In this document: positions 1-64,000 of the stretch, in pieces
How positions within the stretch are numbered: the stretch's first letter is position 1
Layout of the letters: every line of letters begins with the position of its first letter
DNA from: Planctomycetota bacterium
GTDB lineage: Bacteria > Planctomycetota > Planctomycetia > Gemmatales > Gemmataceae
Length of the DNA stretch: 64,000 nt
NCBI GenBank assembly: GCA_016191165.1
Contig: JACPPF010000089.1
Coordinates: 62,001 to 126,000 of the forward strand
Direction: 5' to 3'
The notes under the pieces: generated by a model
Seen by the model: the letters and a program-made list of their open reading frames with translations, nothing else
Databases searched by the model: none
Told to the model about the DNA's origin: nothing
Program-made: the position numbers and the translations under genes

Positions 1-1
1 T

Positions 2-1468
2 GCCTGCCGGGCCGGGACCGCCACCAGGTTCCATACGGGCGACAAGTTGACTCTGAGTGATGCCAACTTCAGCAACGTGCTCGCGAGCAAACCCCGAAAG
101 GTCGGGAGTTTTCCGCCGAACGCCTGGGGTCTCTTCGACATGCATGGCAACGTCGCGGAGTGGTGCCTCGACTGGTACGGACCGTATGCAGCCGGCGCGC
201 AAACGGACCCCGTTGGCCGGGCCGGCGGTTATGCGCGCGTGACGCGCGGCTGGAGTTTTTTGCGCGCCAATTTGAATCCGACGCGCTACGGCCGATCCGC
301 CAATCGGGCCGGGCATCTGCCGGAGGATGCCAACGCCTATACGGGGTTTCGCGTAGTCCTGGGCGAGATGCCGAAGACGACGCCGCTACCGGTGGTGCTG
401 GAGGCGTATCAGAAAAATGTCAAGCAGAATCACCCCCAACCCCTCTCCCGCGGGGGGGAGAGGGGAGAAGAGCCGTGGTTCATCAACTACGTCAAGGAAC
501 GTAGACACCCCATCATCCCGAAGGACAGCTGGGGCCCGATCTTCAGCCAGCACAACCACTACTCGGCCATCGGTGTGTGCCCCAACGGCGATGTGCTGGC
601 GTGCTGGTACACCTGCGTCAGCGAATCGGGTCGCGAGATGGCGCAGGCGTGCAGCCGCTTGCGCGCCGGCGCGGACAAGTGGGACGAGGCGTGCCTGTTC
701 TTCGATGTGCCCGACGTCAACGATCACGCCCCGGTGTTGTTCTGCGATGGCAAGCGCATCTTCCACTTCTGCACGCAATCGCTCTTTGGCTGGGACAACG
801 CGTCGAACATCGTGCGCTGGTCGGATGACAACGGCGTCACCTGGTCGCATCCGAGGATCATGGTGACGCGCGACGCCAAGGACCGCCTCAGCCAGCCCTG
901 CTCTGCGTTTCAAGCCAGCGACGGCACGCTCGTGCTGGCGTGCGATGGCGATAACCATGTCGATGAACGTTTGATGATCTCCAAGGACCGAGGCCTGACC
1001 TGGAAAGTCGCCCGGGGGGACATGCGCAAAGCCTACGGCGGGAAATACGTCATCCATCCTGCAATCGTGCCGACGAAGGATGGCGCCATCCTCTCCTTCC
1101 TGCGCGGCCAACATCTGATGCCCGTGCTGACGTCAAAGGATTGGGGCGACACCTGGGCTGCCAGGACAACGCCCTTCCCAGGCATCGGCACGGGCCAAAA
1201 AATCGCCGCCCTGCGCCTCGCCAGCGGCGCCATCCTGTTGTGCGCGCACGATAACAAAAACACCCTCGTGGGCGGCGGCACCTATGCCGCGCTCTCGCTC
1301 GACGACGGCAAAACCTGGCCGCACGTTCGCAAGGTGGAAGGCGTCGGCGGCTACATGTCGGTCGCCCAGGCCCGAGACGCGAAAATCTACCTGTTCGGCA
1401 CGCGCATGGGTTGTGTCGCGTTTAACGAGGCATGGGTGCGCGAGGGAAAGGGCGTCGCGGAAAAATGA
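2..1468 (+). CDS. Formylglycine-generating-enzyme-like domain fused to sialidase-like (BNR) propeller, 5' partial
   Basis: The reading frame is open from base 2, so the gene starts outside the window. The first ~120 codons give the C-terminal half of an FGE-sulfatase/SUMF1 fold: ACRAGTATRF, then GLFDMHGNVAEWC, and TGFRVV at its end. From about base 480 the protein becomes a sialidase-like propeller with four Asp-boxes (SDDNGVTW, SKDRGLTW, SKDWGDTW, SLDDGKTW). FGE-like domains in planctomycetes often act as lectin-like or modification domains next to sugar-active modules; enzymatic activity cannot be judged because the N-terminal half is missing. The linker NHPQPLSRGGERGEEPW is encoded by a palindromic repeat (440-465) also found between genes at 20.39 kb. 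Fusion of two genes across that repeat is an inference. Confidence 0.8.
   Translation, partial: ACRAGTATRFHTGDKLTLSDANFSNVLASKPRKVGSFPPNAWGLFDMHGNVAEWCLDWYGPYAAGAQTDPVGRAGGYARVTRGWSFLRANLNPTRYGRSANRAGHLPEDANAYTGFRVVLGEMPKTTPLPVVLEAYQKNVKQNHPQPLSRGGERGEEPWFINYVKERRHPIIPKDSWGPIFSQHNHYSAIGVCPNGDVLACWYTCVSESGREMAQACSRLRAGADKWDEACLFFDVPDVNDHAPVLFCDGKRIFHFCTQSLFGWDNASNIVRWSDDNGVTWSHPRIMVTRDAKDRLSQPCSAFQASDGTLVLACDGDNHVDERLMISKDRGLTWKVARGDMRKAYGGKYVIHPAIVPTKDGAILSFLRGQHLMPVLTSKDWGDTWAARTTPFPGIGTGQKIAALRLASGAILLCAHDNKNTLVGGGTYAALSLDDGKTWPHVRKVEGVGGYMSVAQARDAKIYLFGTRMGCVAFNEAWVREGKGVAEK
427..466. repeat. Palindromic element, family A, inside a CDS
   Basis: CCCCTCTCCC at 440-449 is the exact complement of GGGAGAGGGG at 456-465, with a 6-base loop. 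The same ten-base arms recur at 20391-20413. Here the element is read in frame and forms the linker between the FGE-like and sialidase-like domains. Confidence 0.85.
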
Positions 1469-1485
1469 CCTACTGCGTCGTCCAT

Positions 1486-1620
1486 GCTAAATCTTCGGGT
1501 TGAACTTGCGCGTTCAACGAAACCCGTGGCCGGGGTCGGTAATCCGACCCCGGATTCCCGCGGCGGCTTGCCGGGGTCGGATTACCGACCCCGGCCACGG
1601 TCAGAACCCGAAGATTTAGC
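1486..1620. repeat. Long nested inverted repeat between genes
   Basis: Outer arms of 16 bp (1486-1501, GCTAAATCTTCGGGTT, and 1605-1620) are perfect complements. Nested inside are 30-bp arms (1524-1553 and 1571-1600), also perfect, and each inner arm is itself a palindrome around GGTAATCC. Weaker symmetry continues outward to about 1468-1640. No open frame of note lies within. It could fold into a very stable cruciform or hairpin and may end transcription of the preceding gene. Confidence 0.9.
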
Positions 1621-1735
1621 GTGGACAAGGCACTACGTTTAGCCGCGGGCCGAAGGGAGCGCGGGGCAAAAGCCGATTCCCATGCCCCCGGTCGCCAGCT
1701 ATGATGAAAGGAAATCGCTTACCGAGGTAACTATC

Positions 1736-2491
1736 ATGGCCAGCCCGTTCCCCGGCATGGACCCCTATTTGGAAGACCCCGCGTTTTGGCCGGATTTCCA
1801 CCATCGATTCATCGAATGCTGGTGCGAGGCCGTCGCCGATCAATTGCCTGACCCTTACGATGCGCGGCTGGACGAGCGCGTCAATCTCGTGCAGTTGACG
1901 CCGGAAATCGTCAAGCTGATTTACCCCGACGTGGCCGTAAGCCGGGGCTCCAAGCGATCGCGCCCGAGCGGCGGCGCGGGAACGATGCTCCTGGAGCCAG
2001 TGACCGTTCCTCACGAAGTCCTGGAAGAAGTCCGCCAGACGCGCATTGAAATCCTGCATCGCCCGGATCGCACCCTGGTAGCCGTCCTCGAAATGCTCTC
2101 ACCGGCCAACAAGACCGGCGACGGGTTTGATCAATACCGCGGCAAGCGCACGGCCATCTTGACCCAGAAAGTTCATCTCGTCGAGCTAGACCTGTTGCTT
2201 GGCGGCGAACGGCTGACGCACGGCGAACCGTTGCCGAAGGCGGACTACTATCTTTTTCTGACTCGCGCCAGGTGCAATGTCTATTCCTGGACGATCCGCC
2301 AGCCGCTGCCGACGATTCCGATTCCGTTGCGCGCGCCCGATCTGGACATCCACGTCGACCTGGGCGCCGTGTTCCGCGTCGCCTACGAGCGCGGCCGTTA
2401 CGGGCGCTCGCTGCCGTATGGCCAAACGCCGTCGGCGCCGCTGACGCCGGAGGATGCGGCGTGGGCAGTGGCGTTGTCGAGCAAGAAATGA
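1736..2491 (+). CDS. DUF4058 family protein
   Basis: A protein of 251 residues beginning MASPFPGMDPYLED, the diagnostic opening of DUF4058, a family common in planctomycetes and cyanobacteria with no established function. The start at 1736 follows GAGG by a normal distance; an upstream in-frame ATG at 1682 has no ribosome binding site and would add 18 unrelated residues. Conserved-looking segments include WPDFHHRFIECW near the N-terminus and VAVLEMLSPANKTGDG in the middle, followed by a YR/KR-rich stretch. Because this family resembles the PD-(D/E)XK/Uma2-type folds in size, a nuclease-like origin is possible but not visible from motifs alone. Confidence 0.85.
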   Translation: MASPFPGMDPYLEDPAFWPDFHHRFIECWCEAVADQLPDPYDARLDERVNLVQLTPEIVKLIYPDVAVSRGSKRSRPSGGAGTMLLEPVTVPHEVLEEVRQTRIEILHRPDRTLVAVLEMLSPANKTGDGFDQYRGKRTAILTQKVHLVELDLLLGGERLTHGEPLPKADYYLFLTRARCNVYSWTIRQPLPTIPIPLRAPDLDIHVDLGAVFRVAYERGRYGRSLPYGQTPSAPLTPEDAAWAVALSSKK

Positions 2492-2515
2492 TCCTGTCAT
2501 CCCGGGTGACCATTC

Positions 2516-4813
2516 ATGCGCACTTTCACGATTTTCCTCCTCGCGTTTCTGACCTCCAAGGTCGCCCACGCCGGCCCCACCAACACCTGGACCAAGCTCG
2601 ACAAGGCCCAGATCGTCGGCCGGCGCTGGGATGTACCCGTCGGGTTTGACCCGGTCGCCAAGCGCTTCCTGGTCCTCGGCGGACGGTCCTCCTACGGCGA
2701 CTATCGCAAACCGCGCTCCTACGATGTGCTCACCTTGCAAAACGAGCAATGGGAGAGCACCTTTCCGCCTGGCAAGAACTGGGGGCCGAAGGTCGGCGCT
2801 TGCAAGGCGCCTGCCTGGAAGGGTGAAACCTGGGGCTTTCGCGATCTCGAAGGCAACACCCGGCCCAACTGGACCATCTACGGAACCTTCTCTCTCGGGC
2901 AAAAATTTGACTACGATCCCGACACCAAAGCGTTCTACTTCTACGCCGGCGGCAGCACGTTCAGATACGAACCAGCCCAGCGCAAGTGGACCGATCTGAA
3001 ACCCGCGAGCCACCCCGAAAAAGAACTCGGCGGCATTCTGCTCTGGAGCTCAATAGTCTACGATTCCCACAACAAGCAATTCGTCTTATTCGGCGGCGGC
3101 AACGTGCAGACCGAACGCGGGGACCCCGGCACCTGGACCTACTCCCCCTCGAAAAACGCCTGGACTCAAATCAAACTGGACAAACAACCCCCGCAGCGTG
3201 CCAACGCGCGATTGGCATTCGACCCTGTCAACAAAAAAGTCGTCCTCTTCGGCGGCGATCAGCTCGATCAACTCCTCTCCGATACCTGGGCCTTTGACGT
3301 GGTGAAACAGCAATGGGAAGAAATCATCCCGGAAAACGTGCCGGCCCCGCGTGCCGGTCATGCCCTCTGCTGGCTGCCCAAGGCGAAGAAGATTCTGCTG
3401 ATCGGTGGATACACCTATACCTCGACCACCAGCTATGTCGCGCCGCTGTATCAGCGCTTGCCCGTGGAGATGTGGACCTTCGATGTCGCCACGAAGCGCT
3501 GGAGCTTGGTCGTGCAAGCCGGGGCGAAGGAAGGGCCCGATGCGCGGGCGAACTTTTTCCTGAGCGCTGCCGTCGATGGCGACGACAACGTTCTAACGCT
3601 AGGCCAAACCGGAGCGTGGACCTGCGCCGTCGATGCCACGAAAAGCGACCCGGCCGCGGCAAAGAAGATCGGCGCGAAGCCGGGAACCGTGGAGACCCGG
3701 GCCGAGTCGCATGACCCCACCTGGTACTTCAAGGCGGTACCACCGGCGGACGAAAAGAAGGTTGCCGACGATTTGAAGAACTTGCCTGTCAACGAATGGA
3801 CGGTCAGGCCCACGCCGAAACGGCCCCTGATGAACATGGACTGGGGCTCGGCCGTCTTCGCGCCGGATCACGACATGATCCTACGTTTCTCCGGCGGGCA
3901 TTCGGCGTACAGCGGCACGGCGCCGATCGTCTACAACGTCAAGACCGATCGGTACAACCTGCCGTTCGCGCCGGAGTATCCGCTTGAGTATGTCTATTCC
4001 AACGATCAGGTGCACGGGGAATGGAGCTTCAAGCAGAACCCGTGGATGACGGGGCACACTTACAAATCGACCGGCTACGACCCGAACCTGAAGGCGCTGG
4101 TGTTCGCGCCGCACGAGTATACTTATTTCTTCGATCCGAAAACCTCCGCATGGTCGCGTTCGCCCGGGCGCAATCCGTATCGGGCCAACTTCTACGTCGT
4201 GACCGTTTGCGCGACGCCCGGGGGGGCCGTCGTCTGGGCCAATCGCCGTGACGGAGGCGCGGGCGCCTTGTGGCGCCTCGATGCGGCGTCGAAGGCCTGG
4301 AAGCCGTTGCCCCTCAAGGGTGATTTGCCCGCAACCGGCGCTGACCATCATGGCATGGCCTACGATTCCAAACGGGATCGCCTGCTGCTCTTCAGCGACC
4401 TGGGCAAAAACCGCGGCGATGTGTTGCAATACGATTTCAAGTCGGGGACGACACGCTGGCTGAACGCCGGCGGTAAGGACAAGGCGATGGCGCAAGCACG
4501 CGAAACGGCCTACATCCCGGAAGCTGATGCGGTACTGATCGGAGCGCATGTCAAAGGAAGCGCGGCCTGGCCCCTTTATGATTGCGGGACCAACAGCTGG
4601 CGTGCCGTGGAATTGAAAGGCGCCGACCCGGTGGGAAAGAAATCATTCAACAACTCGATGGGATTGGTTTACGATCCGCATCGCCGGCTGGTGTGGGCCG
4701 TGGGGCAGTACAGCCAGGTTCATGTATTGAAGCTCGATGCCAGGTCGGCGAAGGCGCTTGAAAAAAAAAGCCGCTTGCGGCTTAGCGTTCGCATGGTGTC
4801 AGGCGAGCGTTAA
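2516..4813 (+). CDS. Secreted Kelch-type beta-propeller protein
   Basis: A 765-residue protein with an N-terminal signal peptide (MRTFTIFLLAFLTSKVAHA). Repeated Kelch-like blades follow, recognisable by pairs such as VLFGGGNVQ, VVLFGGDQLDQL, ILLIGGYTY and repeated W-T/W-F strands, in two blocks (residues ~40-370 and ~420-745), suggesting two propellers. Such proteins are extracellular or periplasmic and bind ligands or carry oxidase-like active sites; no catalytic residues could be assigned. The last ~14 codons (from 4770) come from a palindromic repeat found elsewhere between genes, so the tail LRLSVRMVSGER is probably acquired. Confidence 0.75.
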   Translation: MRTFTIFLLAFLTSKVAHAGPTNTWTKLDKAQIVGRRWDVPVGFDPVAKRFLVLGGRSSYGDYRKPRSYDVLTLQNEQWESTFPPGKNWGPKVGACKAPAWKGETWGFRDLEGNTRPNWTIYGTFSLGQKFDYDPDTKAFYFYAGGSTFRYEPAQRKWTDLKPASHPEKELGGILLWSSIVYDSHNKQFVLFGGGNVQTERGDPGTWTYSPSKNAWTQIKLDKQPPQRANARLAFDPVNKKVVLFGGDQLDQLLSDTWAFDVVKQQWEEIIPENVPAPRAGHALCWLPKAKKILLIGGYTYTSTTSYVAPLYQRLPVEMWTFDVATKRWSLVVQAGAKEGPDARANFFLSAAVDGDDNVLTLGQTGAWTCAVDATKSDPAAAKKIGAKPGTVETRAESHDPTWYFKAVPPADEKKVADDLKNLPVNEWTVRPTPKRPLMNMDWGSAVFAPDHDMILRFSGGHSAYSGTAPIVYNVKTDRYNLPFAPEYPLEYVYSNDQVHGEWSFKQNPWMTGHTYKSTGYDPNLKALVFAPHEYTYFFDPKTSAWSRSPGRNPYRANFYVVTVCATPGGAVVWANRRDGGAGALWRLDAASKAWKPLPLKGDLPATGADHHGMAYDSKRDRLLLFSDLGKNRGDVLQYDFKSGTTRWLNAGGKDKAMAQARETAYIPEADAVLIGAHVKGSAAWPLYDCGTNSWRAVELKGADPVGKKSFNNSMGLVYDPHRRLVWAVGQYSQVHVLKLDARSAKALEKKSRLRLSVRMVSGER

Positions 4814-4825
4814 ACGACAAGCGGC
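4770..4825. repeat. Palindromic element, family C, supplying a C-terminal tail
   Basis: GCCGCTTG at 4770-4777 pairs with CAAGCGGC at 4818-4825, with imperfect pairing inward through TTAGCG/CGAGCGTTAA. It overlaps the end of the Kelch gene and lies between that gene and the convergent Lys/Gly-rich gene. Relatives are at 13271, 16003 and 22328. Confidence 0.75.
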
Positions 4826-4841
4826 CCCGGTAAGGTGCTCT

Positions 4842-5669
4842 CTAGCGTTTTCTCTTACCCTTGACTTCGCTGCGGAGTTGCTCGAGTTCGCGGATCAGGC
4901 GATCGATCCGAGCTTCGACGCTGGCGCCTCCCTGGCCGCCGCGGCTAAAGCCGCCGGGACCTTTGCCGGGGCCCTTCGCCTTGCCAGCTGGACCGAAGCC
5001 GGGCCTGGTCATTTCCTTCTTTTTGCCTTGGAAGCCTTTGGGGGGCCCGAAGCCGCCCTTGCCCCAGGGGCCTTTGCCCCAGCCGCCCCAGCCGCCCATG
5101 CCGCGTTCGCCTTTGCCTTTGCCGCGTTCGCCCTTGGCGGCGCCGCGTTTGGCCCCTTCAAACATTTTCTTGTAGAACTCGTACTTGGCTCTCATGGAAT
5201 CGGACCCGGGTTTTCCCCAAGGACTCTTGGGGCCGAAGCCCTTTTTGCCTTTGCCAAAGCCTTCCATTTTCTTGCCGCCGAACGGCGGGAAGCCGGGCTT
5301 GGCCATTTCTTTCCCGAAGCCGCCTTTCTTCTTTTTGAAGAAGTCCTTTTTGGAGAATTCGCCCTTGCCGAAGCCGCCCTTCTTTTTGAAGAAATCGGCT
5401 TTGCCTTTGCCCTTGGCGCCGAACCCGCCCGTGGCGCCTTGTGCTTTCGCCAGTTTGGCCTTGGTTTCCTTCACTTGCTCCAGGAGCCGTTCCAGGTCGG
5501 CTTCGAGTTTTTTGACATCGGCGCCGGCGCCCTTGGGCCCTTTACCGAAGCCCTTGCCGCCTTTACCAAAACCTTTCGGGCCCTTGCCGGGTTGGGCCTC
5601 GATTTGCGACGCCGCCAACAGAACGGCAGCGACGCCGAGCGAGAACAGGAACAGGGTGCGAGTCAACAT
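4842..5669 (-). CDS. Secreted Lys/Gly/Phe-rich low-complexity protein
   Basis: A 275-residue protein with a clear signal peptide ending near ASQIEAQ. The mature part is almost entirely built from KGFGKG- and FFKKKGGFGK-like units, giving a very high positive charge. A short heptad segment (KKLEADLERLLEQVKETKAKL, residues ~53-73) and another at the C-terminus (ARIDRLIRELEQLRSEVKGK) look like coiled coils. GGAG stands 7 bases before the start. The composition suggests an extracellular or envelope-associated structural or polyanion-binding protein; similar low-complexity proteins exist in planctomycetes, but no family name can be given. The opposite strand is also open for most of this length because of the codon bias. 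Confidence 0.75.
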   Translation of the reverse strand: MLTRTLFLFSLGVAAVLLAASQIEAQPGKGPKGFGKGGKGFGKGPKGAGADVKKLEADLERLLEQVKETKAKLAKAQGATGGFGAKGKGKADFFKKKGGFGKGEFSKKDFFKKKKGGFGKEMAKPGFPPFGGKKMEGFGKGKKGFGPKSPWGKPGSDSMRAKYEFYKKMFEGAKRGAAKGERGKGKGERGMGGWGGWGKGPWGKGGFGPPKGFQGKKKEMTRPGFGPAGKAKGPGKGPGGFSRGGQGGASVEARIDRLIRELEQLRSEVKGKRKR

Positions 5670-5907
5670 GAACGTTCTCCGAAAAAGAGGGGGGACGGAT
5701 GCGAGTCAGTAAGTGTATAACGGAAATCTACGCGAAAAGTGATTAAGAGCCGATGAAAAACCGGCAGAATTGTTGAAACCGGCGTGACCCCAAGAACTGG
5801 TCAAAGACGTTTCACGGAAGCGTCGAAAAAGGGACACACCGGCGAAAGGTGGCCAGGCCATCGATCATTCAGACTATTTGACGACCCGGTTCAAGTGATG
5901 GTCACAG

Positions 5908-5980
5908 CGAGCCGCCGGGCTTGTCCCGGCGGTGAACCAGGCGGATCGGGATGCACCGCCGGGACAAGCCCGGCGGCTCG
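5908..5980. repeat. Palindromic element, family G
   Basis: Perfect 27-bp arms, 5908-5934 (beginning CGAGCCGCCGGGCTTGTCCC) and 5954-5980, separated by 19 bases. A close relative lies at 35.08-35.15 kb. It sits in a 353-base gap (5670-6022) that otherwise shows only an AT-richer region upstream of the Lys/Gly-rich gene, probably its promoter, and no further gene. Confidence 0.9.
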
Positions 5981-6022
5981 CGGATTGTTTGTTACCCTAA
6001 AATCGATGGAGTTGAACCGGGC

Positions 6023-7468
6023 CTATTTGACCGCCTTGGCTTGCCAGTCGTCCAGGAGTTCGCCGATGTCCTTGTAGTTGAAGTCGAGGTTGGCGAGTTC
6101 GCAGCCGAGGTCGATTGCGCGCTGGGTTTCTCCGGTCTTGGCATAGCCGATGGCCAGGAGATACATGGCTTCTTTTTTCAGGGCGGAGTCGCCGGCGCCG
6201 AGGTGTTGCAGGGCGTCTTCGAGGTTTCGCTGGGCCAGGCGCCAGTTTTTGCGCGACTGGAAACAGAGCCCGAGGTAGAAGAGGGCCTTGCCGTGGTGGC
6301 GCGGATCGGTGCGGATGGTTTGCAGTTCCTTGATCGCCTCGTCGGTTTGGCCGGCGCGCAGGAGACGTAAGCCCAATTCGAACCGCGCAGCCGTGTCGGT
6401 CGGGTAGCGGTCGGAGCGCCGGCGATGCAATTCCAGTTCGCGCGTATTGATCTCCTTGACCAGCCCGACGCGGATCTGCCGAAGGGCCGGGTCTCCCGGG
6501 TTCTTGCCCAGGCGTTCCTCGGCCAGGGCCAGGTCGCGCCGGAACGGCTCGATGTCGAGATCGAACAATTCCTGGGTGATCTCGAAGTGATTCCCGGTGG
6601 CCGCCAGACTTTCCTGCAAGACCTCACGGGCCTTGTCGAGTTGATCGGCGCGCTTGTAGACGGTGGCCAGCTGCAGGTGGGCGTTGGCCAGTTTGGGATT
6701 GCTTTTGATCCGCTCGGTGAGGGTGGCGATTTCGCGGGCGTAGCGGTCGCCTACCACCAGGGCGCCCTCGCCGGTCTGCGCCAGGGCGGGCTGCTCGGTG
6801 GCGGTCTCCGTCTCGGCTGGCGTCAGCGGAGTCGGCGCCTCGCCCTTGACGGCTTCCTCGTAACGCCCCTTGGCGATGGTCGCGTTGGCGGCCAGGTCCT
6901 TCGCCTTCCGATGCGCCTCCTGATCGCTCGGCGCGGCCTGCCGCACGAGCTCCCATAGCGCGATCGCCTGATTGAAATTCCCGCGCTGCTCGTAAAGACG
7001 CGCCAGCGGGCGGTTGACCTTGGGATTCCGCGGATGAAAGGGCCGAATCTGCTCCAACGTCCACAGGGCGTGGTCAGGCCATTCCAGTTCCTCGAACGCC
7101 TGCGCCATCACCAGATGTGCGGAAAGATCCCACGGATTGCGCATCAGGATCAACTCGGCCTGGACTAGCGCGTCCTTGTAGTTGCCCCGCATCATGGATT
7201 TCTTGAGTGTCAATCGACCAAAGACGGAGCGGAGATAGGCGAGCGCCTGCCCCCGCCCATTGTTTTGATAGCGGGCCCGCTGGGTTTGACGCAGCGCCTG
7301 CCGGTAGATGATGTTCGCCGGGTCGATCCGGCAGCAGTCGAGCAAGAGCTGGGAACCATAGTCGTGATCCCCGGCTTTGAGCACCTGGTTGGCGCGCTCG
7401 AATTGCCCGGCCGCGGCGCGGCGCTGTTCCGCGGTCAGTTTCGGCAATGTGGTCGCAGTGTCAGCCAT
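6023..7468 (-). CDS. TPR-repeat protein
   Basis: A 481-residue soluble protein starting MADTATTLPKLTAEQRR. Start 7468 was chosen because upstream codons to 7621 are low-quality sequence and overlap the end of the next gene. Tetratricopeptide-like helices run through the protein: residues ~25-60, ~95-190 (DALVQAELILMRNPWDLSAH, ALWTLEQIRPFHPRNPKVNR, AIALWELVRQAAP) and ~250-470 with a final block of AIKELQTIRTDPRHHGKALF type. A variable acidic/Pro linker separates the two blocks. No enzymatic domain is present, so a scaffold role is likely. It lies just downstream of the sigma54-type activator, in the same direction. Confidence 0.75.
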   Translation of the reverse strand: MADTATTLPKLTAEQRRAAAGQFERANQVLKAGDHDYGSQLLLDCCRIDPANIIYRQALRQTQRARYQNNGRGQALAYLRSVFGRLTLKKSMMRGNYKDALVQAELILMRNPWDLSAHLVMAQAFEELEWPDHALWTLEQIRPFHPRNPKVNRPLARLYEQRGNFNQAIALWELVRQAAPSDQEAHRKAKDLAANATIAKGRYEEAVKGEAPTPLTPAETETATEQPALAQTGEGALVVGDRYAREIATLTERIKSNPKLANAHLQLATVYKRADQLDKAREVLQESLAATGNHFEITQELFDLDIEPFRRDLALAEERLGKNPGDPALRQIRVGLVKEINTRELELHRRRSDRYPTDTAARFELGLRLLRAGQTDEAIKELQTIRTDPRHHGKALFYLGLCFQSRKNWRLAQRNLEDALQHLGAGDSALKKEAMYLLAIGYAKTGETQRAIDLGCELANLDFNYKDIGELLDDWQAKAVK

Positions 7469-7617
7469 GGTCCGGCGGTCCCTACGTCCGCACGATGCGT
7501 CTTTTTTGGGATTCCCTAAAGTATCATACTTGGAAGCGGCGTCAAGAGGGGAGAAAAAAGTGTTTTCGGAAAACCGATTTCCATAGGCCGCTCGCCTGGA
7601 GCGATCGGGGGCGTGCC

Positions 7618-9006
7618 TCACATCCGCGCCGATTCCTTGAGCAGCCCGTACTTCTTCATCTTCTTGTAGAGCGTTACCCGGCTAATGCCCAGGGCGTCGG
7701 CGGCGCGCGTACGGTTGAAACCGGCGCTCACCAGCGCCCGCTGAATCACGCCACGCTCGGCATGATCGCGCTGCTGATGCAACGAATCGCCGAGAATCTC
7801 CTCGTCGTCGAAGATCGGCGCGCACGATTCCTGCACGGCGTCAGGCAAATGCGCCGGCAGCAACTCGGGACCGGAGCACATCAACACGGCGTGCTGAATC
7901 ACGTTCTCAAGCTGACGCAAATTCCCCGGCCAGGAAAACCCCTCCAGGGCCGAAAGTGCGTCGGGATGAATCTCGAAGATTTCCTTGGCAAACTTGCGGG
8001 CAAAGCGAACCGCCATGCCACGCGCCAGCGGCTCGACATCGCTGACCCGTTCGCGCAGCGGCGGCAGGTGGAAGGACATCACGTTGAGCCGAAAGTAAAG
8101 ATCGGCCCGAAACTTCCCGAGGGCGACCGCCTTTTCCAGGTCGATATTGCTGGCGACGATCAGCCGGGCCTCGCAGCGCTGGGTCTCGGTGCTACCCACG
8201 GGCTCGAACTCGCCCGTTTCGATGACGCGCAAGAGCGTCGCCTGTTGCTCCAGGGCCAGCGTGTCAATTTCGTCCAAAAGCAGCGTCCCTTCGCCCACCG
8301 CGGCGAACTTGCCGACCTTGGTGCGATCGGCGCCGGTGAACGCGCCTTTCATGTGCCCGAAAAATTCGCTTTCGATGAGGTTGGCGGAAATGGCGCCACA
8401 GGAGATGGTCATGAAGCGATGCTGCCGGCGCGGGGAATAGTCGTGCATGAACCTGGCGAGATAAGTCTTGCCCGTGCCAGTCTCGCCATTGATCAGCACG
8501 GTGACGTCATGGCTCGCGCCCAGGGCAATGCGGTCCGCCAGCGGAAGGAGCGAAGGGGTCAAGGCAAGCAGCCGGCGGCTGAGCATCTCCTCCAGGCCTT
8601 CGTCGTAGGCGAAGCGAAACTGCCGGCCAGGGTCCAGATCGCGCACCAGCGTCGTCAAACGTTCGGCGGCATCAGGCCAACGCAGCCGGCGCGAAATATA
8701 CGGATCCAGCGCGGCCAGAGTCGAATTCGCTCCCAGGGCATCAAGTAGCACGACCATCGCCGGCCAACGCTGCAGCGACAGCTGCTGCACCAGCCGCCTG
8801 GCGAGAGGCAAATCCGCTTGCCTGGCGACACCCACCAGAAGCAATCCGTCCGAATCGCACGTCAATTGCTCGGCCACGTCGGCGTACGTCCCGGCCAACG
8901 CGGGCTGCCCCAGCGCCTGCGCCAGGTGTTCCTGCGCGGCTTCCATGAAGTCCGCGTCATCCGCAACCAGCACCACACGACGATCTGCCATGTTGACACG
9001 ATCCAT
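7618..9006 (-). CDS. Sigma54-dependent (NtrC-like) transcription activator with degenerate receiver
   Basis: A 462-residue protein with the order receiver-like domain (~10-125), AAA+ sigma54 interaction domain (~145-380) and Fis-type helix-turn-helix (~418-462). The AAA+ part has Walker A GETGTGKT (174-181), GAFTGA (221-226), Walker B LLLDEI (242-247) and RADLYFRLNV, so ATPase activity and RpoN contact should be intact. The receiver keeps the acidic pair (ADDAD) but where the phosphoacceptor aspartate is expected it reads GLLLVGVAR, with Gly. Activity is therefore probably controlled by something other than phosphorylation. Start 9006 or 8991 are both possible. No adjacent histidine kinase is seen. 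Confidence 0.88.
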   Translation of the reverse strand: MDRVNMADRRVVLVADDADFMEAAQEHLAQALGQPALAGTYADVAEQLTCDSDGLLLVGVARQADLPLARRLVQQLSLQRWPAMVVLLDALGANSTLAALDPYISRRLRWPDAAERLTTLVRDLDPGRQFRFAYDEGLEEMLSRRLLALTPSLLPLADRIALGASHDVTVLINGETGTGKTYLARFMHDYSPRRQHRFMTISCGAISANLIESEFFGHMKGAFTGADRTKVGKFAAVGEGTLLLDEIDTLALEQQATLLRVIETGEFEPVGSTETQRCEARLIVASNIDLEKAVALGKFRADLYFRLNVMSFHLPPLRERVSDVEPLARGMAVRFARKFAKEIFEIHPDALSALEGFSWPGNLRQLENVIQHAVLMCSGPELLPAHLPDAVQESCAPIFDDEEILGDSLHQQRDHAERGVIQRALVSAGFNRTRAADALGISRVTLYKKMKKYGLLKESARM

Positions 9007-9154
9007 TCCATTTCGCCCCGGGCGCCACCACAGCGATCAGGGCCATGTTTCCATTTATTAGCGCTGTAAACCATCCTGAACAAACATGGGATAGGTTTGA
9101 CCGGTTGTCAAATCGGCTTGTTGGTTTGGCCAGGCCGCGAAACCGCACGCCGCA

Positions 9155-9595
9155 TCAATTCTTGAGCCGTTCGCGCAGTTTCGCCAGCAACGCAGCCTTG
9201 GATGCCGGCTCGGGTCGTTTTGGAGGGTTGACCCCGAGGGGCGCGTCGTTTAACGTATCGTCTTCCGCGTTTGGTTCCGGCTCCACGGTCTGGGCCGCGC
9301 TGGGCAGGTCGGCAACGAGCACCGGCGCGCCTTTACCAAAAATCGCCTCGACATCCGAATCCTTGAGCGCCGTTTGCAAGGCGACAAACGTCAGCTGGCT
9401 ATAAGGGATCAGCACGACCCGGCCACTGTCCTGCGTGCCAGCGAGTCGGCCGCGGATCATCATGAAGTCGGGTTCCAGCTTGACGATTTTTTGCACGACG
9501 ATTTCCGCCCCGGTCGTCATGCCAAGCGCGAGGCAGTCGTGAAGATTGCCGGGAATCCGGCGAAACATGGCGATCCAGGCCTCGTTAGCGTTCAT
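9155..9595 (-). CDS. Conserved hypothetical protein
   Basis: A 146-residue protein starting MNANEAWIAMFRRIPGNLHD; start 9595 is preferred because the upstream extension to 9718 runs through a palindromic repeat. Residues ~10-85 look like a small beta-rich domain (LALGMTTGAEIVVQKI, FMMIRGRLAGTQDSGRVV, IPYSQLTFVALQ). It is followed by an acidic, Pro-rich linker and a basic tail ending LLAKLRERLKN. The layout is reminiscent of small planctomycete regulators, but no family is recognised. Confidence 0.6.
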   Translation of the reverse strand: MNANEAWIAMFRRIPGNLHDCLALGMTTGAEIVVQKIVKLEPDFMMIRGRLAGTQDSGRVVLIPYSQLTFVALQTALKDSDVEAIFGKGAPVLVADLPSAAQTVEPEPNAEDDTLNDAPLGVNPPKRPEPASKAALLAKLRERLKN

Positions 9596-9652
9596 ACGAT
9601 CCCCAAAAAGTTGTGCCAACCACCGAGGGTACTGTACCTTATTTTTGTGAGG

Positions 9653-9690
9653 CAAGCCCCGGGATGAGCGTCGCGATTCCCGGGGGGGGG
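9653..9690. repeat. Palindromic element, family F
   Basis: CCCCGGGA and TCCCGGGG flank GATGAGCG..CGCGAT in a hairpin at about 9657-9684. It lies in the divergent space between the 9155-9595 gene and the GntP permease. Family relatives are at 24.54, 30.43, 38.02, 46.78 and 52.17 kb. Confidence 0.8.
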
Positions 9691-9706
9691 AGGAGCGGAA
9701 GACCCC

Positions 9707-11140
9707 ATGCACGACCACTGGCCTGGAATTTGTGCGGCGGCGGCACTGCTTTCGTTGCTCGTGCTAATCATTCGCTTTCATGTTCATGCGTTCATCGCCC
9801 TTTTTGTTGTTAGTCTGGGTCTGGGCCTGGCGGTGGGTTTGCCACCGGCTGACGTAATTGATGCGATTCATCGCGGCATTGGCGGCATCCTGCGGGATGT
9901 CGCGATGTTGCTAGCGTTGGGCGCACTCCTGGGCCGACTGCTGGAAACCTCCGGCGCGGCCGAGTTGATCGCGCGGCGGATCATCGATGCGTTCGGGAAA
10001 CAGCACGCGTCGCTCGCGATCCTGTTCGCGGGGTTTTTGATTGGCATTCCGATCCTGTTCAATGTCGGGTTTCTGGTGTTGATCCCGATCATCTGGCGGT
10101 TGCAGCGCGAGACGAATCAATCGCTGTTGCGTTTCCTGCTGCCGCTATGTTTCAGCTTGGGGGTCACGCATTCGCTGGTACCGCCGCATCCGGGAATCGT
10201 GGGGGCGGTCAACGCCATTGCGGGCGAGGCCAATTCCGACCGTGTCATGGTGGAAACGATCATCTTTGGCATCGCCCTGGCGTTTCCACTGGCGCTTCTG
10301 GGCTGGTTGTTGCCAGGCCGCTGGTGGGCCAATCGGCAATTTGTGACGGCGCCGGAAAACCTCTCCGCGGGACCCGAACGCCCGGAGCCGGCCGTTGCGA
10401 AGTCACTCACGTTCGCCCTTGTGATCGTGCTTGCGCCGTTGGTCCTGAGTGTGGCCGGCTTCGGCGCCAGGTTGTTGGATGACGTGCATCGTTTGCCCGC
10501 GTGGATGATGCGCGTCGCGTTCGACAGCGACGACCTGCCCCGGTTTCTCGACTGGCTCAACCACGCGCCGATCGACTGGCTACACTTTTTCGGCAAGCCG
10601 ACGGTTGCCCTCTTCGTGCCGACCGCACTGGCTTACTGGGCCTACGGCCTGCGGCGCGGCTGGCCGCACGCCAGGCTCGCCAAGCTCACCACCGACGCCC
10701 TCCTCGACGTGGGCGGTATGCTGTTCCTTTTCGGGGCGGCGGGCGGGTTCAAGGAGGTCATTCTCGCGACCGGCGTGGGGGAATACATCGCTGATGGTCT
10801 TTCCGGTCTGCCGCTCTCGCCGGTCGCGGCCGCCTTTTGCGTCGCAGCGCTCATGCGCATCGCCCTCGGTTCCGCGACGGCGTCGATCCTCACCGCCTCC
10901 GCGCTGCTCGCCGGTTTGGCGGCCCAGGTTCCAGGCAAAGAAACCCTCCTCGTCCTGTCCGCGGCCTGCGGCGTTACCGTTGGCACCCAACCCGCGGACA
11001 GCGGGTTCTGGATGGTCAAGGAATATGGCAACCTCTCCACCAGCGACGTGCTCCTGCGCTTCAACGGCTGCCGCTTGCCGATGGCGCTGACAGGAGCGGG
11101 TATTCTTCTGGTCGTCGAGTGGTTTCTGGGGACGGCATGA
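9707..11140 (+). CDS. GntP-family permease (gluconate/organic acid:H+ symporter)
   Basis: A 477-residue, very hydrophobic inner-membrane protein with about 12-14 predicted membrane segments. Family features include the GIGGILRDVAMLLALGALLG stretch near residue 65, GIPILFNVGFLVLIPI, HSLVPPHPG (near 155) and a C-terminal SATASILTASALLA with a late GVTVGTQPADSGFWMVKEY. These match the GntP/GntT/IdnT/DsdX group. The substrate (gluconate, idonate, D-serine or another acid) cannot be told from sequence. There is no sugar-acid kinase or dehydrogenase next to it; it is a single gene with GGAG upstream and a family I hairpin downstream. Confidence 0.88.
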   Translation: MHDHWPGICAAAALLSLLVLIIRFHVHAFIALFVVSLGLGLAVGLPPADVIDAIHRGIGGILRDVAMLLALGALLGRLLETSGAAELIARRIIDAFGKQHASLAILFAGFLIGIPILFNVGFLVLIPIIWRLQRETNQSLLRFLLPLCFSLGVTHSLVPPHPGIVGAVNAIAGEANSDRVMVETIIFGIALAFPLALLGWLLPGRWWANRQFVTAPENLSAGPERPEPAVAKSLTFALVIVLAPLVLSVAGFGARLLDDVHRLPAWMMRVAFDSDDLPRFLDWLNHAPIDWLHFFGKPTVALFVPTALAYWAYGLRRGWPHARLAKLTTDALLDVGGMLFLFGAAGGFKEVILATGVGEYIADGLSGLPLSPVAAAFCVAALMRIALGSATASILTASALLAGLAAQVPGKETLLVLSAACGVTVGTQPADSGFWMVKEYGNLSTSDVLLRFNGCRLPMALTGAGILLVVEWFLGTA

Positions 11141-11213
11141 AACGAGCCGCAGCTCCTTGGTGGTGCCGGTTCGCTTTAAGTCGGGCGTTCCAAACGGACG
11201 TTTCGCGAGGGCC

Positions 11214-11233
11214 GTCAGGCAAGAATGCCTGAC
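11214..11233. repeat. Palindromic hairpin, family I
   Basis: GTCAGGCA (11214-11221) pairs with TGCCTGAC (11226-11233), 8-bp stem and 4-base loop, followed by CTAC. It matches the inner arms of the larger element at 44.36-44.44 kb. It lies between the GntP gene and the membrane-protein pair and could terminate transcription, although no T-run follows. Confidence 0.7.
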
Positions 11234-11355
11234 CTACTACCAGCTGTTCAACCGCCGGCTCAGTGTTTTCATATAATGCTGGGGTATTCTCAAAGAAACT
11301 CGCCGCGCCGGCGAATAATTGATGGCTCGAACCCTTTCGTTGGGAGATGGCGTTC

Positions 11356-12270
11356 ATGTCGTCCGCACCGGCTCCGAATAACGACCCGGTTCAACCCCCG
11401 GCGCCCACCAGGCCCGGCGACACCGGCACGCGCTCGACCGACCGCATCATCGTCTACCGCCATTCCAACATGTTCTACTGGTGGCCAATCTGGGTCCTCG
11501 GGTTCGTATTCGCCGCCATCACTTACTTCGACGGCAGATATCTCGCCATCGTCCCCGGCAACACCCGAGCGGTCGAGGATGTCGAGGTCGAGGTGGAGCC
11601 TGGCAAAAAAGAAAAGCGCAGCGTGCTCATCCTGCCGGGGAAAAAGACCCACGCCAAGATCAAAGTTGGCGACGGCGCGGACGAAATCGTGCAACCCACG
11701 ATTCGCGTCACGCACTTCCGCACGCTCGGCAGCATCTACGTGGGGGTGCTCTTGCTGGTGATCGTCATCACGACCATCTCCATTCGCGGGCTCTGGACGG
11801 TGCTTGTCTTCGTCTCGATCATCATGTTGATTATCATTCTTGCCGCGGGCGGCTGGCTCGGGTCGATCTTCCACCGGATTCACGATCTGTCGATTTTCAT
11901 CAACATGGGGGGCTATCTGCTCATCTCCCTGGTCTTGTTCATTTTGTGGCTGGTCAACTTTCTCGTCATGGATCGCCAGACCTACATGATCTTCACGCCA
12001 GGCCAGGTCCGCATCCGCGTGGAGATCGGCGGCGAGGAAACCGTTTACGACACCACGGGCATGGTCGTGCAAAAGGAACGCGCCGACCTGTTCCGCCACT
12101 GGATTCTCGGCTTCGGCTCCGGGGATCTGCTCGTCAGGCCCGTGGGTTTGGGCCATGCCATCGATTTTCCCAACGTCCTGCGCGTAGGGGGAATCGTGAA
12201 AAAGGTTGAGACGATGATGAAGGAAAAGGTGATCCTCCAATCGCCCGAAGCGAAACCGCCGAGTGTTTAG
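11356..12270 (+). CDS. Membrane protein with C-terminal PH-like domain, paralogue 1
   Basis: A 304-residue membrane protein beginning MSSAPAP. The ATG at 11356 is preferred over 11347 because GGGAG lies 9 bases before it and directly abuts the earlier ATG; the paralogue also begins MSS. Membrane segments are at ~28-50 (FYWWPIWVLGFVFAAITYF), ~117-150 and ~170-200. The soluble C-terminus (from RQTYMIFTPGQVRIRVEIGG) contains a conserved block, DLFRHWILGFGSGDLLV, that looks like a bacterial PH-like module. It is the first of two tandem paralogues (next gene) spaced by 68 bases. No function is known. Confidence 0.7.
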   Translation: MSSAPAPNNDPVQPPAPTRPGDTGTRSTDRIIVYRHSNMFYWWPIWVLGFVFAAITYFDGRYLAIVPGNTRAVEDVEVEVEPGKKEKRSVLILPGKKTHAKIKVGDGADEIVQPTIRVTHFRTLGSIYVGVLLLVIVITTISIRGLWTVLVFVSIIMLIIILAAGGWLGSIFHRIHDLSIFINMGGYLLISLVLFILWLVNFLVMDRQTYMIFTPGQVRIRVEIGGEETVYDTTGMVVQKERADLFRHWILGFGSGDLLVRPVGLGHAIDFPNVLRVGGIVKKVETMMKEKVILQSPEAKPPSV

Positions 12271-12292
12271 CCGCTCCCCTTTGGGGAGCGCG
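12271..12292. repeat. Palindromic hairpin, family D
   Basis: CGCTCCCC (12272-12279) pairs with GGGGAGCG (12283-12290) around TTT. It sits directly after the stop codon of paralogue 1. Variants of the same design (CGCTCGCC-TTT-GGCGAGCG) are at 23.22, 28.54 and 45.11 kb. Confidence 0.75.
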
Positions 12293-12338
12293 GACGGAAG
12301 ACAAGCAACAGACTGTTCAACCCCGAGGTTTAGCTACC

Positions 12339-13235
12339 ATGTCATCCCCGACACCTGAATTCGGCACCCCTCCCGCCGCCGCTCCCGCGCCCCAATCAAC
12401 TCCACCGTCGTCGCCGCTGCGCCGGGAAATCCGCGTCGTCAGCCATTGCAGCCTTTTCTACTGGTGGCCCGTCTGGGTGGTCGGGTTCATGATGTGGATT
12501 ATCACGATGTTCAGCGGGCACGTCATGGCCATTGTGCCTAGCGGAAGCACCGCCGTGCACAACGCCATCCCCAAGGAGGACGGCAAGAAGGACGATACGC
12601 CGCGCGACGCCATCGTCGTCCCCGCGAAGTCCAAACTACCTCACGAATCAGGCAACAAGGACCGCCTCGAAAATCCCCATCTCGCCATGAGCAACAATAA
12701 AAACCTGGGCGTCCTCTTCGTGGCGGTTCTGTTGCTCGTCGTCGTGATTACCAACATTCCACTGCGCGGCCTGTGGTCGGTGATCGTGATTGTTTTCGTC
12801 ATTTCTCTCGCGATCATCTTCGCCCTCCTGGAATGGTGGACCATCATCCTGTCGTGGCTCAGCATCCTCGACATCCGCATCAATGCCGCCGGGTATTTTG
12901 TCATCTCGCTGGTCTTGTTTATCCTCTGGCTGGTGGTGATGCTGCTCTTCGATCGCCAAATCTACATGGTCTTCACGCCGGGGCAGATGCGCGTGTGCCT
13001 GGAAATCGGCGACGCCGAGACCGCCTATGACACCTCGGGCATGACGATCCAGAAGCAGCGCAGCGATCTGTTCCGCCACTGGATCCTCGGCCTGGGGTCC
13101 GGCGATCTGATCGTCAAAACCGCCGGGAGCCAAACCCATGAATTCCACATGCCCAACGTGCTTTTCATTGGCCGAAAAGTGAAGGAGATTGAAGAGATGC
13201 TGCGTTCCCGCCAGGTGGTGACGGGCGGGAGCTAA
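12339..13235 (+). CDS. Membrane protein with C-terminal PH-like domain, paralogue 2
   Basis: A 298-residue paralogue of the preceding gene: the same FYWWPVWVVGF first membrane segment, the same central pair of membrane segments (GVLFVAVLLLVVVITNIPLRG and the following one) and the near-identical C-terminal block DLFRHWILGLGSGDLIV. The loop between the first and second membrane segments is the most divergent part (acidic/Lys-rich, about 70 residues). The two were created by tandem duplication and may form a hetero-oligomer. A family C palindrome follows the stop codon at 13271. Confidence 0.7.
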   Translation: MSSPTPEFGTPPAAAPAPQSTPPSSPLRREIRVVSHCSLFYWWPVWVVGFMMWIITMFSGHVMAIVPSGSTAVHNAIPKEDGKKDDTPRDAIVVPAKSKLPHESGNKDRLENPHLAMSNNKNLGVLFVAVLLLVVVITNIPLRGLWSVIVIVFVISLAIIFALLEWWTIILSWLSILDIRINAAGYFVISLVLFILWLVVMLLFDRQIYMVFTPGQMRVCLEIGDAETAYDTSGMTIQKQRSDLFRHWILGLGSGDLIVKTAGSQTHEFHMPNVLFIGRKVKEIEEMLRSRQVVTGGS

Positions 13236-13270
13236 TCAGATTTAGGTGGGGTCAACAAAACTTCCTGTTC

Positions 13271-13326
13271 GCCGCTTGCGGCTTAGCGTTGGCAAGTTGG
13301 CTCGCGAACGCCAAGCCGCAAGCGGC
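13271..13326. repeat. Palindromic element, family C
   Basis: GCCGCTTGCGGCTTAGCGTT (13271-13290) pairs with 13307-13326 with a single mismatch. It lies between the convergent membrane-protein and kinase genes, a position suited to a bidirectional terminator. Confidence 0.88.
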
Positions 13327-13334
13327 AAACAGGG

Positions 13335-15920
13335 TCAGATGCAGATTTCCGCGTGCGAGCGGCGATGCGTCGGCATCCGGAACAGGCCGCCGACCTCGTA
13401 CCAGCCGTCGGCGCAGCGCTTCACGCGCACGAGCGTCGCCGGTATCTTGATGATTCCCTCGCCATCGGGATGAGGCAGCTCGATCAGCACTTCCGAGGTT
13501 CCCAGATCATGCGGCAGATAAAACCCGAGGCCGGTGTGCGATAGGTCCTTGCCGCGACACTCGATCGGCTCGTCGGGCCGGCCGTCGCTACCAATCGGGA
13601 TGATCGTGATCGGGTGAGGCCATAACAGACGTTCCTGGGTGCGTTTCTCGGAGTTGACGAGAAAATCCTGCTGCAGGCCTTCGAAGATTTCGTTTCCCAT
13701 CCGGTCATAGAGCTCGGCTGCTTTTTTTTTGGTGCAGTGTCGTGCCCGCAGCCGAGCGTTGATCTCGATCGGTGTCGCGGACATCAAGTTGACGCGTGCC
13801 ATTTCGATCGTCAGTTCGAGCCGGGCCGGCTGGCCCCACCAGCGTTGCCAAATGCTGCCCGGCAAGTCGAGTTGGACGGTGGAGCTGGAATCGTCCTGGC
13901 ACACGATCCGCGCGCCGCGCTGTTGGCAAAAGACCTGGAGGCGTTCCTTGGCGGCGCCGAGGGGCAGGCCAGCGATGAATTGAAACCGCAGATGGTCGCC
14001 AGCCTGGTCCGCGCTCGCCACGACGGCCTTGGGCGTCTGGGCCTGTCCCCCACCGGACTGAATGAGCCTGGCAAGGAGGTCGGCGTAGTCGGTCGGATCA
14101 ATGCCCGTGTACACGGTCTTTTTCTTGGCGCCGCGCTGCGTGGCGATCAACCTGGCAAAATGGTCCGGCTGCTCCTGCAACTGCTTGTCGAGTTCGGGTG
14201 AGGTGCCTTCCAGGGCCAGCAGCATCTCGGTACAATTCGCCCACCGCTTGAGCGGGTCGGGATCGAGCGCCCGGGCGATGACCGCGCGATCCGGATCGGG
14301 CAGGCGATCGAGGCTGGGCGCCAGGCCGCTCGCCAGGTACGCCTTGGGCGCCAGGCCGCGAAATGGATGGACCCCGGTCAGCATCTCCGCGTAGATCAAC
14401 GCCAGGCTATACTGATCGCAATGCCGGCCCGGCAAGGCGGTAAACAGGTCCGGGGCCGCATAACGAATGTTCCGCTGCGCGATATCCTGACCAGCCGGCG
14501 ACCACAGGAGCTGGGCGTAACCGAACTCCGCTAACTGCAACCAGCCATGATCGAGGATCAGATTGCGCGGATTGAGGCCCAGATGCTGAACGCCATGCTG
14601 CTGGTAAAGGTAATCGAGCACCTCGGCCGCGGCGCGCACGTATTCGACGAGTTCCCCGCGCGGGATGCCTGGCTGCTTGCGCGCCTGGCACTGATGGGCC
14701 CGCGTCCGCAGCGTTTCACGCACCGGATCGGTGACAAAAACGACCCGCCCCGGCTCGACGTGGACCGGTTTCCGCGCCAGCACCGCGGGATGCTGGATGC
14801 TTTGCAGACGCGCGAGGGTTTCCCTGAGTTTACTGGCGCCAAGACCTCCCAGGCCGAACAGGATTTGCACGTCTTTCTTGTTCCCGTCCGGCCCTTGCGC
14901 TCGCCATACCTCCAGGATCGGACTGTTGCTGGCACATTCCAAAAAGCGATGATCGGCCAACACACCCGCGGGCAGGTTAGGTGTGCAAGCCCCCCGCGGC
15001 GGCCGCGGCGTGTCGCCGAGGCGAGTGACGACGGTCTCGTCGGCAGCAGGTTCTTTTTTCGGCGCATCGAGCGTCGCCGGCGCCGCGGTAACTTCCGCGT
15101 GCAGCGCGCGAATGAAATCCTGGCACGAGGCGAAGCGGTGCTCCGGGTTCTTCGCCAGCGCCCGCGCCACAATCGCCCGGTCATGCGCCGGCAACGCCTG
15201 CAAGTCCGGGTCCTGTTGCGTGTGCTCCAACAACAACTGACGCAGGTTCTTGCCCCGGAAAGGCAGCGTCCCCGTCAACAGTTCCTGATAGACGATCCCC
15301 AGGCTGTATTGATCGCAATGCCGGCTCAGCTTGCCCAAAAACAACTCCGGCGCCGCGTAGAGCGGCGTCACCGCGCTCATCGCCGCTTGCAATTTCGCGG
15401 TGACGGCGTCCGAAAGGCTGTTCACCAGTCCAAAGTCGGCCACCTTCACGTGATTGCTCACCAGAAACAAGTTCCGCGGCTTGATGTCCAGGTGCTGCAA
15501 ATCGAACTTTTGATTCAACAGATCGAGCACCTCGGCAACCTCGCGCAGGTAGCCAAGCAATTCCTCGCGCGGCACTCCGGCGACGCCCCGGTTGAGGTAG
15601 TGTTCCCAGAGTTCGTGCAGATTCTCGTCCGCCAGCTCGGTGACAATGACAAGCTCGCCCGCAACGACCTCGACGCGATCGATGGAAAGCAGGAAGGGAT
15701 GGCGGATGGATTTGATCAGCTGAAGCGCCCGCAGTTCCTCCTCGGCATGGACGCTGCTGTTGCCGAAACCGTTGAGCGAACCGTAGACGAACTTGACGGC
15801 CTTGAAGATGCCGCCGGGGGCTTCGCATTTCCAGACCTCGCCGAACCCGCCGGCGCCGAGGCGCTCCATGAGGCGGTAACCGCGGATCGGCTCGGCATCG
15901 GGACGTTTTTCGACCGGCAT
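13335..15920 (-). CDS. Hanks-type Ser/Thr kinase - pseudokinase - PilZ protein
   Basis: An 861-residue soluble protein. Residues ~14-275 are a kinase with Gly-loop GAGGFGEV (22-29), AVK (41-43), HLDIKPRN (143-150), DFG (162-164) and APE, so probably active. Residues ~320-570 are a second kinase fold with the same helices, but it reads VQIL where the ATP lysine is expected, HLGLN for the HRD aspartate and AEFG for DFG: a pseudokinase. Residues ~640-750 are unassigned. The C-terminus (~758-850) is a PilZ domain with RTQER (760-764) and DLSHTG (792-797), the RxxxR and DxSxxG signatures for cyclic di-GMP. This suggests cyclic di-GMP control of phosphorylation. The kinase and pseudokinase halves look like an internal duplication. 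Confidence 0.88.
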   Translation of the reverse strand: MPVEKRPDAEPIRGYRLMERLGAGGFGEVWKCEAPGGIFKAVKFVYGSLNGFGNSSVHAEEELRALQLIKSIRHPFLLSIDRVEVVAGELVIVTELADENLHELWEHYLNRGVAGVPREELLGYLREVAEVLDLLNQKFDLQHLDIKPRNLFLVSNHVKVADFGLVNSLSDAVTAKLQAAMSAVTPLYAAPELFLGKLSRHCDQYSLGIVYQELLTGTLPFRGKNLRQLLLEHTQQDPDLQALPAHDRAIVARALAKNPEHRFASCQDFIRALHAEVTAAPATLDAPKKEPAADETVVTRLGDTPRPPRGACTPNLPAGVLADHRFLECASNSPILEVWRAQGPDGNKKDVQILFGLGGLGASKLRETLARLQSIQHPAVLARKPVHVEPGRVVFVTDPVRETLRTRAHQCQARKQPGIPRGELVEYVRAAAEVLDYLYQQHGVQHLGLNPRNLILDHGWLQLAEFGYAQLLWSPAGQDIAQRNIRYAAPDLFTALPGRHCDQYSLALIYAEMLTGVHPFRGLAPKAYLASGLAPSLDRLPDPDRAVIARALDPDPLKRWANCTEMLLALEGTSPELDKQLQEQPDHFARLIATQRGAKKKTVYTGIDPTDYADLLARLIQSGGGQAQTPKAVVASADQAGDHLRFQFIAGLPLGAAKERLQVFCQQRGARIVCQDDSSSTVQLDLPGSIWQRWWGQPARLELTIEMARVNLMSATPIEINARLRARHCTKKKAAELYDRMGNEIFEGLQQDFLVNSEKRTQERLLWPHPITIIPIGSDGRPDEPIECRGKDLSHTGLGFYLPHDLGTSEVLIELPHPDGEGIIKIPATLVRVKRCADGWYEVGGLFRMPTHRRSHAEICI

Positions 15921-16002
15921 GGACGTACCCTTTACAGCGTGTTGCCAAAAGTTAGCATTGCTGTTTCAAGGGTAGGTCACAATTTGGGGAAAGTCCATTT
16001 TT

Positions 16003-16060
16003 CGCCGCTTGCGGCCTGGCGTTCGCGCGGCGCTCCGCGAACGCCAGGCCGCAAGCGGCG
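16003..16060. repeat. Palindromic element, family C (perfect 25-bp arms)
   Basis: CGCCGCTTGCGGCCTGGCGT begins the left arm (16003-16027); the right arm (16036-16060) is its exact 25-bp complement, with an 8-base loop. It lies upstream of the kinase gene and immediately downstream of the Cys-rich secreted protein gene, both on the minus strand. Confidence 0.92.
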
Positions 16061-16067
16061 GTTTTGA

Positions 16068-16592
16068 TCAGTCATTCAACCCGGGCCGCTTTTCGGTGTT
16101 CTTGCGCGGCGGGGGCAACTCGAAGATGTCGCCATCGGGCGGCGGAATGAGGGTTCCGGGCGGGGTCGGCTGCGGGCGGATTCCCGGGTTGCTTTGCTTG
16201 GGCAACATTTGGGGCCGCATCTGCGGAGCGTTGGGATGCACCAGCGGGTCCAGGTTGACCAGCGCCGCCGGCGGCGTCAGGTAGCAGTGGCTGAAGTCCT
16301 GCGGGAAAGGCCAGGGGCTCCAGCAGGTTTCGAAGTAGCCAAAGTGAGGCAAATCACACGGGTTGCAGACCGGGCGAGCGCACCCATGTCGCCAACACAA
16401 ACGGGGCGGATGCGGAACCGTGATATGAAACGCCGGCGGGCAATGGCTGCGGAAGCAGGCCGCCGCGCATCCGCCGTCCACACCGCACGGCGTGCCGAAC
16501 GTCTGCGCCAAACCCACGACCGGCGAGACCAGCCAAAGGAAGGCGGAGACGCCGAGGCATGTTAGAAATCTATTCGATAGACACAACGACAT
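16068..16592 (-). CDS. Secreted Cys/Pro-rich protein
   Basis: A 174-residue protein starting MSLCLSNRFLTC, with GGAGGG 8 bases before the ATG at 16592 (an upstream extension to 16682 would run into a palindromic repeat). The first ~30 residues form a signal peptide ending near VVGLAQT. The mature N-terminus is rich in Cys (about ten in residues 33-90, for example CGVDGGCAAACFRSHC), suggesting disulfides outside the cytoplasm; the C-terminal half is Pro-rich (PQMRPQMLPKQ, PPPRKNTEKRP). No family is recognised. Its neighbour at 16740 is another small secreted protein in the same direction. Confidence 0.65.
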   Translation of the reverse strand: MSLCLSNRFLTCLGVSAFLWLVSPVVGLAQTFGTPCGVDGGCAAACFRSHCPPAFHITVPHPPRLCWRHGCARPVCNPCDLPHFGYFETCWSPWPFPQDFSHCYLTPPAALVNLDPLVHPNAPQMRPQMLPKQSNPGIRPQPTPPGTLIPPPDGDIFELPPPRKNTEKRPGLND

Positions 16593-16642
16593 GAATAACC
16601 CTCCGTGGTTGATTGCATTCCTGTATTCAAACTCCTCACTCA

Positions 16643-16722
16643 CTAGCCCCTGGCGCAAGCCAGGGGAATGGAAACGGCGCAAATGATTTCGCTGCCCTCC
16701 CCGAGCTTGCGCTCGGGGCTGG
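16643..16722. repeat. Palindromic element, family E (paired hairpins)
   Basis: Two hairpins, CCCCTGGCGCAAGCCAGGGG (16647-16666) and CCCCGAGCTTGCGCTCGGGG (16699-16718), are bounded by CTAGCCCC and GGGGCTGGT, the family E ends. It fills the space between the two secreted-protein genes. Confidence 0.82.
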
Positions 16723-16739
16723 TTGGCGCTGGCGTCTGG

Positions 16740-17279
16740 TCAGCGCCGAAACCCCTGGCCGAATGTGCCGCCGTAGAATGGCTGGTACCCGCTGGTTCCC
16801 AGGCCAAATCCGGTGTTGCCGAATCCGGCGTTGGGCCCGAAGCCGCCCAGTCCGGTGGTAATGGCGCCATAGTTGGCGGGCCCGCCGAAGCTGCCGCCGC
16901 TGCCGGGGACGCCCATCGGGAAGTAGTGCGAGTAGTTGAAGAACGTGGCCGGGTTCCCGGTTTGTAAGCCTCCCAAACCGTTGTTTTGTTGCTGCTGTTG
17001 TTGTAATTGGGCGCCGTTGAGTTGCCCTTGCAGCGAACCGTCGGGATTGAGGCGATTCAGCGTCTGTTGCAAGTTGAGGATGGACCGAGTCGAATCCATC
17101 TGCGGCTTGATGTACCCATAGTAGCTGAAAGCCCCGCCAGCGCCCATGTTGATAGCTGGGCTAACCGTCGGCCTCACGCGCGGCGGGGCCTGCCCGAGTA
17201 TGAACTGCGCCCGGGCGGATTGTTGCCCGAGGCCCCACAGGGCCAATACCGCCAACGATGCGATCAAGGTTCGTTTCAT
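16740..17279 (-). CDS. Secreted Gly/Asn/Gln-rich protein
   Basis: A 179-residue protein with a good signal peptide (MKRTLIASLAVLALWGLGQQ to SARAQ), preceded by GGGAG at 8 bases. The mature chain has a short helical stretch around MDSTRSILNLQQTLNRLNPD, a Gln-run (LQQQQQQNNG) and a Gly/Tyr/Phe-rich tail (GGFGPNAGFGNTGFGLGTSG). This low-complexity composition is typical of planctomycete envelope or extracellular proteins; function unknown. Confidence 0.65.
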   Translation of the reverse strand: MKRTLIASLAVLALWGLGQQSARAQFILGQAPPRVRPTVSPAINMGAGGAFSYYGYIKPQMDSTRSILNLQQTLNRLNPDGSLQGQLNGAQLQQQQQQNNGLGGLQTGNPATFFNYSHYFPMGVPGSGGSFGGPANYGAITTGLGGFGPNAGFGNTGFGLGTSGYQPFYGGTFGQGFRR

Positions 17280-17309
17280 GAGTATTCTCCCAAGTCCCTG
17301 CCATTGGTC

Positions 17310-17451
17310 CGTTTAGCCGCGATACCGTTCATCAAAGAGTCCTTGACCAGCCCCCAGTGTAAGTTGGGGGTTTTGGGAGGCCGCCCAAATCCCCACGCTT
17401 GCGCGTGGGGCTGGTATCGCTCCGCCTTACGAACGGTATCGCGGCTAAACG
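17310..17451. repeat. Nested palindromic element (outer 21-bp arms around a family E element)
   Basis: Outer arms CGTTTAGCCGCGATACCGTTC (17310-17330) and 17431-17451 are perfect complements. Between them lies a complete family E element (17345-17415: ACCAGCCCCC..hairpin..ACGCTTGCGCGTGGGGCTGGT). This reads as one palindromic element inserted inside another. No transposase is present. Confidence 0.9.
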
Positions 17452-17506
17452 AAAGCCTGCTACATGGCGGGGCCAAAGTCAAGTCTTGCCGCGGCGATCC
17501 TGTTCG

Positions 17507-18763
17507 TTACCGAGCCAGCAACAGGCCAGTATTTTGACCCCGCAGGCTCTGCACCGTGCTGGAACCCAGCAAGGTCACGCCCAGCACCCGTTCGACGGGG
17601 GCAAGCATCTTGTCCAGATAATTGTAGACCGTGATCAACGGGTCGGCGGAGACATAGATCCGATCGCCCGGCAACAGCTGATAGTTCGTCGTCGTATCGG
17701 CCCCTTGCGTAATGGCTTTCCAGTGCACCGGCAGCACCTGGCTGCACGGATGACCCGCCGGCGACGGACGCGCGACCCAGATCTTCTTCAGCGACGCCAC
17801 CGGCGGCAGACCCTGCACCCGGCTGATCGCGTCGAGCACCGTCTCGCCTCCCGTCGCCGGCAACGCAATCACCTGCTGGCCGTAGCCCGCGCCGTCGGCG
17901 ATGATATAGATCTTTCGGCTGTTGTACGCGAACACATCCACCGATACTTGCGGGCTAACCAGGTAGGCGCTCAGGTGATTCTCGATGACACACTTCACCT
18001 GCCCCAGCGTCATGCCGGCGACGAACACCGAACCGTACATGCCCAGGCTGATCGTGCCATCGGGCCGCACGAGATGCTGCCCGGCAACGTTCTGCTGGGC
18101 CCGCATTTGCACCAGGGCGACACTGACGCTGAAGTCGGATTTGACCACCTTGCGAATGTAGTCGGCAATGGACGCCTGCGTTTGATCGACCGTCAGGCCG
18201 GCGACGCGGATCGGCAGCAGCGTGTTGCCCAGGTTGATCGTGCCTTCCGGCGAGATCATGTACAGCCCCTTGATCTGGTCCTTGAACGCGCCGACGACTT
18301 CGACCTGCAGGACTTCCATCGCTTCAAGCTTGTACGGCCCCTTGGGGACCAGGCGGTTGGCCTGGATCAAGAGGATGTCCGGCGCCGCGACCCGATGCGG
18401 CGGATGGGTGATTCGATTCAATTCGGTGGGCGGCGGCATGTTCATGGGAGCGCCCATGCCGGCGGGCATCGGCGTGCCGAGTCCCGGTTGTTCGACGATG
18501 AATTCACCAGGTTGTCCCTGGACCGCCTGCGGCGCGCCCGTGAAGCGCGCCTGCGGTGTATAGGAGGCCTGCTGAATGCCGTTTTTGTTCGCCGACGGGT
18601 TGTTGGCCGACTGCGGATAGGAGCCACGCGGGCTGTTGATATACCCGCCGGATGGAGGCAGCATCGGCGGCTCCGAGCTGGTGTTCATGCAACCCGCCAG
18701 GGCCAGGCATGTACCCAGCAGGACGACGGCTACGACCCATTTTCGTTGGCCCTTGCGCACCAT
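17507..18763 (-). CDS. Outer-membrane polysaccharide export lipoprotein (Wza/SLBB type)
   Basis: A 418-residue lipoprotein starting MVRKGQRKW, with AAGGAG 7 bases before the start. Lipobox LALAGC places the lipidated cysteine at residue 25. After a Pro/Asn-rich linker comes a polysaccharide export (Poly_export) domain, PDILLIQANRLVPKG to MISPEGTINLG, and then two or more SLBB-like segments with repeated PDGTISLGMYGSVFVAGMTL and LVSPQVSVDVFAYNSRKIYI units, ending with a DRIYV (GDRIYVSADPL) motif. It should form part of a channel exporting capsule or exopolysaccharide. The divergent glycosyltransferase gene at 19.2 kb fits that role. Confidence 0.85.
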   Translation of the reverse strand: MVRKGQRKWVVAVVLLGTCLALAGCMNTSSEPPMLPPSGGYINSPRGSYPQSANNPSANKNGIQQASYTPQARFTGAPQAVQGQPGEFIVEQPGLGTPMPAGMGAPMNMPPPTELNRITHPPHRVAAPDILLIQANRLVPKGPYKLEAMEVLQVEVVGAFKDQIKGLYMISPEGTINLGNTLLPIRVAGLTVDQTQASIADYIRKVVKSDFSVSVALVQMRAQQNVAGQHLVRPDGTISLGMYGSVFVAGMTLGQVKCVIENHLSAYLVSPQVSVDVFAYNSRKIYIIADGAGYGQQVIALPATGGETVLDAISRVQGLPPVASLKKIWVARPSPAGHPCSQVLPVHWKAITQGADTTTNYQLLPGDRIYVSADPLITVYNYLDKMLAPVERVLGVTLLGSSTVQSLRGQNTGLLLAR

Positions 18764-19231
18764 GTTCCGCTCCTTGCAACGATGATCCCAGCCGCGCCCG
18801 CCTTGGCGCAGCCTGTTCCGCGACAACCGGCGCCGGCGCGCCTTGTGCCACTTACAGAATGCTGGTTTGATGATGTCCCAAATTCGTGACGATCCCACTG
18901 CTTCCCCAAGCAGTCTCCGCCCACGCCCAGCGCCGACGACCGCGTCTTGTCGGGGTCGCTGCGCCGTGCCGTTGCCGAAAATCGTCAATTCGAGACGCCC
19001 CCTATAGCCAAGGACAAAGGAAACGCAAGATCAAAAGCACGATTTTTTGGCCGCCACTTGCGGCGCAAGCGGCGTACCGGAGAACGAAACCTGTCGGCGT
19101 TCGTTCCATTCCGCGCCGTTTGCCTGCCTTGCCAGACGTCGTGGCTTCTCGGCAAACCGGGCTTGATCCTTGGGGGGCGAAACGCTTATATGCCGAATGC
19201 CCAGGTCCTTTCCTCAAACCGGACGCCGCCT
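18764..19231. other. Intergenic region between export lipoprotein and glycosyltransferase genes
   Basis: This 468-base divergent gap holds no gene I can support: the in-frame extensions of both neighbours into it are Arg-rich and lack ribosome binding sites. A weak family C-like half-site, GCCGCCACTTGCGGCGCAAG, is near 19059-19078. Promoters for both genes are expected here, but no convincing -35/-10 pair was found. Confidence 0.5.
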
Positions 19232-20380
19232 ATGCGAATCTGTCTGTATACCGAGACGGCTCTGCCCAAGGTGGGCGGACAGGAAATCGTCGTGGACGCG
19301 CTGGCGCGCCAGTACCAGGCGCTGGGGCATCAACCCGTCGTCTTCGCCCCCCGGCCACGCAAGCTCTCGCTGCGCGGGACCAGCTACCCCTATGAAGTCG
19401 TGCGGCACCCGCGCTTTTACTCCACGCAGTATTTCGTGCCGTGGTATCGGCGTTATCTTCGCAATGAATATCTTCGGCAACCGTTTGACGTTTTGCATTG
19501 CCACGGCATCTACCCGCCCAGCTTTCTGGCGGCACTGGTGAAGCCTGACCTGGGCGTGCCGATCGTGGTCACCAGTCACGGCGGCGACGTTTACGAAAAG
19601 AACGTGCGCCTGCGGAAGCCGTTGATCGTCGAGCGTTGCGTCGAGGGTTTGCGTTGCGCCAGCGCGCTGGTGGCGATCAGCCGATTCACGCGTGCCGGCT
19701 TCGAGCGGCTGTGCCCGGAAGCGTCGCCGCGCATCGTCGATATTCCCAACGGCGTCAACGTCGCCGTTCATGCCGAGCGCGTCGCCCGACCGACCGATTT
19801 GAATTTCAAGTTCCAGCCCGGCTCGTATGCCGTCTTCGTGGGTCGACTGAAATACCGCAAGGGAGTCGATGTTCTCCTGCGCGCGCTGGCCAGGTTGCCG
19901 GACAACATGCCAGGCCAGCTCGTCATTCTCGGCGACGGCGATGAGCGGGCCTTTCTCGAAATCCTGAGCGATCAGCTCGGTTTGGCCCGGCGCGTTCGCT
20001 TCCTCGGCACCGTGACCGGCCCGGCCAAGACGTACCTGGTGCAAAACGCCCGCTTCGGCATCGTCCCGTCGCGCCAGTGGGAGGCGTTCGGCCTGGTGGT
20101 TCTGGAAGGATACGCCTCGGGCTTGCCGATGATCGCAACTGACATGCCCGGCCTGGCCGATCTGATTCAGCCGGAAGTCACGGGGCTGCTGGCGCCGCCC
20201 GAATCCCCCGAGGCGCTGGCAGGCTCGCTGGAACGACTCTTCACGGACGACGCGCTCGTCCAGCGCATGAGCCACCAGGCTCGCCGCGTCGTTCAACAAT
20301 ACGACTGGCGCAATATCGCTCTTCGCCACCTGGACCTTTACGAACATTTGCGTGGCGGCCGCCGCGCCCTGGCGGCGTGA
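19232..20380 (+). CDS. GT4-family glycosyltransferase
   Basis: A 382-residue glycosyltransferase of GT-B fold, starting MRICLYTETALPKVGGQE at 19232; the N-terminal glycine loop (PKVGGQE) directly follows the start, so upstream frames are excluded. The N-terminal acceptor half includes FDVLHCHGIYPPSFLA. The C-terminal nucleotide-sugar half has FVGRLKYRKGVDVLLRAL and the EX7E signature in SRQWEAFGLVVLEGYASGLP. The last residues are the usual YDWRNIALRHLDLYEHL helix. It should transfer a sugar from an activated donor in polysaccharide or glycolipid assembly, consistent with the neighbouring export lipoprotein. The donor is unknown. Confidence 0.88.
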   Translation: MRICLYTETALPKVGGQEIVVDALARQYQALGHQPVVFAPRPRKLSLRGTSYPYEVVRHPRFYSTQYFVPWYRRYLRNEYLRQPFDVLHCHGIYPPSFLAALVKPDLGVPIVVTSHGGDVYEKNVRLRKPLIVERCVEGLRCASALVAISRFTRAGFERLCPEASPRIVDIPNGVNVAVHAERVARPTDLNFKFQPGSYAVFVGRLKYRKGVDVLLRALARLPDNMPGQLVILGDGDERAFLEILSDQLGLARRVRFLGTVTGPAKTYLVQNARFGIVPSRQWEAFGLVVLEGYASGLPMIATDMPGLADLIQPEVTGLLAPPESPEALAGSLERLFTDDALVQRMSHQARRVVQQYDWRNIALRHLDLYEHLRGGRRALAA

Positions 20381-20387
20381 GAAAGCT

Positions 20388-20487
20388 TCTCCCCTCTCCC
20401 TCTGGGAGAGGGGCCGGGGGTGGAGCAGTCGATGTTTCGTGGGTTCGGCCCTCACCCCCAACCCCTCGCCCAGGGGGAGAGGGGAGA
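20388..20487. repeat. Palindromic element, family A (paired)
   Basis: CCCCTCTCCC-TCT-GGGAGAGGGG (20391-20413) and, further on, CCCCTCGCCCAGGGGGAGAGGGG (20462-20484), with an outer symmetry TCTCCCCTCTCCC against GGGGGAGAGGGGAGA. It has the same arms as the in-frame copy at 440-465. Confidence 0.85.
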
Positions 20488-20585
20488 CATCGATCACGCT
20501 TCCGGCTCGCGGCTTTCGGTTTGGCAGCGCGTTCCCTCCGTGTTATCATTTCTCGCGTGCCGCTTCACTCCTTGAGGAATTTATC

Positions 20586-21851
20586 ATGCTGACCCGCAGA
20601 ACCTTCGTCGGCGCTGTTGGCGCTGGCGCCCTGGCCACCTCGACTCTTGAGTCGGCCCAGCAGCCGCGCCGCCCCAAACTCGCCGTCATCACCACGGAAT
20701 GGCGCGATCGCTCCCACGCCTGGCACATGGCCGAACGCTTTCTGCACGGCTACCCGATCGAGGGCCGCTGGCATCGCCCGCCGTTTGACCTCGTCGCCGC
20801 CTATGTCGATCAAACGCCAAAAAATGATTTGAGCCGGGCGCGCGCCAAGGAGTTCGGCTTCACCATTCATCGCACCATCGCCGAGGCGCTGCGGATGGGT
20901 GGCAAAACGCTCGCGGTCGATGCGGTCCTCATCATCGGCGAGCATGGCAACTACCCGGTCAACAAGCTCGGTCAAAAGCAGTATCCACGCTACGAGTTCT
21001 TCCGCCAGGCCGTCGATGTCTTCCGCAAGGATGGCCGAACCGCCCCGGTCTTCAACGACAAGCACCTGTCGTGGCGCTGGGAATGGGCCCGCGAGATGGT
21101 TGACACCGCGCGGAAGATGAACTTCGGATTCCTGGCAGGCTCCTCGCTTCCGGTAACCTGGCGCATGCCCGCCATCGACATGCCCTTCGGCGCCGAAGTC
21201 GATGAGGTGATGTGCCTGGCGATCGGTAGCGTCGATAGCTACGACTTTCACGCGCTGGAGGTAATCCAGTGCATGGCCGAGCGCCGGCGCGGCGGGGAAC
21301 GAGGGGTGGTGAATATTCAGGCGCTGCGGGGCAACGCATTCTGGAAGGCGATGCTAACGGGTTCCTGGGCCAAGGGAGGCTGGAGCCCCGAGCTGTTTCA
21401 AGCATGCCTGTGCCGAAGCCAGACGCTGGCGCAACCCGCGACGTTCAGCCACCGCTTGCCAACGCCTCAGCAGATTCGAGCCTGGGTGAAGTCGCCCGTC
21501 GCGTACCGGTTTGAATATGCGGACGGGTTGAAGGCGACGATGCTGTTGATGAACGGCCTGGTCGGCGATTTCACGTTTGCGGCCCGGATCAAAAACCAGC
21601 GCGAGCCGCTTTCGACGCTGTTCTACCTGCCGCCGGTGCCGAACGTGACCTATTCGGCATCGTTGATGTCAAAGGCGGAAGAACTGTTCACGACGGGCCG
21701 GGCGCCGTACCCGGTGGAGCGAACGCTGTTGACGACGGGCCTGGTCGCCGCGGGCATGTTGTCGCTAGCCACGGGCGGCCAGCGCGTGCCGACGCCGCAT
21801 TTGGCGATTCGCTACCAGGCGCCGCGCGTTTCGACGTTTGCGCGGAGTTGA
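20586..21851 (+). CDS. Tat-signal protein of unknown function (planctomycete family)
   Basis: A 421-residue protein starting MLTRRTFVGAVGAGALATST, a twin-arginine-type signal; GAGGAA stands 7 bases before the ATG at 20586. The mature chain opens with a beta strand KLAVITTEW and then helices RSHAWHMAERFLHGYP, followed by AVLIIGEHGNYPVNKLGQKQ. It resembles NAD-binding or amidohydrolase-associated Tat proteins seen in planctomycetes, but I recognise no catalytic set and give no function. A 130-base family H palindrome follows the stop. Confidence 0.6.
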   Translation: MLTRRTFVGAVGAGALATSTLESAQQPRRPKLAVITTEWRDRSHAWHMAERFLHGYPIEGRWHRPPFDLVAAYVDQTPKNDLSRARAKEFGFTIHRTIAEALRMGGKTLAVDAVLIIGEHGNYPVNKLGQKQYPRYEFFRQAVDVFRKDGRTAPVFNDKHLSWRWEWAREMVDTARKMNFGFLAGSSLPVTWRMPAIDMPFGAEVDEVMCLAIGSVDSYDFHALEVIQCMAERRRGGERGVVNIQALRGNAFWKAMLTGSWAKGGWSPELFQACLCRSQTLAQPATFSHRLPTPQQIRAWVKSPVAYRFEYADGLKATMLLMNGLVGDFTFAARIKNQREPLSTLFYLPPVPNVTYSASLMSKAEELFTTGRAPYPVERTLLTTGLVAAGMLSLATGGQRVPTPHLAIRYQAPRVSTFARS

Positions 21852-21860
21852 GCACCTCTA

Positions 21861-21994
21861 CCTGGTTCCCAAACATTTACCTGGTTCCCAAACTCTGTTT
21901 GGGAACCCACGTGAGCGAAACTCTGTTTCGCGAGCGGTCCGTTCACTCGAAACGGAGTTTCCGGTCTTGCGTTCCCAAACGGAGTTTGGGAACG
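21861..21994. repeat. Palindromic element, family H
   Basis: Contains two direct copies of CCTGGTTCCCAAAC, the hairpin TTCCCAAACTCTGTTTGGGAA (21885-21905), GCGAAACTCTGTTTCGC, and the closing hairpin GTTCCCAAACGGAGTTTGGG (21971-21990). The same layout recurs at 63.70-63.82 kb. It fills the gap before the orphan regulator, the place where a toxin gene would be expected. Confidence 0.85.
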
Positions 21995-22031
21995 AGGTAG
22001 AAAAATCGCACCCTGTATGGGTGGAATTCCA

Positions 22032-22322
22032 ATGAAAAAGAAGGACTTCGATGCCCTGACGGAAAGCATCAAACAGGCTGGAAAAATCAGGCGCGGAGAA
22101 GCCGAGCCAGCCCGTGTGACCGAGGTTGAACCGGTGGACGTGAAGGCGATCCGTCGGCGGTTGGGTAAATCGCAGGCGCAATTTGCCCTGATGATCGGTG
22201 TGAGCCTGGCCACCTTGCAAAACTGGGAACAAGGCCGACGCCGCCCCGATGGCCCGGCCCGCGCCCTTCTGCAAGTCGCCGCGCGACATCCGGAAGCCGT
22301 GCAAGCGGCGCTTTCGTCGTGA
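22032..22322 (+). CDS. HigA/NadS-like helix-turn-helix regulator (orphan antitoxin?)
   Basis: A 96-residue protein starting MKKKDFDALTESIKQAGKIR at 22032 (an ATG at 22017 would add five residues). The N-terminal helix followed by RRGEAEPARV and the HTH IRRRLGKSQAQFALMIGVSL, then LQNWEQGRRRPDGPARALLQ, are hallmarks of the NadS/HigA2 antitoxins. Such genes normally follow a RelE/HigB toxin, but the upstream space is filled by a family H palindrome and the downstream neighbour is on the opposite strand, so no toxin is present. It may be a remnant or a stand-alone regulator. Confidence 0.75.
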   Translation: MKKKDFDALTESIKQAGKIRRGEAEPARVTEVEPVDVKAIRRRLGKSQAQFALMIGVSLATLQNWEQGRRRPDGPARALLQVAARHPEAVQAALSS

Positions 22323-22327
22323 TGAAT

Positions 22328-22384
22328 CCGCTGTTTGCGGTTTAGCGCTCGCACGTCGTCACGCGAACGCTGAGCCGCAAGCGG
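22328..22384. repeat. Palindromic element, family C
   Basis: CCGCTGTTTGCGGTTTAGCG (left, 22328-22347) pairs imperfectly with CGAACGCTGAGCCGCAAGCGG (right, ending 22384). It lies between the convergent HigA-like and prohead protease genes. Confidence 0.75.
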
Positions 22385-23200
22385 CTATTCCACTTGCCCT
22401 CTCGCCTTGCGCCACGCTCGCTCGCACGCCGCGGCCAGGCGAACCTCCACTATCCCCGGCGTCAGCATTCGCCGCGCCATCGTCTCCACCGTATCCAGCG
22501 ACGTGAACGCCACGCTTGGCGGCGTTGGCATGCCCAGCAATTCGACCCACGCGCCCGGTACCGACTTCGACACCGTCTCGACCACCGCGTTGGGCTGCAT
22601 CGGCAGGTAACAGCACGCATATTCCGCGAGCAACCATTCCTCGATGATGTAACGCACGTTCGCGAGACCGGCATTCTTCTGAATCTCCTCCGCCGTCGGC
22701 GCGTGCATCTTGAGCGGAATGAAGCCGATGCTCTTGCCGCGCAACAGGCCGGCCTTGACCAGCTCGAACGCGAGATCGGGCGGCCAATCGCTCAACGTCC
22801 AGCCTTGAGGCCGAGGCGGATAGTGCGTCTTGGCCTTGACGCCGCGCAAGGTGCCGTCCCGGGCCTTGCGTCTCCACAGCGATCGGCCGACCGGCGGCTG
22901 ATCGTAGGCGTGATTGAGCGTGACGATCGGGTTGAGCTGAAAATGCGAGTCGTCCATGCCGCTCGCCAGCACGATGTCGCCGAGCCGATCGGGCGTCTCC
23001 TCGGTGATCCACGACACGTCGGCGCGCTCGCCCGGCTGCAACTCCGAGACGCCACGCTCGAAGGCGCAACGCCGCAGCGTGAAGGCATCGTCGTCGGGCA
23101 ACGCCTTCAGGCGCTGTTCAAGCGTCCGGGCCTGGGCGTCCTTCATCGGCAAGCCGAAGGGGCCTTCGGTGTCGAAATGGGTTTTCATGAAGGTGGACAT
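22385..23200 (-). CDS. HK97-type prohead maturation protease
   Basis: A 271-residue protein starting MSTFMKTHFDTEG with GGAG 6 bases upstream. It matches the phage prohead protease group: an N-terminal strand region, LNPIVTLNHAYDQPPVG with the likely catalytic His, and LLRGKSIGFIPL with the catalytic Ser context. This enzyme normally trims the major capsid protein and scaffold inside the prohead. It is last in a minus-strand module terminase, portal, protease. No capsid gene follows; the next feature is a palindrome and the HigA-like gene in opposite orientation. Confidence 0.85.
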   Translation of the reverse strand: MSTFMKTHFDTEGPFGLPMKDAQARTLEQRLKALPDDDAFTLRRCAFERGVSELQPGERADVSWITEETPDRLGDIVLASGMDDSHFQLNPIVTLNHAYDQPPVGRSLWRRKARDGTLRGVKAKTHYPPRPQGWTLSDWPPDLAFELVKAGLLRGKSIGFIPLKMHAPTAEEIQKNAGLANVRYIIEEWLLAEYACCYLPMQPNAVVETVSKSVPGAWVELLGMPTPPSVAFTSLDTVETMARRMLTPGIVEVRLAAACERAWRKARGQVE

Positions 23201-23218
23201 GGCATTCTCCTTGTTTAA

Positions 23219-23239
23219 CCGCTCGCCTTTGGCGAGCGG
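23219..23239. repeat. Palindromic hairpin, family D
   Basis: CCGCTCGCC-TTT-GGCGAGCGG, a 9-bp perfect stem with a 3-base loop, between the portal stop and the protease start. It is preceded by GTTTAA, as in other copies of this family. Confidence 0.82.
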
Positions 23240-23244
23240 GTGTA

Positions 23245-24528
23245 TCATGCCGCGCTCCCCAAAGGGTCGCGGCCAAACGGGCGGTCGCCCCACGCGACCG
23301 GCGCCAGCCCGCGCGCGGTGCGGACCTCGTTGATCGTGCGGACGCCCTGGCGCAGGTCGGCCTGCGCCTGCTGTAAGAGAAATTGCTGATTCGCCGGCGT
23401 CGGGTCCGGCGTGTGAACGAACAGCCGGCCTGACGGATCGTACAGCGGGATCAACTGCTCGTTGAGCTTTTCATCGCGCCGCCGCAGGCGTGGCACGATC
23501 GCCAGCGTCTTGTGCAGATGATCCGCCGCCTGCAAATTCGCGAGGTTCGTGTCGCCCGACAGGAATGGCAGCGGCACGTGAAAGGCGTTGGCGATGTCTT
23601 CCTTCGTCGCTTTCATATCCGCCAGCGCGGCCAGGTCGCCCATCGATTGCGACAGCAAGGTCACCGTCAACCCAGATTGGGCGACCAGCGCCCGGCCCTG
23701 CCCGCCGCGCGTGAACTTCTCGCGCCACATTTTTTCGAGCCGATCGCGTTCATCGGGATGAATCGGTTCGTTCGGCGTCAACACCACGCTGGGCAGGCCG
23801 GTATTGTCGTAGATGCCGCGCTTCATCGCTGCGAATTCGGAGGCGAGAGAGACTTGCTCGAAGCAGGCCCGCAGCGGACTGATGCCGCCGACGTACGGAT
23901 CGCGCGGATCGGGAAAGCGGAAATGCACGATTCGATTCGCAGGGATTTGCTGGACGATTTGCCCGCGGTATTCGTAGTAATCGACGAGCCGTGCGCTGTT
24001 GGCCGCCCGATTCGGCGTGACGAGGTGCGCAGGCAAGGGCCAGATCGCGCTAGGGATATTCAGCACCGGATCGAAGTCGAGCAGCCAGTAGGCGCTGCCC
24101 GCGACCTCGAGCGACAACTCCGTGAGTTCCCAGAGATCAAAACCATTGTGAACGGGATTGACCTGGCGAAGAAGCGTCAGGAGAGGATGATCGATGACCT
24201 CCTCGATTTTTTGTTTCGCCAGCGCGGGATTGCCGGATTGCATCTGCCGCACAAGACCCGGCTCCAGAAGGCGCGTGGCGCAGCGCGGCGGCGCCTGCCT
24301 GGCATTCGTCGTGACATAAAGGCGCGGCGGCAAGGAGGCGCATGCCGAAGCGTTGATCGACGCGCAGGTCCACGCGGTGTTTTTCAATTCCGCCAGCAGT
24401 TCCGCCGCGGTCGGCGGCCGGCGGCGCTGGTAAACGTCGATGAACGCCGGGCCGGTCGATGGCAGGAGCGATGCCGGCGCCGTCTTGTGCCATAGCCAGC
24501 GCGCGAAGCGATGAAGGATGTTTTGCAT
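23245..24528 (-). CDS. HK97-family phage portal protein
   Basis: A 427-residue portal starting MQNILHRFARWLWHK at 24528; upstream codons run through a family F palindrome. Typical portal features are WPLPAHLVTPNR in the middle, DNTGLPSVVLTPNEPIHPDE, the ARG-rich LEKMWREKFTRGG and the C-terminal DIANAFHVPLPFLSG with the following helix AADHLHKTLAIVPRL. The portal forms the dodecameric ring through which DNA is packaged and is the docking point for the terminase encoded upstream. Length is normal for the family. The frame is uninterrupted, so the gene is not an obvious pseudogene. Confidence 0.88.
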   Translation of the reverse strand: MQNILHRFARWLWHKTAPASLLPSTGPAFIDVYQRRRPPTAAELLAELKNTAWTCASINASACASLPPRLYVTTNARQAPPRCATRLLEPGLVRQMQSGNPALAKQKIEEVIDHPLLTLLRQVNPVHNGFDLWELTELSLEVAGSAYWLLDFDPVLNIPSAIWPLPAHLVTPNRAANSARLVDYYEYRGQIVQQIPANRIVHFRFPDPRDPYVGGISPLRACFEQVSLASEFAAMKRGIYDNTGLPSVVLTPNEPIHPDERDRLEKMWREKFTRGGQGRALVAQSGLTVTLLSQSMGDLAALADMKATKEDIANAFHVPLPFLSGDTNLANLQAADHLHKTLAIVPRLRRRDEKLNEQLIPLYDPSGRLFVHTPDPTPANQQFLLQQAQADLRQGVRTINEVRTARGLAPVAWGDRPFGRDPLGSAA

Positions 24529-24540
24529 GGTTGACCCCGT

Positions 24541-24573
24541 CAAGCCCCGGGATGAGCGAAGCGATTCCCGGGG
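24541..24573. repeat. Palindromic element, family F
   Basis: CAAGCCCCGGGATGAGCGAA followed by GCGATTCCCGGGG, closing the stem with the opening CCCCGGGA. It lies between the terminase and portal genes. Confidence 0.85.
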
Positions 24574-24685
24574 ATTGGTGTGAGGAGGGTGGATCTCGCG
24601 AGATGAATCGTAACACGATGATCCCACGTTTTTCAAAGTCGGTTGTGTGAACCGGCGAAACCGCCGAGCGTAGCTTGCAGCCGGT

Positions 24686-25936
24686 CTACTTGGCGCACGG
24701 CGACGGCGCGCTGATGGTGGGAGGAGGCACGAGCCGCGACACCAGGTACCGCAGCGCCGCCAGGGCGTGGTTGTTGGCGTCGATCGGGTTTTCACCGATC
24801 GCGGCACGTTCCGCCGGCGTGGGATAACGGTACAACCTCGCCTCCGCGATCAGGCGGACGCAAGTCGCCGCGACTTTCAGCCTGCCCGTGCGTATCCGCG
24901 CCGTGATCAATGCGATACCCCGGCGAATGTTGTTGTCCCCCTTGCGCACCAGCAGTCCGCCGCGGCGCAGCTCCTCGATCTCGGTCCGCCCGGCCGGGTC
25001 GGCGTGCCACATCACCTCCCGCGGTAAAGCGGCCGCATGGTCGGAGATCGGCGTCTCACGCAGATACCGCTCGTGCGTGATCCACAGCACGTCGTCGTCC
25101 TGCGAATGCACTCCCCAAACCGCCGCGAACGGATTTCGCCAGCCGAAGTCGATGCCGCCCACCGCGTGCGCCGTACCAGCCGGGAGCGTAGGCGCCCGGT
25201 CGCTTGCGCTCCCGGCTGGTACGGCAATCGCCATCTCGAACTCTGGAAACACCAGCCCCTCCAGCGCGGTGAAGAGGCCGTTGTACTCCTGATCAACCCA
25301 GCCTTGCCCGAGAGCGCGAACCTCCTCGGCAACAAACTCCGGCGCGATACGCGGACACTGCGACCACGGGACATGGATGCGCCGCCACGGACCGGCGCCC
25401 ACCCATTCGTCGTAAAACCAGCCGCGCTGTCCGAACGGCGTCGAAAGAGCGACCAGCCTGCCCCGGCTCACCGCCAGCATGGGCCGTACCGAACGGTAAA
25501 GATCATCGGGAACCCGGGACGCCTCGTCGAGAATCAACAGATCGACGCCGGAGAACGAGCGAATCGTCTCCTCGCGCCCCGGCAATGCCACCAGCCGCGA
25601 ACCGTTCGCCAGTTCCAACTCGCTCTGGTTCGACTTGAGCGCCTCGACCGGCTGGCCGAGCGCCTGATAAGCGTCCAGCACTTTGCGAAACAGCTCATGG
25701 CTCTGCCGTTCGGAGGGCGCGACGATCAGAACGAGAGAGCCCGATACCGTGAGCAATTGGAGAAGCGCCAAAGCCGCGACGGTCGTCGATTTTCCGGTCT
25801 GCCGGGCACAGTTGAGCAGCAGGTAGGGCTCGCGCGCCAGAAGAAGTTCGTCCTGCCAGGGATCGGGCGTCAGTTTTTGAGCCCGCAGAACGAGTGAGGG
25901 ATCGAGCAACAGTGCCAGGGTAGAGGGCGCGTTCAT
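24686..25936 (-). CDS. Phage terminase large subunit (ATPase and nuclease)
   Basis: A 416-residue terminase. The ATPase half has Walker A ARQTGKST (residues ~43-50), Walker B DLLILDEAS (~133) and a motif III-like LVALSTPFGQRGW. The nuclease half has the metal-binding GGIDFGWRNP (~257) and the C-terminal DANNHALAALRYLV. It would package DNA through the portal encoded next. Between the two halves, residues ~238-256 (VPAGSASDRAPTLPAGTAHA) are encoded by a family E palindrome (25171-25224) inserted in frame just before the nuclease aspartate strand. The small terminase subunit is not seen. Confidence 0.88.
   Translation of the reverse strand: MNAPSTLALLLDPSLVLRAQKLTPDPWQDELLLAREPYLLLNCARQTGKSTTVAALALLQLLTVSGSLVLIVAPSERQSHELFRKVLDAYQALGQPVEALKSNQSELELANGSRLVALPGREETIRSFSGVDLLILDEASRVPDDLYRSVRPMLAVSRGRLVALSTPFGQRGWFYDEWVGAGPWRRIHVPWSQCPRIAPEFVAEEVRALGQGWVDQEYNGLFTALEGLVFPEFEMAIAVPAGSASDRAPTLPAGTAHAVGGIDFGWRNPFAAVWGVHSQDDDVLWITHERYLRETPISDHAAALPREVMWHADPAGRTEIEELRRGGLLVRKGDNNIRRGIALITARIRTGRLKVAATCVRLIAEARLYRYPTPAERAAIGENPIDANNHALAALRYLVSRLVPPPTISAPSPCAK
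25171..25224. repeat. Palindromic element, family E, in frame in the terminase gene
   Basis: CCGTACCAGCCGGGAGCG (25171-25188) and 25207-25224 are perfect 18-bp complements; the ends carry the family E signature ACCAGCC..GGCTGGT. The 54-base length keeps the reading frame. Confidence 0.9.
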
Positions 25937-26044
25937 GAAATGGAGCGTAACGCGCGGGGGTGGGGAAATGCAAAGTCGGTTGTCCAGGCCGCCTGCGGCT
26001 TGGCGTTTGCAGAATGCCTTGCGATGACCACGCCGCGACTGATT

Positions 26045-26827
26045 TCACTTGATCCACGGCGCCGCCTGCTTCGCGAAAAACGCCCGCAGCCCCTGCTGGC
26101 ACTCCTCCGTCAAACGCGGCGCCGCGCTCGCCTTGGCCGCTTCCTCGATCGACAGCGCCTGACGCGAGAACTGCCGCAGGTACTCCTTCGTTTTCGCCAG
26201 CGCGTTCGGTCCTCCTTCCGCGCACGCCTTCGCCAGGGCAAAAGCGCGGTCGAGCAAGCGATCACCGAGGACGACTTCGTTGATCATTCCGGCGCGCGCG
26301 GCCTCCTCGGCGCTAATGATTTCTCCTGATAAGAGAAGATACCGAGCCAGCCGTTCGCCGACATGCCGCATCAGGTGGGGCATCACCATGGCGGCGACCA
26401 GACCGCGGCGCACTTCCGGGTAGCCAAACTTTGCCTCGGGCGTCGCGATGGCGAGATCGCACACCGTCACCAGCCCCGCCCCACCCGCGACGGCGGCGCC
26501 CTGCACCAGCGCAATCGTCGGCTTGGGCAGCGCGTAAATCTGATCGTAGAGCCTCGCGAGCCGTAAGGCGTCGTCCCAGATGGGCCTTTGATCCCTGGGA
26601 ATATCAAGCGACTCCTGCAACTCCGCCAGGTCCATACCCGCGCAGAACACCGACCCGGCCGCCGTGAGGATCACGCACCGAACCTCCGCTTCGTTTAGCG
26701 CCCGCGCAAAAGCGCCGACCAGCGCATCGATCAAGCCCCGACTCAGGGCGTTGCGCTTGTCGGCCCGGTTGAGCGTGATGATCGCGGTGGAAGATTTCAC
26801 TTCATAAAGTACCAGGGAATCGCTCAT
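26045..26827 (-). CDS. Enoyl-CoA hydratase/isomerase family protein
   Basis: A 260-residue crotonase-fold protein. AGSVFCAGMDLAELQ is the oxyanion-hole strand, and VQGAAVAGGAGLVTVCDLA carries the second oxyanion glycine; KFGYPEVRRGLVAAMVMPHL follows, with the position of the usual catalytic Glu occupied in EVRRG. It should hydrate or isomerise an acyl-CoA in the cytoplasm. Its start overlaps the stop of the AtuA-like small subunit by 4 bases (ATGA), so the three genes 28529-26045 are translationally coupled. The context suggests a catabolic acyl-CoA pathway, perhaps of branched or isoprenoid acids. Confidence 0.88.
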   Translation of the reverse strand: MSDSLVLYEVKSSTAIITLNRADKRNALSRGLIDALVGAFARALNEAEVRCVILTAAGSVFCAGMDLAELQESLDIPRDQRPIWDDALRLARLYDQIYALPKPTIALVQGAAVAGGAGLVTVCDLAIATPEAKFGYPEVRRGLVAAMVMPHLMRHVGERLARYLLLSGEIISAEEAARAGMINEVVLGDRLLDRAFALAKACAEGGPNALAKTKEYLRQFSRQALSIEEAAKASAAPRLTEECQQGLRAFFAKQAAPWIK

Positions 26828-27183
26828 GTTGGCTCCTTTGTACGAAGCATCGCATCGAGATTGGCCGGCGCCTCGATCTCCATTTGCAAAAGCGTCAGCG
26901 CCAGCGTTTTTCCCTGCGTGTCGATGCGCAGCGATCGACTCGCCCCACCGGCGAGGATGTCGTGCACCAGGAAATTCAGCCCCAGAACGTTGGCCGCCTC
27001 GAAACGTTCAACCTTGCCTGGCTGCATCGGTTTGAAGTAATTGGCGACAACCTCCGCCGTCAAATGATCGCGCAGCCAGTCATAGGCGGTCTGGGTGTAA
27101 CCGATGATCGCGATGTTGGCATGGTTGCCCTTGTCACCCGATCGGCCATGGGCGATGTCGCTCAGTCGGATCGTCGTGGTCAT
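26824..27183 (-). CDS. AtuA-associated ferredoxin-fold small protein
   Basis: A 119-residue protein starting MTTTIRLSDIAHGRSGDKGN. The motif SDIAHGRSGDKGNHANIAI and the C-terminal FLVHDILAGGASRSLRIDTQ correspond to the ferredoxin-fold domain that in many proteins is joined to the C-terminus of the AtuA (former DUF1446) domain. Here it is a separate gene that overlaps AtuA by 4 bases upstream and the enoyl-CoA hydratase by 4 bases downstream. It presumably forms a complex with the AtuA protein. Confidence 0.82.
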   Translation of the reverse strand: MTTTIRLSDIAHGRSGDKGNHANIAIIGYTQTAYDWLRDHLTAEVVANYFKPMQPGKVERFEAANVLGLNFLVHDILAGGASRSLRIDTQGKTLALTLLQMEIEAPANLDAMLRTKEPT

Positions 27184-28529
27184 GTAAGAATCTCCACGCT
27201 CGGTTCGATAGCGGTTTTTTCGATCAGGGAAGGCCAGTAGGCAAAAACCTCGCGCACCTTGGGCCTGCCGGTCGTATAGCCCGTCACGCCGGGCGGGCCG
27301 GAGGTGACCAGCGGCGCGAACTCTTTCGTAAAGCGCTCGACCTTGGCCCGATCGGCGTCATGAACACTGACGCGCAATACGACCTCGGCAAGCCCGGCGG
27401 CCCTCGCTGACGCTTCGGGCTCGGAAAGGCCTGGCGCACAGGCGCCGGCGCCCAGGCATTCGACGTTGCTGCGACCGAACGTTACGCCGACGCGGCGCAG
27501 CAAGGCATCGCCACATAGCCTCGCCTTGGCGACCGCGTCCGGCCCGGCAATGGTCAACATGCCGCTGGCCATGAAGCCGTCGCGGTAGGCGATCGATACC
27601 TTGTAGGTCCCGGTCGCCGCCTGGCCGCGCGCGCCGTGGACGCGCTGCGTGCGATCGTCCATTGCCTCAAGCGCGACGCTCGTGAAGTCGGCGACCACGT
27701 CCGGCGTCAGGTAGCGCGCGGGATCGCCAACCTCGTAGAGCAGCTGCTCGGCCAGCGTCTCGCGATTGACACCTGGCCCGGCGTCGGAGGAGATGGTGAA
27801 GCTACCGTCGTCGGCGAGATCGACATAGGGATAACCGATGTCAGACAAATCGCCTACTTCGCGCCAGTTGCACCACAGTCCGCCGCACACCTGGGCGCCG
27901 CATTCGATGAGATGCCCCGCGACACTCGCGGCGGACAGGCGGTCCCAGTCGTCCCAGCGCCAGCCGAATTCATGCATGGCCGGGCCGACGGCAAGCGACG
28001 CATCCGCGACGCGCCCTGTGATGACGATGTCCGCTCCCCGCGCCAGCGCGTCGGCGATCGGCTTCGCGCCCAAATACGCATTCGCGCTGACCACGCGCGC
28101 GCGAATCGATTGCAACGGGGTGCCGGTATCGAGATTCACGAGCGGCTGGTGCACCAGCAAGGCATCAAGCCGGGGCAGCAGATCGTCGCCCGAAACCACG
28201 GCAACGCGCCGCGCCATGCCCGCTTGTTTCAAAACATCACGGGCACGCTGGGCGCATCCGAGCGGGTTCATGCCCCCGGCGTTGGTGATGATCTTGAGGT
28301 TCGGTTGTTGCGCGAGGATCGGCGTCAGGCGCTGAAGCACGTCGAGGAAATCGGTCGCGAAACCCGCCTGCGGGTCGCGCTGCTTTTGCAGCGCGAGGAT
28401 CGACATCGTCAGCTCGGCGAGGTATTCGAGCGTCAGGTAATCGAGCTTGCCGCGCTGCGCCAGGCGGATCGGCGCGTCGACATTGTCGCCCCAGAAGCCG
28501 CAGCCGTTGCCGATGCGCGTGGTTTTCAT
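27180..28529 (-). CDS. AtuA-family (acyclic terpene utilization, DUF1446) protein
   Basis: A 449-residue protein of the AtuA family, opening RIGNGCGFWGDNVDAP and containing LKIITNAGGMNPLGCA, GADIVITGRVADASLAVGP and GHLIECGAQVCGGL, which together are diagnostic. AtuA-type proteins are required for acyclic terpene and related branched-acid breakdown in Pseudomonas but their reaction is not well defined. It heads the operon AtuA, small subunit, enoyl-CoA hydratase. No geranyl-CoA carboxylase genes are visible here, so terpene use itself is not supported. Confidence 0.86.
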   Translation of the reverse strand: MKTTRIGNGCGFWGDNVDAPIRLAQRGKLDYLTLEYLAELTMSILALQKQRDPQAGFATDFLDVLQRLTPILAQQPNLKIITNAGGMNPLGCAQRARDVLKQAGMARRVAVVSGDDLLPRLDALLVHQPLVNLDTGTPLQSIRARVVSANAYLGAKPIADALARGADIVITGRVADASLAVGPAMHEFGWRWDDWDRLSAASVAGHLIECGAQVCGGLWCNWREVGDLSDIGYPYVDLADDGSFTISSDAGPGVNRETLAEQLLYEVGDPARYLTPDVVADFTSVALEAMDDRTQRVHGARGQAATGTYKVSIAYRDGFMASGMLTIAGPDAVAKARLCGDALLRRVGVTFGRSNVECLGAGACAPGLSEPEASARAAGLAEVVLRVSVHDADRAKVERFTKEFAPLVTSGPPGVTGYTTGRPKVREVFAYWPSLIEKTAIEPSVEILT

Positions 28530-28541
28530 GGTGCAATCGCC

Positions 28542-28608
28542 GTTTAGCCGCTCGTCTCTGGCGAGCGCAACGACGCCAGGCGCGCTCGCCGAAGGCGAGC
28601 GGCTAAAC
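28542..28608. repeat. Palindromic element, family D (paired)
   Basis: GTTTAGCCGCTCG (28542-28554) and CGAGCGGCTAAAC (28596-28608) are perfect complements; internal CGAGCGC/CGCTCGCC gives further pairing. It ends at the stop codon of the alcohol dehydrogenase gene and precedes the AtuA gene. Confidence 0.88.
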
Positions 28609-29813
28609 TAGAGCGCTTCCTGGAAAATACCCTCGATCTCCTCGACGGTCACACTGCGGGGGTTGACGCGCAGGATGCGCTTGATGCCGAAGGTTTTCTC
28701 GGCGAGCCCGCGCAGTTGTTCTTGCTTGACGCCAAGGTCGCGCAGGCGCTGGGGGATGCCGATATCAGCGCGGAGTTTTTCGACGGCGGCGATCGCCTTT
28801 TCTGCTGCCGCGCGTTCGGTAAGGCCGGTAACGTTTTCACCCAGCAGCGCGGCGATCTCGGCAAACGCCTTGACCTTGGCGCTGAGGTTGAAGCGCATGA
28901 CGTAGGGCAGGAGCAGCCCGTTGCCCACGCCGTGCGAGCAATGGACCGCGCCGCCGACCGGATACTCCATGGCGTGAACCAGGGCGACGCCGACGTTGGA
29001 AAACGCCATGCCCGCGAGCAGGGCCGCCAGCGCCATGCCCTCGCGCGCTTCCAGATCGCTGCCGTCCTTCACCGCCCGGCAAAGGTACTTGCCAATCAGC
29101 GTGATCGCGCGCTCGGCACAAAGGTCGCCCATCGGGTGCTTGCCCTGATAAACGGTGCGCTCCCCTTCGGGCAGCGGGAAGTCGGCATTGTCGATTGCCG
29201 TGAATGCCTCGATGGCGTGCGTGAGCGCGTCGATTCCGGAGTCAGCGGTCACCTTGGGCGGGCACGACACCGTCATCAGCGGGTCGACAACGGCGACGGT
29301 CGGGCGCAGCCAGTTTGACAGGATGCCGACCTTGATATGGTTTTCGTTGTCGGTGATGACCGTGGCCGCGGAGACCTCCGAACCGGTGCCGGCGGTCGTC
29401 GGAATGCAGATAAGCGGGAAGACGGGGCCAGGGATCTTGTCATCGCCGACGTAATCGCGTGGCCCGCCGCCATGCTTGAGCAGCGTGGCGGCGAGTTTCG
29501 CGAGGTCCATGTTGCTGCCGCCCCCCAGGCCAATGAGGAGGTCGGGCTGGAACGTTTTGGCTTGCTCGTAGCAGGCAAGCCCTGCCCTCATCGACGGCTC
29601 CGGCTCGCCGCCCGTGAACGCATCGACGGTCAGACCCGCGGCGAGCAGCGGTTGCCGGACGCGCTCGAGCAGCCCGGCTTTTTCAAGAATCGCATCGGTG
29701 ACGATCAGCGCCTTCTTCGCGCGCATGCGCGTGGCGATTTCACCAAGCTGTTTGACGGCGTCCCGGCCGAAGACGATCGAGTGAGCGATGTGGAACGACC
29801 AGACGGTGCGCAT
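28608..29813 (-). CDS. Iron-containing alcohol dehydrogenase
   Basis: A 401-residue group III alcohol dehydrogenase. The NAD-binding segment GLGGGSNMDLAKLAA (~95) and the family pattern TTAGTGSEVSAATVI are present. The metal ligands are the Asp and His in DSGIDALTHAIEAF and the histidines in HAMEYPVGGAVHCSHG. It oxidises alcohols or reduces aldehydes with NAD(P) in the cytoplasm. AGGA precedes the start. Same strand as the AtuA operon but separated by a palindrome, so co-transcription is uncertain. Substrate not deducible. Confidence 0.9.
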   Translation of the reverse strand: MRTVWSFHIAHSIVFGRDAVKQLGEIATRMRAKKALIVTDAILEKAGLLERVRQPLLAAGLTVDAFTGGEPEPSMRAGLACYEQAKTFQPDLLIGLGGGSNMDLAKLAATLLKHGGGPRDYVGDDKIPGPVFPLICIPTTAGTGSEVSAATVITDNENHIKVGILSNWLRPTVAVVDPLMTVSCPPKVTADSGIDALTHAIEAFTAIDNADFPLPEGERTVYQGKHPMGDLCAERAITLIGKYLCRAVKDGSDLEAREGMALAALLAGMAFSNVGVALVHAMEYPVGGAVHCSHGVGNGLLLPYVMRFNLSAKVKAFAEIAALLGENVTGLTERAAAEKAIAAVEKLRADIGIPQRLRDLGVKQEQLRGLAEKTFGIKRILRVNPRSVTVEEIEGIFQEAL

Positions 29814-29827
29814 GGGTGAGTCCTGTG

Positions 29828-29849
29828 AACCCGCAGCCTTTCGGCTGCG
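29828..29849. repeat. Short palindromic hairpin
   Basis: CCCGCAGCC-TTTC-GGCTGCGGG, a 9-bp stem between the divergent alcohol dehydrogenase and molybdopterin genes. It may be another dispersed element; it is not placed to be a terminator for either gene. Confidence 0.65.
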
Positions 29850-29899
29850 GGCGTGGGTTTGCGTATGATGTACGTTATAGTTTTTTTACGGAGAACCGC

Positions 29900-30427
29900 A
29901 TGACCATCCGCATCGGCATCGTCACCGTGTCCGATCGCGCCAGCCAGGGCGTCTATGAGGACAAAGGCGGCCCCGCGATCCAGGAAACCTTGCGCGAAAT
30001 CCTTTCCTGCGAATGGGAACCCGTCGCGCGGCTCATTCCGGACGAACAGCCGACTATCGAGAATACCTTACAGAATTTATGCGATCAGGAAAACTGCTGT
30101 CTCGTCGTCACGACCGGTGGCACCGGCCCGGCCAGGCGCGACGTCACCCCCGAGGCAACCGAAGCCGTGTGCGACAAACTCCTCGACGGCTTCGGCGAGC
30201 AGATGCGCGCCGTCTCGCTCAAAATCGTGCCGACCGCCATCCTCTCACGCCAGATCGCCGGCATCCGCGGGAAGTCGCTCATCGTCAACTTGCCGGGAAA
30301 ACCAAGTGCCATCCGCGATTGCCTGCTCGCGGTCTTTCCCGCGATCCCCTATTGCATCGATCTGCTCGACGGGCCATTCTTGACGACGAATGAGAACGTG
30401 GTGAAGGCGTTTCGGCCGAAGAAGTGA
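29900..30427 (+). CDS. mog: Molybdopterin adenylyltransferase
   Basis: A 175-residue MogA/MoaB-type protein starting MTIRIGIVTVSDRASQGVYED; GGAG stands 7 bases before the ATG at 29900. It has SDRASQG near the N-terminus, VVTTGGTGPARRDVTPEATE (the MPT-binding TGGTG..D.TPEA motif) and IVNLPGKPSAIRDCL (the second family signature). It activates molybdopterin with ATP to MPT-AMP for molybdenum insertion. The single gene lies away from other moa/moe genes. MogA and MoaB are hard to separate by sequence; the long C-terminal part and GGTGPARRD fit Mog. Confidence 0.88.
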   Translation: MTIRIGIVTVSDRASQGVYEDKGGPAIQETLREILSCEWEPVARLIPDEQPTIENTLQNLCDQENCCLVVTTGGTGPARRDVTPEATEAVCDKLLDGFGEQMRAVSLKIVPTAILSRQIAGIRGKSLIVNLPGKPSAIRDCLLAVFPAIPYCIDLLDGPFLTTNENVVKAFRPKK

Positions 30428-30429
30428 TT

Positions 30430-30470
30430 GCGAACCCCGGGTTTCGCTTACGCTCGCCCCGGGGCTTCAC
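30430..30470. repeat. Palindromic element, family F-like
   Basis: GCGAACCCCGGG pairs with CCCCGGGGCTTC around TTTCGCTTACGCTCG. It lies between the convergent mog and lipoprotein genes. Confidence 0.7.
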
Positions 30471-30479
30471 GAAAAATGG

Positions 30480-31106
30480 CTATTCGCAAAGCGCCAGCTT
30501 GAAGCGCCGGATCATCTCGTGTTCCAGCGCCTTGTCGCGGCCGCGGTAGATCCACGCCGGCTCGAAGAACGTCGCGTCGATGACTTCGGTCGCGCGCTCC
30601 ACCGTGTTCTCGTTGCGGAAAACCGCGCCGCCGACCGTCGAGCGAATTGGCCGCGGCAGGTCTTCCAATTCCTTGCGCACGATGAACTCGACGAAGTAGC
30701 CGCCGTGATCCGCCGGCTGCGGGTCCGCGGTTTGAACGACAACCGTCACGCGATTGCGATAGGTCTGCGTCGTGGACAATAGCCGTTCGTAGATGTCGGG
30801 GCTGCCCGGTTTGAACAGAAGCGCCAGCCCCGGCGCGACGCGCGGCACCGCCTCGATGTGGCCGCTGTAACGATTCGAGTCCGCGATCTCGAATCCGTAA
30901 TCACTCAGCGTTTGCAGGGCGGTCTCGAAGACGCGGCCATAGTCCTTGGGCGGCAGCGGCACCCAGGCCGGATTCTGCTCCTGAACCTGGTCCTGCACGA
31001 GCGGAATCGTCGGCGGCAGGTCATAGGCCGGTCGCAAATTCTGGCAACCCAGCGCCAGCACCGGCAGGCAAACCAGCCCAGCATATCGCAGCCAACGCAC
31101 AGACAT
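30480..31106 (-). CDS. Lipoprotein of unknown function
   Basis: A 208-residue protein with lipobox LALGC (lipidated Cys21), followed by a Pro-rich linker and an alpha/beta domain: DYGRVFETALQTLSDYGFEI, then TYRNRVTVVVQTADPQPADH and GGYFVEFIVRKELEDLPRP. This pattern, a strand-helix module with DYG-type turns, resembles small periplasmic domains found in many planctomycete lipoproteins, but no family name can be given. GGGGA precedes the start. It is divergent from the small secreted gene at 31256. Confidence 0.7.
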   Translation of the reverse strand: MSVRWLRYAGLVCLPVLALGCQNLRPAYDLPPTIPLVQDQVQEQNPAWVPLPPKDYGRVFETALQTLSDYGFEIADSNRYSGHIEAVPRVAPGLALLFKPGSPDIYERLLSTTQTYRNRVTVVVQTADPQPADHGGYFVEFIVRKELEDLPRPIRSTVGGAVFRNENTVERATEVIDATFFEPAWIYRGRDKALEHEMIRRFKLALCE

Positions 31107-31255
31107 AAGAATCCCCCATGAAGGCGAGGGGTTATGCCACGGCCGTCGAAAAATGCAAGAGCAGATTTCTTCCCTTGACAGATTTGCCGACGTCGTTATG
31201 GTCCCGCCCCACGCTGCTTATTCAGGACGAATTCTCGAACCACGGGAGGTGGCCC

Positions 31256-31582
31256 ATGCGCGCAGGCGTTTGGCTGCTGGGGACAATTTCATTGCTGGCG
31301 TTGGCCGAGCCCGCGCGAGCGCAGTTTGCCTCGGCCCTGGGGGGCACGTCGGGACTGTTCGCCAACACGATGGCGAAGCCGAGTTTCACGCCGGCGATGA
31401 TGAGTCGGCCGATGGTGCCGCCGCCGTTGAGCCTGGGGAGTATGATGCCAAGCTTCCCGCATTTGCAAAACACGATGCTGTTGCGAAACATCTTCACCGG
31501 CCCGCAGGTCAAGTCGAAGTTCTATCCGATGCCGGCGCCGAAGTACAAGCAGGCCAAGAAATGGTGGTGGCAGAAGAAATGA
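31256..31582 (+). CDS. Small secreted basic protein
   Basis: A 108-residue protein starting MRAGVWLLGTISLLALAEPA, a signal peptide cut near ARAQ; GGGAGG stands 7 bases before the ATG at 31256. The mature part is Met/Pro/Ser-rich and ends in the strongly basic, aromatic KYKQAKKWWWQKK. No family recognised; similar short exported proteins with Trp/Lys tails occur in planctomycetes. Confidence 0.6.
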   Translation: MRAGVWLLGTISLLALAEPARAQFASALGGTSGLFANTMAKPSFTPAMMSRPMVPPPLSLGSMMPSFPHLQNTMLLRNIFTGPQVKSKFYPMPAPKYKQAKKWWWQKK

Positions 31583-31588
31583 CGCGAG

Positions 31589-31708
31589 CGTTCAGCCGTC
31601 AGTTATCAGCGTTCAGCCGGAAAAGCAAAAATGGAACAAGGCCAATAACGCCACGTCGATTGCACGAGCGGTTCTGGCTGATAGCTGATAGCGGTTGGCT
31701 GATAGCCA
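31589..31708. repeat. Imperfect direct/inverted repeat cluster
   Basis: GCGTTCAGCC occurs twice (near 31589 and 31610), flanking TCAGTTATCA; downstream CTGATAGCTGATAGC and GGCTGATAGCC (near 31677-31708) carry the inverted sense of the same words. The cluster fills the convergent gap between two genes and holds no open frame. Confidence 0.55.
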
Positions 31709-31720
31709 AATGACAACGAA

Positions 31721-32500
31721 TCACCACAACGTGTAGCCGCCGTCGATGACGAGGGCGGCGCCGGTCATGTAGCGCGAGGCGTCGCTGGCCAGGTAGAGAG
31801 CGAGCGGCCCGAGGTCCTCGGGTTGCCCGAAATCGCCGAGCGGGATCTGGGCGCGAAAGGTCGCGATCACCTCGGGGTGCAATTTCGACCAGCGCTGGTT
31901 TGGCTCGGTCATGAACCCGCCGGGCAGGATGGCGTTGACGGTGATCTTGTGCGGCGCCCAGTCGGCGGCGGTCGCGCGTGTGAACTGTATCATGGCGCCC
32001 TTGGCCGTCTCGTAATGCCGACCCGCGATACCCCGCCCCGCGACGAAGCTATTGATCGACGCGATATTGATGATGCGCCCGCCCTGCCCGCGTTCGATCA
32101 TCGACTTGCCAATCAGCTTCGTGCATAGGAAACAGCTCGTCAGGTTCAAATCCATCAACGCACGCCATTTTTCCAGAGGCATGTCCTCGGTTGGGATATT
32201 CTCGCGCCGGCCGCCGACGTTGTTGATGAGAATGTCGATTGGCCCGAGCGCCAGCGCGCTTTTACAAGCCGACTCGCACTGTTCCGGCACGCCGACATCG
32301 CCGGGGACCGTCCACGCCTGTCGGCCAAAAGCGCGAATGTCGCTTGCCGTTTTCTCCAGGCTTGGCACATCGCGGCCCACGAGGGCAACATCGGCGCCGG
32401 CCTCCGCGATGGCGAGCGCCATCTCGCGCCCAAGGCCCCGGCTGCCGCCGGTGATGAAGAGACGTTTGCCAGTTAAACGGAAGCGATCGAAGACGCTCAT
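31721..32500 (-). CDS. Short-chain dehydrogenase/reductase
   Basis: A 259-residue SDR starting MSVFDRFRLTGKRLF; GAGGTGG lies just upstream of 32500. Classical motifs are TGGSRGLG (cofactor), NNVGG, the Ser in NIASINS and Y-x-x-x-K in HYETAKGA, with PGGFMTEPN after it. It should be an NAD(P)-dependent oxidoreductase of the gluconate 5-dehydrogenase/KduD-like group; the substrate is not deducible. One of three SDRs in the window. Confidence 0.87.
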   Translation of the reverse strand: MSVFDRFRLTGKRLFITGGSRGLGREMALAIAEAGADVALVGRDVPSLEKTASDIRAFGRQAWTVPGDVGVPEQCESACKSALALGPIDILINNVGGRRENIPTEDMPLEKWRALMDLNLTSCFLCTKLIGKSMIERGQGGRIINIASINSFVAGRGIAGRHYETAKGAMIQFTRATAADWAPHKITVNAILPGGFMTEPNQRWSKLHPEVIATFRAQIPLGDFGQPEDLGPLALYLASDASRYMTGAALVIDGGYTLW

Positions 32501-32531
32501 GGCCACCTCAGCGGATGCCAAATGGATTGGT

Positions 32532-34175
32532 CTACCTGGCGGACCGTTTCAGTAGTAACCCCAGACCGGAGCAAGTCCCGCGCGCGTTCGTTTTGCCGAC
32601 GATTCCGACAATGGGAGTCCCGTCGCCTTCGAGAGTCGTCTGTCTGAAGGTCGTTTTTACCCCGATCCATCGCGATTGGTAGGAATCGTCCAGATCGAGT
32701 TTGCCGTCCTTGACGCGCATGAAGTTAACCGACAGCCCAAAGATGGGCAGCGACGTCCGGACGGTGATGCTGCCCACCGCGTATCCGTCCTTCGCTTTGA
32801 GCGTCACGGTGGCCGGAATGTCGGCGCCGTGTTGTTTGCCGCGAACTTCGCCGGCTTTCGTTCGGTAGATCGGGCGAACGGCGCTGATGATTTCCTTGCT
32901 GGCAAACGTGCCGAAACCCAACTCGAGTCCGATGAGGATACCGCCGTCGGGGCCTTCGTCGATGAACAGCTCGTCGCGCGGAGAACCGCCCATGATTTTG
33001 GTTGCGTTGCCTGTTTGAACGGGCGGTCGCTTCACGGGGCGCGGTTGCGGCTTGACCTTGGCGACGATCGGACCGCCAACACGTTGACGGATCACCTGCG
33101 ACCTGAGATCCTTGCCCGCTGCGTTTGTGTAGACGCCTTGCAGGAGCACCTCCGGATTTTTGAATTCACCGTTCAGCACAACCTCCCCCACGGCAAGTTG
33201 CTTGTCGATCGTGAGCCTGATTTTTTTGGCGCCGGCTTCCCTCTCGAGCGATTGAATCTTTTTGTTTGGATCGCGCGCGGGCAGACAATAGAGGTCGACA
33301 GAGGAAATCTTGCCAAGCGGATCAATGACGGCGACTTCGACGCGTAGCCTGGTCGCGCCATTTTCGGGAGGGGTCGCCATGACATGAAATGTTCCAAGCC
33401 GGCCCTGAAACATTTTCCCGACCTCGGCGGCGGGAATGGTCAAACCGATGCCCGAGCTGTTGCGAATCGTGGCGACGGCGACGCCAATCAATTGGCCGCG
33501 GGAATCCACAACGGGACCCCCGCTATTCCCTGGATTCAGGTTGCCATCGATTTGAACGACGGCCAAATCTCCGTTGTCATCGTTGCGAAGACTTGAAATC
33601 GCCGCCTTGCCAACGGTTATTGCCGGATTGCCTTTGCTCGCCGCCAACACGTTGCCGAATGGGAAGCCGAACGTGTAAACGGACATCGTTTCAGACAGCT
33701 TGGGCGTCCTGGAAAAGTCGATCGGTTTGGGCAGATTCTTGACGTCACTGATGCGGAGGATGGCCAGGTCACGTTGTGGATCGACCGCCAGTAGCTCAGC
33801 TTTGAACGAGCGCTCTGTTTTGGTGCCGCTTTCCAGGACCAGCGTTACGGCCGCGTTTTTCAGAGTCGTTTGGAGCCAGCGCGGAGTCCAGCTCGGCGGC
33901 ACCGGGAAGCCCGGCCGGCGGATGGACGGACCTGTGGGGATTTCAATCTGAATTTTTGGCTCGACAACGTGGTGGTTGGTGACCACCAGCGCGGTGTTGC
34001 CATCCACCTTGACCACAAAGCCCGAGCCACTGCCCTCCCTCCCCTGGGCCTTCACCTTGACGAACACCGTCGCGCGCTTGATCTCTGCCAACGTGTCAGA
34101 AGATATTTTTTCCTGGGCCGCGGCGCTGCTTGCCAGGAAAAGCATACAAGTTGCCAAGAATACAGCGTGACGCAT
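32532..34175 (-). CDS. Secreted trypsin-like serine protease (HtrA-type catalytic domain)
   Basis: A 547-residue protein; the start at 34175 is preferred because it gives a clean signal peptide (MRHAVFLATCMLFLASSAAA) with AAGGA 8 bases upstream. The trypsin-2/DegP-like domain has His in VVTNHHVVEPK, Asp in QRDLAILRI and Ser in GNLNPGNSGGPVVD. The C-terminal ~300 residues have no PDZ domain and are not recognised; they contain beta-rich repeats such as VEVAVIDPLGKISSVDLYCL. It should act outside the cytoplasm in protein quality control or processing. Confidence 0.85.
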   Translation of the reverse strand: MRHAVFLATCMLFLASSAAAQEKISSDTLAEIKRATVFVKVKAQGREGSGSGFVVKVDGNTALVVTNHHVVEPKIQIEIPTGPSIRRPGFPVPPSWTPRWLQTTLKNAAVTLVLESGTKTERSFKAELLAVDPQRDLAILRISDVKNLPKPIDFSRTPKLSETMSVYTFGFPFGNVLAASKGNPAITVGKAAISSLRNDDNGDLAVVQIDGNLNPGNSGGPVVDSRGQLIGVAVATIRNSSGIGLTIPAAEVGKMFQGRLGTFHVMATPPENGATRLRVEVAVIDPLGKISSVDLYCLPARDPNKKIQSLEREAGAKKIRLTIDKQLAVGEVVLNGEFKNPEVLLQGVYTNAAGKDLRSQVIRQRVGGPIVAKVKPQPRPVKRPPVQTGNATKIMGGSPRDELFIDEGPDGGILIGLELGFGTFASKEIISAVRPIYRTKAGEVRGKQHGADIPATVTLKAKDGYAVGSITVRTSLPIFGLSVNFMRVKDGKLDLDDSYQSRWIGVKTTFRQTTLEGDGTPIVGIVGKTNARGTCSGLGLLLKRSAR

Positions 34176-34286
34176 AGCGCGGATCCTTTGCACGAACATC
34201 GAGAGATCGGTGCGGCAGAACGTCCGGATATGAGCGTAAACGGTCCAATCCTTCTCTGTCAAGCTTATTTCCGATGTGCCGGCAAC

Positions 34287-35039
34287 CTACTTCGCCTTGA
34301 ACAGCGACCCAAAGCCAACCCGCACCTCGCGCGTGTCGGCAGTCTTGACGATGGCGGCGCCGGCTTTTTCCAGGAGCCCGCGTTCGATCGAGGGGCGCCA
34401 GCGGCGCAAGGTATCCACGGCGGCCTTGCCGATGAGTTTCGCGCCGTCGCCGCCGATGCCGTTGATGTGTTCGACGACCAGCTTGTCGTATTGCACGCGC
34501 GCGGAGGTGACACGCAGGCGGAAAACGAAATCGGGCAGCGGGCCCTTGGTCGTGTCGAAGCGGAGCGTGTCCTCGCAATCCATATCGACACGCAGCTGAG
34601 TGCGGGCGCGAATGCTGCCGCTCCAGAGGCGGGCGCCGTTGGCCCAGTTTTGCTGCTCGTATTCCACGCCCATCTGGAACGTCAAGAACACCTTGAACGT
34701 CGGTTTCTCCGGCGTGATGTTTTTGACATCGTAGATGCGCAGGTCCAGCGTGCCGGCCAGATTCTGGGCGGTGAGCTTCATCTTGCGCCATTCGCCGTGG
34801 TTGCGCAGCGACTTCGTGACGCGGGGGCGCAGGCCGCGCCATTTGACGCCGACCGGGATCATGGCCTGATGGTTCCAGTTGTCAACCCGCTGATAAAGAA
34901 GGGAAGGAACCGAGCTAACCAGCAGGGGCTTCACCATTCTGGCAAGCTGGTCGAGCGGTTCATCCTTCTTGGCCTGTGCAAGAAGCCATGCCGGCTGGCA
35001 GAGCAGGATGGTCAGACCAAACGCCAGGCGATGACACAT
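34287..35039 (-). CDS. Secreted protein of unknown function
   Basis: A 250-residue protein with a signal peptide (MCHRLAFGLTILLCQPAWLLAQ). The mature chain is a mixed alpha/beta domain with the paired strands TLDLRIYDVKNITPEKPTFK and DFVFRLRVTSARVQYDKLV, followed by a helical end VDTLRRWRPSIERGLLEKAG. This shape (long beta sheet followed by helices, lipid-binding-like) is common in planctomycete proteins of unknown role. It is upstream of the protease gene, same strand. Confidence 0.65.
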   Translation of the reverse strand: MCHRLAFGLTILLCQPAWLLAQAKKDEPLDQLARMVKPLLVSSVPSLLYQRVDNWNHQAMIPVGVKWRGLRPRVTKSLRNHGEWRKMKLTAQNLAGTLDLRIYDVKNITPEKPTFKVFLTFQMGVEYEQQNWANGARLWSGSIRARTQLRVDMDCEDTLRFDTTKGPLPDFVFRLRVTSARVQYDKLVVEHINGIGGDGAKLIGKAAVDTLRRWRPSIERGLLEKAGAAIVKTADTREVRVGFGSLFKAK

Positions 35040-35077
35040 AAGAAAAACCCTTTATTGGCCTGGAACAAACGATCAGT

Positions 35078-35152
35078 GCGCCGCCGGCTTGGCCCGGCGG
35101 TGGACCGAACCGGATCGTCGGAATACACCGCCGGGACAAGCCCGGCGGCTCG
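35078..35152. repeat. Palindromic element, family G
   Basis: GCGCCGCCGGCTTGGCCCGG pairs with CCGGGACAAGCCCGGCGGCT, with a few mismatches; the right half is identical to that of the element at 5954-5980. It lies between the SDR stop and the secreted-protein start. Confidence 0.85.
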
Positions 35153-35184
35153 TTGGGACGATGACCCAAACCCGATCTCTTTGT

Positions 35185-35970
35185 TTAACCGGCCGGCGCG
35201 TCAAGGCGCTTGCCCGCCTTGCCTTCGAGGACGCGATGGAGGATCCATTCCGGCGTCCATTGAGCCAACGTCATCAGCACGTTCATCTGCCACGGGAAAT
35301 TGTAGACCGTCTTCTTCCGCGCCAGGGCCCGGATGATCTTTTCCGCCGCGGTCCGGGCCGAGAGTAGCCAGGGCATGTCGAACGTGTTGACGTCCGTCAT
35401 CGGTGTGGCGATGAATCCGGGGCAAACCGTTGTCACGTGGACGCCGCGGCCGCGCAGCTGCATCCGCAGTCCTTTCATGTAGACGTTGACCGCGGCTTTG
35501 CTTGCGCAGTAGCCCGATTCGCCTGGCATGGGAAGATAGGAAGCCATGCTGGAGATGGCGGCGAGGTGTCCCTTGCCGCGCTGGAGCATTTCGGGCAGCA
35601 CGGCTTCGATGGCGTAGACGACGCCAAGCGTGTTGACCTTGAACATCGTTTCGACCTCGTCGATGTTCAAGGGTTCGAGGGTGGTGGGAACGCCGACACC
35701 GGAGTTGGCGATGAGGAGATCGACGGGTCCGAGTTGGTCGCGAAGGGCGTGGATCGCGTCAACGGTTTGCTTGCGGTCGGAGACATCGGCGGGCGCGCAC
35801 GCCGCCTTGCCGCCGGCCGCCTGGATTTCCTGGACGAGCGCGTCGAGGCGATCCTTGCGGCGCGCCACGACGCCTACGGTGCAGTGCTGTTCCGCGAGAA
35901 CCTTGGCAAGTTCCCAGCCAATGCCGCTGGAAGCGCCGGTGATGATGGCGACTTGATTGGCGAACGACAC
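35185..35970 (-). CDS. Short-chain dehydrogenase/reductase
   Basis: A 261-residue SDR with a GTG start preceded by AAGGAG. Motifs are TGASSGIG, NSGVG, the Ser in AISSMASYLPM and Y-x-x-x-K in YCASKAA, then PGFIATPMT. The C-terminal tail (RALARKKTVYNFPWQMNVLM) is basic and hydrophobic, as in SDRs of the DltE/YdfG-like or retinol-dehydrogenase-like classes that associate with membranes. Substrate not deducible. Confidence 0.87.
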   Translation of the reverse strand: MSFANQVAIITGASSGIGWELAKVLAEQHCTVGVVARRKDRLDALVQEIQAAGGKAACAPADVSDRKQTVDAIHALRDQLGPVDLLIANSGVGVPTTLEPLNIDEVETMFKVNTLGVVYAIEAVLPEMLQRGKGHLAAISSMASYLPMPGESGYCASKAAVNVYMKGLRMQLRGRGVHVTTVCPGFIATPMTDVNTFDMPWLLSARTAAEKIIRALARKKTVYNFPWQMNVLMTLAQWTPEWILHRVLEGKAGKRLDAPAG

Positions 35971-36052
35971 GGGCGCTGACTCCTTTCAGAAATGTCTGGC
36001 GCGATTAAACTTCGCTGGACGTCGGCGAGCGCCAAGCCGCAAGCGGCGTAGC

Positions 36053-37096
36053 TTACCGCAACTTTCCGCCCAAAAGATACCCCAAAACGTCGCGCGTCGA
36101 TTCGTCGAGCGTTTCGAGATGGCGAATTTCGATCATGCGGTCGAGGACGATTTCGCCGAGCCGCTGGAAGAACCGCCGCGGGGTTTTGGCGCGAATCAGC
36201 AGGTAGCCGTCAAGGCGATCGATGCCGACGACCTCGTCCAACTCCAGCAAGGCCGTTGCCAGCAAACGGTCCTGATCGCTGGCAATACGGATCGATAACG
36301 GATGATCGTCGAGCAGGTCGCGAATCTGCGTCAAGGTTCCGACGGCGGCGATTCTCCCGGCGGCCATGATGGCGACGTGATCGGTGAGTTTCTCCAGTTC
36401 ATCGAGTTCGTGGCTGGAGATGAGCAGGCATTTGCCTCGCCGAGATAGTTCCTTGAACAGGTCGATCGATTCGCGTCGCCCGATCGGGTCGATGCCGCTC
36501 AACGGTTCATCGAGGAGGAGCAACTCGGGATCGTGCAGCAGGGCCTGGGCGAGCTTGATGCGCTGGCGCATGCCCTTGGAGTAGCCGGCGATGCGGCGGT
36601 CGGCGCGGTCGTTCATGCCGACGAGTTCCAGGGTCTCCTCGGTCCTTTGCAAAGCCTCGGCGCGCGGGTAACCGACCAGGCGGGCCATGGTTTGCACGAA
36701 GCGTCGGCCCGACATTTCTTCGTAGAAGATATCCAGTTCAGGGCAGTAGCCGATGTGGCGTTTGGCGTCGGCGGTCCAGGCGTCATGCCCGGCGATTTGC
36801 ACGCTGCCAAGGTCGGGCCGAATCTGCCCGGCAGCCAGGCGGAGGAGCGTGCTCTTGCCGCAGCCATTATGGCCGACCAGACCGGTGATGCCGGGTCGGA
36901 GTTCAAGCGTGACCTGATTGATGCCGATGACGGGGCCGTACCACTTGGAGACGCGGTCGAACAGCAGGACCGGCTGACCAGCCCCGCGCGCAAGCGCGGG
37001 GACGGCCGCAAGGACCCCCTCACTTGCGCTCGGGGCTGGTAGGGTCAGCGGACGATCTCGACGCTCCGCGTCCGGAAATTCAAGTAGATCAGGCAT
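36053..37096 (-). CDS. ABC transporter ATP-binding protein 2
   Basis: A 347-residue ATPase starting MPDLLEFPDAERRDRP at 37096. Walker A GHNGCGKST, the signature GYSKGMRQRIKLA and Walker B LLLLDEPLSGIDP are intact. It is the third gene of a minus-strand operon ATPase 1, permease, ATPase 2. Its start lies 52 bases inside the permease gene, and residues ~20-40 (PAPSASEGVLAAVPALARGA) are encoded by a family E palindrome (36977-37040) that lies exactly at the permease stop. The typical domain begins only at LLFDRVSKWYGP, so the N-terminal ~42 residues look newly gained. Export (ABC-2 type) is the likely direction. Confidence 0.88.
   Translation of the reverse strand: MPDLLEFPDAERRDRPLTLPAPSASEGVLAAVPALARGAGQPVLLFDRVSKWYGPVIGINQVTLELRPGITGLVGHNGCGKSTLLRLAAGQIRPDLGSVQIAGHDAWTADAKRHIGYCPELDIFYEEMSGRRFVQTMARLVGYPRAEALQRTEETLELVGMNDRADRRIAGYSKGMRQRIKLAQALLHDPELLLLDEPLSGIDPIGRRESIDLFKELSRRGKCLLISSHELDELEKLTDHVAIMAAGRIAAVGTLTQIRDLLDDHPLSIRIASDQDRLLATALLELDEVVGIDRLDGYLLIRAKTPRRFFQRLGEIVLDRMIEIRHLETLDESTRDVLGYLLGGKLR
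36977..37040. repeat. Palindromic element, family E, at permease/ATPase junction
   Basis: ACCAGCCCCGCGCGCAAGCG at the left end and CTTGCGCTCGGGGCTGGT at the right end carry the family E signature; the permease stop codon (37045-37047) lies just beyond. The element is translated as part of ATPase 2. Confidence 0.87.
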
Positions 37097-38010
37097 ACGG
37101 CAGTCACTCCCAGCAACACCAGGCCGGCTTCCCAGAACTCCGGGTGCGGCTTCGGGTTGATGTCTTCCCAGGGGTAGCCCAGGCAGCCCTGGCCCAGCAG
37201 CGTCAGGTTGTTCCACAGGTCGATGAGCCGCCAGCGCCCATCATATTTTAGGCCATCCACCAAAATGTTTGCCAGGATTCGCAAAAAGAAAAACATCGAC
37301 ATCCAGACCATGATGAGCGGCATGGTGCGGCGCATCCAGCTCGCGGCGGCGACGAGCAAGATACTGAGAAACACGGACAGAAGCGTTCCGTAGCCCAGAA
37401 TGGCAAGCAGGAGCACGATCCCCGCCGGGCCTTTGCCCGTGTCGCTGGCGCTGAAGTAATCGACGCGCCAGAAGTAATCCCAGTCGTCGAACGCATGTTG
37501 CCCGTAGAGGACCAGGGCCGGCAGCGTGGTCATCATCTGAACCACGATTGCCACGGCGATGCATTTGCCCAGGATGTAATGCCAGCGCCCGATCGGCTTG
37601 GCGAGGTAGAACACCAGGCTCTTGAACGTGAAGTCATTGCCAATGAGCACCGAACCGGCGAGCGAAAGCGTAACGATGACAATGCCGCCTTGATAGGCGA
37701 AGAAGTATTGGAACGTGTCCTGGCTGCCATTGAGAATGCGCAGGGCGCCGCGGATGCCTCGAATCATTCGGCCCGGGTCGGCCATTTTTCCAAACTGCTG
37801 TTGTGTGACACTGAGCTGCGATTCCGCCCACGCCAAAAGATAAGCGCCGAAGAAGAACATGAAAAAGAGAAGCAGGCCGAACGCATACAGCGTCCAGAAA
37901 AGTCGCCGGCGCAAGAGCGTCCCCAGGGCGACGCGCGCGATCGGCCAGACCGTCCACCACGAGCTGTGGAAGGCGCCTTGCCAGGAGCGGTAGTGGAGAA
38001 GGGTTGGCAT
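37045..38010 (-). CDS. ABC-2 type transporter permease
   Basis: A 321-residue membrane protein starting MPTLLHYRSWQGAFHSSWW at 38010. Six or seven membrane segments can be marked, for example LYAFGLLLFFMFFFGAYLLA (~45-65), GIVIVTLSLAGSVLIGND, IVLLLAILGYGTLLSVFLSI and AGLVLLGVTAVCLIYLNFR near the C-terminus. It is flanked by two ATPase genes on the same strand with palindromes at both junctions. The arrangement of one permease with two ATPases suggests heterodimeric ATPases or two alternative partners. Substrate not deducible. Confidence 0.85.
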   Translation of the reverse strand: MPTLLHYRSWQGAFHSSWWTVWPIARVALGTLLRRRLFWTLYAFGLLLFFMFFFGAYLLAWAESQLSVTQQQFGKMADPGRMIRGIRGALRILNGSQDTFQYFFAYQGGIVIVTLSLAGSVLIGNDFTFKSLVFYLAKPIGRWHYILGKCIAVAIVVQMMTTLPALVLYGQHAFDDWDYFWRVDYFSASDTGKGPAGIVLLLAILGYGTLLSVFLSILLVAAASWMRRTMPLIMVWMSMFFFLRILANILVDGLKYDGRWRLIDLWNNLTLLGQGCLGYPWEDINPKPHPEFWEAGLVLLGVTAVCLIYLNFRTRSVEIVR

Positions 38011-38021
38011 GAAGGATTCGT

Positions 38022-38106
38022 CAAGCCCCGCCATGAGCGCAGCGATTGGCGGGGGCGCCAAGCGCCACGAAACCCCCGCCAATCGCTGCGCTCATGGCGG
38101 GGCTTG
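38022..38106. repeat. Palindromic element, family F (perfect 34-bp arms)
   Basis: CAAGCCCCGCCATGAGCGCA opens the left arm (38022-38055); the right arm (38073-38106) is its exact 34-bp complement. It lies between ATPase 1 and the permease, overlapping the last codons of ATPase 1. Confidence 0.93.
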
Positions 38107-39024
38107 ATTCGGATTTTCCCCAATCACCCGATGAAACAACTCTTCCAGATCTTCATCATCCGCCTGCAAGCCGCGCAGGACGACGTTGTGAACCTGGGCA
38201 AGTTTGAAAAACGCCTGCGTCGTCCAATCGGCGGGAACCTGAACGCGGTACTCGCCACGTCCATTGTCGCGGAGGATGCGCACGTCTTCAAGGCGCAACT
38301 CCTCCAAAAGACCGGTGGGGTCGCCCTGAATCTGCAAGCGGTAACGATCGTGCCGTCTTTGACAAAGCTCCCGGACGGGCCCTTGGCACAAGATGCGCCC
38401 CTGGTGCAAGATGATCACGGCGTCGCAAACCTTGTCGATGTCGCCCAACAAGTGCGTGGAAAGCAAGATCGCCTTCTTGTGCTCCTTGCCCAGGCGCACG
38501 AGCAGATCGAGCATCCCCTCGCGCCCGGCCGGGTCCATGCCGCTGGTTGGTTCGTCGAGAAGCAGGACCGGTGGATCGTGGACGAGCGCCTGAGCAAGTT
38601 TGAGGCGTTGCTTCATGCCAGTGGAATACTCTTCGAGTTTGCGATAGCGGGCATCGCCGAGATCGAGATAGGTCAGCACTTCATGAGCGCGGCGCAGCGC
38701 CTGCTTGCGAGCCATGCCGTACAACTCGCCGGCCAGCGCGACGTATTCAGCGCCTTGCATCCCGGGCACGAGGGCGTCGCCTTCCGGCATGTAGCCGATG
38801 GCACGGCGAAGTGCGATGCCTGCACTGGCGAGATCGTGATCGAGTACGCGCCCCGTTCCAGAAGATGGCGCGAGGATGCCGAGCAGGATCTTGATGAGCG
38901 TCGATTTTCCCGCGCCGTTGGGCCCGAGCAAGCCGACGCGGCCCATTTCGAGATGGAGGTTGACATCGATCAGCGCTTGATTGCCGCCGAAGCTGCGGGA
39001 GATGTTGTGGAGTTCGATAAACAT
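38092..39024 (-). CDS. ABC transporter ATP-binding protein 1
   Basis: A 310-residue ATPase starting MFIELHNISRSFGGNQ at 39024. Walker A GPNGAGKST, signature EYSTGMKQRLKLA and Walker B LLLDEPTSGMDPAG are present, and the C-terminal ~90 residues form the extra domain common to ABC-2 ATPases. The last residues (NQAPP and stop) are encoded by the right arm of the family F palindrome. It is the first gene of the operon with the permease and ATPase 2, and is divergent from the DUF1501 gene at 39311. Confidence 0.9.
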   Translation of the reverse strand: MFIELHNISRSFGGNQALIDVNLHLEMGRVGLLGPNGAGKSTLIKILLGILAPSSGTGRVLDHDLASAGIALRRAIGYMPEGDALVPGMQGAEYVALAGELYGMARKQALRRAHEVLTYLDLGDARYRKLEEYSTGMKQRLKLAQALVHDPPVLLLDEPTSGMDPAGREGMLDLLVRLGKEHKKAILLSTHLLGDIDKVCDAVIILHQGRILCQGPVRELCQRRHDRYRLQIQGDPTGLLEELRLEDVRILRDNGRGEYRVQVPADWTTQAFFKLAQVHNVVLRGLQADDEDLEELFHRVIGENPNQAPP

Positions 39025-39057
39025 GTCGAACCTATCGCCCCCCTCCCCGCGCAATCA

Positions 39058-39122
39058 ACCAGCCCCACGCGCAAGCGTGGGGTTTTCAGTGCTCGATCCC
39101 CACGCTTGCGCGTGGGGCTGGT
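39058..39122. repeat. Palindromic element, family E
   Basis: ACCAGCCCCACGCGCAAGCG, a short spacer, and CACGCTTGCGCGTGGGGCTG: two hairpins within one overall inverted repeat. It lies in the divergent promoter region of ATPase 1 and DUF1501. Confidence 0.88.
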
Positions 39123-39230
39123 AAATCTCTCGTCGCGCTACTCGCCCTCATGTACTTCTCTCTATGAGAGGAATTTTCATGCGGCGAGGCAATGATCGGA
39201 TGGCTGGGCCAAAATAAAAAAGCTCATTGA

Positions 39231-39286
39231 CCAATCCAATTGCTTATTTTAGAATCAGGGTGAAATCCGATAATGAATTGGATTGG
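39231..39286. promoter_or_regulatory. 11-bp inverted repeat upstream of the DUF1501 gene (possible operator)
   Basis: CCAATCCAATT (39231-39241) and AATTGGATTGG (39276-39286) are perfect complements 34 bases apart, in an AT-rich stretch that is unlike the GC-rich palindromic families. It lies 25 bases before the DUF1501 start. An operator or promoter-region function is a guess based on position and composition. Confidence 0.4.
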
Positions 39287-39310
39287 GATTACCAGCCATC
39301 GGGGGGATCG

Positions 39311-40726
39311 ATGACACACCGCTTCAACCGCCGGCAGGCACTTGCGTATGGCATCGGCGGGATGACGACCGGATTGCTCGGCGAATCCCTGATCGGCGCG
39401 GTGTCCGCGGATGCGCGCCGGCCCGCGGCCCAGGCTGGCTCGGTGATTTACATTTTCCTCTCCGGCGGTTTGTCCCAGCTGGACAGCTTTGATCTCAAGC
39501 CCAATGCTCCCGCCGAAATTCGCGGCGATTTTCATCCCATCCAGACGCGTACGCCAGGGATTCAGATCTGCGAGCATCTCCCGCAACTGGCGGAGCGCAG
39601 TCGGCACTGGTCGCTGGTTCGTTCCATGTCGCACCCATCGAACGGGCACTCGGAAGGGCACGCCATGATGTTGACGGGCCGCACGCCGATACCGCCTGGC
39701 TTCAGCGGCAATAGTCCAACGCTGGCGGACTGGCCGTCGATCGCCGCGATCGCGGGCCAGGTGACGCGCCGGCGCGGCGTCCTGCCGGCGGCGGCAGTGC
39801 TTCCGGAGCGGATCGTCCACAACACGGGTCGCACGATCCCCGGCCAGTTCGCTGGCCAAATGGGTCCCGCGCGCGAGCCCTGGTTCATCGAGGCGTCCCC
39901 GTTTCGCGGGCGCATCTACGGCGCCTATCCGGAATATGCTTTCACGATGGCGCCCGAGGCGGCGCACGTCCGTGACACCTCCGAATTCCGCGCACCCAGC
40001 CTCAGCCTGCCATCAAGCGTCACCTCGGGCCAACTCACCAAACGGCGCGGACTGCTCGAAGCGGTGGAACGGCAACGCCCCATTCCCGCTCACGCCTTCG
40101 ATCGCAATCGCGCCCTCGCGCATTCGCTTCTCTCCGATCCGGGCGTTCGCTGGGCCTTCGATGTCACCAACGCCGACACGCGCACGCAGGACCGCTATGG
40201 TCGAAACAGCTTCGGCTGGTCGCTGCTGATGGCCCGACGCCTGGTCGAAGTCGGCGTCAATTTCGTGCAAGTCAACCTCGGCAACAACGAGGCATGGGAC
40301 CTGCATGGCAGCATTTTCCCGCGCCTGAGCGATAGCCTCTTTCCACCAACGGATCGAGCCCTCTCCGCGCTCCTGGACGACCTGGAGCAAACCGGCTTGC
40401 TGGACCAGACGATGATCGTGATGGCGGGCGAGTTCGGCCGAACACCGCGCCTCTCGACGCTGCCGCAACACTACCGTCTACCCGGCCGCGATCACTGGGG
40501 CGCAGTTCAGACGGTGTGGTTCGCGGGCGGCGGCGTCCGGGGCGGCCAGGTCATTGGCTCCAGCGATCGCCAGGGCGGACACCCCAGCTCGCAACGCCAG
40601 ACGCCCGAAAATATGGCGGCCAGCATTTACCACGCGCTCGGCATTCCCCGCACCGCCATGTGGTACGACCAGATCGATCGCCCCCACCACATCTATAACG
40701 CAGATCCCATCCCGGGGTTGATTTGA
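39311..40726 (+). CDS. DUF1501 family protein
   Basis: A 471-residue DUF1501 protein (a sulfatase/alkaline phosphatase-like fold family abundant in planctomycetes) starting MTHRFNRRQALAYGIGGM, a twin-arginine-like leader; GGGGGG precedes the ATG at 39311. Family features are VIYIFLSGGLSQLDSFDLKP, HSEGHAMMLTGRTP, MIVMAGEFGRTPRLS and GRDHWGAVQTVWFAGGG. It is usually encoded next to a PSD1/DUF1553 protein; here it stands alone, followed by an SDR gene. Extracytoplasmic location is likely; the reaction is unknown. Confidence 0.9.
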   Translation: MTHRFNRRQALAYGIGGMTTGLLGESLIGAVSADARRPAAQAGSVIYIFLSGGLSQLDSFDLKPNAPAEIRGDFHPIQTRTPGIQICEHLPQLAERSRHWSLVRSMSHPSNGHSEGHAMMLTGRTPIPPGFSGNSPTLADWPSIAAIAGQVTRRRGVLPAAAVLPERIVHNTGRTIPGQFAGQMGPAREPWFIEASPFRGRIYGAYPEYAFTMAPEAAHVRDTSEFRAPSLSLPSSVTSGQLTKRRGLLEAVERQRPIPAHAFDRNRALAHSLLSDPGVRWAFDVTNADTRTQDRYGRNSFGWSLLMARRLVEVGVNFVQVNLGNNEAWDLHGSIFPRLSDSLFPPTDRALSALLDDLEQTGLLDQTMIVMAGEFGRTPRLSTLPQHYRLPGRDHWGAVQTVWFAGGGVRGGQVIGSSDRQGGHPSSQRQTPENMAASIYHALGIPRTAMWYDQIDRPHHIYNADPIPGLI

Positions 40727-40816
40727 CGCATGCACTTTGCGCCAGGGCCGGGGATTTCAGTCGTCGCCACTTGCCAACGCGAAGCGTCAGCGCGGGATAC
40801 CGGAGGCGCCTTCGGC

Positions 40817-41608
40817 ATGAAACTACATGGGAAAAAAGCGCTGGTGACCGGCGCCGCGCGCGGCATTGGCCGCGGTTGCGCCCTGGAGTTGGCCCGCGCC
40901 GGCGCCGACGTTGCCATCAATGATCGCGAACGCAGCGTGCAAGCCGACGCGGTCGTCAACGAACTTCGCGCCCATGGCCGTGACGCGCTGCTCGTGGAAG
41001 GGGACGTATTCGATCGCGCCTCCTGCGAGCGCATCGTGGCCCAGGCCGTGGAGAGCCTTGGGCAGATTGACATTCTGGTCAGCAACCCCGCGTTCTCCGT
41101 GCGCGGCGATTTCCTGGACTACGATCCACAGGTCTTTGAAAAGGTGTTGCAGGGAACGCTGGCCAGCGGGTTTCACATGAGTCAACTCGTCTCGCGCCAC
41201 ATGGTGGCCCGGGGTCGCGGCGGGAAGATCGTGTTTATTTCCAGCGTGCACGCGCGTATCCCGTACACGCGCAGTGTCGCTTACAACGCCGCCAAGAGCG
41301 GCCTTAACCAGATGGCTCTGACCATCGCCGCCGAGCTGGTGCAACACCGCATCCATGTCAACATCATCGAACCCGGCTGGATTGCCACGCCCGGCGAGGA
41401 GGAAACGTTTGGCAGCGAGGCCATCCGCGCCGCGGCGCCCTCGTTGCCGTGGGGTCGGCTCGGCACGCCTGAAGACATCGGCAAGGCGGCGGTCTTCCTG
41501 GCGTCTGCCGATGCCGACTACATCACGGGAACGACCCTACTGGTGGATGGCGGCTTCAGCCTGCGGGGGGCCGGGGCCGGGATTGCAGGGGCGACGCGCG
41601 TGCCCTGA
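40817..41608 (+). CDS. Short-chain dehydrogenase/reductase
   Basis: A 263-residue SDR starting MKLHGKKALVTGAARGIG at 40817. Cofactor motif TGAARGIG, the SNPAFSV strand, Ser in VFISSVHARIPY and Y-x-x-x-K in YNAAKSGL, then EPGWIATPG. It belongs to the FabG/glucose-dehydrogenase-like group. It follows the DUF1501 gene by 90 bases on the same strand and may be co-transcribed. Substrate not deducible. Confidence 0.88.
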   Translation: MKLHGKKALVTGAARGIGRGCALELARAGADVAINDRERSVQADAVVNELRAHGRDALLVEGDVFDRASCERIVAQAVESLGQIDILVSNPAFSVRGDFLDYDPQVFEKVLQGTLASGFHMSQLVSRHMVARGRGGKIVFISSVHARIPYTRSVAYNAAKSGLNQMALTIAAELVQHRIHVNIIEPGWIATPGEEETFGSEAIRAAAPSLPWGRLGTPEDIGKAAVFLASADADYITGTTLLVDGGFSLRGAGAGIAGATRVP

Positions 41609-41730
41609 ATTGCGAGCGCCGCAGGGTGGACAACCTCCGCGCTGGCTTGGTCCCCGCCCGGCATATTTGGGCGGGGAGGTATTGGAAGAGATGTCGAGAA
41701 AAATCGAACGATGGAAACGAAAGCGGTTTC

Positions 41731-43305
41731 TTATCGTTCCGATTGGCTTTGCCGCGGGGCGTCGCCGATGCAGAACAAATTCGTACGCGTGCGGATGTAA
41801 AGGCGACCATCGGCGATGGCGGGGGTGGCGATGCAGTCCTCGCCCATGTCGTTGGTCGTCAGCACTTTCAGCTCGGGTCCTGGGGCCAGGACAACGATTT
41901 GGCCATTCTTGCCGGTCACGTAGATCTTGCCATCGCCGTACACGGGTTGCGCCAGGAGGGCGCCCGCGATGCCGATGCGATGCTGATCGGCAAGGCGTAG
42001 TCCTTTGTTGGCGCTGAACACGTTGGCGAATCCACCGCTCTTGATGAGCACCAGCCGATCGCCCAGGAGCAACGGGGACACGAGCCCGTCGGGCGCCTTG
42101 CTCTTGTGTTTCCAGAGCAGATGGGTCTTGGTGACATCGCCTTTGCCGCCCCCCTTGACGGCCTGAAAAGAGGAATCGGTTTGCAAGGCGGCGTCCCATT
42201 TTCGCCAGTCGGCCTGGTTGCCGGCGCGGCGCAGGGACTCACGATCGAGGATACCGCCCTGGTTGGAGGGATCGAGAAAGGCGCGGTCGATCTCCTCTCC
42301 TTCGAGCACGCCGTCCTTGTTCAGATCGCCGCGCTCGAATTTTTTCCAGAACGCCTCGGGAATGCCGGCGCCCTTGTCCTTGCGGCTGGCCTTGATGGAC
42401 TCGCGCGTGATCTTGCCAGTGCCTTTTGGGTCGGCGGTGGCCCGCCATTGATACGAAATGCCGGTGCTTGACACCGAGACATAAACGACGCCATCGTGAC
42501 TGACAGGCGTGGTCTTGATATTTCGGCAATCCAGCTCGGCCGCCCACATGCGTTTGCCTGTGATCAGGTTGTACCCGAGGACCTTGCCCGTGCCGGCCAC
42601 GACCAGTTCGGGTCCTTTGGGAGTTTGGCAAATGACCGGGTGCGAGTAACCGGCCGCCATGTCGCTGCGGTCGTCCTTCCAGAGCAACTTGCCTGTCTTC
42701 TTGTTCACCGCGTAGAGCGCCGGGAAAACATCATCGTCCTGGCAGAAGAACAGCGTGTCCTGATACAGCACGGGCGACATGCCGGCGCCCCAGTCAAAGA
42801 TGAAAAACGGCTCCGGCAGCGGCATATGCCAGGCCTGCGCCCCGGTCTTCGCGTCGAACGCCGTCAGCCCGGTGCGGGAGAAATAAACATACACGCGCTC
42901 GGCGTCTGCCGCCGGGGACGCGGAGGCGTAGCTGTTGACCTCATGAATGGCGGGCAGCGGTTTCACGCCGGCAGGGATGTCGCGCTGCCATAACTTCTTT
43001 CCGGTCTGGGCATCAAACGCGTAGACCACCAGTTTTTGCTCTCCACCTTTGGGATTGGCCATCCCGGTGCTGAATACCCGACCAGCCGCGACCACGGGGG
43101 AGCCGATGCCGTCGCCAAGCAACGCCGACCAGCGGACGTTTTTCGTCCTGGAGAAAATGATCGGCAACGCTTTCTTGGAGAGGGAAACCCCGGTGCAATT
43201 CGGTCCGCGAAACTGCGGCCAATCCTCCGCGGCTATTCGGGCCAGTGGGATGCCAAGCAGAACCGCAACCAGGATACCTCGCCGGCCCACATCGAAAGAT
43301 CGCAT
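41731..43305 (-). CDS. Secreted PQQ-like beta-propeller protein with an EF-hand-type segment
   Basis: A 524-residue protein starting MRSFDVGRRGILVAVLLG at 43305, a signal peptide ending near RIAAEDWPQFRGPN, the usual opening of planctomycete PQQ-like propellers. Blades are marked by AFDAQTGKKLWQRD, AFDAKTGAQAWHMP, AVNKKTGKLLWKDD and LGYNLITGKRMWAAEL. Near residues 335-375 the chain is interrupted by DLNKDGVLEGEEIDRAFLD, an EF-hand-like calcium loop with the expected DxNxDG pattern. Relatives are exported; pyrroloquinoline quinone binding and dehydrogenase activity are not shown, because the typical active-site residues are not evident. Confidence 0.85.
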   Translation of the reverse strand: MRSFDVGRRGILVAVLLGIPLARIAAEDWPQFRGPNCTGVSLSKKALPIIFSRTKNVRWSALLGDGIGSPVVAAGRVFSTGMANPKGGEQKLVVYAFDAQTGKKLWQRDIPAGVKPLPAIHEVNSYASASPAADAERVYVYFSRTGLTAFDAKTGAQAWHMPLPEPFFIFDWGAGMSPVLYQDTLFFCQDDDVFPALYAVNKKTGKLLWKDDRSDMAAGYSHPVICQTPKGPELVVAGTGKVLGYNLITGKRMWAAELDCRNIKTTPVSHDGVVYVSVSSTGISYQWRATADPKGTGKITRESIKASRKDKGAGIPEAFWKKFERGDLNKDGVLEGEEIDRAFLDPSNQGGILDRESLRRAGNQADWRKWDAALQTDSSFQAVKGGGKGDVTKTHLLWKHKSKAPDGLVSPLLLGDRLVLIKSGGFANVFSANKGLRLADQHRIGIAGALLAQPVYGDGKIYVTGKNGQIVVLAPGPELKVLTTNDMGEDCIATPAIADGRLYIRTRTNLFCIGDAPRQSQSER

Positions 43306-43394
43306 ACGCAGACTCCATGAACTCGAATCGAACCGCAGGTGGTGGATTGTAAATGCAATTCCAGGGCGCTGCAATCAAAGATTGGCGGGCTCGG

Positions 43395-44306
43395 TCATTT
43401 CAACGCCGCGGGAACATGTTTCCACGCCGTCGCTGGCGCGGGTCCGACGTGAATGGCGCGAAGGCCCGCGTCCTTGGCGATTTGGGCGGCGCTCGCATTT
43501 TTTGCGATCGCGACATGCGAACCCGGAAAGCGTTGCTTGAGCCAATCCAGCGCTGCACGCCGGGTGTCGGCGGGCAGCTCGGTGTCAGCAAAATGCGGCC
43601 GACCGAGCACGGGGCCCACGGGCAGCTTACCGCGATTGGCGCCGATCCAGCCGCGGGTCTTGCGAAATTCATGCGCCTGGGTGGTTGCCAGCGCCAGGTA
43701 CACGATGTGCCATTTTTCCCTGGCGAGGGCCAACAGCGAGGCCGAGGCCTGGGGATCGACCGTGCTGCCGTCGAAGGTCGCATCGGCATCGACAATCAGA
43801 AGGCGTGCGTCCCTGGGCCAAACGAAGACGCGCCCCGGGTCGCGCTGGTTGATTTGCTTGTCGCGATCGACGTAATGGACGAGGTAATCCGCGACCGCGT
43901 TCTTCGCCATCGGCCACTCGGCGGATGCCGTCCCGTGCTCGTCGCTCTTGACGATGATCTCCACGGGGTCGTCGTTGGCCTTGGCCAGCGCCGGGCGCGC
44001 GGAGCTGAAGACGAGGGTGTGTCCTTGCAGCGAGCGTTCAACGGGGTCATCGGCCGATCTCAGGAGTCTGGCCCGCACACTCGCCGTTTCCTCGCTCGTG
44101 CAGATGACGTCCAGTGCCATGACCTGAAGTGGCGCCGGCCGGGGACGAGGATACAGCCAGTACGCCAATCCCGCCAGCACCATTGTGCTCAGCGCCAGGA
44201 CGACGAGCACCGGTTTCCACGGCTGCGGACGACGCCGGGCAAGCGATTCCTTGAGCTGCCTTGCCAGGACTTCGGCATTCGGGGATGGGGGTTTGGGTTC
44301 TGACAT
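43395..44306 (-). CDS. Membrane-anchored protein with a degenerate HAD-like domain
   Basis: A 303-residue protein starting MSEPKPPSPNAEV. One membrane segment is at ~32-53 (VLVVLALSTMVLAGLAYWLY), then a beta-rich region to ~130. The part from ~150 has RLLIVDADATFDGSTVDP followed by ASLLALAREKWHIVYLALA and GWIGANRGKLPVGPVLGR, which looks like an LNS2/HAD phosphatase core, but the catalytic DxD reads DADA. I consider the HAD relation probable and phosphatase activity doubtful. It lies downstream of the NadD-like gene on the same strand, separated by a palindrome. Confidence 0.6.
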   Translation of the reverse strand: MSEPKPPSPNAEVLARQLKESLARRRPQPWKPVLVVLALSTMVLAGLAYWLYPRPRPAPLQVMALDVICTSEETASVRARLLRSADDPVERSLQGHTLVFSSARPALAKANDDPVEIIVKSDEHGTASAEWPMAKNAVADYLVHYVDRDKQINQRDPGRVFVWPRDARLLIVDADATFDGSTVDPQASASLLALAREKWHIVYLALATTQAHEFRKTRGWIGANRGKLPVGPVLGRPHFADTELPADTRRAALDWLKQRFPGSHVAIAKNASAAQIAKDAGLRAIHVGPAPATAWKHVPAALK

Positions 44307-44342
44307 CGGGTTTTTCCGTTGCAAAGCCCAGGGCCGGCGGCT

Positions 44343-44453
44343 TTGCTACGCAATTGTAGGTCAGGCTTTCCAGCCTGACGCGAAGCGCCCATTATCAACT
44401 AACATTGGCTACGCTGTCAGGCTAGAAAGCCTGACCTACGAAATACGTAGCAA
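44343..44453. repeat. Nested palindromic element, family I
   Basis: Outer arms TTGCTACG (44343-44350) and CGTAGCAA (44446-44453); inner arms GTAGGTCAGGCTTTC (44356-44370) and GAAAGCCTGACCTAC (44425-44439), both perfect, each with its own small hairpin (CAGGCTTTCCAGCCTG). A two-layer design like that at 17310. Confidence 0.85.
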
Positions 44454-44485
44454 CGCTGGGGCCGGCCGTCTCGGGGCTTTCGCCC

Positions 44486-45088
44486 TCAGGTGCGCAGCGC
44501 CGTCGAGGAAATGTCCCAGCGAAATCTTTCCGGCGCGATGCCGTCAAACAAATCGCGAAATCTCGGCGGGATCGCCACATCGCCGACGCCCCAGCATTTT
44601 CCCTTCTCATCCGCACGACATGCAACCAAAAAACGGCAATTCAGATCCGCGATTCTTTGAAGGGACGCCAACATCGCGGCTTCATCGTTTTGGTAATAAC
44701 ACGGCGCCACAATCCGCACCGCGGTGTCCGCGCCGACGAGGAACGTCGTCCCGGGAAAACACTCCGCCTTCTGAACAAACCGTGGCGCCAGCGTCAGCCA
44801 GACGTGCGCCTGCCCCTCGAACTGGGCCAGGCGGTTGCGAATTTCCGTTTGCGTCAGCGCCGGCTTATCGACATTGGCGACACTCAGCTCAAACGAAACG
44901 GCGTCGCCCAGGATTTGCTCGGCAATTCGCGCCAGTTCCCAGTGGCCGCGATGGACGGGATTGAAGGAGCCAGGCAGCAGGACTTTCACCGAAGCGCTGA
45001 CGTCCGCCTGCATTTGGCCATCCGGCGCGACATGCAATACGCCGCCTACGTCGAAGAAGCGGTCCAGTGGATGATCAACAAGCGACAT
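44486..45088 (-). CDS. Cytidylyltransferase-fold (NadD-like) nucleotidyltransferase
   Basis: A 200-residue protein. After ~33 residues come VLLPGSFNPVHRGHWELA with the HxGH nucleotide-binding motif and, near the C-terminus, ISSTALR, the ISSTxIR-type motif of the same fold. NTP:nucleotide or phosphopantetheine-like transfer is therefore supported; the mid-region HVWLTLAPRFVQKAECFPGT and VGADTAVRIV resembles NadD, but assignment to nicotinate mononucleotide is not certain. A family D hairpin lies directly upstream of the start, replacing any clear ribosome binding site. Confidence 0.8.
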   Translation of the reverse strand: MSLVDHPLDRFFDVGGVLHVAPDGQMQADVSASVKVLLPGSFNPVHRGHWELARIAEQILGDAVSFELSVANVDKPALTQTEIRNRLAQFEGQAHVWLTLAPRFVQKAECFPGTTFLVGADTAVRIVAPCYYQNDEAAMLASLQRIADLNCRFLVACRADEKGKCWGVGDVAIPPRFRDLFDGIAPERFRWDISSTALRT

Positions 45089-45105
45089 GAAGAATTTCGT
45101 TTACC

Positions 45106-45124
45106 CGCTCGCCTTTGGCGAGCG
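45106..45124. repeat. Palindromic hairpin, family D
   Basis: CGCTCGCC-TTT-GGCGAGCG, 8-bp perfect stem, preceded by GTTTACC; it lies between the HTH-EIIA gene stop and the NadD-like start. Confidence 0.82.
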
Positions 45125-45135
45125 CGAACATCCAC

Positions 45136-45828
45136 TTACTCAACCAACTCGCGCTCCGCGCGTTCGATGACTTGCACGGCATCCGCCGGCGTTTCCGCTT
45201 CGCGCAGCTCGTCGAAGAAGCCAGGCCGAAGCATCATGCGCGACAGCCTCGCCAGGACGCGCAGGTGCGTGATCGCATCGCGGCAACTGACCAGGAAGAA
45301 GAGATCGGTCAACCCGCCGTCCGGCGCCCCGAAAGGAATGCCTCGCCCCGTGCGCGCGAACACGATGATCGATTCGCCCTGCGCACGTTCAGAAAGCGGA
45401 CGATGCGGATGCGGGATCGCCACGCCCGACGCCAACGCGGTGCTGCCCATCTCCTCGCGGCGTTTGATCGCCTCGTGCAGAACCTCGCCGTCATAGACCT
45501 GCCAGGATTGCTCAGCCAACAGGGCAAGCTCCTTCAGCACGGACGCCTTGGTCGTCGCCCGCAACGGCACCGCGCAGGTGTTCTCCGAAAGCATTGAGCT
45601 GACCAGCACATCGCCGGCAACACAAGTCGCGGTGCGCGGGCGCTCCAGGGCGGTCAACTCTTCCTCCGTAAAGGCGTGCATCTGCGTTTCAATCCAGTGA
45701 TTGATCTCGGTCGAGGAAAACCGCCACTCGCCTCCCACCTTCTTCCCGGGCAAATACCCACGGCTGGCCAGCTTACTCACTGCGCGCGCATCGCGATGCA
45801 AATAAGCTGCCAGCTGGTCAATGTCCAT
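45136..45828 (-). CDS. Excisionase-type HTH fused to PTS EIIA domain
   Basis: A 230-residue protein starting MDIDQLAAYLHRDARAVSKL at 45828. Residues 1-60 form an excisionase/MerR-like winged HTH (KKVGGEWRFSSTEINHWIET). Residues ~80-220 are a fructose/mannitol-type EIIA domain, with the phosphorylatable His in ASGVAIPHPHRP (first His) and GIPFGAPDGGLTDLFFLVSC. No EIIB/EIIC permease is nearby. Such fusions likely sense nitrogen- or sugar-PTS phosphorylation rather than import sugar; target genes are unknown. Confidence 0.82.
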   Translation of the reverse strand: MDIDQLAAYLHRDARAVSKLASRGYLPGKKVGGEWRFSSTEINHWIETQMHAFTEEELTALERPRTATCVAGDVLVSSMLSENTCAVPLRATTKASVLKELALLAEQSWQVYDGEVLHEAIKRREEMGSTALASGVAIPHPHRPLSERAQGESIIVFARTGRGIPFGAPDGGLTDLFFLVSCRDAITHLRVLARLSRMMLRPGFFDELREAETPADAVQVIERAERELVE

Positions 45829-45978
45829 GATTTGGTTCTCCACGGCCCACCTCTCCAATCGTTTTAACCGGACCTCTCCCCGTAGGCTGGATATTTTACC
45901 AAATCGCCGGGACAAAAGGGATGCGAGTTCGACCGTTTTTGCCGATCACGCAAGCCGGCGGGGCGGTGCAAACGCTTC

Positions 45979-49545
<3,567 letters not shown>

Positions 49546-49732
49546 GAAATCCTCCGCAGTTAAGATACGAGTGGGATAATCGATGGCAAAGTCGAAGCTC
49601 GCGCGGCGGTTTCGAAAACCTTTTGCGAATTGGCGCTTGACTTTTGCTTTGAGATAGTGTACGTGCGTTCAAACAGCTAGGCGCACCGCGCGGACCCGCC
49701 GAGCGACACGACGCTACCCTTGGCGTCGAGGT

Positions 49733-51235
49733 CTACGGAAGCCGCGTGACGCGCAGCTGGTAGGGTTGTTGATTTTTGGGCAGGACGGCGCCGGCGTGGA
49801 CGGCGTACGTTCCGGATCGAGGCGCAGTGTAGGTCACGACGGCGCTGCCCAGGCCCTGGTTTTCCGCCACGCGTTTCTGGTCCGGGTCGAAAACCATGAC
49901 GGAGCTACTCGCATTGGGAAGCGACATCTCGATGCGGTACTTTCGGCCTTGCTCGAGCGAGATCACGTAGGCCTTGGTGGAGCGATTGCCCGCGAGTCGG
50001 GGATCGCTTCCGCCGAACTCGCGGCGATCCGTATAGTCGCCGTTCTCATCCAAACCCGCCAGGATCGTTTGCAGCGTCGGCAGCTTTTGAACCATGCGCA
50101 GCGTGTAATCTCCAAGCGCAAAGTCTTTACTCGTGACGGCAAGTTTGTACTTGCCCGCAGCGGGGGGACGGTAGCTGATCTGGATGCGCTGATTGAAGTC
50201 GCCGACGTATTCGAGCGTGCGGCCATTCTCCTGGATTTGCATGACGGGCTTCCAGTTGAAACCGTGCGCGTCGAGGTTGAAGAGGTATTCGCGGTCCGCC
50301 TCCAGCGTGACCTCATAGTCCCGGGTGGGCCCGTGGTTCTTGGCGCCGATGTTGAACGGGTATTCCACCCGCAGGCGATGTTGGTAGGGGTGGTTGAGAA
50401 TGGCGGCGACCGGGACCGGGCGGTTGTACGGCGCGATGTTCATGGTGAAGTTGCCCGCGAAGCGTTCCTGCGTGGTAATGTGAATCAGGTAGTCGGCGGT
50501 CCGCTTCGGCTCGTACGAGATCATCAGTCGGCGCGCTGGAAAGACGCCCATCTTGTCGGCGACGCTGGCCTCACCGTCGAAGATTCGCAAGCGGGGCGTG
50601 ATGTTGAAGCCCGCGACGTGGAAGTTGTAGATCTTGCCCTGCTGAAGCCGAATCCGGTGCAAGCTGTAGGGTCCGTCGTTGCCCCATTTACCATGATCGA
50701 TCCACCCAGCGGGGAAGTTAGCCCGTGCGTTGACGAGGGCGCTGCCGTCGAAGGCGGGAAAAATCTCCACGGGTCGAACGGCCTCGGCCGGCTTTTTCTG
50801 ATCGAGAAAAAAGCCCTTGTCGCGGAGGGCGCGGTCGTCTTTTGCGAAGCGGTCCTTGGCGACTCGCTTGTCCTTGAATCGAACGCCGTCCGGGTCTTGC
50901 TCGGCGAGGTGGATTGGCCGAGTCGATTGAAGCGGCGCGCCCAGATGGGTCGCGATCCAAGCCACGGAAAACGCGCCGATGCCGAACAGACCCAGAACAA
51001 AAAGGAGCAGCGTGGCGATCAACCAGCCAAGCGAAGCTGTCGGCTCAGGCGGGGGCGGGGTACGTTTCGGCGGCGGCGGGGCTTCCGCCGCGGGAACCGG
51101 AGCCACGACCGGCGCCGGCGGCGCCTTGACCTCAAAGACCTGCCGACATTGCTGGCAGCGCACCTGCTGGCCGGCCAAGTCGTCCGGCAGCTCAAAAAAC
51201 GCCAGACAGGCGGGACAGTTCATCGAGATTGCCAT
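49733..51235 (-). CDS. Zinc-finger-like, single-pass membrane protein with beta-rich C-terminus
   Basis: A 500-residue protein starting MAISMNCPACLAFFELPDDL. The first ~37 residues form an MJ0042-type zinc ribbon (CPAC..CQQC). A Pro-rich linker follows, then a membrane segment (LGWLIATLLLFVLGLFGIGA, ~69-89). The large extracytoplasmic part contains three repeats of a PPC-like beta domain (RIRLQQGKIYNFHVAGF, VTLEADREYLFNLDAHGFNW, ISLEQGRKYRIEMSLPNASS). Similar architectures are frequent in planctomycetes. Function unknown. Confidence 0.75.
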   Translation of the reverse strand: MAISMNCPACLAFFELPDDLAGQQVRCQQCRQVFEVKAPPAPVVAPVPAAEAPPPPKRTPPPPEPTASLGWLIATLLLFVLGLFGIGAFSVAWIATHLGAPLQSTRPIHLAEQDPDGVRFKDKRVAKDRFAKDDRALRDKGFFLDQKKPAEAVRPVEIFPAFDGSALVNARANFPAGWIDHGKWGNDGPYSLHRIRLQQGKIYNFHVAGFNITPRLRIFDGEASVADKMGVFPARRLMISYEPKRTADYLIHITTQERFAGNFTMNIAPYNRPVPVAAILNHPYQHRLRVEYPFNIGAKNHGPTRDYEVTLEADREYLFNLDAHGFNWKPVMQIQENGRTLEYVGDFNQRIQISYRPPAAGKYKLAVTSKDFALGDYTLRMVQKLPTLQTILAGLDENGDYTDRREFGGSDPRLAGNRSTKAYVISLEQGRKYRIEMSLPNASSSVMVFDPDQKRVAENQGLGSAVVTYTAPRSGTYAVHAGAVLPKNQQPYQLRVTRLP

Positions 51236-51256
51236 GGCAATTGCCTCGCGGATGCC

Positions 51257-52165
51257 TCAAGAAAATGGCCGATCTCTGTCAACCTTATCCGGATTGCGTG
51301 CGACTGCCAAGTCTGAACACGCCTCCCTGGTCAGGAAGCGGACGATTTCCATGGCCACGTCAAGGCCCGAAGTCGGCGCCAGCGCGCGCCAGCCGGGCAC
51401 GGCGTTGACTTCGAGCACGTAATACCCGCCGTCGGGTCGAGGCAACAGGTCGATGCCCGCGACCTGGACGCCGACCGCGCTCGCCGCCGCCAGGGCCAGG
51501 CGTTCCTCCTCAAGCGTCACCGCTACGAGCTCCGTCCTGCCTCCCTGGGCCACGTTGGTGCGCCAGCCGTCTCTGGCGTGACGCCGCATTGCTGTCAAGA
51601 CTCGGCCACCGATGACGAAAACGCGCAGGTCCCAGCCCGGGTGATGGATGAACTGCTGAAGGTAAAGCACCGCCTGCGTGCGTTCCAGCGTGCGAAAAGT
51701 TCGCCAGGCGATTTCCGGGTCGCTGATCCGCACCATGCCGCGCCCCTCGGAACCAAAGAGCGGCTTGACGACGACATCGCCGCCAAGTTGTTCGAACGCA
51801 GCCAGCGCCGTCTCCGCATCCTGACAGACGATCGTCGCCGGCGTCGGCAACCCGGCGGCGTCCAGGCGCGCACAAGCAAGATACTTGTCGATGCAAACTT
51901 CCAGGGCTCGAGCGGAATTGAGTACGCGCTTCCCGCTGGCTTCAAGCTGATGCAAAACATCCATGCGAAAGACGACTTGCTCAAGCGACCCCGGCGGCAT
52001 GGTGCGAACGATCACCGCGTCGTATCCAGAAAGCGAAAGCTTCGGCAGCGACGCCCATACCCTCCGGAAATCCACCGCCTCGGCACGATGGCCCAACGCC
52101 GCGGCGGCTCGCATCAGGTCGCGCACATGCCAGCCGGCGCCGCTTGAAAGGAGTGCGATGTTCAT
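51257..52165 (-). CDS. RimK-like ATP-grasp protein of the tetrahydromethanopterin cluster
   Basis: A 302-residue ATP-grasp enzyme starting MNIALLSSGAGWHVRDLM at 52165. ATP-grasp features are VVVKPLFGSEGRGMVRI (glycine-rich loop with Lys) and GIDLLPRPDGGYYVLEVNAV with the Mg2+ ligands Asp, Glu and Asn. It forms a carboxylate-amine bond at the expense of ATP. It lies immediately downstream of mch, separated only by a family F palindrome. In methylotrophs and methanogens, ATP-grasp proteins of this sort (MfnD/ORF5-like) help make methanofuran or tetrahydromethanopterin, so a biosynthetic role is plausible. Confidence 0.82.
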   Translation of the reverse strand: MNIALLSSGAGWHVRDLMRAAAALGHRAEAVDFRRVWASLPKLSLSGYDAVIVRTMPPGSLEQVVFRMDVLHQLEASGKRVLNSARALEVCIDKYLACARLDAAGLPTPATIVCQDAETALAAFEQLGGDVVVKPLFGSEGRGMVRISDPEIAWRTFRTLERTQAVLYLQQFIHHPGWDLRVFVIGGRVLTAMRRHARDGWRTNVAQGGRTELVAVTLEEERLALAAASAVGVQVAGIDLLPRPDGGYYVLEVNAVPGWRALAPTSGLDVAMEIVRFLTREACSDLAVARNPDKVDRDRPFS

Positions 52166-52174
52166 GCAACGGGC

Positions 52175-52257
52175 CAAGCCCCGGGATGAGCGCAGCGATT
52201 CCCGGGGATCGGGCCTGCGAAGATCCCCGAGATTCACTGCGCTCATCCCGGGGCTTG
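52175..52257. repeat. Palindromic element, family F
   Basis: CAAGCCCCGGGATGAGCGCA begins the left arm (52175-52195); the right arm (52237-52257) is its exact 21-bp complement, with additional internal symmetry (CCCGGGGATC..GATCCCCGAG). It fills the mch-ATP-grasp junction. Confidence 0.92.
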
Positions 52258-52261
52258 AATG

Positions 52262-53218
52262 TTAGCCAAAAAACGACTGGAACAACACATCGCCGCGCGA
52301 CCGGCCAAACGAAAAACTGCGCCCGGTCTTCAGATTGCTAAGAACGATCTCCGCGGGGCTGAAGAGCATCGGGTCGATCTTGTAGAAGTCCATGTTGCAG
52401 CGTTCAAAGATCGACGCGAACGGGGCGCCGTAGTCGGGCGACGCCGAGGCCGGGACCTTCGGGCCGACCTCCGCAAGCTGATCGTCCTCGGCTTGCACCC
52501 AGATCGTCACGCGGCCGCCGTAGAGGATCGCGTCATTCGTTCGGCCAATGGCGCCGAGTTCGTCCTTGGCAACGGGCGGAAGCGGCGCGGAACCAAAACC
52601 AGCCACGACCTGGGTGAGGTCGAACTTCAACTCGTGCAGCTTGTGCAACGCCGTCTCCAGCGATCGCGCCACGACCTGGAGGTTACCGGCGAGACTTGCG
52701 GCGGGAGCGGCCAGCAGCGTGATCTTGTTCGCGGGCAGGTTAAGTGAGGCGCTCAGTTGCTCGATGACCGCGTCGTCCGGCAGCTTGCGGCTTTCGAGCA
52801 CGCCAACCGCGACCGGCGCTTCCTCCCTGCCGGGGATGTGGTTGAACAGGTCCTCTTTGCCGTGGGCCGCACGCATCGGGCCGGAACCCATGGCGAAGAA
52901 TTTTCCCGCCTTGATTTCCCAGCCAGCGTATTGCGACGCCATGCAGGCGAGCACGGGGTGATCGGTACTCACGACGACGCTTGGACAGGCGATCCCCGCG
53001 ACATCGCCCGGCACGAGCGCGACTTCCGCCTGCCCAGCCAGGCAGACGCGCGCGAGAGATATGCCCGCCTGCAAACCGCCGAGCGTTTTGATGCCACAGT
53101 CGATGACCCGGGCGCCGGCCGTCGTTGTGTGGACCTGGATTCGCTGCGCCCCGGCGTTCGAGGCGACAAAGTCAGCCAGACGCATCGCGCGTTCGTTCAA
53201 GGTGAGGGTGGCGGCCAC
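52262..53218 (-). CDS. mch: Methenyltetrahydromethanopterin cyclohydrolase
   Basis: A 318-residue enzyme with a GTG start preceded by GGAGG. It interconverts methenyl- and formyl-tetrahydromethanopterin in cytoplasmic C1 transfer. Family features are IDCGIKTLGGLQAGISLARV, VVVSTDHPVLACMASQYAGW, FFAMGSGPMRAAHGKEDLF and GRTNDAILYGGRVTIWVQAE; the length is normal. The neighbours are two ATP-grasp genes on the same strand. Other parts of the pathway (fae, mtd, fhc) are not in the window. Presence of this archaeal-type cofactor pathway is a known trait of planctomycetes. Confidence 0.92.
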   Translation of the reverse strand: MAATLTLNERAMRLADFVASNAGAQRIQVHTTTAGARVIDCGIKTLGGLQAGISLARVCLAGQAEVALVPGDVAGIACPSVVVSTDHPVLACMASQYAGWEIKAGKFFAMGSGPMRAAHGKEDLFNHIPGREEAPVAVGVLESRKLPDDAVIEQLSASLNLPANKITLLAAPAASLAGNLQVVARSLETALHKLHELKFDLTQVVAGFGSAPLPPVAKDELGAIGRTNDAILYGGRVTIWVQAEDDQLAEVGPKVPASASPDYGAPFASIFERCNMDFYKIDPMLFSPAEIVLSNLKTGRSFSFGRSRGDVLFQSFFG

Positions 53219-53240
53219 CGGCGGTCCTCCATTAAGGGAT

Positions 53241-53280
53241 TCGTTTAGCGCTCGCCTGGCGCCGCGTGAGCCCTAAACGA
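53241..53280. repeat. Palindromic element, family D-like
   Basis: TCGTTTAGCGCTC (53241-53253) pairs with GAGCCCTAAACGA (53268-53280) with one mismatch, between the upstream ATP-grasp and mch. Confidence 0.7.
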
Positions 53281-53295
53281 ATAGGGTTTGGTGTA

Positions 53296-54429
53296 TCATC
53301 CGCACAAGCGCCGGTCGAGAGCCTGCGCTTTTTCTCGCAACTTCGTTTCACATTCGTGAACGGTCGACGCCGAGGCGAACACGGTGAGCACGGGCCGGCC
53401 CGCTTCGATAATCTCCCCGGCGCGGGGGATGTCGGCATGTTCAACGGAATCGAGATTGCCACCCGGTTCGAGCGATTCAACCCACGGGCCATCGGTCGGA
53501 AACGAAAATGTCTTGCGCGCAAACAGAATCGCCTTCCCGCAAATCGAGCGCGCCGCCCCGGCTGGCGCCGGCGCCGTGGCAGCAAAAGCCGCCGCGTGGT
53601 GAAGCAGGTACGCACCCTGGCAAGCACGCTCCAGGATTTCCACCGACGCCGTGTAACGCGGATTGATCTCGACGGGCCACGGCACGCCATCGCGCACCAT
53701 CGCATCGATGCCGAATAGACCGCGTAGCTGAAAGTCCTGGCCAAGCGCTGTGCCAAGTTCACGCCAGCGTTGCAACTCGGTCTCTGAAATCGGCAGTGGC
53801 CCAACACTCCCGGCATAATGAAAACCGGTCGCGTTCAACCAGGGCGTGCCGATCAACTGGCGCGTGATACCAAGCAACATCACCTGATCCCGATCGGCGA
53901 CAAAGACCGCGGAGCACGGCTTCCCCTCGATACGTTCCTGCAAAAAATGCGTGCGCGGATTGAACGTCTGCCGCTTGTATTCACGAACCGCGTAACCGCC
54001 GGCGCTCCTGCGTGGTTTCAAGATCCAGGCGCCGTTGACCTCGGGCGCCTTCGAGACGGCCGGGCAAGGGATGCGATGAAGCTCAAGACATTGCGTCCAG
54101 CGCTCGGGCGAACGAATCGCGCGCAGCACCTCCGGCGAGTTGCCCCAGAGGGCGCGATCGATCCTGGCAATCAGGTCCGGCCGATTCTCCAGGGCGCCTG
54201 TGTAAATCACCGGCCCCGGCGGCGCGTCGGCGAGCGCGTCGAGCAAACCGTCCGGATAGGCCGCGGCCGAAACTTTGCGAACCGTTGCGATGCGCTCGAG
54301 ATCGACATCGGCAAACAGATCGGCGCACCACGGCGTCCGCCCGGCCCGCAGCGCGGACATGGCGGCGGCGCGCGTGCTGGCGCCGAGGAGGATCACCGTT
54401 GAGTCGGATTGGGCGCCTTTTTCCTTCAT
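53296..54429 (-). CDS. ATP-grasp protein of the tetrahydromethanopterin cluster
   Basis: A 377-residue protein starting MKEKGAQSDSTVILLGASTR. The N-terminal domain is a flavin/nucleotide-like preATP-grasp fold. The central ATP-grasp part contains WILKPRRSAGGYAVRE (Lys/Gly loop), FLQERIEGKPCSAVFVADRD and GVPWPVEINPRYTAS with the Mg2+ ligand Glu and Asn. It resembles the ATP-grasp ORFs (ORF17-like) that accompany mch in planctomycete and methylotroph C1 clusters. It is the first gene of the three-gene operon ATP-grasp, mch, ATP-grasp. Confidence 0.8.
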   Translation of the reverse strand: MKEKGAQSDSTVILLGASTRAAAMSALRAGRTPWCADLFADVDLERIATVRKVSAAAYPDGLLDALADAPPGPVIYTGALENRPDLIARIDRALWGNSPEVLRAIRSPERWTQCLELHRIPCPAVSKAPEVNGAWILKPRRSAGGYAVREYKRQTFNPRTHFLQERIEGKPCSAVFVADRDQVMLLGITRQLIGTPWLNATGFHYAGSVGPLPISETELQRWRELGTALGQDFQLRGLFGIDAMVRDGVPWPVEINPRYTASVEILERACQGAYLLHHAAAFAATAPAPAGAARSICGKAILFARKTFSFPTDGPWVESLEPGGNLDSVEHADIPRAGEIIEAGRPVLTVFASASTVHECETKLREKAQALDRRLCG

Positions 54430-54534
54430 GGTTGGATTGCCTGGTTTTTTTCGATTGGCCTGCGCTCAGGGATGGTAGAGTAATTCCATTTCAGGTAACA
54501 TATACTGCGCGCACGCGAGATTAGCATCGCTATT

Positions 54535-54607
54535 ACGAGCCGCGACCGTAAGGGAGCGGGAACAAGTCAACGCTCCCTTTCAATGCTCCCTCACGGTCGC
54601 GGCTCGT
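54535..54607. repeat. Palindromic element, family J
   Basis: ACGAGCCGCGACCGTAAGGG starts the left arm (54535-54558); GCTCCCTCACGGTCGCGGCT in the right arm (54585-54607) complements it with one mismatch. Internal CGCTCCCTTT pairs with the same arm, giving three-way symmetry. Lies in the divergent space between the ATP-grasp gene and the antitoxin gene. Confidence 0.82.
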
Positions 54608-54664
54608 CAATGACGATGGGTCATTTCGTGGCGCGTGCGGTATTGCTTGATGGAGGTAAACGAC

Positions 54665-54895
54665 ATGACGCCAAACGTAAAGAGCTTGGGTATTGATCAG
54701 ATGCCGCGCGAAGCACGCGTAGCGCTGGTTCACGAAATCTGGGATACGATTGCGGCGGAATCACAAGCATTCCCGCTGAGCGAGGCTCAGCGAATGGAAC
54801 TTGAACGCCGGCTTGCGGATGATGACGCGAATCCCGACGATGTGGTACCTTGGGACAAAGTAAAACGGGCCGCGCTCGCGAGGCTGAAGGCATGA
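54665..54895 (+). CDS. Addiction-module antitoxin (TIGR02574/PF09720-like)
   Basis: A 76-residue protein starting MTPNVKSLGIDQMPREARVA, preceded by GGAGG at about 8 bases. LVHEIWDTIAAESQAFPLSE and the acidic, helical C-terminus ELERRLADDDANPDDVVPWD are the recognised pattern of the small antitoxins paired with ParE/RelE toxins. Its stop overlaps the toxin start (ATGA at 54892-54895). The toxin is broken, so the antitoxin is now unpaired. Confidence 0.85.
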   Translation: MTPNVKSLGIDQMPREARVALVHEIWDTIAAESQAFPLSEAQRMELERRLADDDANPDDVVPWDKVKRAALARLKA

Positions 54896-55188
54896 GCACC
54901 AAACTGGCGTTTCGCCGAGTGGTCGAGTCGGAGTTCGCTGAGTCCGGTGAATAGTATGAAAGCCAGCGGGCAGGGTTGGGCGGTGAGTTTATCGCCGAAG
55001 TCGAGCGCGTTCTCGACTCGATTGCTGATGATCCCTTGCGGTATCCGATTGTTTTCAAAGACATTCGCGAGGCTATCGTCGCACGGTTCCCGTTCGCGGT
55101 CTATTATCGTGTCAAGCCTGGCCGGGTTATTGTTATTGCCGTATTCCATTGCTCGCGTGACCCCGGCATTTGGCAGGCTCGGCCTTGA
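54892..55188 (+). pseudogene. ParE/RelE-family toxin, broken by one in-frame stop codon
   Basis: The start ATG overlaps the antitoxin stop. The first 20 codons read MSTKLAFRRVVESEFAESGE, then TAG at 54952-54954, then the frame continues as YESQRAGLGGEFIAEVERVL to the stop TGA ending at 55188, with DDPLRYPIVFKDIREAIVAR and FPFAVYYRVKPGRVIVIAVF further on. In ParE toxins this site is normally Trp-Tyr-Glu, and Trp is TGG, so one base change (TGG to TAG) has occurred. Everything after the stop is well conserved, indicating a recent loss. Confidence 0.9.
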
Positions 55189-55286
55189 TCCTCTTGTGAA
55201 TGCCGCTTTTCGATTGTCACACAAAAACCGAATAATTGAGTAATTGACACGCCCTCCTTCCACCGGCTTTTCTCAGGACCCCTGCG

Positions 55287-58256
55287 ATGATGAACGTATC
55301 CGTTCGCCTCGTGTTGCTCGCCACTTCAATTCTTGGCTTGCCGCTCTGCGCGAGGGCCCAGGAAAAAAAGCCCAGCGCCGCCGCCGTGCAGTTCTTTGAG
55401 ACCAAGGTCCGACCCGTGCTGGTTGCGAATTGCTTCGAGTGCCACAGCGGGAAGCGGCATCGCGGCGGGCTGAGTCTGGAAACCCTCTCGGCCCTTCTCG
55501 AAGGCGGCGACACCGGCCCTGCGATTGTGCCGGGGCATCCCGAAAAAAGCTTGCTCGTCAAGGCGATCTTGCAAGAGGGCAAGCTCAAGATGCCGCCCAA
55601 GAACAAGAAACTCAAACGCGACGAGATCGCCGCCCTGACGCAATGGGTGAAGATGGGCGCGCCCTGGCCCGGCAGCGACAAGGGGCCGCGCAAGGGCGAG
55701 TTCGTCATCAGCGCCAAGGATCGCGCGCACTGGGCGTATCAGCCCGTCAAGCGTCCTGCCGTTCCCAGCGTAAAGGACAAGGCCTGGGTCCGCAATCCGA
55801 TCGACGCTTTCATTCTCGCCAAACTCGAAGCGAAGGGCCTGGCCCCTGCCCCGCCTGCCTCGAAACAGGCGCTCGCCCGTCGGCTCTACTTTGACCTCAA
55901 TGGTTTGCCCCCGACGCCCAAGGAAGTTGAGGCTTTCGTCAACGACAAGGCGCCGGACGCTTACGAAAAGCTCGTAGACATACTGCTCGCCTCGCCCCAT
56001 TACGGCGAAAAATGGGCTCGCCACTGGCTCGACCTCGTGCGCTATGCCGAGACGAACAGCTATGAACGGGACAACCCCAAGCCGCACATCTGGCGCTATC
56101 GCGATTTCGTCATCCGCGCCTTCAACGAGGACAAGCCGTTTGATCGATTCCTGAAGGAGCAACTGGCGGGCGATGAATTGTATCCCGGCGACGGCGACGC
56201 CCTGATCGCGACCGGTTTCTACCGCCTGGGCGTCTGGGACGATGAACCGGTCGATCGCAAGCAGGCGCGCTACGACGGTCTCGACGATATCATCGCCACC
56301 ATTGGCCAATCGATGCTCGGCATGACGCTCGATTGCGCCCGCTGCCACAACCATAAGATCGATCCGATCGCCCAGAAGGATTACTACAAGATGGTCGCGT
56401 TCCTGCACGGCATCAGCCACTATCGCGGCGGCGGCGCTGCCGATGTGCGCCCCATCGGCAAAGCCGCACAGACCGCTGCCTACAAGCGAATCCTCAGCGA
56501 GCACGAAACCAAGCGCGCCAAGATCCAGGCCGGCCTGACCGCCATCGAAAACGAGTTCCGCAAACTTCACAAGAACTCGGCGCAGCTCGTCGGCAGCGAT
56601 CTCGACGAATTGACCTATCGCTTCTACCGCAACGCCTGGACCAAACTTCCCGACTTTACCCAGATCAAACACGAGGACGAAGGCAAGCTGCCCAAGAAGC
56701 TCTTCGACATCGGCCCACGCACCCGCAATGAAGCGTTTGGCTTCGTCTACGAAGGTTTTCTGATCGTGCCCACGGACGGAAAATACACCTTCTATCTTGA
56801 CTCCGACGATGGCGCTCGCCTGAGCATCAACGGCAAAGCGATCCTCACCTACGACGGCATCCACGGCATGGGCAAGGTCAAGAAAACCGAAATCACCCTG
56901 AAGAAAGGCCGTCTGCCCATCAAACTAGAGTATTTCCAGAACGTCGCTGGGTACGGGCTTTATGTGGCCTGGGCAGGTCCCGGAATCGAAAAGCGGAATC
57001 TGTCTGTGCCGACGAAAAACCCGGAGTTCGCCGACATCAATGCTCAAATTCATCGCGAAGGCGCCCGCGTGCTCGGAGAGGAGAAATACCAGCAATGGTT
57101 CTCCCTTTTCAAGCAAATGAACTTCCTCCGCAAGGCCCCGCCGATGCCCCAGGTGGCCATGGCCCTTTGTGTCGTCGAGGACGGGCCCAAGGCGCCGGAC
57201 ACCTTCATCTTCAACCGCGGCAATCCGCATGTCCTCGGCGACAAGGTCGTCCCCGGCTATCCAACGGTTTTCAACATCCCCGATCCACCCGAGGCCAAAC
57301 CAATCGGCAACTCGTCGGGCCGCCGCTCCGTCCTGGCCAACTGGATCGCGTCCAAGGAAAACCCGATGACCGCCCGCGTCATGGTCAACCGCATCTGGCA
57401 GCACCACTTTGGCCGCGGCATCGTCCGCACACCCAACGACTTTGGCCTGCAAGGCGCCCGCCCGACCCACCCGGAATTGCTTGACTGGCTGGCGTCCGAA
57501 TTCACCAGCCCCGAGCGCAAGCGAGGGGGTTTCAACGACCCCGCGCTGGCGCATGGGCCTGGCTGGTCGATGAAACGAATGCACCGCCTCATCCTCACCT
57601 CCAGCGCCTACCGCATGGCCTCGCGTCCCACGCCGCAAGCAGCGGATTTGGGTACGAAGCTCGATGTCGCCAACGACCTCTTCTGGCGTTTCGACATGCG
57701 CCGCCTCAGCGCCGAGGAGATTCGCGATTCCATTCTGGCGGTGAGCGGCAATCTCAATCCGAAGATGTTCGGCCCCGGGATCTATCCGCCGATCCCGAAG
57801 GACGTGCTCGCCGGCCAATCGGTCCCGGGCCGCGGCTGGCCGGTCTCACCGCCGGAGGAAGCGGCGCGCCGAAGCGTGTACGTGCACGTGAAGCGTTCGC
57901 TGCTTCTGCCGATCCTGGAAGCGTTCGATCTCGCGGAGCCCGACCGTACGACGCCGGTGCGTTTCACGTCAACCGTGCCGACCCAGGCGTTGCATTTTCT
58001 CAACGGAGATTTCCTGAACGAACAGGCCAAGGTTTTTGCCAATCGCGTGAAGAAGGAGGCAGGCGCTGACGTGTCGGCTCAGGTTCGCCGCGCTTTGTAC
58101 CTGGCCACGTCACGAGTGCCGACCGACGCGGAGATTCGCCGCGGCGTGACGCTGATCGAGACTCTTCAGCGCGAGGACCGCGTCAATGCCGATGCGGCGT
58201 TGCAGGCGTTTTGTTTGGTGGTTTTGAATTTGAATGAGTTTGTGTATTTGGATTGA
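55287..58256 (+). CDS. PSD1/DUF1549/DUF1553 planctomycete cytochrome-type protein with PA14 domain
   Basis: A 989-residue exported protein (signal peptide to ~SRAQ). Residues ~30-125 are the planctomycete cytochrome c domain with the haem motif CFECHS, then DUF1549 (residues ~165-375; CARCHNHKIDPI is a second haem-like motif). Residues ~440-590 contain a PA14 carbohydrate-binding domain (FVYEGFLIVPTDGKYTFYLD, SDDGARLSINGKAIL). The C-terminus is DUF1553. In most planctomycetes this gene pairs with a DUF1501 gene; here the partner is at 59301, separated by a toxin-antitoxin module. Residues ~739-761 (TSPERKRGGFNDPALAHGPG) come from a family E palindrome between the usual EF and GWSMKR. Confidence 0.92.
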   Translation: MMNVSVRLVLLATSILGLPLCARAQEKKPSAAAVQFFETKVRPVLVANCFECHSGKRHRGGLSLETLSALLEGGDTGPAIVPGHPEKSLLVKAILQEGKLKMPPKNKKLKRDEIAALTQWVKMGAPWPGSDKGPRKGEFVISAKDRAHWAYQPVKRPAVPSVKDKAWVRNPIDAFILAKLEAKGLAPAPPASKQALARRLYFDLNGLPPTPKEVEAFVNDKAPDAYEKLVDILLASPHYGEKWARHWLDLVRYAETNSYERDNPKPHIWRYRDFVIRAFNEDKPFDRFLKEQLAGDELYPGDGDALIATGFYRLGVWDDEPVDRKQARYDGLDDIIATIGQSMLGMTLDCARCHNHKIDPIAQKDYYKMVAFLHGISHYRGGGAADVRPIGKAAQTAAYKRILSEHETKRAKIQAGLTAIENEFRKLHKNSAQLVGSDLDELTYRFYRNAWTKLPDFTQIKHEDEGKLPKKLFDIGPRTRNEAFGFVYEGFLIVPTDGKYTFYLDSDDGARLSINGKAILTYDGIHGMGKVKKTEITLKKGRLPIKLEYFQNVAGYGLYVAWAGPGIEKRNLSVPTKNPEFADINAQIHREGARVLGEEKYQQWFSLFKQMNFLRKAPPMPQVAMALCVVEDGPKAPDTFIFNRGNPHVLGDKVVPGYPTVFNIPDPPEAKPIGNSSGRRSVLANWIASKENPMTARVMVNRIWQHHFGRGIVRTPNDFGLQGARPTHPELLDWLASEFTSPERKRGGFNDPALAHGPGWSMKRMHRLILTSSAYRMASRPTPQAADLGTKLDVANDLFWRFDMRRLSAEEIRDSILAVSGNLNPKMFGPGIYPPIPKDVLAGQSVPGRGWPVSPPEEAARRSVYVHVKRSLLLPILEAFDLAEPDRTTPVRFTSTVPTQALHFLNGDFLNEQAKVFANRVKKEAGADVSAQVRRALYLATSRVPTDAEIRRGVTLIETLQREDRVNADAALQAFCLVVLNLNEFVYLD
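57503..57568. repeat. Palindromic element, family E, in frame in the DUF1553 gene
   Basis: CACCAGCCCCGAGCGCAAGC at the left and GGGCCTGGCTGGT at the right, with internal AGCGCAAGCGAGGGG, form an imperfect family E inverted repeat translated in frame. Confidence 0.8.
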
Positions 58257-58315
58257 CAATTTGTTTTGGAGAATCCGCGGTCGTGATACAATGACCACAC
58301 GAGCTGGATGGAGCG

Positions 58316-58696
58316 ATGGAAAAACCTCCAAAAATCGTCCGGTGGAGCGTCTCGTCGCGAAAAGAGCTTCAATCGCTCCCCAAGGACCTTCGCCAGTTGA
58401 TTGGCCATGACCTGTGGGAGGTTCAGTTAGGCAAAACACCTTTGACTGCTAAAGTACTTCACGGATTTGGTGGGGGCGACGTCCTGGAGATTCGGGCAAA
58501 TCTCGGTGGAAGCGCCTTTCGTGCTGTTTATACGGTTCGATTTGGCGACTTTGTTTATGTACTGCACGTATTTCAGAAGAAATCGAAGAAGGGCAGCAAG
58601 ACGCCGCCCAATATCATCGACTTGATTCGCAAAAGGCTCCGAAAGGCGGAGGAAGACTATGAAAGTCGGAAAGAAAAAACGGACCACACCGATTGA
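58316..58696 (+). CDS. HigB/RelE-type toxin (phage Gp49-like)
   Basis: A 126-residue toxin starting MEKPPKIVRWSVSSRKELQS. Its features are LPKDLRQLIGHDLWEVQLGK, AKVLHGFGGGDVLEIRANLG and the C-terminal FVYVLHVFQKKSKKGSKTPP, typical of the HigB/Gp49-like (PF05973) mRNA interferase family. It overlaps the antitoxin gene by 38 bases. GGAG is only 2 bases before the ATG, which is tighter than usual. A TACAAT box near 58287 is a possible -10 element, but no well-spaced -35 was found. Confidence 0.87.
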   Translation: MEKPPKIVRWSVSSRKELQSLPKDLRQLIGHDLWEVQLGKTPLTAKVLHGFGGGDVLEIRANLGGSAFRAVYTVRFGDFVYVLHVFQKKSKKGSKTPPNIIDLIRKRLRKAEEDYESRKEKTDHTD

Positions 58697-59291
58697 GTTT
58701 GAGGAATCTTGCGGGAACGTCTTTGCGGACCTCGGGTTGGAGAACCCAGAGGAGCTTCTCGCAAAGTCCATGCTCATCACCCGTATTCGCAGCGCTATGG
58801 AGAAACGGAATCTGACAGAGCCAGCGGCGGCCAAACGGCTTGACGTTGCACGATCCGCCTTGGCCGCTGTGCTGCGAGGCGATTTGGACCGTTTTTCGTT
58901 ACTCAAACTCGCCACATTTTGCCAAACATTGGAGCTTGACGAGAATGGTCGGGAAGAGGCAAGCAACATGAAGAAGGCTCCCCTGTCAGATGGCTCCGGG
59001 AATTGGTTTGACCTCCGCTCCGCAAAAAAATGGCACGAGTACGTCTCGCTCGAGGAAATGCAGGCCCGTGGCTTCACCGTTGACCGCGGCGAATACGAGT
59101 ACACGTACGGCGAGATCCTTTACTACACGCAAAAGGGGAGTTTCGTGCTTTCCAGGTGGCACGCCAACCGGGATACACTGTATCTGCCGATAGATCAGGA
59201 AAACGCCGTTCGGTGGTTGATCGCGAACGGCTATCAAAAGGACGTGCAGCAGCTCGAATTTCAATCCGAAGAAAAAAAACTCGAGATATAG
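58659..59291 (+). CDS. HigA-type antitoxin with C-terminal extension domain
   Basis: A 210-residue protein starting MKVGKKKRTTPIEFEESCGN with GGAGG 7 bases upstream. The first ~100 residues are a HTH_37/NadS-type antitoxin (LLAKSMLITRIRSAMEKRNL, EPAAAKRLDVARSALAAVLR). Residues ~104-210 (MKKAPLSDGSGNWFDLRSAK onward) form an additional alpha/beta domain, with EYEYTYGEILYYTQKGSFVL and RDTLYLPIDQENAVRWLIAN, that antitoxins of this family do not have. An internal ATG at 58968 with GAAGAGG upstream could also give a separate product. The module lies between PSD1/DUF1553 and DUF1501. Confidence 0.8.
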   Translation: MKVGKKKRTTPIEFEESCGNVFADLGLENPEELLAKSMLITRIRSAMEKRNLTEPAAAKRLDVARSALAAVLRGDLDRFSLLKLATFCQTLELDENGREEASNMKKAPLSDGSGNWFDLRSAKKWHEYVSLEEMQARGFTVDRGEYEYTYGEILYYTQKGSFVLSRWHANRDTLYLPIDQENAVRWLIANGYQKDVQQLEFQSEEKKLEI

Positions 59292-59300
59292 GAAATTGGC

Positions 59301-60743
59301 ATGCCGAAAAACTTCTGCCGCCGCACCCGCCGCGAATTCCTCTGGCAAACCGGCGCCGGCTTCACCGGGCTCGCCCTCACCGGCCTCCTGTCGCAGGACG
59401 GGTTCTTCGCGCAGGAGCCGGCGCGGAATCCCGGCAGGCCGCTTGCCGAACGCGCGCCGCATTTCCCCGCGCGCGCCAAGAGCGTGATCTTCCTCTTCAT
59501 GTACGGCGGGCCGAGCCAGGTCGATACGTTTGACTACAAGCCGTCGATGTACGCCCTCGATGGGCAAACCGTCAACGTGCGCACCTTTGGCCGCGGCGGG
59601 CATCGTAATCAAGGGCGTGTCGTCGGGCCAAAGTGGCGTTTCAAGCAATACGGCCAGTGCGGCAAGTACATCAGCGATCTCTTCCCGCATCTGGGCACCT
59701 GCGCCGATGACATCGCATTCCTTCATTCCATGATCGCCGATTCGCCAATCCACGGCAGCGCCATGCTGCAAATGAACACGGGCAAAATCCTCTCCGGCAG
59801 CCCGTGCCTCGGCTCGTGGGTCAACTATGGCCTGGGCACCGTCAATCAGAACCTGCCCGGTTTCTGCGTCATGCTCGATCCAACCGGCGGGCCGATCTCC
59901 GGCGCCAAGAACTGGACGAGCGGGTACATGCCCGCATCGTATCAAGGCACGATCCTGCGCTCCGCCGGCCAGCCGATTCTCGATCTGAATCGGCCGCAAG
60001 GCGTCACCGGTCCCATGCAGCGCCGCATGTTGGACACGCTCAACGCCTACAATCGCGAGCATGAAACGCCGCGCGCCCTCAACAGCAACCTGTCCGCCCG
60101 CATCGCGTCGTATGAACTCGCCTACCGGATGCAGTCGAGCGCCGAGGAGGCGGTTGATATCAATCGTGAAACCGTGGAGACCCAGCGGCTCTACGGCTAC
60201 GACAACCCGGAAACCCAGGACTTCGCCCGCAAGTGCATGTTGGCGCGCCGACTGGTCGAGCGCGGCGTGCGCTTCATTCAGGTTTACTCCGGCGGCAATC
60301 ACAACGACGCCAACTGGGATGCGCACGGCGATATGGTGCTCAACCACACGCGCCACGCCGGCCGCACCGACAAGCCGATCGCCGGCCTGATCAAAGACCT
60401 GAAACGCCGCGGCCTGCTCGACGAAACGCTGATCGTCTGGGGCGGTGAGTTCGGCCGACAGCCCACCGCCGAATACGCCCGGGGCACCGGTCGCGATCAC
60501 AACGCCTACGGCTTCACGATGTGGCTGGCAGGCGGCGGCGTCAAAGGCGGCATCAGTGTCGGCGCCACCGATGACCTCGGCGCCCAGGCCGTCGAGCATC
60601 CCTATCACGTCAAAAACCTGCACGCCACCATCCTGACCCTGATGGGCCTTGATCCCGATCGGCTCTCCTACTTTTATGGCGGCCTCGATCAAAAGCTCGT
60701 CGGCGTGGAAGGCGCGGAGGTGATTCAGCAGGTGATCGCGTGA
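59301..60743 (+). CDS. DUF1501 family protein (partner of PSD1/DUF1553)
   Basis: A 480-residue DUF1501 protein starting MPKNFCRRTRREFLWQTGAG, a twin-arginine leader. Family features include SVIFLFMYGGPSQVDTFDYK, SPIHGSAMLQMNTG, TLIVWGGEFGRQPTAEYARG and GRDHNAYGFTMWLAGGGVKG. The protein is exported and belongs with the DUF1549/DUF1553 gene upstream; the two are usually adjacent. The reaction is unknown, although an alkaline phosphatase/sulfatase-like fold is expected. Confidence 0.92.
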   Translation: MPKNFCRRTRREFLWQTGAGFTGLALTGLLSQDGFFAQEPARNPGRPLAERAPHFPARAKSVIFLFMYGGPSQVDTFDYKPSMYALDGQTVNVRTFGRGGHRNQGRVVGPKWRFKQYGQCGKYISDLFPHLGTCADDIAFLHSMIADSPIHGSAMLQMNTGKILSGSPCLGSWVNYGLGTVNQNLPGFCVMLDPTGGPISGAKNWTSGYMPASYQGTILRSAGQPILDLNRPQGVTGPMQRRMLDTLNAYNREHETPRALNSNLSARIASYELAYRMQSSAEEAVDINRETVETQRLYGYDNPETQDFARKCMLARRLVERGVRFIQVYSGGNHNDANWDAHGDMVLNHTRHAGRTDKPIAGLIKDLKRRGLLDETLIVWGGEFGRQPTAEYARGTGRDHNAYGFTMWLAGGGVKGGISVGATDDLGAQAVEHPYHVKNLHATILTLMGLDPDRLSYFYGGLDQKLVGVEGAEVIQQVIA

Positions 60744-60936
60744 TTCTCTTTGAAGCCGCCGGACGCTCATGGCGAATCGCGGGGTTCGGGTTTACCGCCT
60801 GAACCGCTTCGCGCCAGGGCGCGCTTTCGAAGCGCGTCGGTCACGAAACTCGCGCTGGCCAAATCTTTTTGCTTCCGCCCGATCGATGGGCAAAGTCCAT
60901 CCCTCATCGCACCTTATTTCCAACCATCCCGACTTG

Positions 60937-61005
60937 ACCAGCCCCCAGCGCAAGCTGGGGGTTTTGGGAGGCTGCCCAAACCCCACGCTTGCACGTGGGG
61001 CTGGT
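60937..61005. repeat. Palindromic element, family E
   Basis: ACCAGCCCCCAGCGCAAGCT..(spacer GTTTTGGGAGGCTGCCCAAA)..CACGCTTGCACGTGGGGCTG. The whole copy is nearly identical to that at 17345, including the spacer hairpin GTTTTGGGAGGC. It occupies a 401-base gap (60744-61144) that otherwise holds only the promoter at 61069. Confidence 0.9.
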
Positions 61006-61068
61006 ATCGCCTCGTTTGACTAAATAAGATTGTTTTTTAACATTTTTTGAAAAGTTAACCGCAAATAG

Positions 61069-61098
61069 TTGACATTTTATAGTGTACACTTGTACAAT
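61069..61098 (+). promoter_or_regulatory. Sigma70-type promoter with overlapping palindrome
   Basis: TTGACA (61069-61074) and TACAAT (61093-61098) are separated by 18 bases, close to consensus. AGTGTACACT (61081-61090), a perfect 10-bp palindrome, lies between them, and TGTACA is repeated over the -10 box, so a repressor could bind here. The region is AT-rich, in contrast to the rest of the window. It precedes the 61145 gene. Confidence 0.65.
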
Positions 61099-61144
61099 AT
61101 GATAGAAGCAAGGCAACCCATCCTTACACACTGCGGAGGCGGTC

Positions 61145-61540
61145 ATGGAAAAATGGCAACGCGTCTGGCGATTCGGCATTCGTCCGTTTCTCTCCGACCA
61201 GGCCCTGATCGTTCTGGTGAGGGCGCTCGAAACCAACGACCTGCGCCTCATGCAGGGGCGTATCTGCTCTCCGCCGCCGCTGGACGAACTCGCCGATTGT
61301 GCCGTCCTTGGTTGTTGCTCCATCGGCTTCGCCGGCTGGCAGGGCGAAGGCCTGACGACGGTCGGCGAGGTCGAACGGTTTTTCCATCGCATCTGCGACC
61401 ACGCGGACACCGCCCTGGGCGAACCGGCGGCGTGCCGACATTTTCTCAACTGGTATGACGAAACCCCGCGCTCGATCATGCGCCGCCGGCTGCTGGCCGA
61501 GGTGCGGCTGGCGTTGTCGCAGGCGCCGCTGGCCGCGTGA
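61145..61540 (+). CDS. Conserved planctomycete protein of unknown function
   Basis: A 131-residue soluble protein starting MEKWQRVWRFGIRPFLSDQA. The opening, a helical LIVLVRALETNDLRLMQGRI, ICSPPPLDELADCAVLGCCS and the C-terminal ACRHFLNWYDETPRSIMRRR are recognisable as a recurrent Gemmataceae protein that is paired with the next gene. The family function is unknown. A near-consensus promoter stands 47 bases upstream. The start is the only well-placed ATG. Confidence 0.78.
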   Translation: MEKWQRVWRFGIRPFLSDQALIVLVRALETNDLRLMQGRICSPPPLDELADCAVLGCCSIGFAGWQGEGLTTVGEVERFFHRICDHADTALGEPAACRHFLNWYDETPRSIMRRRLLAEVRLALSQAPLAA

Positions 61541-61602
61541 AGAACCCGGTGCATGACGCCTGATTCCCCGTTCCTGATCCCGGACTCCTGGAGAACCAGC
61601 CC

Positions 61603-61899
61603 ATGGTCTGCCGTCATTGCCGCAAGGCCAACATCTCTCGCCCGCGCCGCCTTTGCTGGTGCTGCTACTACGCGCCTGGCGTGCGGGACTTGTATCCTTC
61701 GACGAGCAAGTACGCCCGGCGCGGCGAGGGCAATTTCAACGGCAACGCGCCACCGCCGGCCTTTCCAACCGGCGCCCTGCCTGGGTCGCCGGAAAAAATA
61801 GCGGTGCTGGCGGAACGTGCTCGGTTCAAGCAAAGCCTGTGGCATCCGGACGACGCGACGCTCGCGGGACCCAATCTCGTGCTGGCGCAGGCGGGCTGA
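61603..61899 (+). CDS. Small zinc-ribbon-like protein, partner of the preceding gene
   Basis: A 98-residue protein starting MVCRHCRKANISRPRRLCWC. Two CxxC pairs (CRHC, CWCC) suggest a zinc ribbon in the first 25 residues. The conserved YAPGVRDLYPSTSKYARRGE and LPGSPEKIAVLAERARFKQS follow. It is 62 bases after the preceding gene on the same strand; the pair probably forms one transcript. Nucleic acid binding is plausible but unproven. Confidence 0.72.
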   Translation: MVCRHCRKANISRPRRLCWCCYYAPGVRDLYPSTSKYARRGEGNFNGNAPPPAFPTGALPGSPEKIAVLAERARFKQSLWHPDDATLAGPNLVLAQAG

Positions 61900-61923
61900 A
61901 GCTCCGACCCATGCCCCTCCGTC

Positions 61924-61990
61924 CTACCAGCCCCCGGCGCAAGCCGGAGGGCAGGCGGCCTCTCCCCCGGCTTGCGCCGGGGGCTGGTAG
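61924..61990. repeat. Palindromic element, family E (perfect 24-bp arms)
   Basis: CTACCAGCCCCCGGCGCAAG starts the left arm (61924-61947); the right arm (61967-61990) is its exact 24-bp complement, with GAGGGCAGGCGGCCTCTCC between. It separates the convergent zinc-ribbon and kinase genes. Confidence 0.92.
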
Positions 61991-62004
61991 TTTGCATTCG
62001 CAAC

Positions 62005-63537
62005 TCAAAACCACGAGATGACCAGCATGACCAGCGTATAGATACCCCAAACGATAAGCATGGCGACCATTCCCATGCCGAGCATGAGGAAATCGCGCAT
62101 CGAGGCGGGACGCCAGCCCCGCCCCGCGGCTGGCACGGACAGGTCCACCAGCTCAACGTCGAAGGCATCAGCGGGAAGGGCGGCCGGCGGTATCGCGCTG
62201 GCGGCCGGGATAGGCGCGGGCCCGTCGGCGGGAATCGCGGCCGGCACGTCGGCGCCGGGCACCTTGACGCCCGTGCGCCGCTTGCGTTTGCGCGTCGATT
62301 CGGGAGGTTTCGCGGCTGCCGGGATGTTCGGACTGGACGCCGGCTTGCCGCGCGGCATCACCGGCGGGACTTGCGCGGGAGCGGCGGGCTCGCTCAGCTC
62401 CAAAGACGTCAGAAACTTCTTCAGCTGCGGCGACTCCTCCACGGGCCGGGCCGGCTCATTGGCGACCATCAAAAACGCCTCCAGCGCCTGGGCCGCCCGC
62501 GCCGGCGTCGGGTAACGCTGGGTCGGCTGCTTCGCCATCATCCAGTCCACAATCTGCGCCAGGCCCTCCGGCAATGACGAATTGAATTGCTTTATCGGCT
62601 TCGGCGTCTCGGTCGCATGCCGGATCATCTGGTTGAGAATGTTCTTGTCCGGGAACGGCGGCTGCCCGGTTAATAGGTGATATAGCGTACACCCGAGGCT
62701 GTAGATGTCCGCGCGGATGTCGATGTTGCGCGGGTCGCGCGCCTGTTCCGGCGCCAGGTAATCGGGCGTGCCGAGCAGGACGCCCTCGGCGGTCAATTCC
62801 ATGCGTTCGGCCCCATCGGTCGGGCTGTTCTCGTCAAAGAACTCGCGGGCCAGGCCGATGTCAAGAATCTTGACCTGCGACTTGAGCGTCGTCTCGCCGC
62901 TGCCGCGCGTGGAAGCGGGCAGCAACATCAGATTCGCCGGCTTGAGGTCGCGATGCACCATCCCCTGTTCGTGGATGTATTGCAAGCCGAGGAGCGCCTG
63001 GTGAACGAGCCGAACCGCCTCGCCGGGCGGCAGACGTTTGCGCCGCTGCAGCACCTCATCCAGGGGCTCCCCCTCCAGGTATTCCATCACCAGAAAATGC
63101 ACCCCCTTGGTTTCGCCAACCTGAAAGGAACGCACCACGTGCGGATGCTTCAACTTGACCGCAAGCCGCGCCTCACGCTGGAATCGCGCCAGCGTCTGTC
63201 CATTCTTGGCGCGCGAGGGCGGCAGCACCTTGATCGCCACCACCTGGCCGGACGGGTGCACCGCCTTGTACACTCCTGCCATGCGCCCCCGGCCAACTCG
63301 CTCCAGAATCTTGTAGACCCCCAGAAAAAAATCATCGACATGCCCGCGCGCCAGTAAACTCGCCTGGTACTCCGTCGCGTAGTTCTTCGCGACCAGCCAT
63401 TTGAGAAACATCGGCGTCTGGGCAGCATTCTCCTTCGCTTCGCCCTGCCAGCGCTGACGCATTGCCTGCATCTCGGCCGGCGTCATCAGCTTGCTGCGAA
63501 TGAGAAAGCCGCACAGGTTTTCGATTTTGAATTCCAC
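62005..63537 (-). CDS. Ser/Thr protein kinase with C-terminal membrane anchor
   Basis: A 510-residue Hanks-type kinase with a proposed GTG start (VEFKIENLCGFLI) at 63537, preceded by GAAGG; frames upstream go through a palindromic repeat. The kinase domain (~60-340) has VAIKVLPP, HRDLKPANLM, DIG in place of DFG (ILDIGLAREF, also seen in active planctomycete kinases) and APEQA. A Pro/Ala-rich linker leads to a C-terminal hydrophobic segment (DFLMLGMGMVAMLIVWGIYT) that anchors it in the membrane. The kinase is cytoplasmic; the target is unknown. Confidence 0.87.
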   Translation of the reverse strand: MEFKIENLCGFLIRSKLMTPAEMQAMRQRWQGEAKENAAQTPMFLKWLVAKNYATEYQASLLARGHVDDFFLGVYKILERVGRGRMAGVYKAVHPSGQVVAIKVLPPSRAKNGQTLARFQREARLAVKLKHPHVVRSFQVGETKGVHFLVMEYLEGEPLDEVLQRRKRLPPGEAVRLVHQALLGLQYIHEQGMVHRDLKPANLMLLPASTRGSGETTLKSQVKILDIGLAREFFDENSPTDGAERMELTAEGVLLGTPDYLAPEQARDPRNIDIRADIYSLGCTLYHLLTGQPPFPDKNILNQMIRHATETPKPIKQFNSSLPEGLAQIVDWMMAKQPTQRYPTPARAAQALEAFLMVANEPARPVEESPQLKKFLTSLELSEPAAPAQVPPVMPRGKPASSPNIPAAAKPPESTRKRKRRTGVKVPGADVPAAIPADGPAPIPAASAIPPAALPADAFDVELVDLSVPAAGRGWRPASMRDFLMLGMGMVAMLIVWGIYTLVMLVISWF

Positions 63538-63700
63538 AAGGGCACCTTCAGACCGCGATGAAATCGACAATCCCTTATTTTGCGACGTTGTTTGCGGGAC
63601 GGCAATCGCCAAACCGTTTGCATCCTCGCTTTGGAAGCAGGATAATGAAAGAAGGTTCCCGAAAGGTAAAATCGCCCCATCGCGAGGCGACATCTCGCCC

Positions 63701-63818
63701 TCGTTCCCAAACTCTGTTTGGGAACGCACGTTGGGAAACTCCGTTTCGACGATGCGGCGTTTCTCGCGCCTAACCGAGTTTCGCCCTCGTGGGTTCCCAA
63801 ACGGAGTTTGGGAACACG
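63701..63818. repeat. Palindromic element, family H
   Basis: Hairpins GTTCCCAAACTCTGTTTGGG (63703-63722) and GTTCCCAAACGGAGTTTGGG (63793-63812) bracket GGGAAACTCCGTTTC. The layout copies the element at 21861-21994. The whole 341-base gap (63538-63878) holds this element plus a promoter region for the gene at 63879. Confidence 0.88.
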
Positions 63819-63878
63819 AAGGTAATTGTCGCGCTATTTGCGCACCTGTCTGTAGATGGCACGTTCGGAGATCACACC

Positions 63879-64000
63879 ATGAGCAAGCAAACGGAACGAA
63901 TCTATGCTGACGAAGAAATCGCCGCCAAACTAGGCGAACTCAATCTCACCGCCTGGTATCTCGAAGACGGCTGGCTACGCCGCAAGTTCAACACCGACGG
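63879..64000 (+). CDS. Pterin-4a-carbinolamine dehydratase, 3' partial
   Basis: The frame starts MSKQTERIYADEEIAAKLGE with GGAG 8 bases before the ATG at 63879 and runs off the end after 40 codons. LGELNLTAWYLEDGWLRRKF matches the N-terminal part of pterin-4a-carbinolamine dehydratase (L..W..EDG.L.R.F). The enzyme dehydrates 4a-hydroxytetrahydrobiopterin, recycling the cofactor, and in bacteria also occurs in molybdopterin-related settings. Only 40 residues are visible, so the assignment rests on this short match. Confidence 0.65.
   Translation, partial: MSKQTERIYADEEIAAKLGELNLTAWYLEDGWLRRKFNTD

Follow-up and report, generated by a model that had tools for sequence, protein, structure and literature searches.

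Ser/Thr kinases and cyclic di-GMP (c-di-GMP) signalling are usually studied separately in bacteria; to our knowledge, an input has been suggested for few bacterial pseudokinases, and the KA1 domain is known only from eukaryotic kinases. One described protein that joins the first two subjects is Pkn1 of Myxococcus xanthus, a fusion of a kinase and a PilZ domain, the latter predicted to be unable to bind c-di-GMP, and a further PilZ protein of the same organism, PlpA, carries the PilZ motifs and is reported not to bind the nucleotide (PMC8316039). Tubulin-like domains are mentioned in a survey of planctomycete kinases whose main text has neither PilZ domains nor pseudokinases (PMC11032199), and a 2025 review of bacterial pseudokinases makes no mention of PilZ, c-di-GMP or planctomycetes (PMC12599244).

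Here we describe a gene in a 64,000-nucleotide stretch of DNA (herein referred to as the window) from a planctomycete of the order Gemmatales that encodes an apparently active kinase, a pseudokinase, a KA1-like domain and a PilZ domain in one chain, and that probably lets c-di-GMP steer protein phosphorylation, judging from its sequence and that of its relatives. A preliminary description of the window knew of no commonly described protein with the order kinase, pseudokinase, PilZ. That statement survives for the full kinase-pseudokinase-KA1-like-PilZ order, for which our literature search found no description (most subscription papers lay outside its reach), but not for the kinase-PilZ fusion as such, which is known from Pkn1 (PMC8316039). 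The gene and its parts are as follows:

13335..15920, minus strand: whole gene, kinase-pseudokinase-KA1-like-PilZ, 861 aa (open reading frame and translation; start common to orthologs)
15096..15878, minus strand: active-type Ser/Thr kinase, residues 15-275 (Pfam Pkinase, 156.8 bits)
15486..15488, minus strand: catalytic aspartate D145 of the HLD motif (invariant in alignment A1 and in all first-kinase domains)
14205..14957, minus strand: pseudokinase, residues 322-572 (second Pkinase stretch; own clade in the tree)
14577..14579, minus strand: G448 at the HRD aspartate site (no aspartate there in 34 pseudokinase domains)
13662..14039, minus strand: KA1-like domain, residues about 628-753, beta-alpha-beta4-alpha (AlphaFold2, VIA-align)
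13380..13649, minus strand: PilZ domain, residues 758-847 (Pfam PilZ above cut-off; fold matches)
13629..13643, minus strand: RxxxR motif, R760-R764 (R760TQER764; in 32/35 relatives)
13530..13547, minus strand: DxSxxG motif, D792-G797 (D792LSHTG797; [DN]xSxxG in 32/35 relatives)

The minus-strand frame is open from an ATG at 15920 to a stop at 13335, and the starts of its orthologs align with its own (MPVEKRP.., MPLEKRP..). Pfam matches Pkinase in two stretches and PilZ over residues 758-846. The kinase, pseudokinase and PilZ domain lie where the preliminary description had placed them, whereas the domain of about 125 residues ahead of PilZ was missing from its list. The full-length model has a mean pLDDT of 78.6, low-confidence linkers at residues 278-311 and 573-585 and a pTM of 0.40, at which the domain arrangement is unreliable and inter-domain contacts are unreadable; contacts between kinase and pseudokinase were dropped for this reason. 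The first Foldseek match of this model, the pseudokinase-kinase pair of TYK2 (4oli), arises because two kinase folds share one chain and implies no interface.

The N-terminal domain has the hallmarks of a Hanks-type Ser/Thr kinase (PF00069), combining a match to the Pkinase profile with the Lys, Glu, Asp and Asp residues within a full set of motifs (glycine loop GAGGFG, K43, E62, HLD145xK147xxN150 and D162FG); it is a non-RD kinase, with HLD in place of HRD. All catalytic motifs had been read as present, and indeed the nine scored catalytic positions are all intact, both here and in 22/22 first-kinase domains of the family. The nearest kinase domains (52-54% identical) are those of two planctomycete kinase-tubulin fusions, L064 and L065. 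Both of these genes (L064:3229-6978 and L065:2775-6656, each on the minus strand) encode a kinase fused to Tubulin_2, in proteins of ~1250-1300 aa.

The second kinase fold has no glycine loop, and each of the three losses first ascribed to it can be assigned to a residue: Q352 replaces the ATP lysine, G448 replaces the HRD aspartate and E465 (in E465FG) replaces the DFG aspartate. The HxDxK lysine is likewise replaced, by N450, in the catalytic-loop sequence HLG448LN450P. The HRD aspartate and HxDxK lysine are missing from the second domain of every family member (22/22), whereas the ATP lysine is kept in 12 and gone in 10, and the DFG aspartate is kept in 13 and gone in nine. Since the HRD aspartate is gone in every pseudokinase, its loss is a family trait, and a kinase fold that consistently lacks this residue (0/22 keep it) is a pseudokinase; in the window protein all of these residues are gone, which suggests that ATP binding has decayed further in that branch. 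A maximum-likelihood tree of 71 kinase domains places the second domains and the stand-alone pseudokinases described below in one clade (support 100/100), separate from all active kinases, the kinase-tubulin fusions included. Within close pairs of proteins, dN/dS is 0.06-0.18 for the pseudokinase and 0.11-0.13 for the active kinase, values that are rough because dS is near 1 in some pairs and that are in line with purifying selection on the pseudokinase. We infer from these sequence comparisons that the pseudokinase is ancient and maintained by selection within the protein, with a predicted role in binding rather than catalysis.

Between the pseudokinase and PilZ lies a domain for which Pfam has no name. 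AlphaFold2 modelling of the C-terminal half (residues 580-861 with 22 relatives, mean pLDDT 82) predicts the elements beta-alpha-beta-beta-(short helix)-beta-beta-alpha over residues about 628-753, that is, the beta-alpha-beta4-alpha arrangement of ~100 residues, C-terminal to a kinase, that characterises the KA1 fold. The top VIA-align matches are indeed KA1 domains (SAD-B 5iri, Z 10.8, and SAD 4yom, 10.7; 102 residues of 105, rmsd 3.0), with Chk1 (5wi2, Z 9.8), AMPK (4eag, 9.7), CIPK14 and MARK3 also among the matches. Bet v 1/START-type folds come close to a tie (Z 9.5-9.8); size and strand count favour KA1 for the modelled domain. Sequence searches of Pfam and the PDB with profiles A5 and A6 returned no KA1 match, and with a fold match lacking a sequence match we name the domain KA1-like only and claim no membership. 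The best PDB sequence match, a phosphatase (E 0.2), was regarded as chance. Plain HRD-type Ser/Thr kinases (L206-L213, 435-577 aa) and HD-PAS-GGDEF proteins (L214 and L216, 725-770 aa), all from Planctomycetia, end in related domains, which makes this a recurrent C-terminal domain of kinases and c-di-GMP enzymes. KA1 domains are known regulators in AMPK/SAD/Chk1-type kinases.

A C-terminal part that was not a PilZ fold had been named in advance as grounds for rejecting the c-di-GMP reading; what is predicted is a six-stranded PilZ barrel (AlphaFold2, pLDDT mostly 89-94 over the barrel), whose nearest structures are c-di-GMP-bound PilZ proteins. The Pfam PilZ profile (PF07238) scores 25.3 bits on the whole protein and 28.9 on the C-terminal part alone (cut-off 22.5), and it matches 20 of 23 C-terminal relatives taken singly (best E 5e-10). 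Foldseek on the C-terminal half returned PlzA, YcgR, PP4397 and VCA0042, mostly with c-di-GMP, together with single PilZ domains of Alg44, and VIA-align returned c-di-GMP-bound PA0012 (8u0i; Z 8.8, 24% identity, 82 residues aligned at rmsd 2.8); the PilZ fold is supported by both sets of matches. The two motifs of the preliminary description, RxxxR and DxSxxG, are found as R760xxxR764 and D792xSxxG797. R764 is invariant in alignments A1 and A4, R760 is conserved in at least 90% of A1, and G797 is invariant. Both motifs occur together in 30/35 relatives and one or both are altered in 5/35, with the serine or the RxxxR spacing lost in L057, L058, L063, L179 and L185. R760 lies in a low-confidence loop (pLDDT < 50) ahead of the first strand and R764 at the edge of this loop; the binding switch of PilZ proteins is usually located in the loop before the first strand. 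By its motifs and predicted fold, the domain is a likely c-di-GMP sensor.

The distribution of the family was surveyed in 95 genomes of the taxonomic family, 102 of the order Gemmatales and 392 drawn from the phylum, by scanning open frames with our own profiles of three regions (second kinase, middle part, PilZ). This search for the same domain order, as the preliminary description had proposed, yielded 22 kinase-pseudokinase proteins in 16/102 Gemmatales genomes (two families; 15 genomes besides the source), two of them incomplete through contig-end truncation or a frameshift split, and the order is fixed across all 22. Outside Gemmatales, the few candidates scored per genome in the 392-genome sample were other kinases only, and none of those scored matched the C-terminal half. 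Conserved order, invariant residues and dN/dS together rule out a chance fusion or a decaying gene.

Partial versions of the architecture also occur. Stand-alone pseudokinase-KA1-like-PilZ proteins are encoded at eight loci (L181-L184 and L189-L192, 547-602 aa), none with a kinase gene directly adjoining, which rules out a partner kinase immediately beside them and indicates that the module can act without a kinase on the same chain; the full version is also encoded by some of these genomes. A single active kinase is followed by the middle domain and PilZ in L186, L188 and probably L196, and L217-L224 (660-780 aa) combine a single active kinase with PilZ, the middle domain being weak or undetected. 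A same-genus ortholog (L053:8652-11296, minus strand, genome G065) is broken by a frameshift where its pseudokinase ends, giving frames of 593 and 361 aa; it may be a pseudogene or an assembly error, and it was left out of the evidence on gene decay.

The source genome (7.2 Mb, of Gemmataceae type judging by the names of related loci) has four GGDEF and eleven PilZ matches, and GGDEF domains are present in 31/31 Gemmatales genomes tested, nine of which were picked for lacking the family. With GGDEF in every genome tested, c-di-GMP is very likely made; as a discriminating test GGDEF presence fails, the genes being there with or without the kinase-pseudokinase protein. Elsewhere in the source genome, a 416-aa kinase-PilZ gene (L066:5232-6482, minus strand) stands divergent from a 448-aa GGDEF-PilZ gene (6760-8106, plus strand), and this pair is a second link between a kinase and c-di-GMP. 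Near the window gene are a polysaccharide-export gene (17507-18988) and a glycosyltransferase gene (18947-20380). The genes flanking it do not recur next to the orthologs, even within the genus, with only isolated distant matches in L055 and L080, and control of exopolysaccharide was therefore given no weight as a reading of the neighbourhood. Other features of the surroundings are a pair of neighbouring ~300-aa proteins that look alike and have hydrophobic stretches resembling membrane segments (11347-12270 and 12339-13235, plus strand), neither with a Pfam match, and an intergenic, REP-like perfect palindrome at 16004-16059 of the window with arms of ~24 bases. A half copy of this palindrome lies at 13303-13326, such that the kinase gene has one on each side, and partial copies lie at 4770, 22362 and 36024 of the window; ~40 related copies were scored in the genome.

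We hypothesize that this is a Ser/Thr kinase controlled by its own C-terminal half via c-di-GMP, a reading to which we give roughly an even chance. In the proposed mechanism, c-di-GMP would bind PilZ at R760/R764 and D792xSxxG797 and order the loop ahead of the barrel, and this ordering would shift the KA1-like domain and the pseudokinase, which may serve as an adaptor or a brake on the N-terminal kinase. Phosphorylation of targets would then follow the level of c-di-GMP, the sign being either activation or inhibition. We infer such gating from the fixed domain order, the intact first kinase and the absent HRD aspartate of the pseudokinase (each in 22/22), the PilZ fold and motifs, the presence of GGDEF in the genome and the other kinase/c-di-GMP links in the genome and group. 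Counted against it are the low pTM of the full-length model, the altered PilZ motifs in 5/35 relatives and the stand-alone modules without a kinase in cis.

These last proteins also bear on a different reading, in which pseudokinase, KA1-like domain and PilZ together form a c-di-GMP-dependent docking or localisation module that recruits the kinase to a substrate or site and leaves its catalytic rate unchanged. A module found at eight loci with no adjoining kinase presumably functions without one in cis, and membrane binding is known for the KA1 domains of MARK-type kinases; free docking would not need a fusion, however, and kinase and module are fused with their order kept in most members. We consider docking possible but rather unlikely. 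The same separate existence of pseudokinase-PilZ relatives argues against a reverse flow of information, in which c-di-GMP binding would be tuned by the kinase, through phosphorylation of a partner or of the KA1-like/PilZ part. The same anatomy is compatible with this, and phosphosites could lie in the linkers at 278-311 and 573-585, but no conserved phosphosite was identified, and we regard this direction of control as very improbable.

It would also be conceivable for the PilZ domain to have ceased to sense c-di-GMP and to serve only protein-protein interaction, any regulation then having another input. PlpA, with full motifs and no binding (PMC8316039), is a precedent, and since it is reported as non-binding despite its motifs, PilZ motifs alone are no proof of binding; the five relatives with altered motifs point the same way. 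Set against this, both motifs persist in 30/35 proteins of a family in which the rest of the C-terminal part diverges to 14-30% identity, and diguanylate cyclase domains are found in every genome tested. A non-sensing PilZ domain is improbable in our judgement.

The Pkn1 layout, a single kinase directly with PilZ, differs from that of the window protein, where kinase and PilZ are separated by another kinase fold and the KA1-like domain; no pseudokinase or KA1-like domain has been described for Pkn1, whereas the window protein has both, along with both PilZ motifs. The 416-aa protein of the source genome (L066) similarly has an active kinase followed by a PilZ domain with RxxxR and DxSxxG, but its kinase is an ordinary HRD kinase of another subgroup, and no pseudokinase or KA1-like domain was found in it. 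In the kinase-tubulin fusions L064 and L065, Tubulin_2 stands where the window protein has pseudokinase, KA1-like domain and PilZ. The JAK/TYK2 pairs and plant tandem kinases share with it a kinase and a pseudokinase in one chain; in JAKs, however, the pseudokinase comes first, whereas here it comes second, and the placement of the domains in our model is unreliable. Because one conserved chain joins a Ser/Thr kinase to a likely c-di-GMP sensor with a pseudokinase between them, gating is testable with a single purified protein.

AMPK, MARK, SAD and Chk1 resemble the window protein in that a kinase fold is followed by a KA1-type beta-alpha-beta4-alpha domain, and AMPK also reads a nucleotide. 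They differ in being eukaryotic, in sensing the nucleotide through CBS rather than PilZ domains and in having no intervening pseudokinase, and the KA1-like domain here has no sequence match to theirs. If it is truly related to KA1, a regulatory domain of eukaryotic kinases would extend to bacteria. It is tempting, if doubtful, to see in the window protein a planctomycete counterpart of AMPK-type control, built from a kinase and a KA1-type domain with c-di-GMP (through PilZ) as the input in place of AMP and a duplicated, dead kinase as the relay; were this true, the KA1-like domain that kinases and HD-GGDEF proteins have in common would couple c-di-GMP directly to Ser/Thr phosphorylation.
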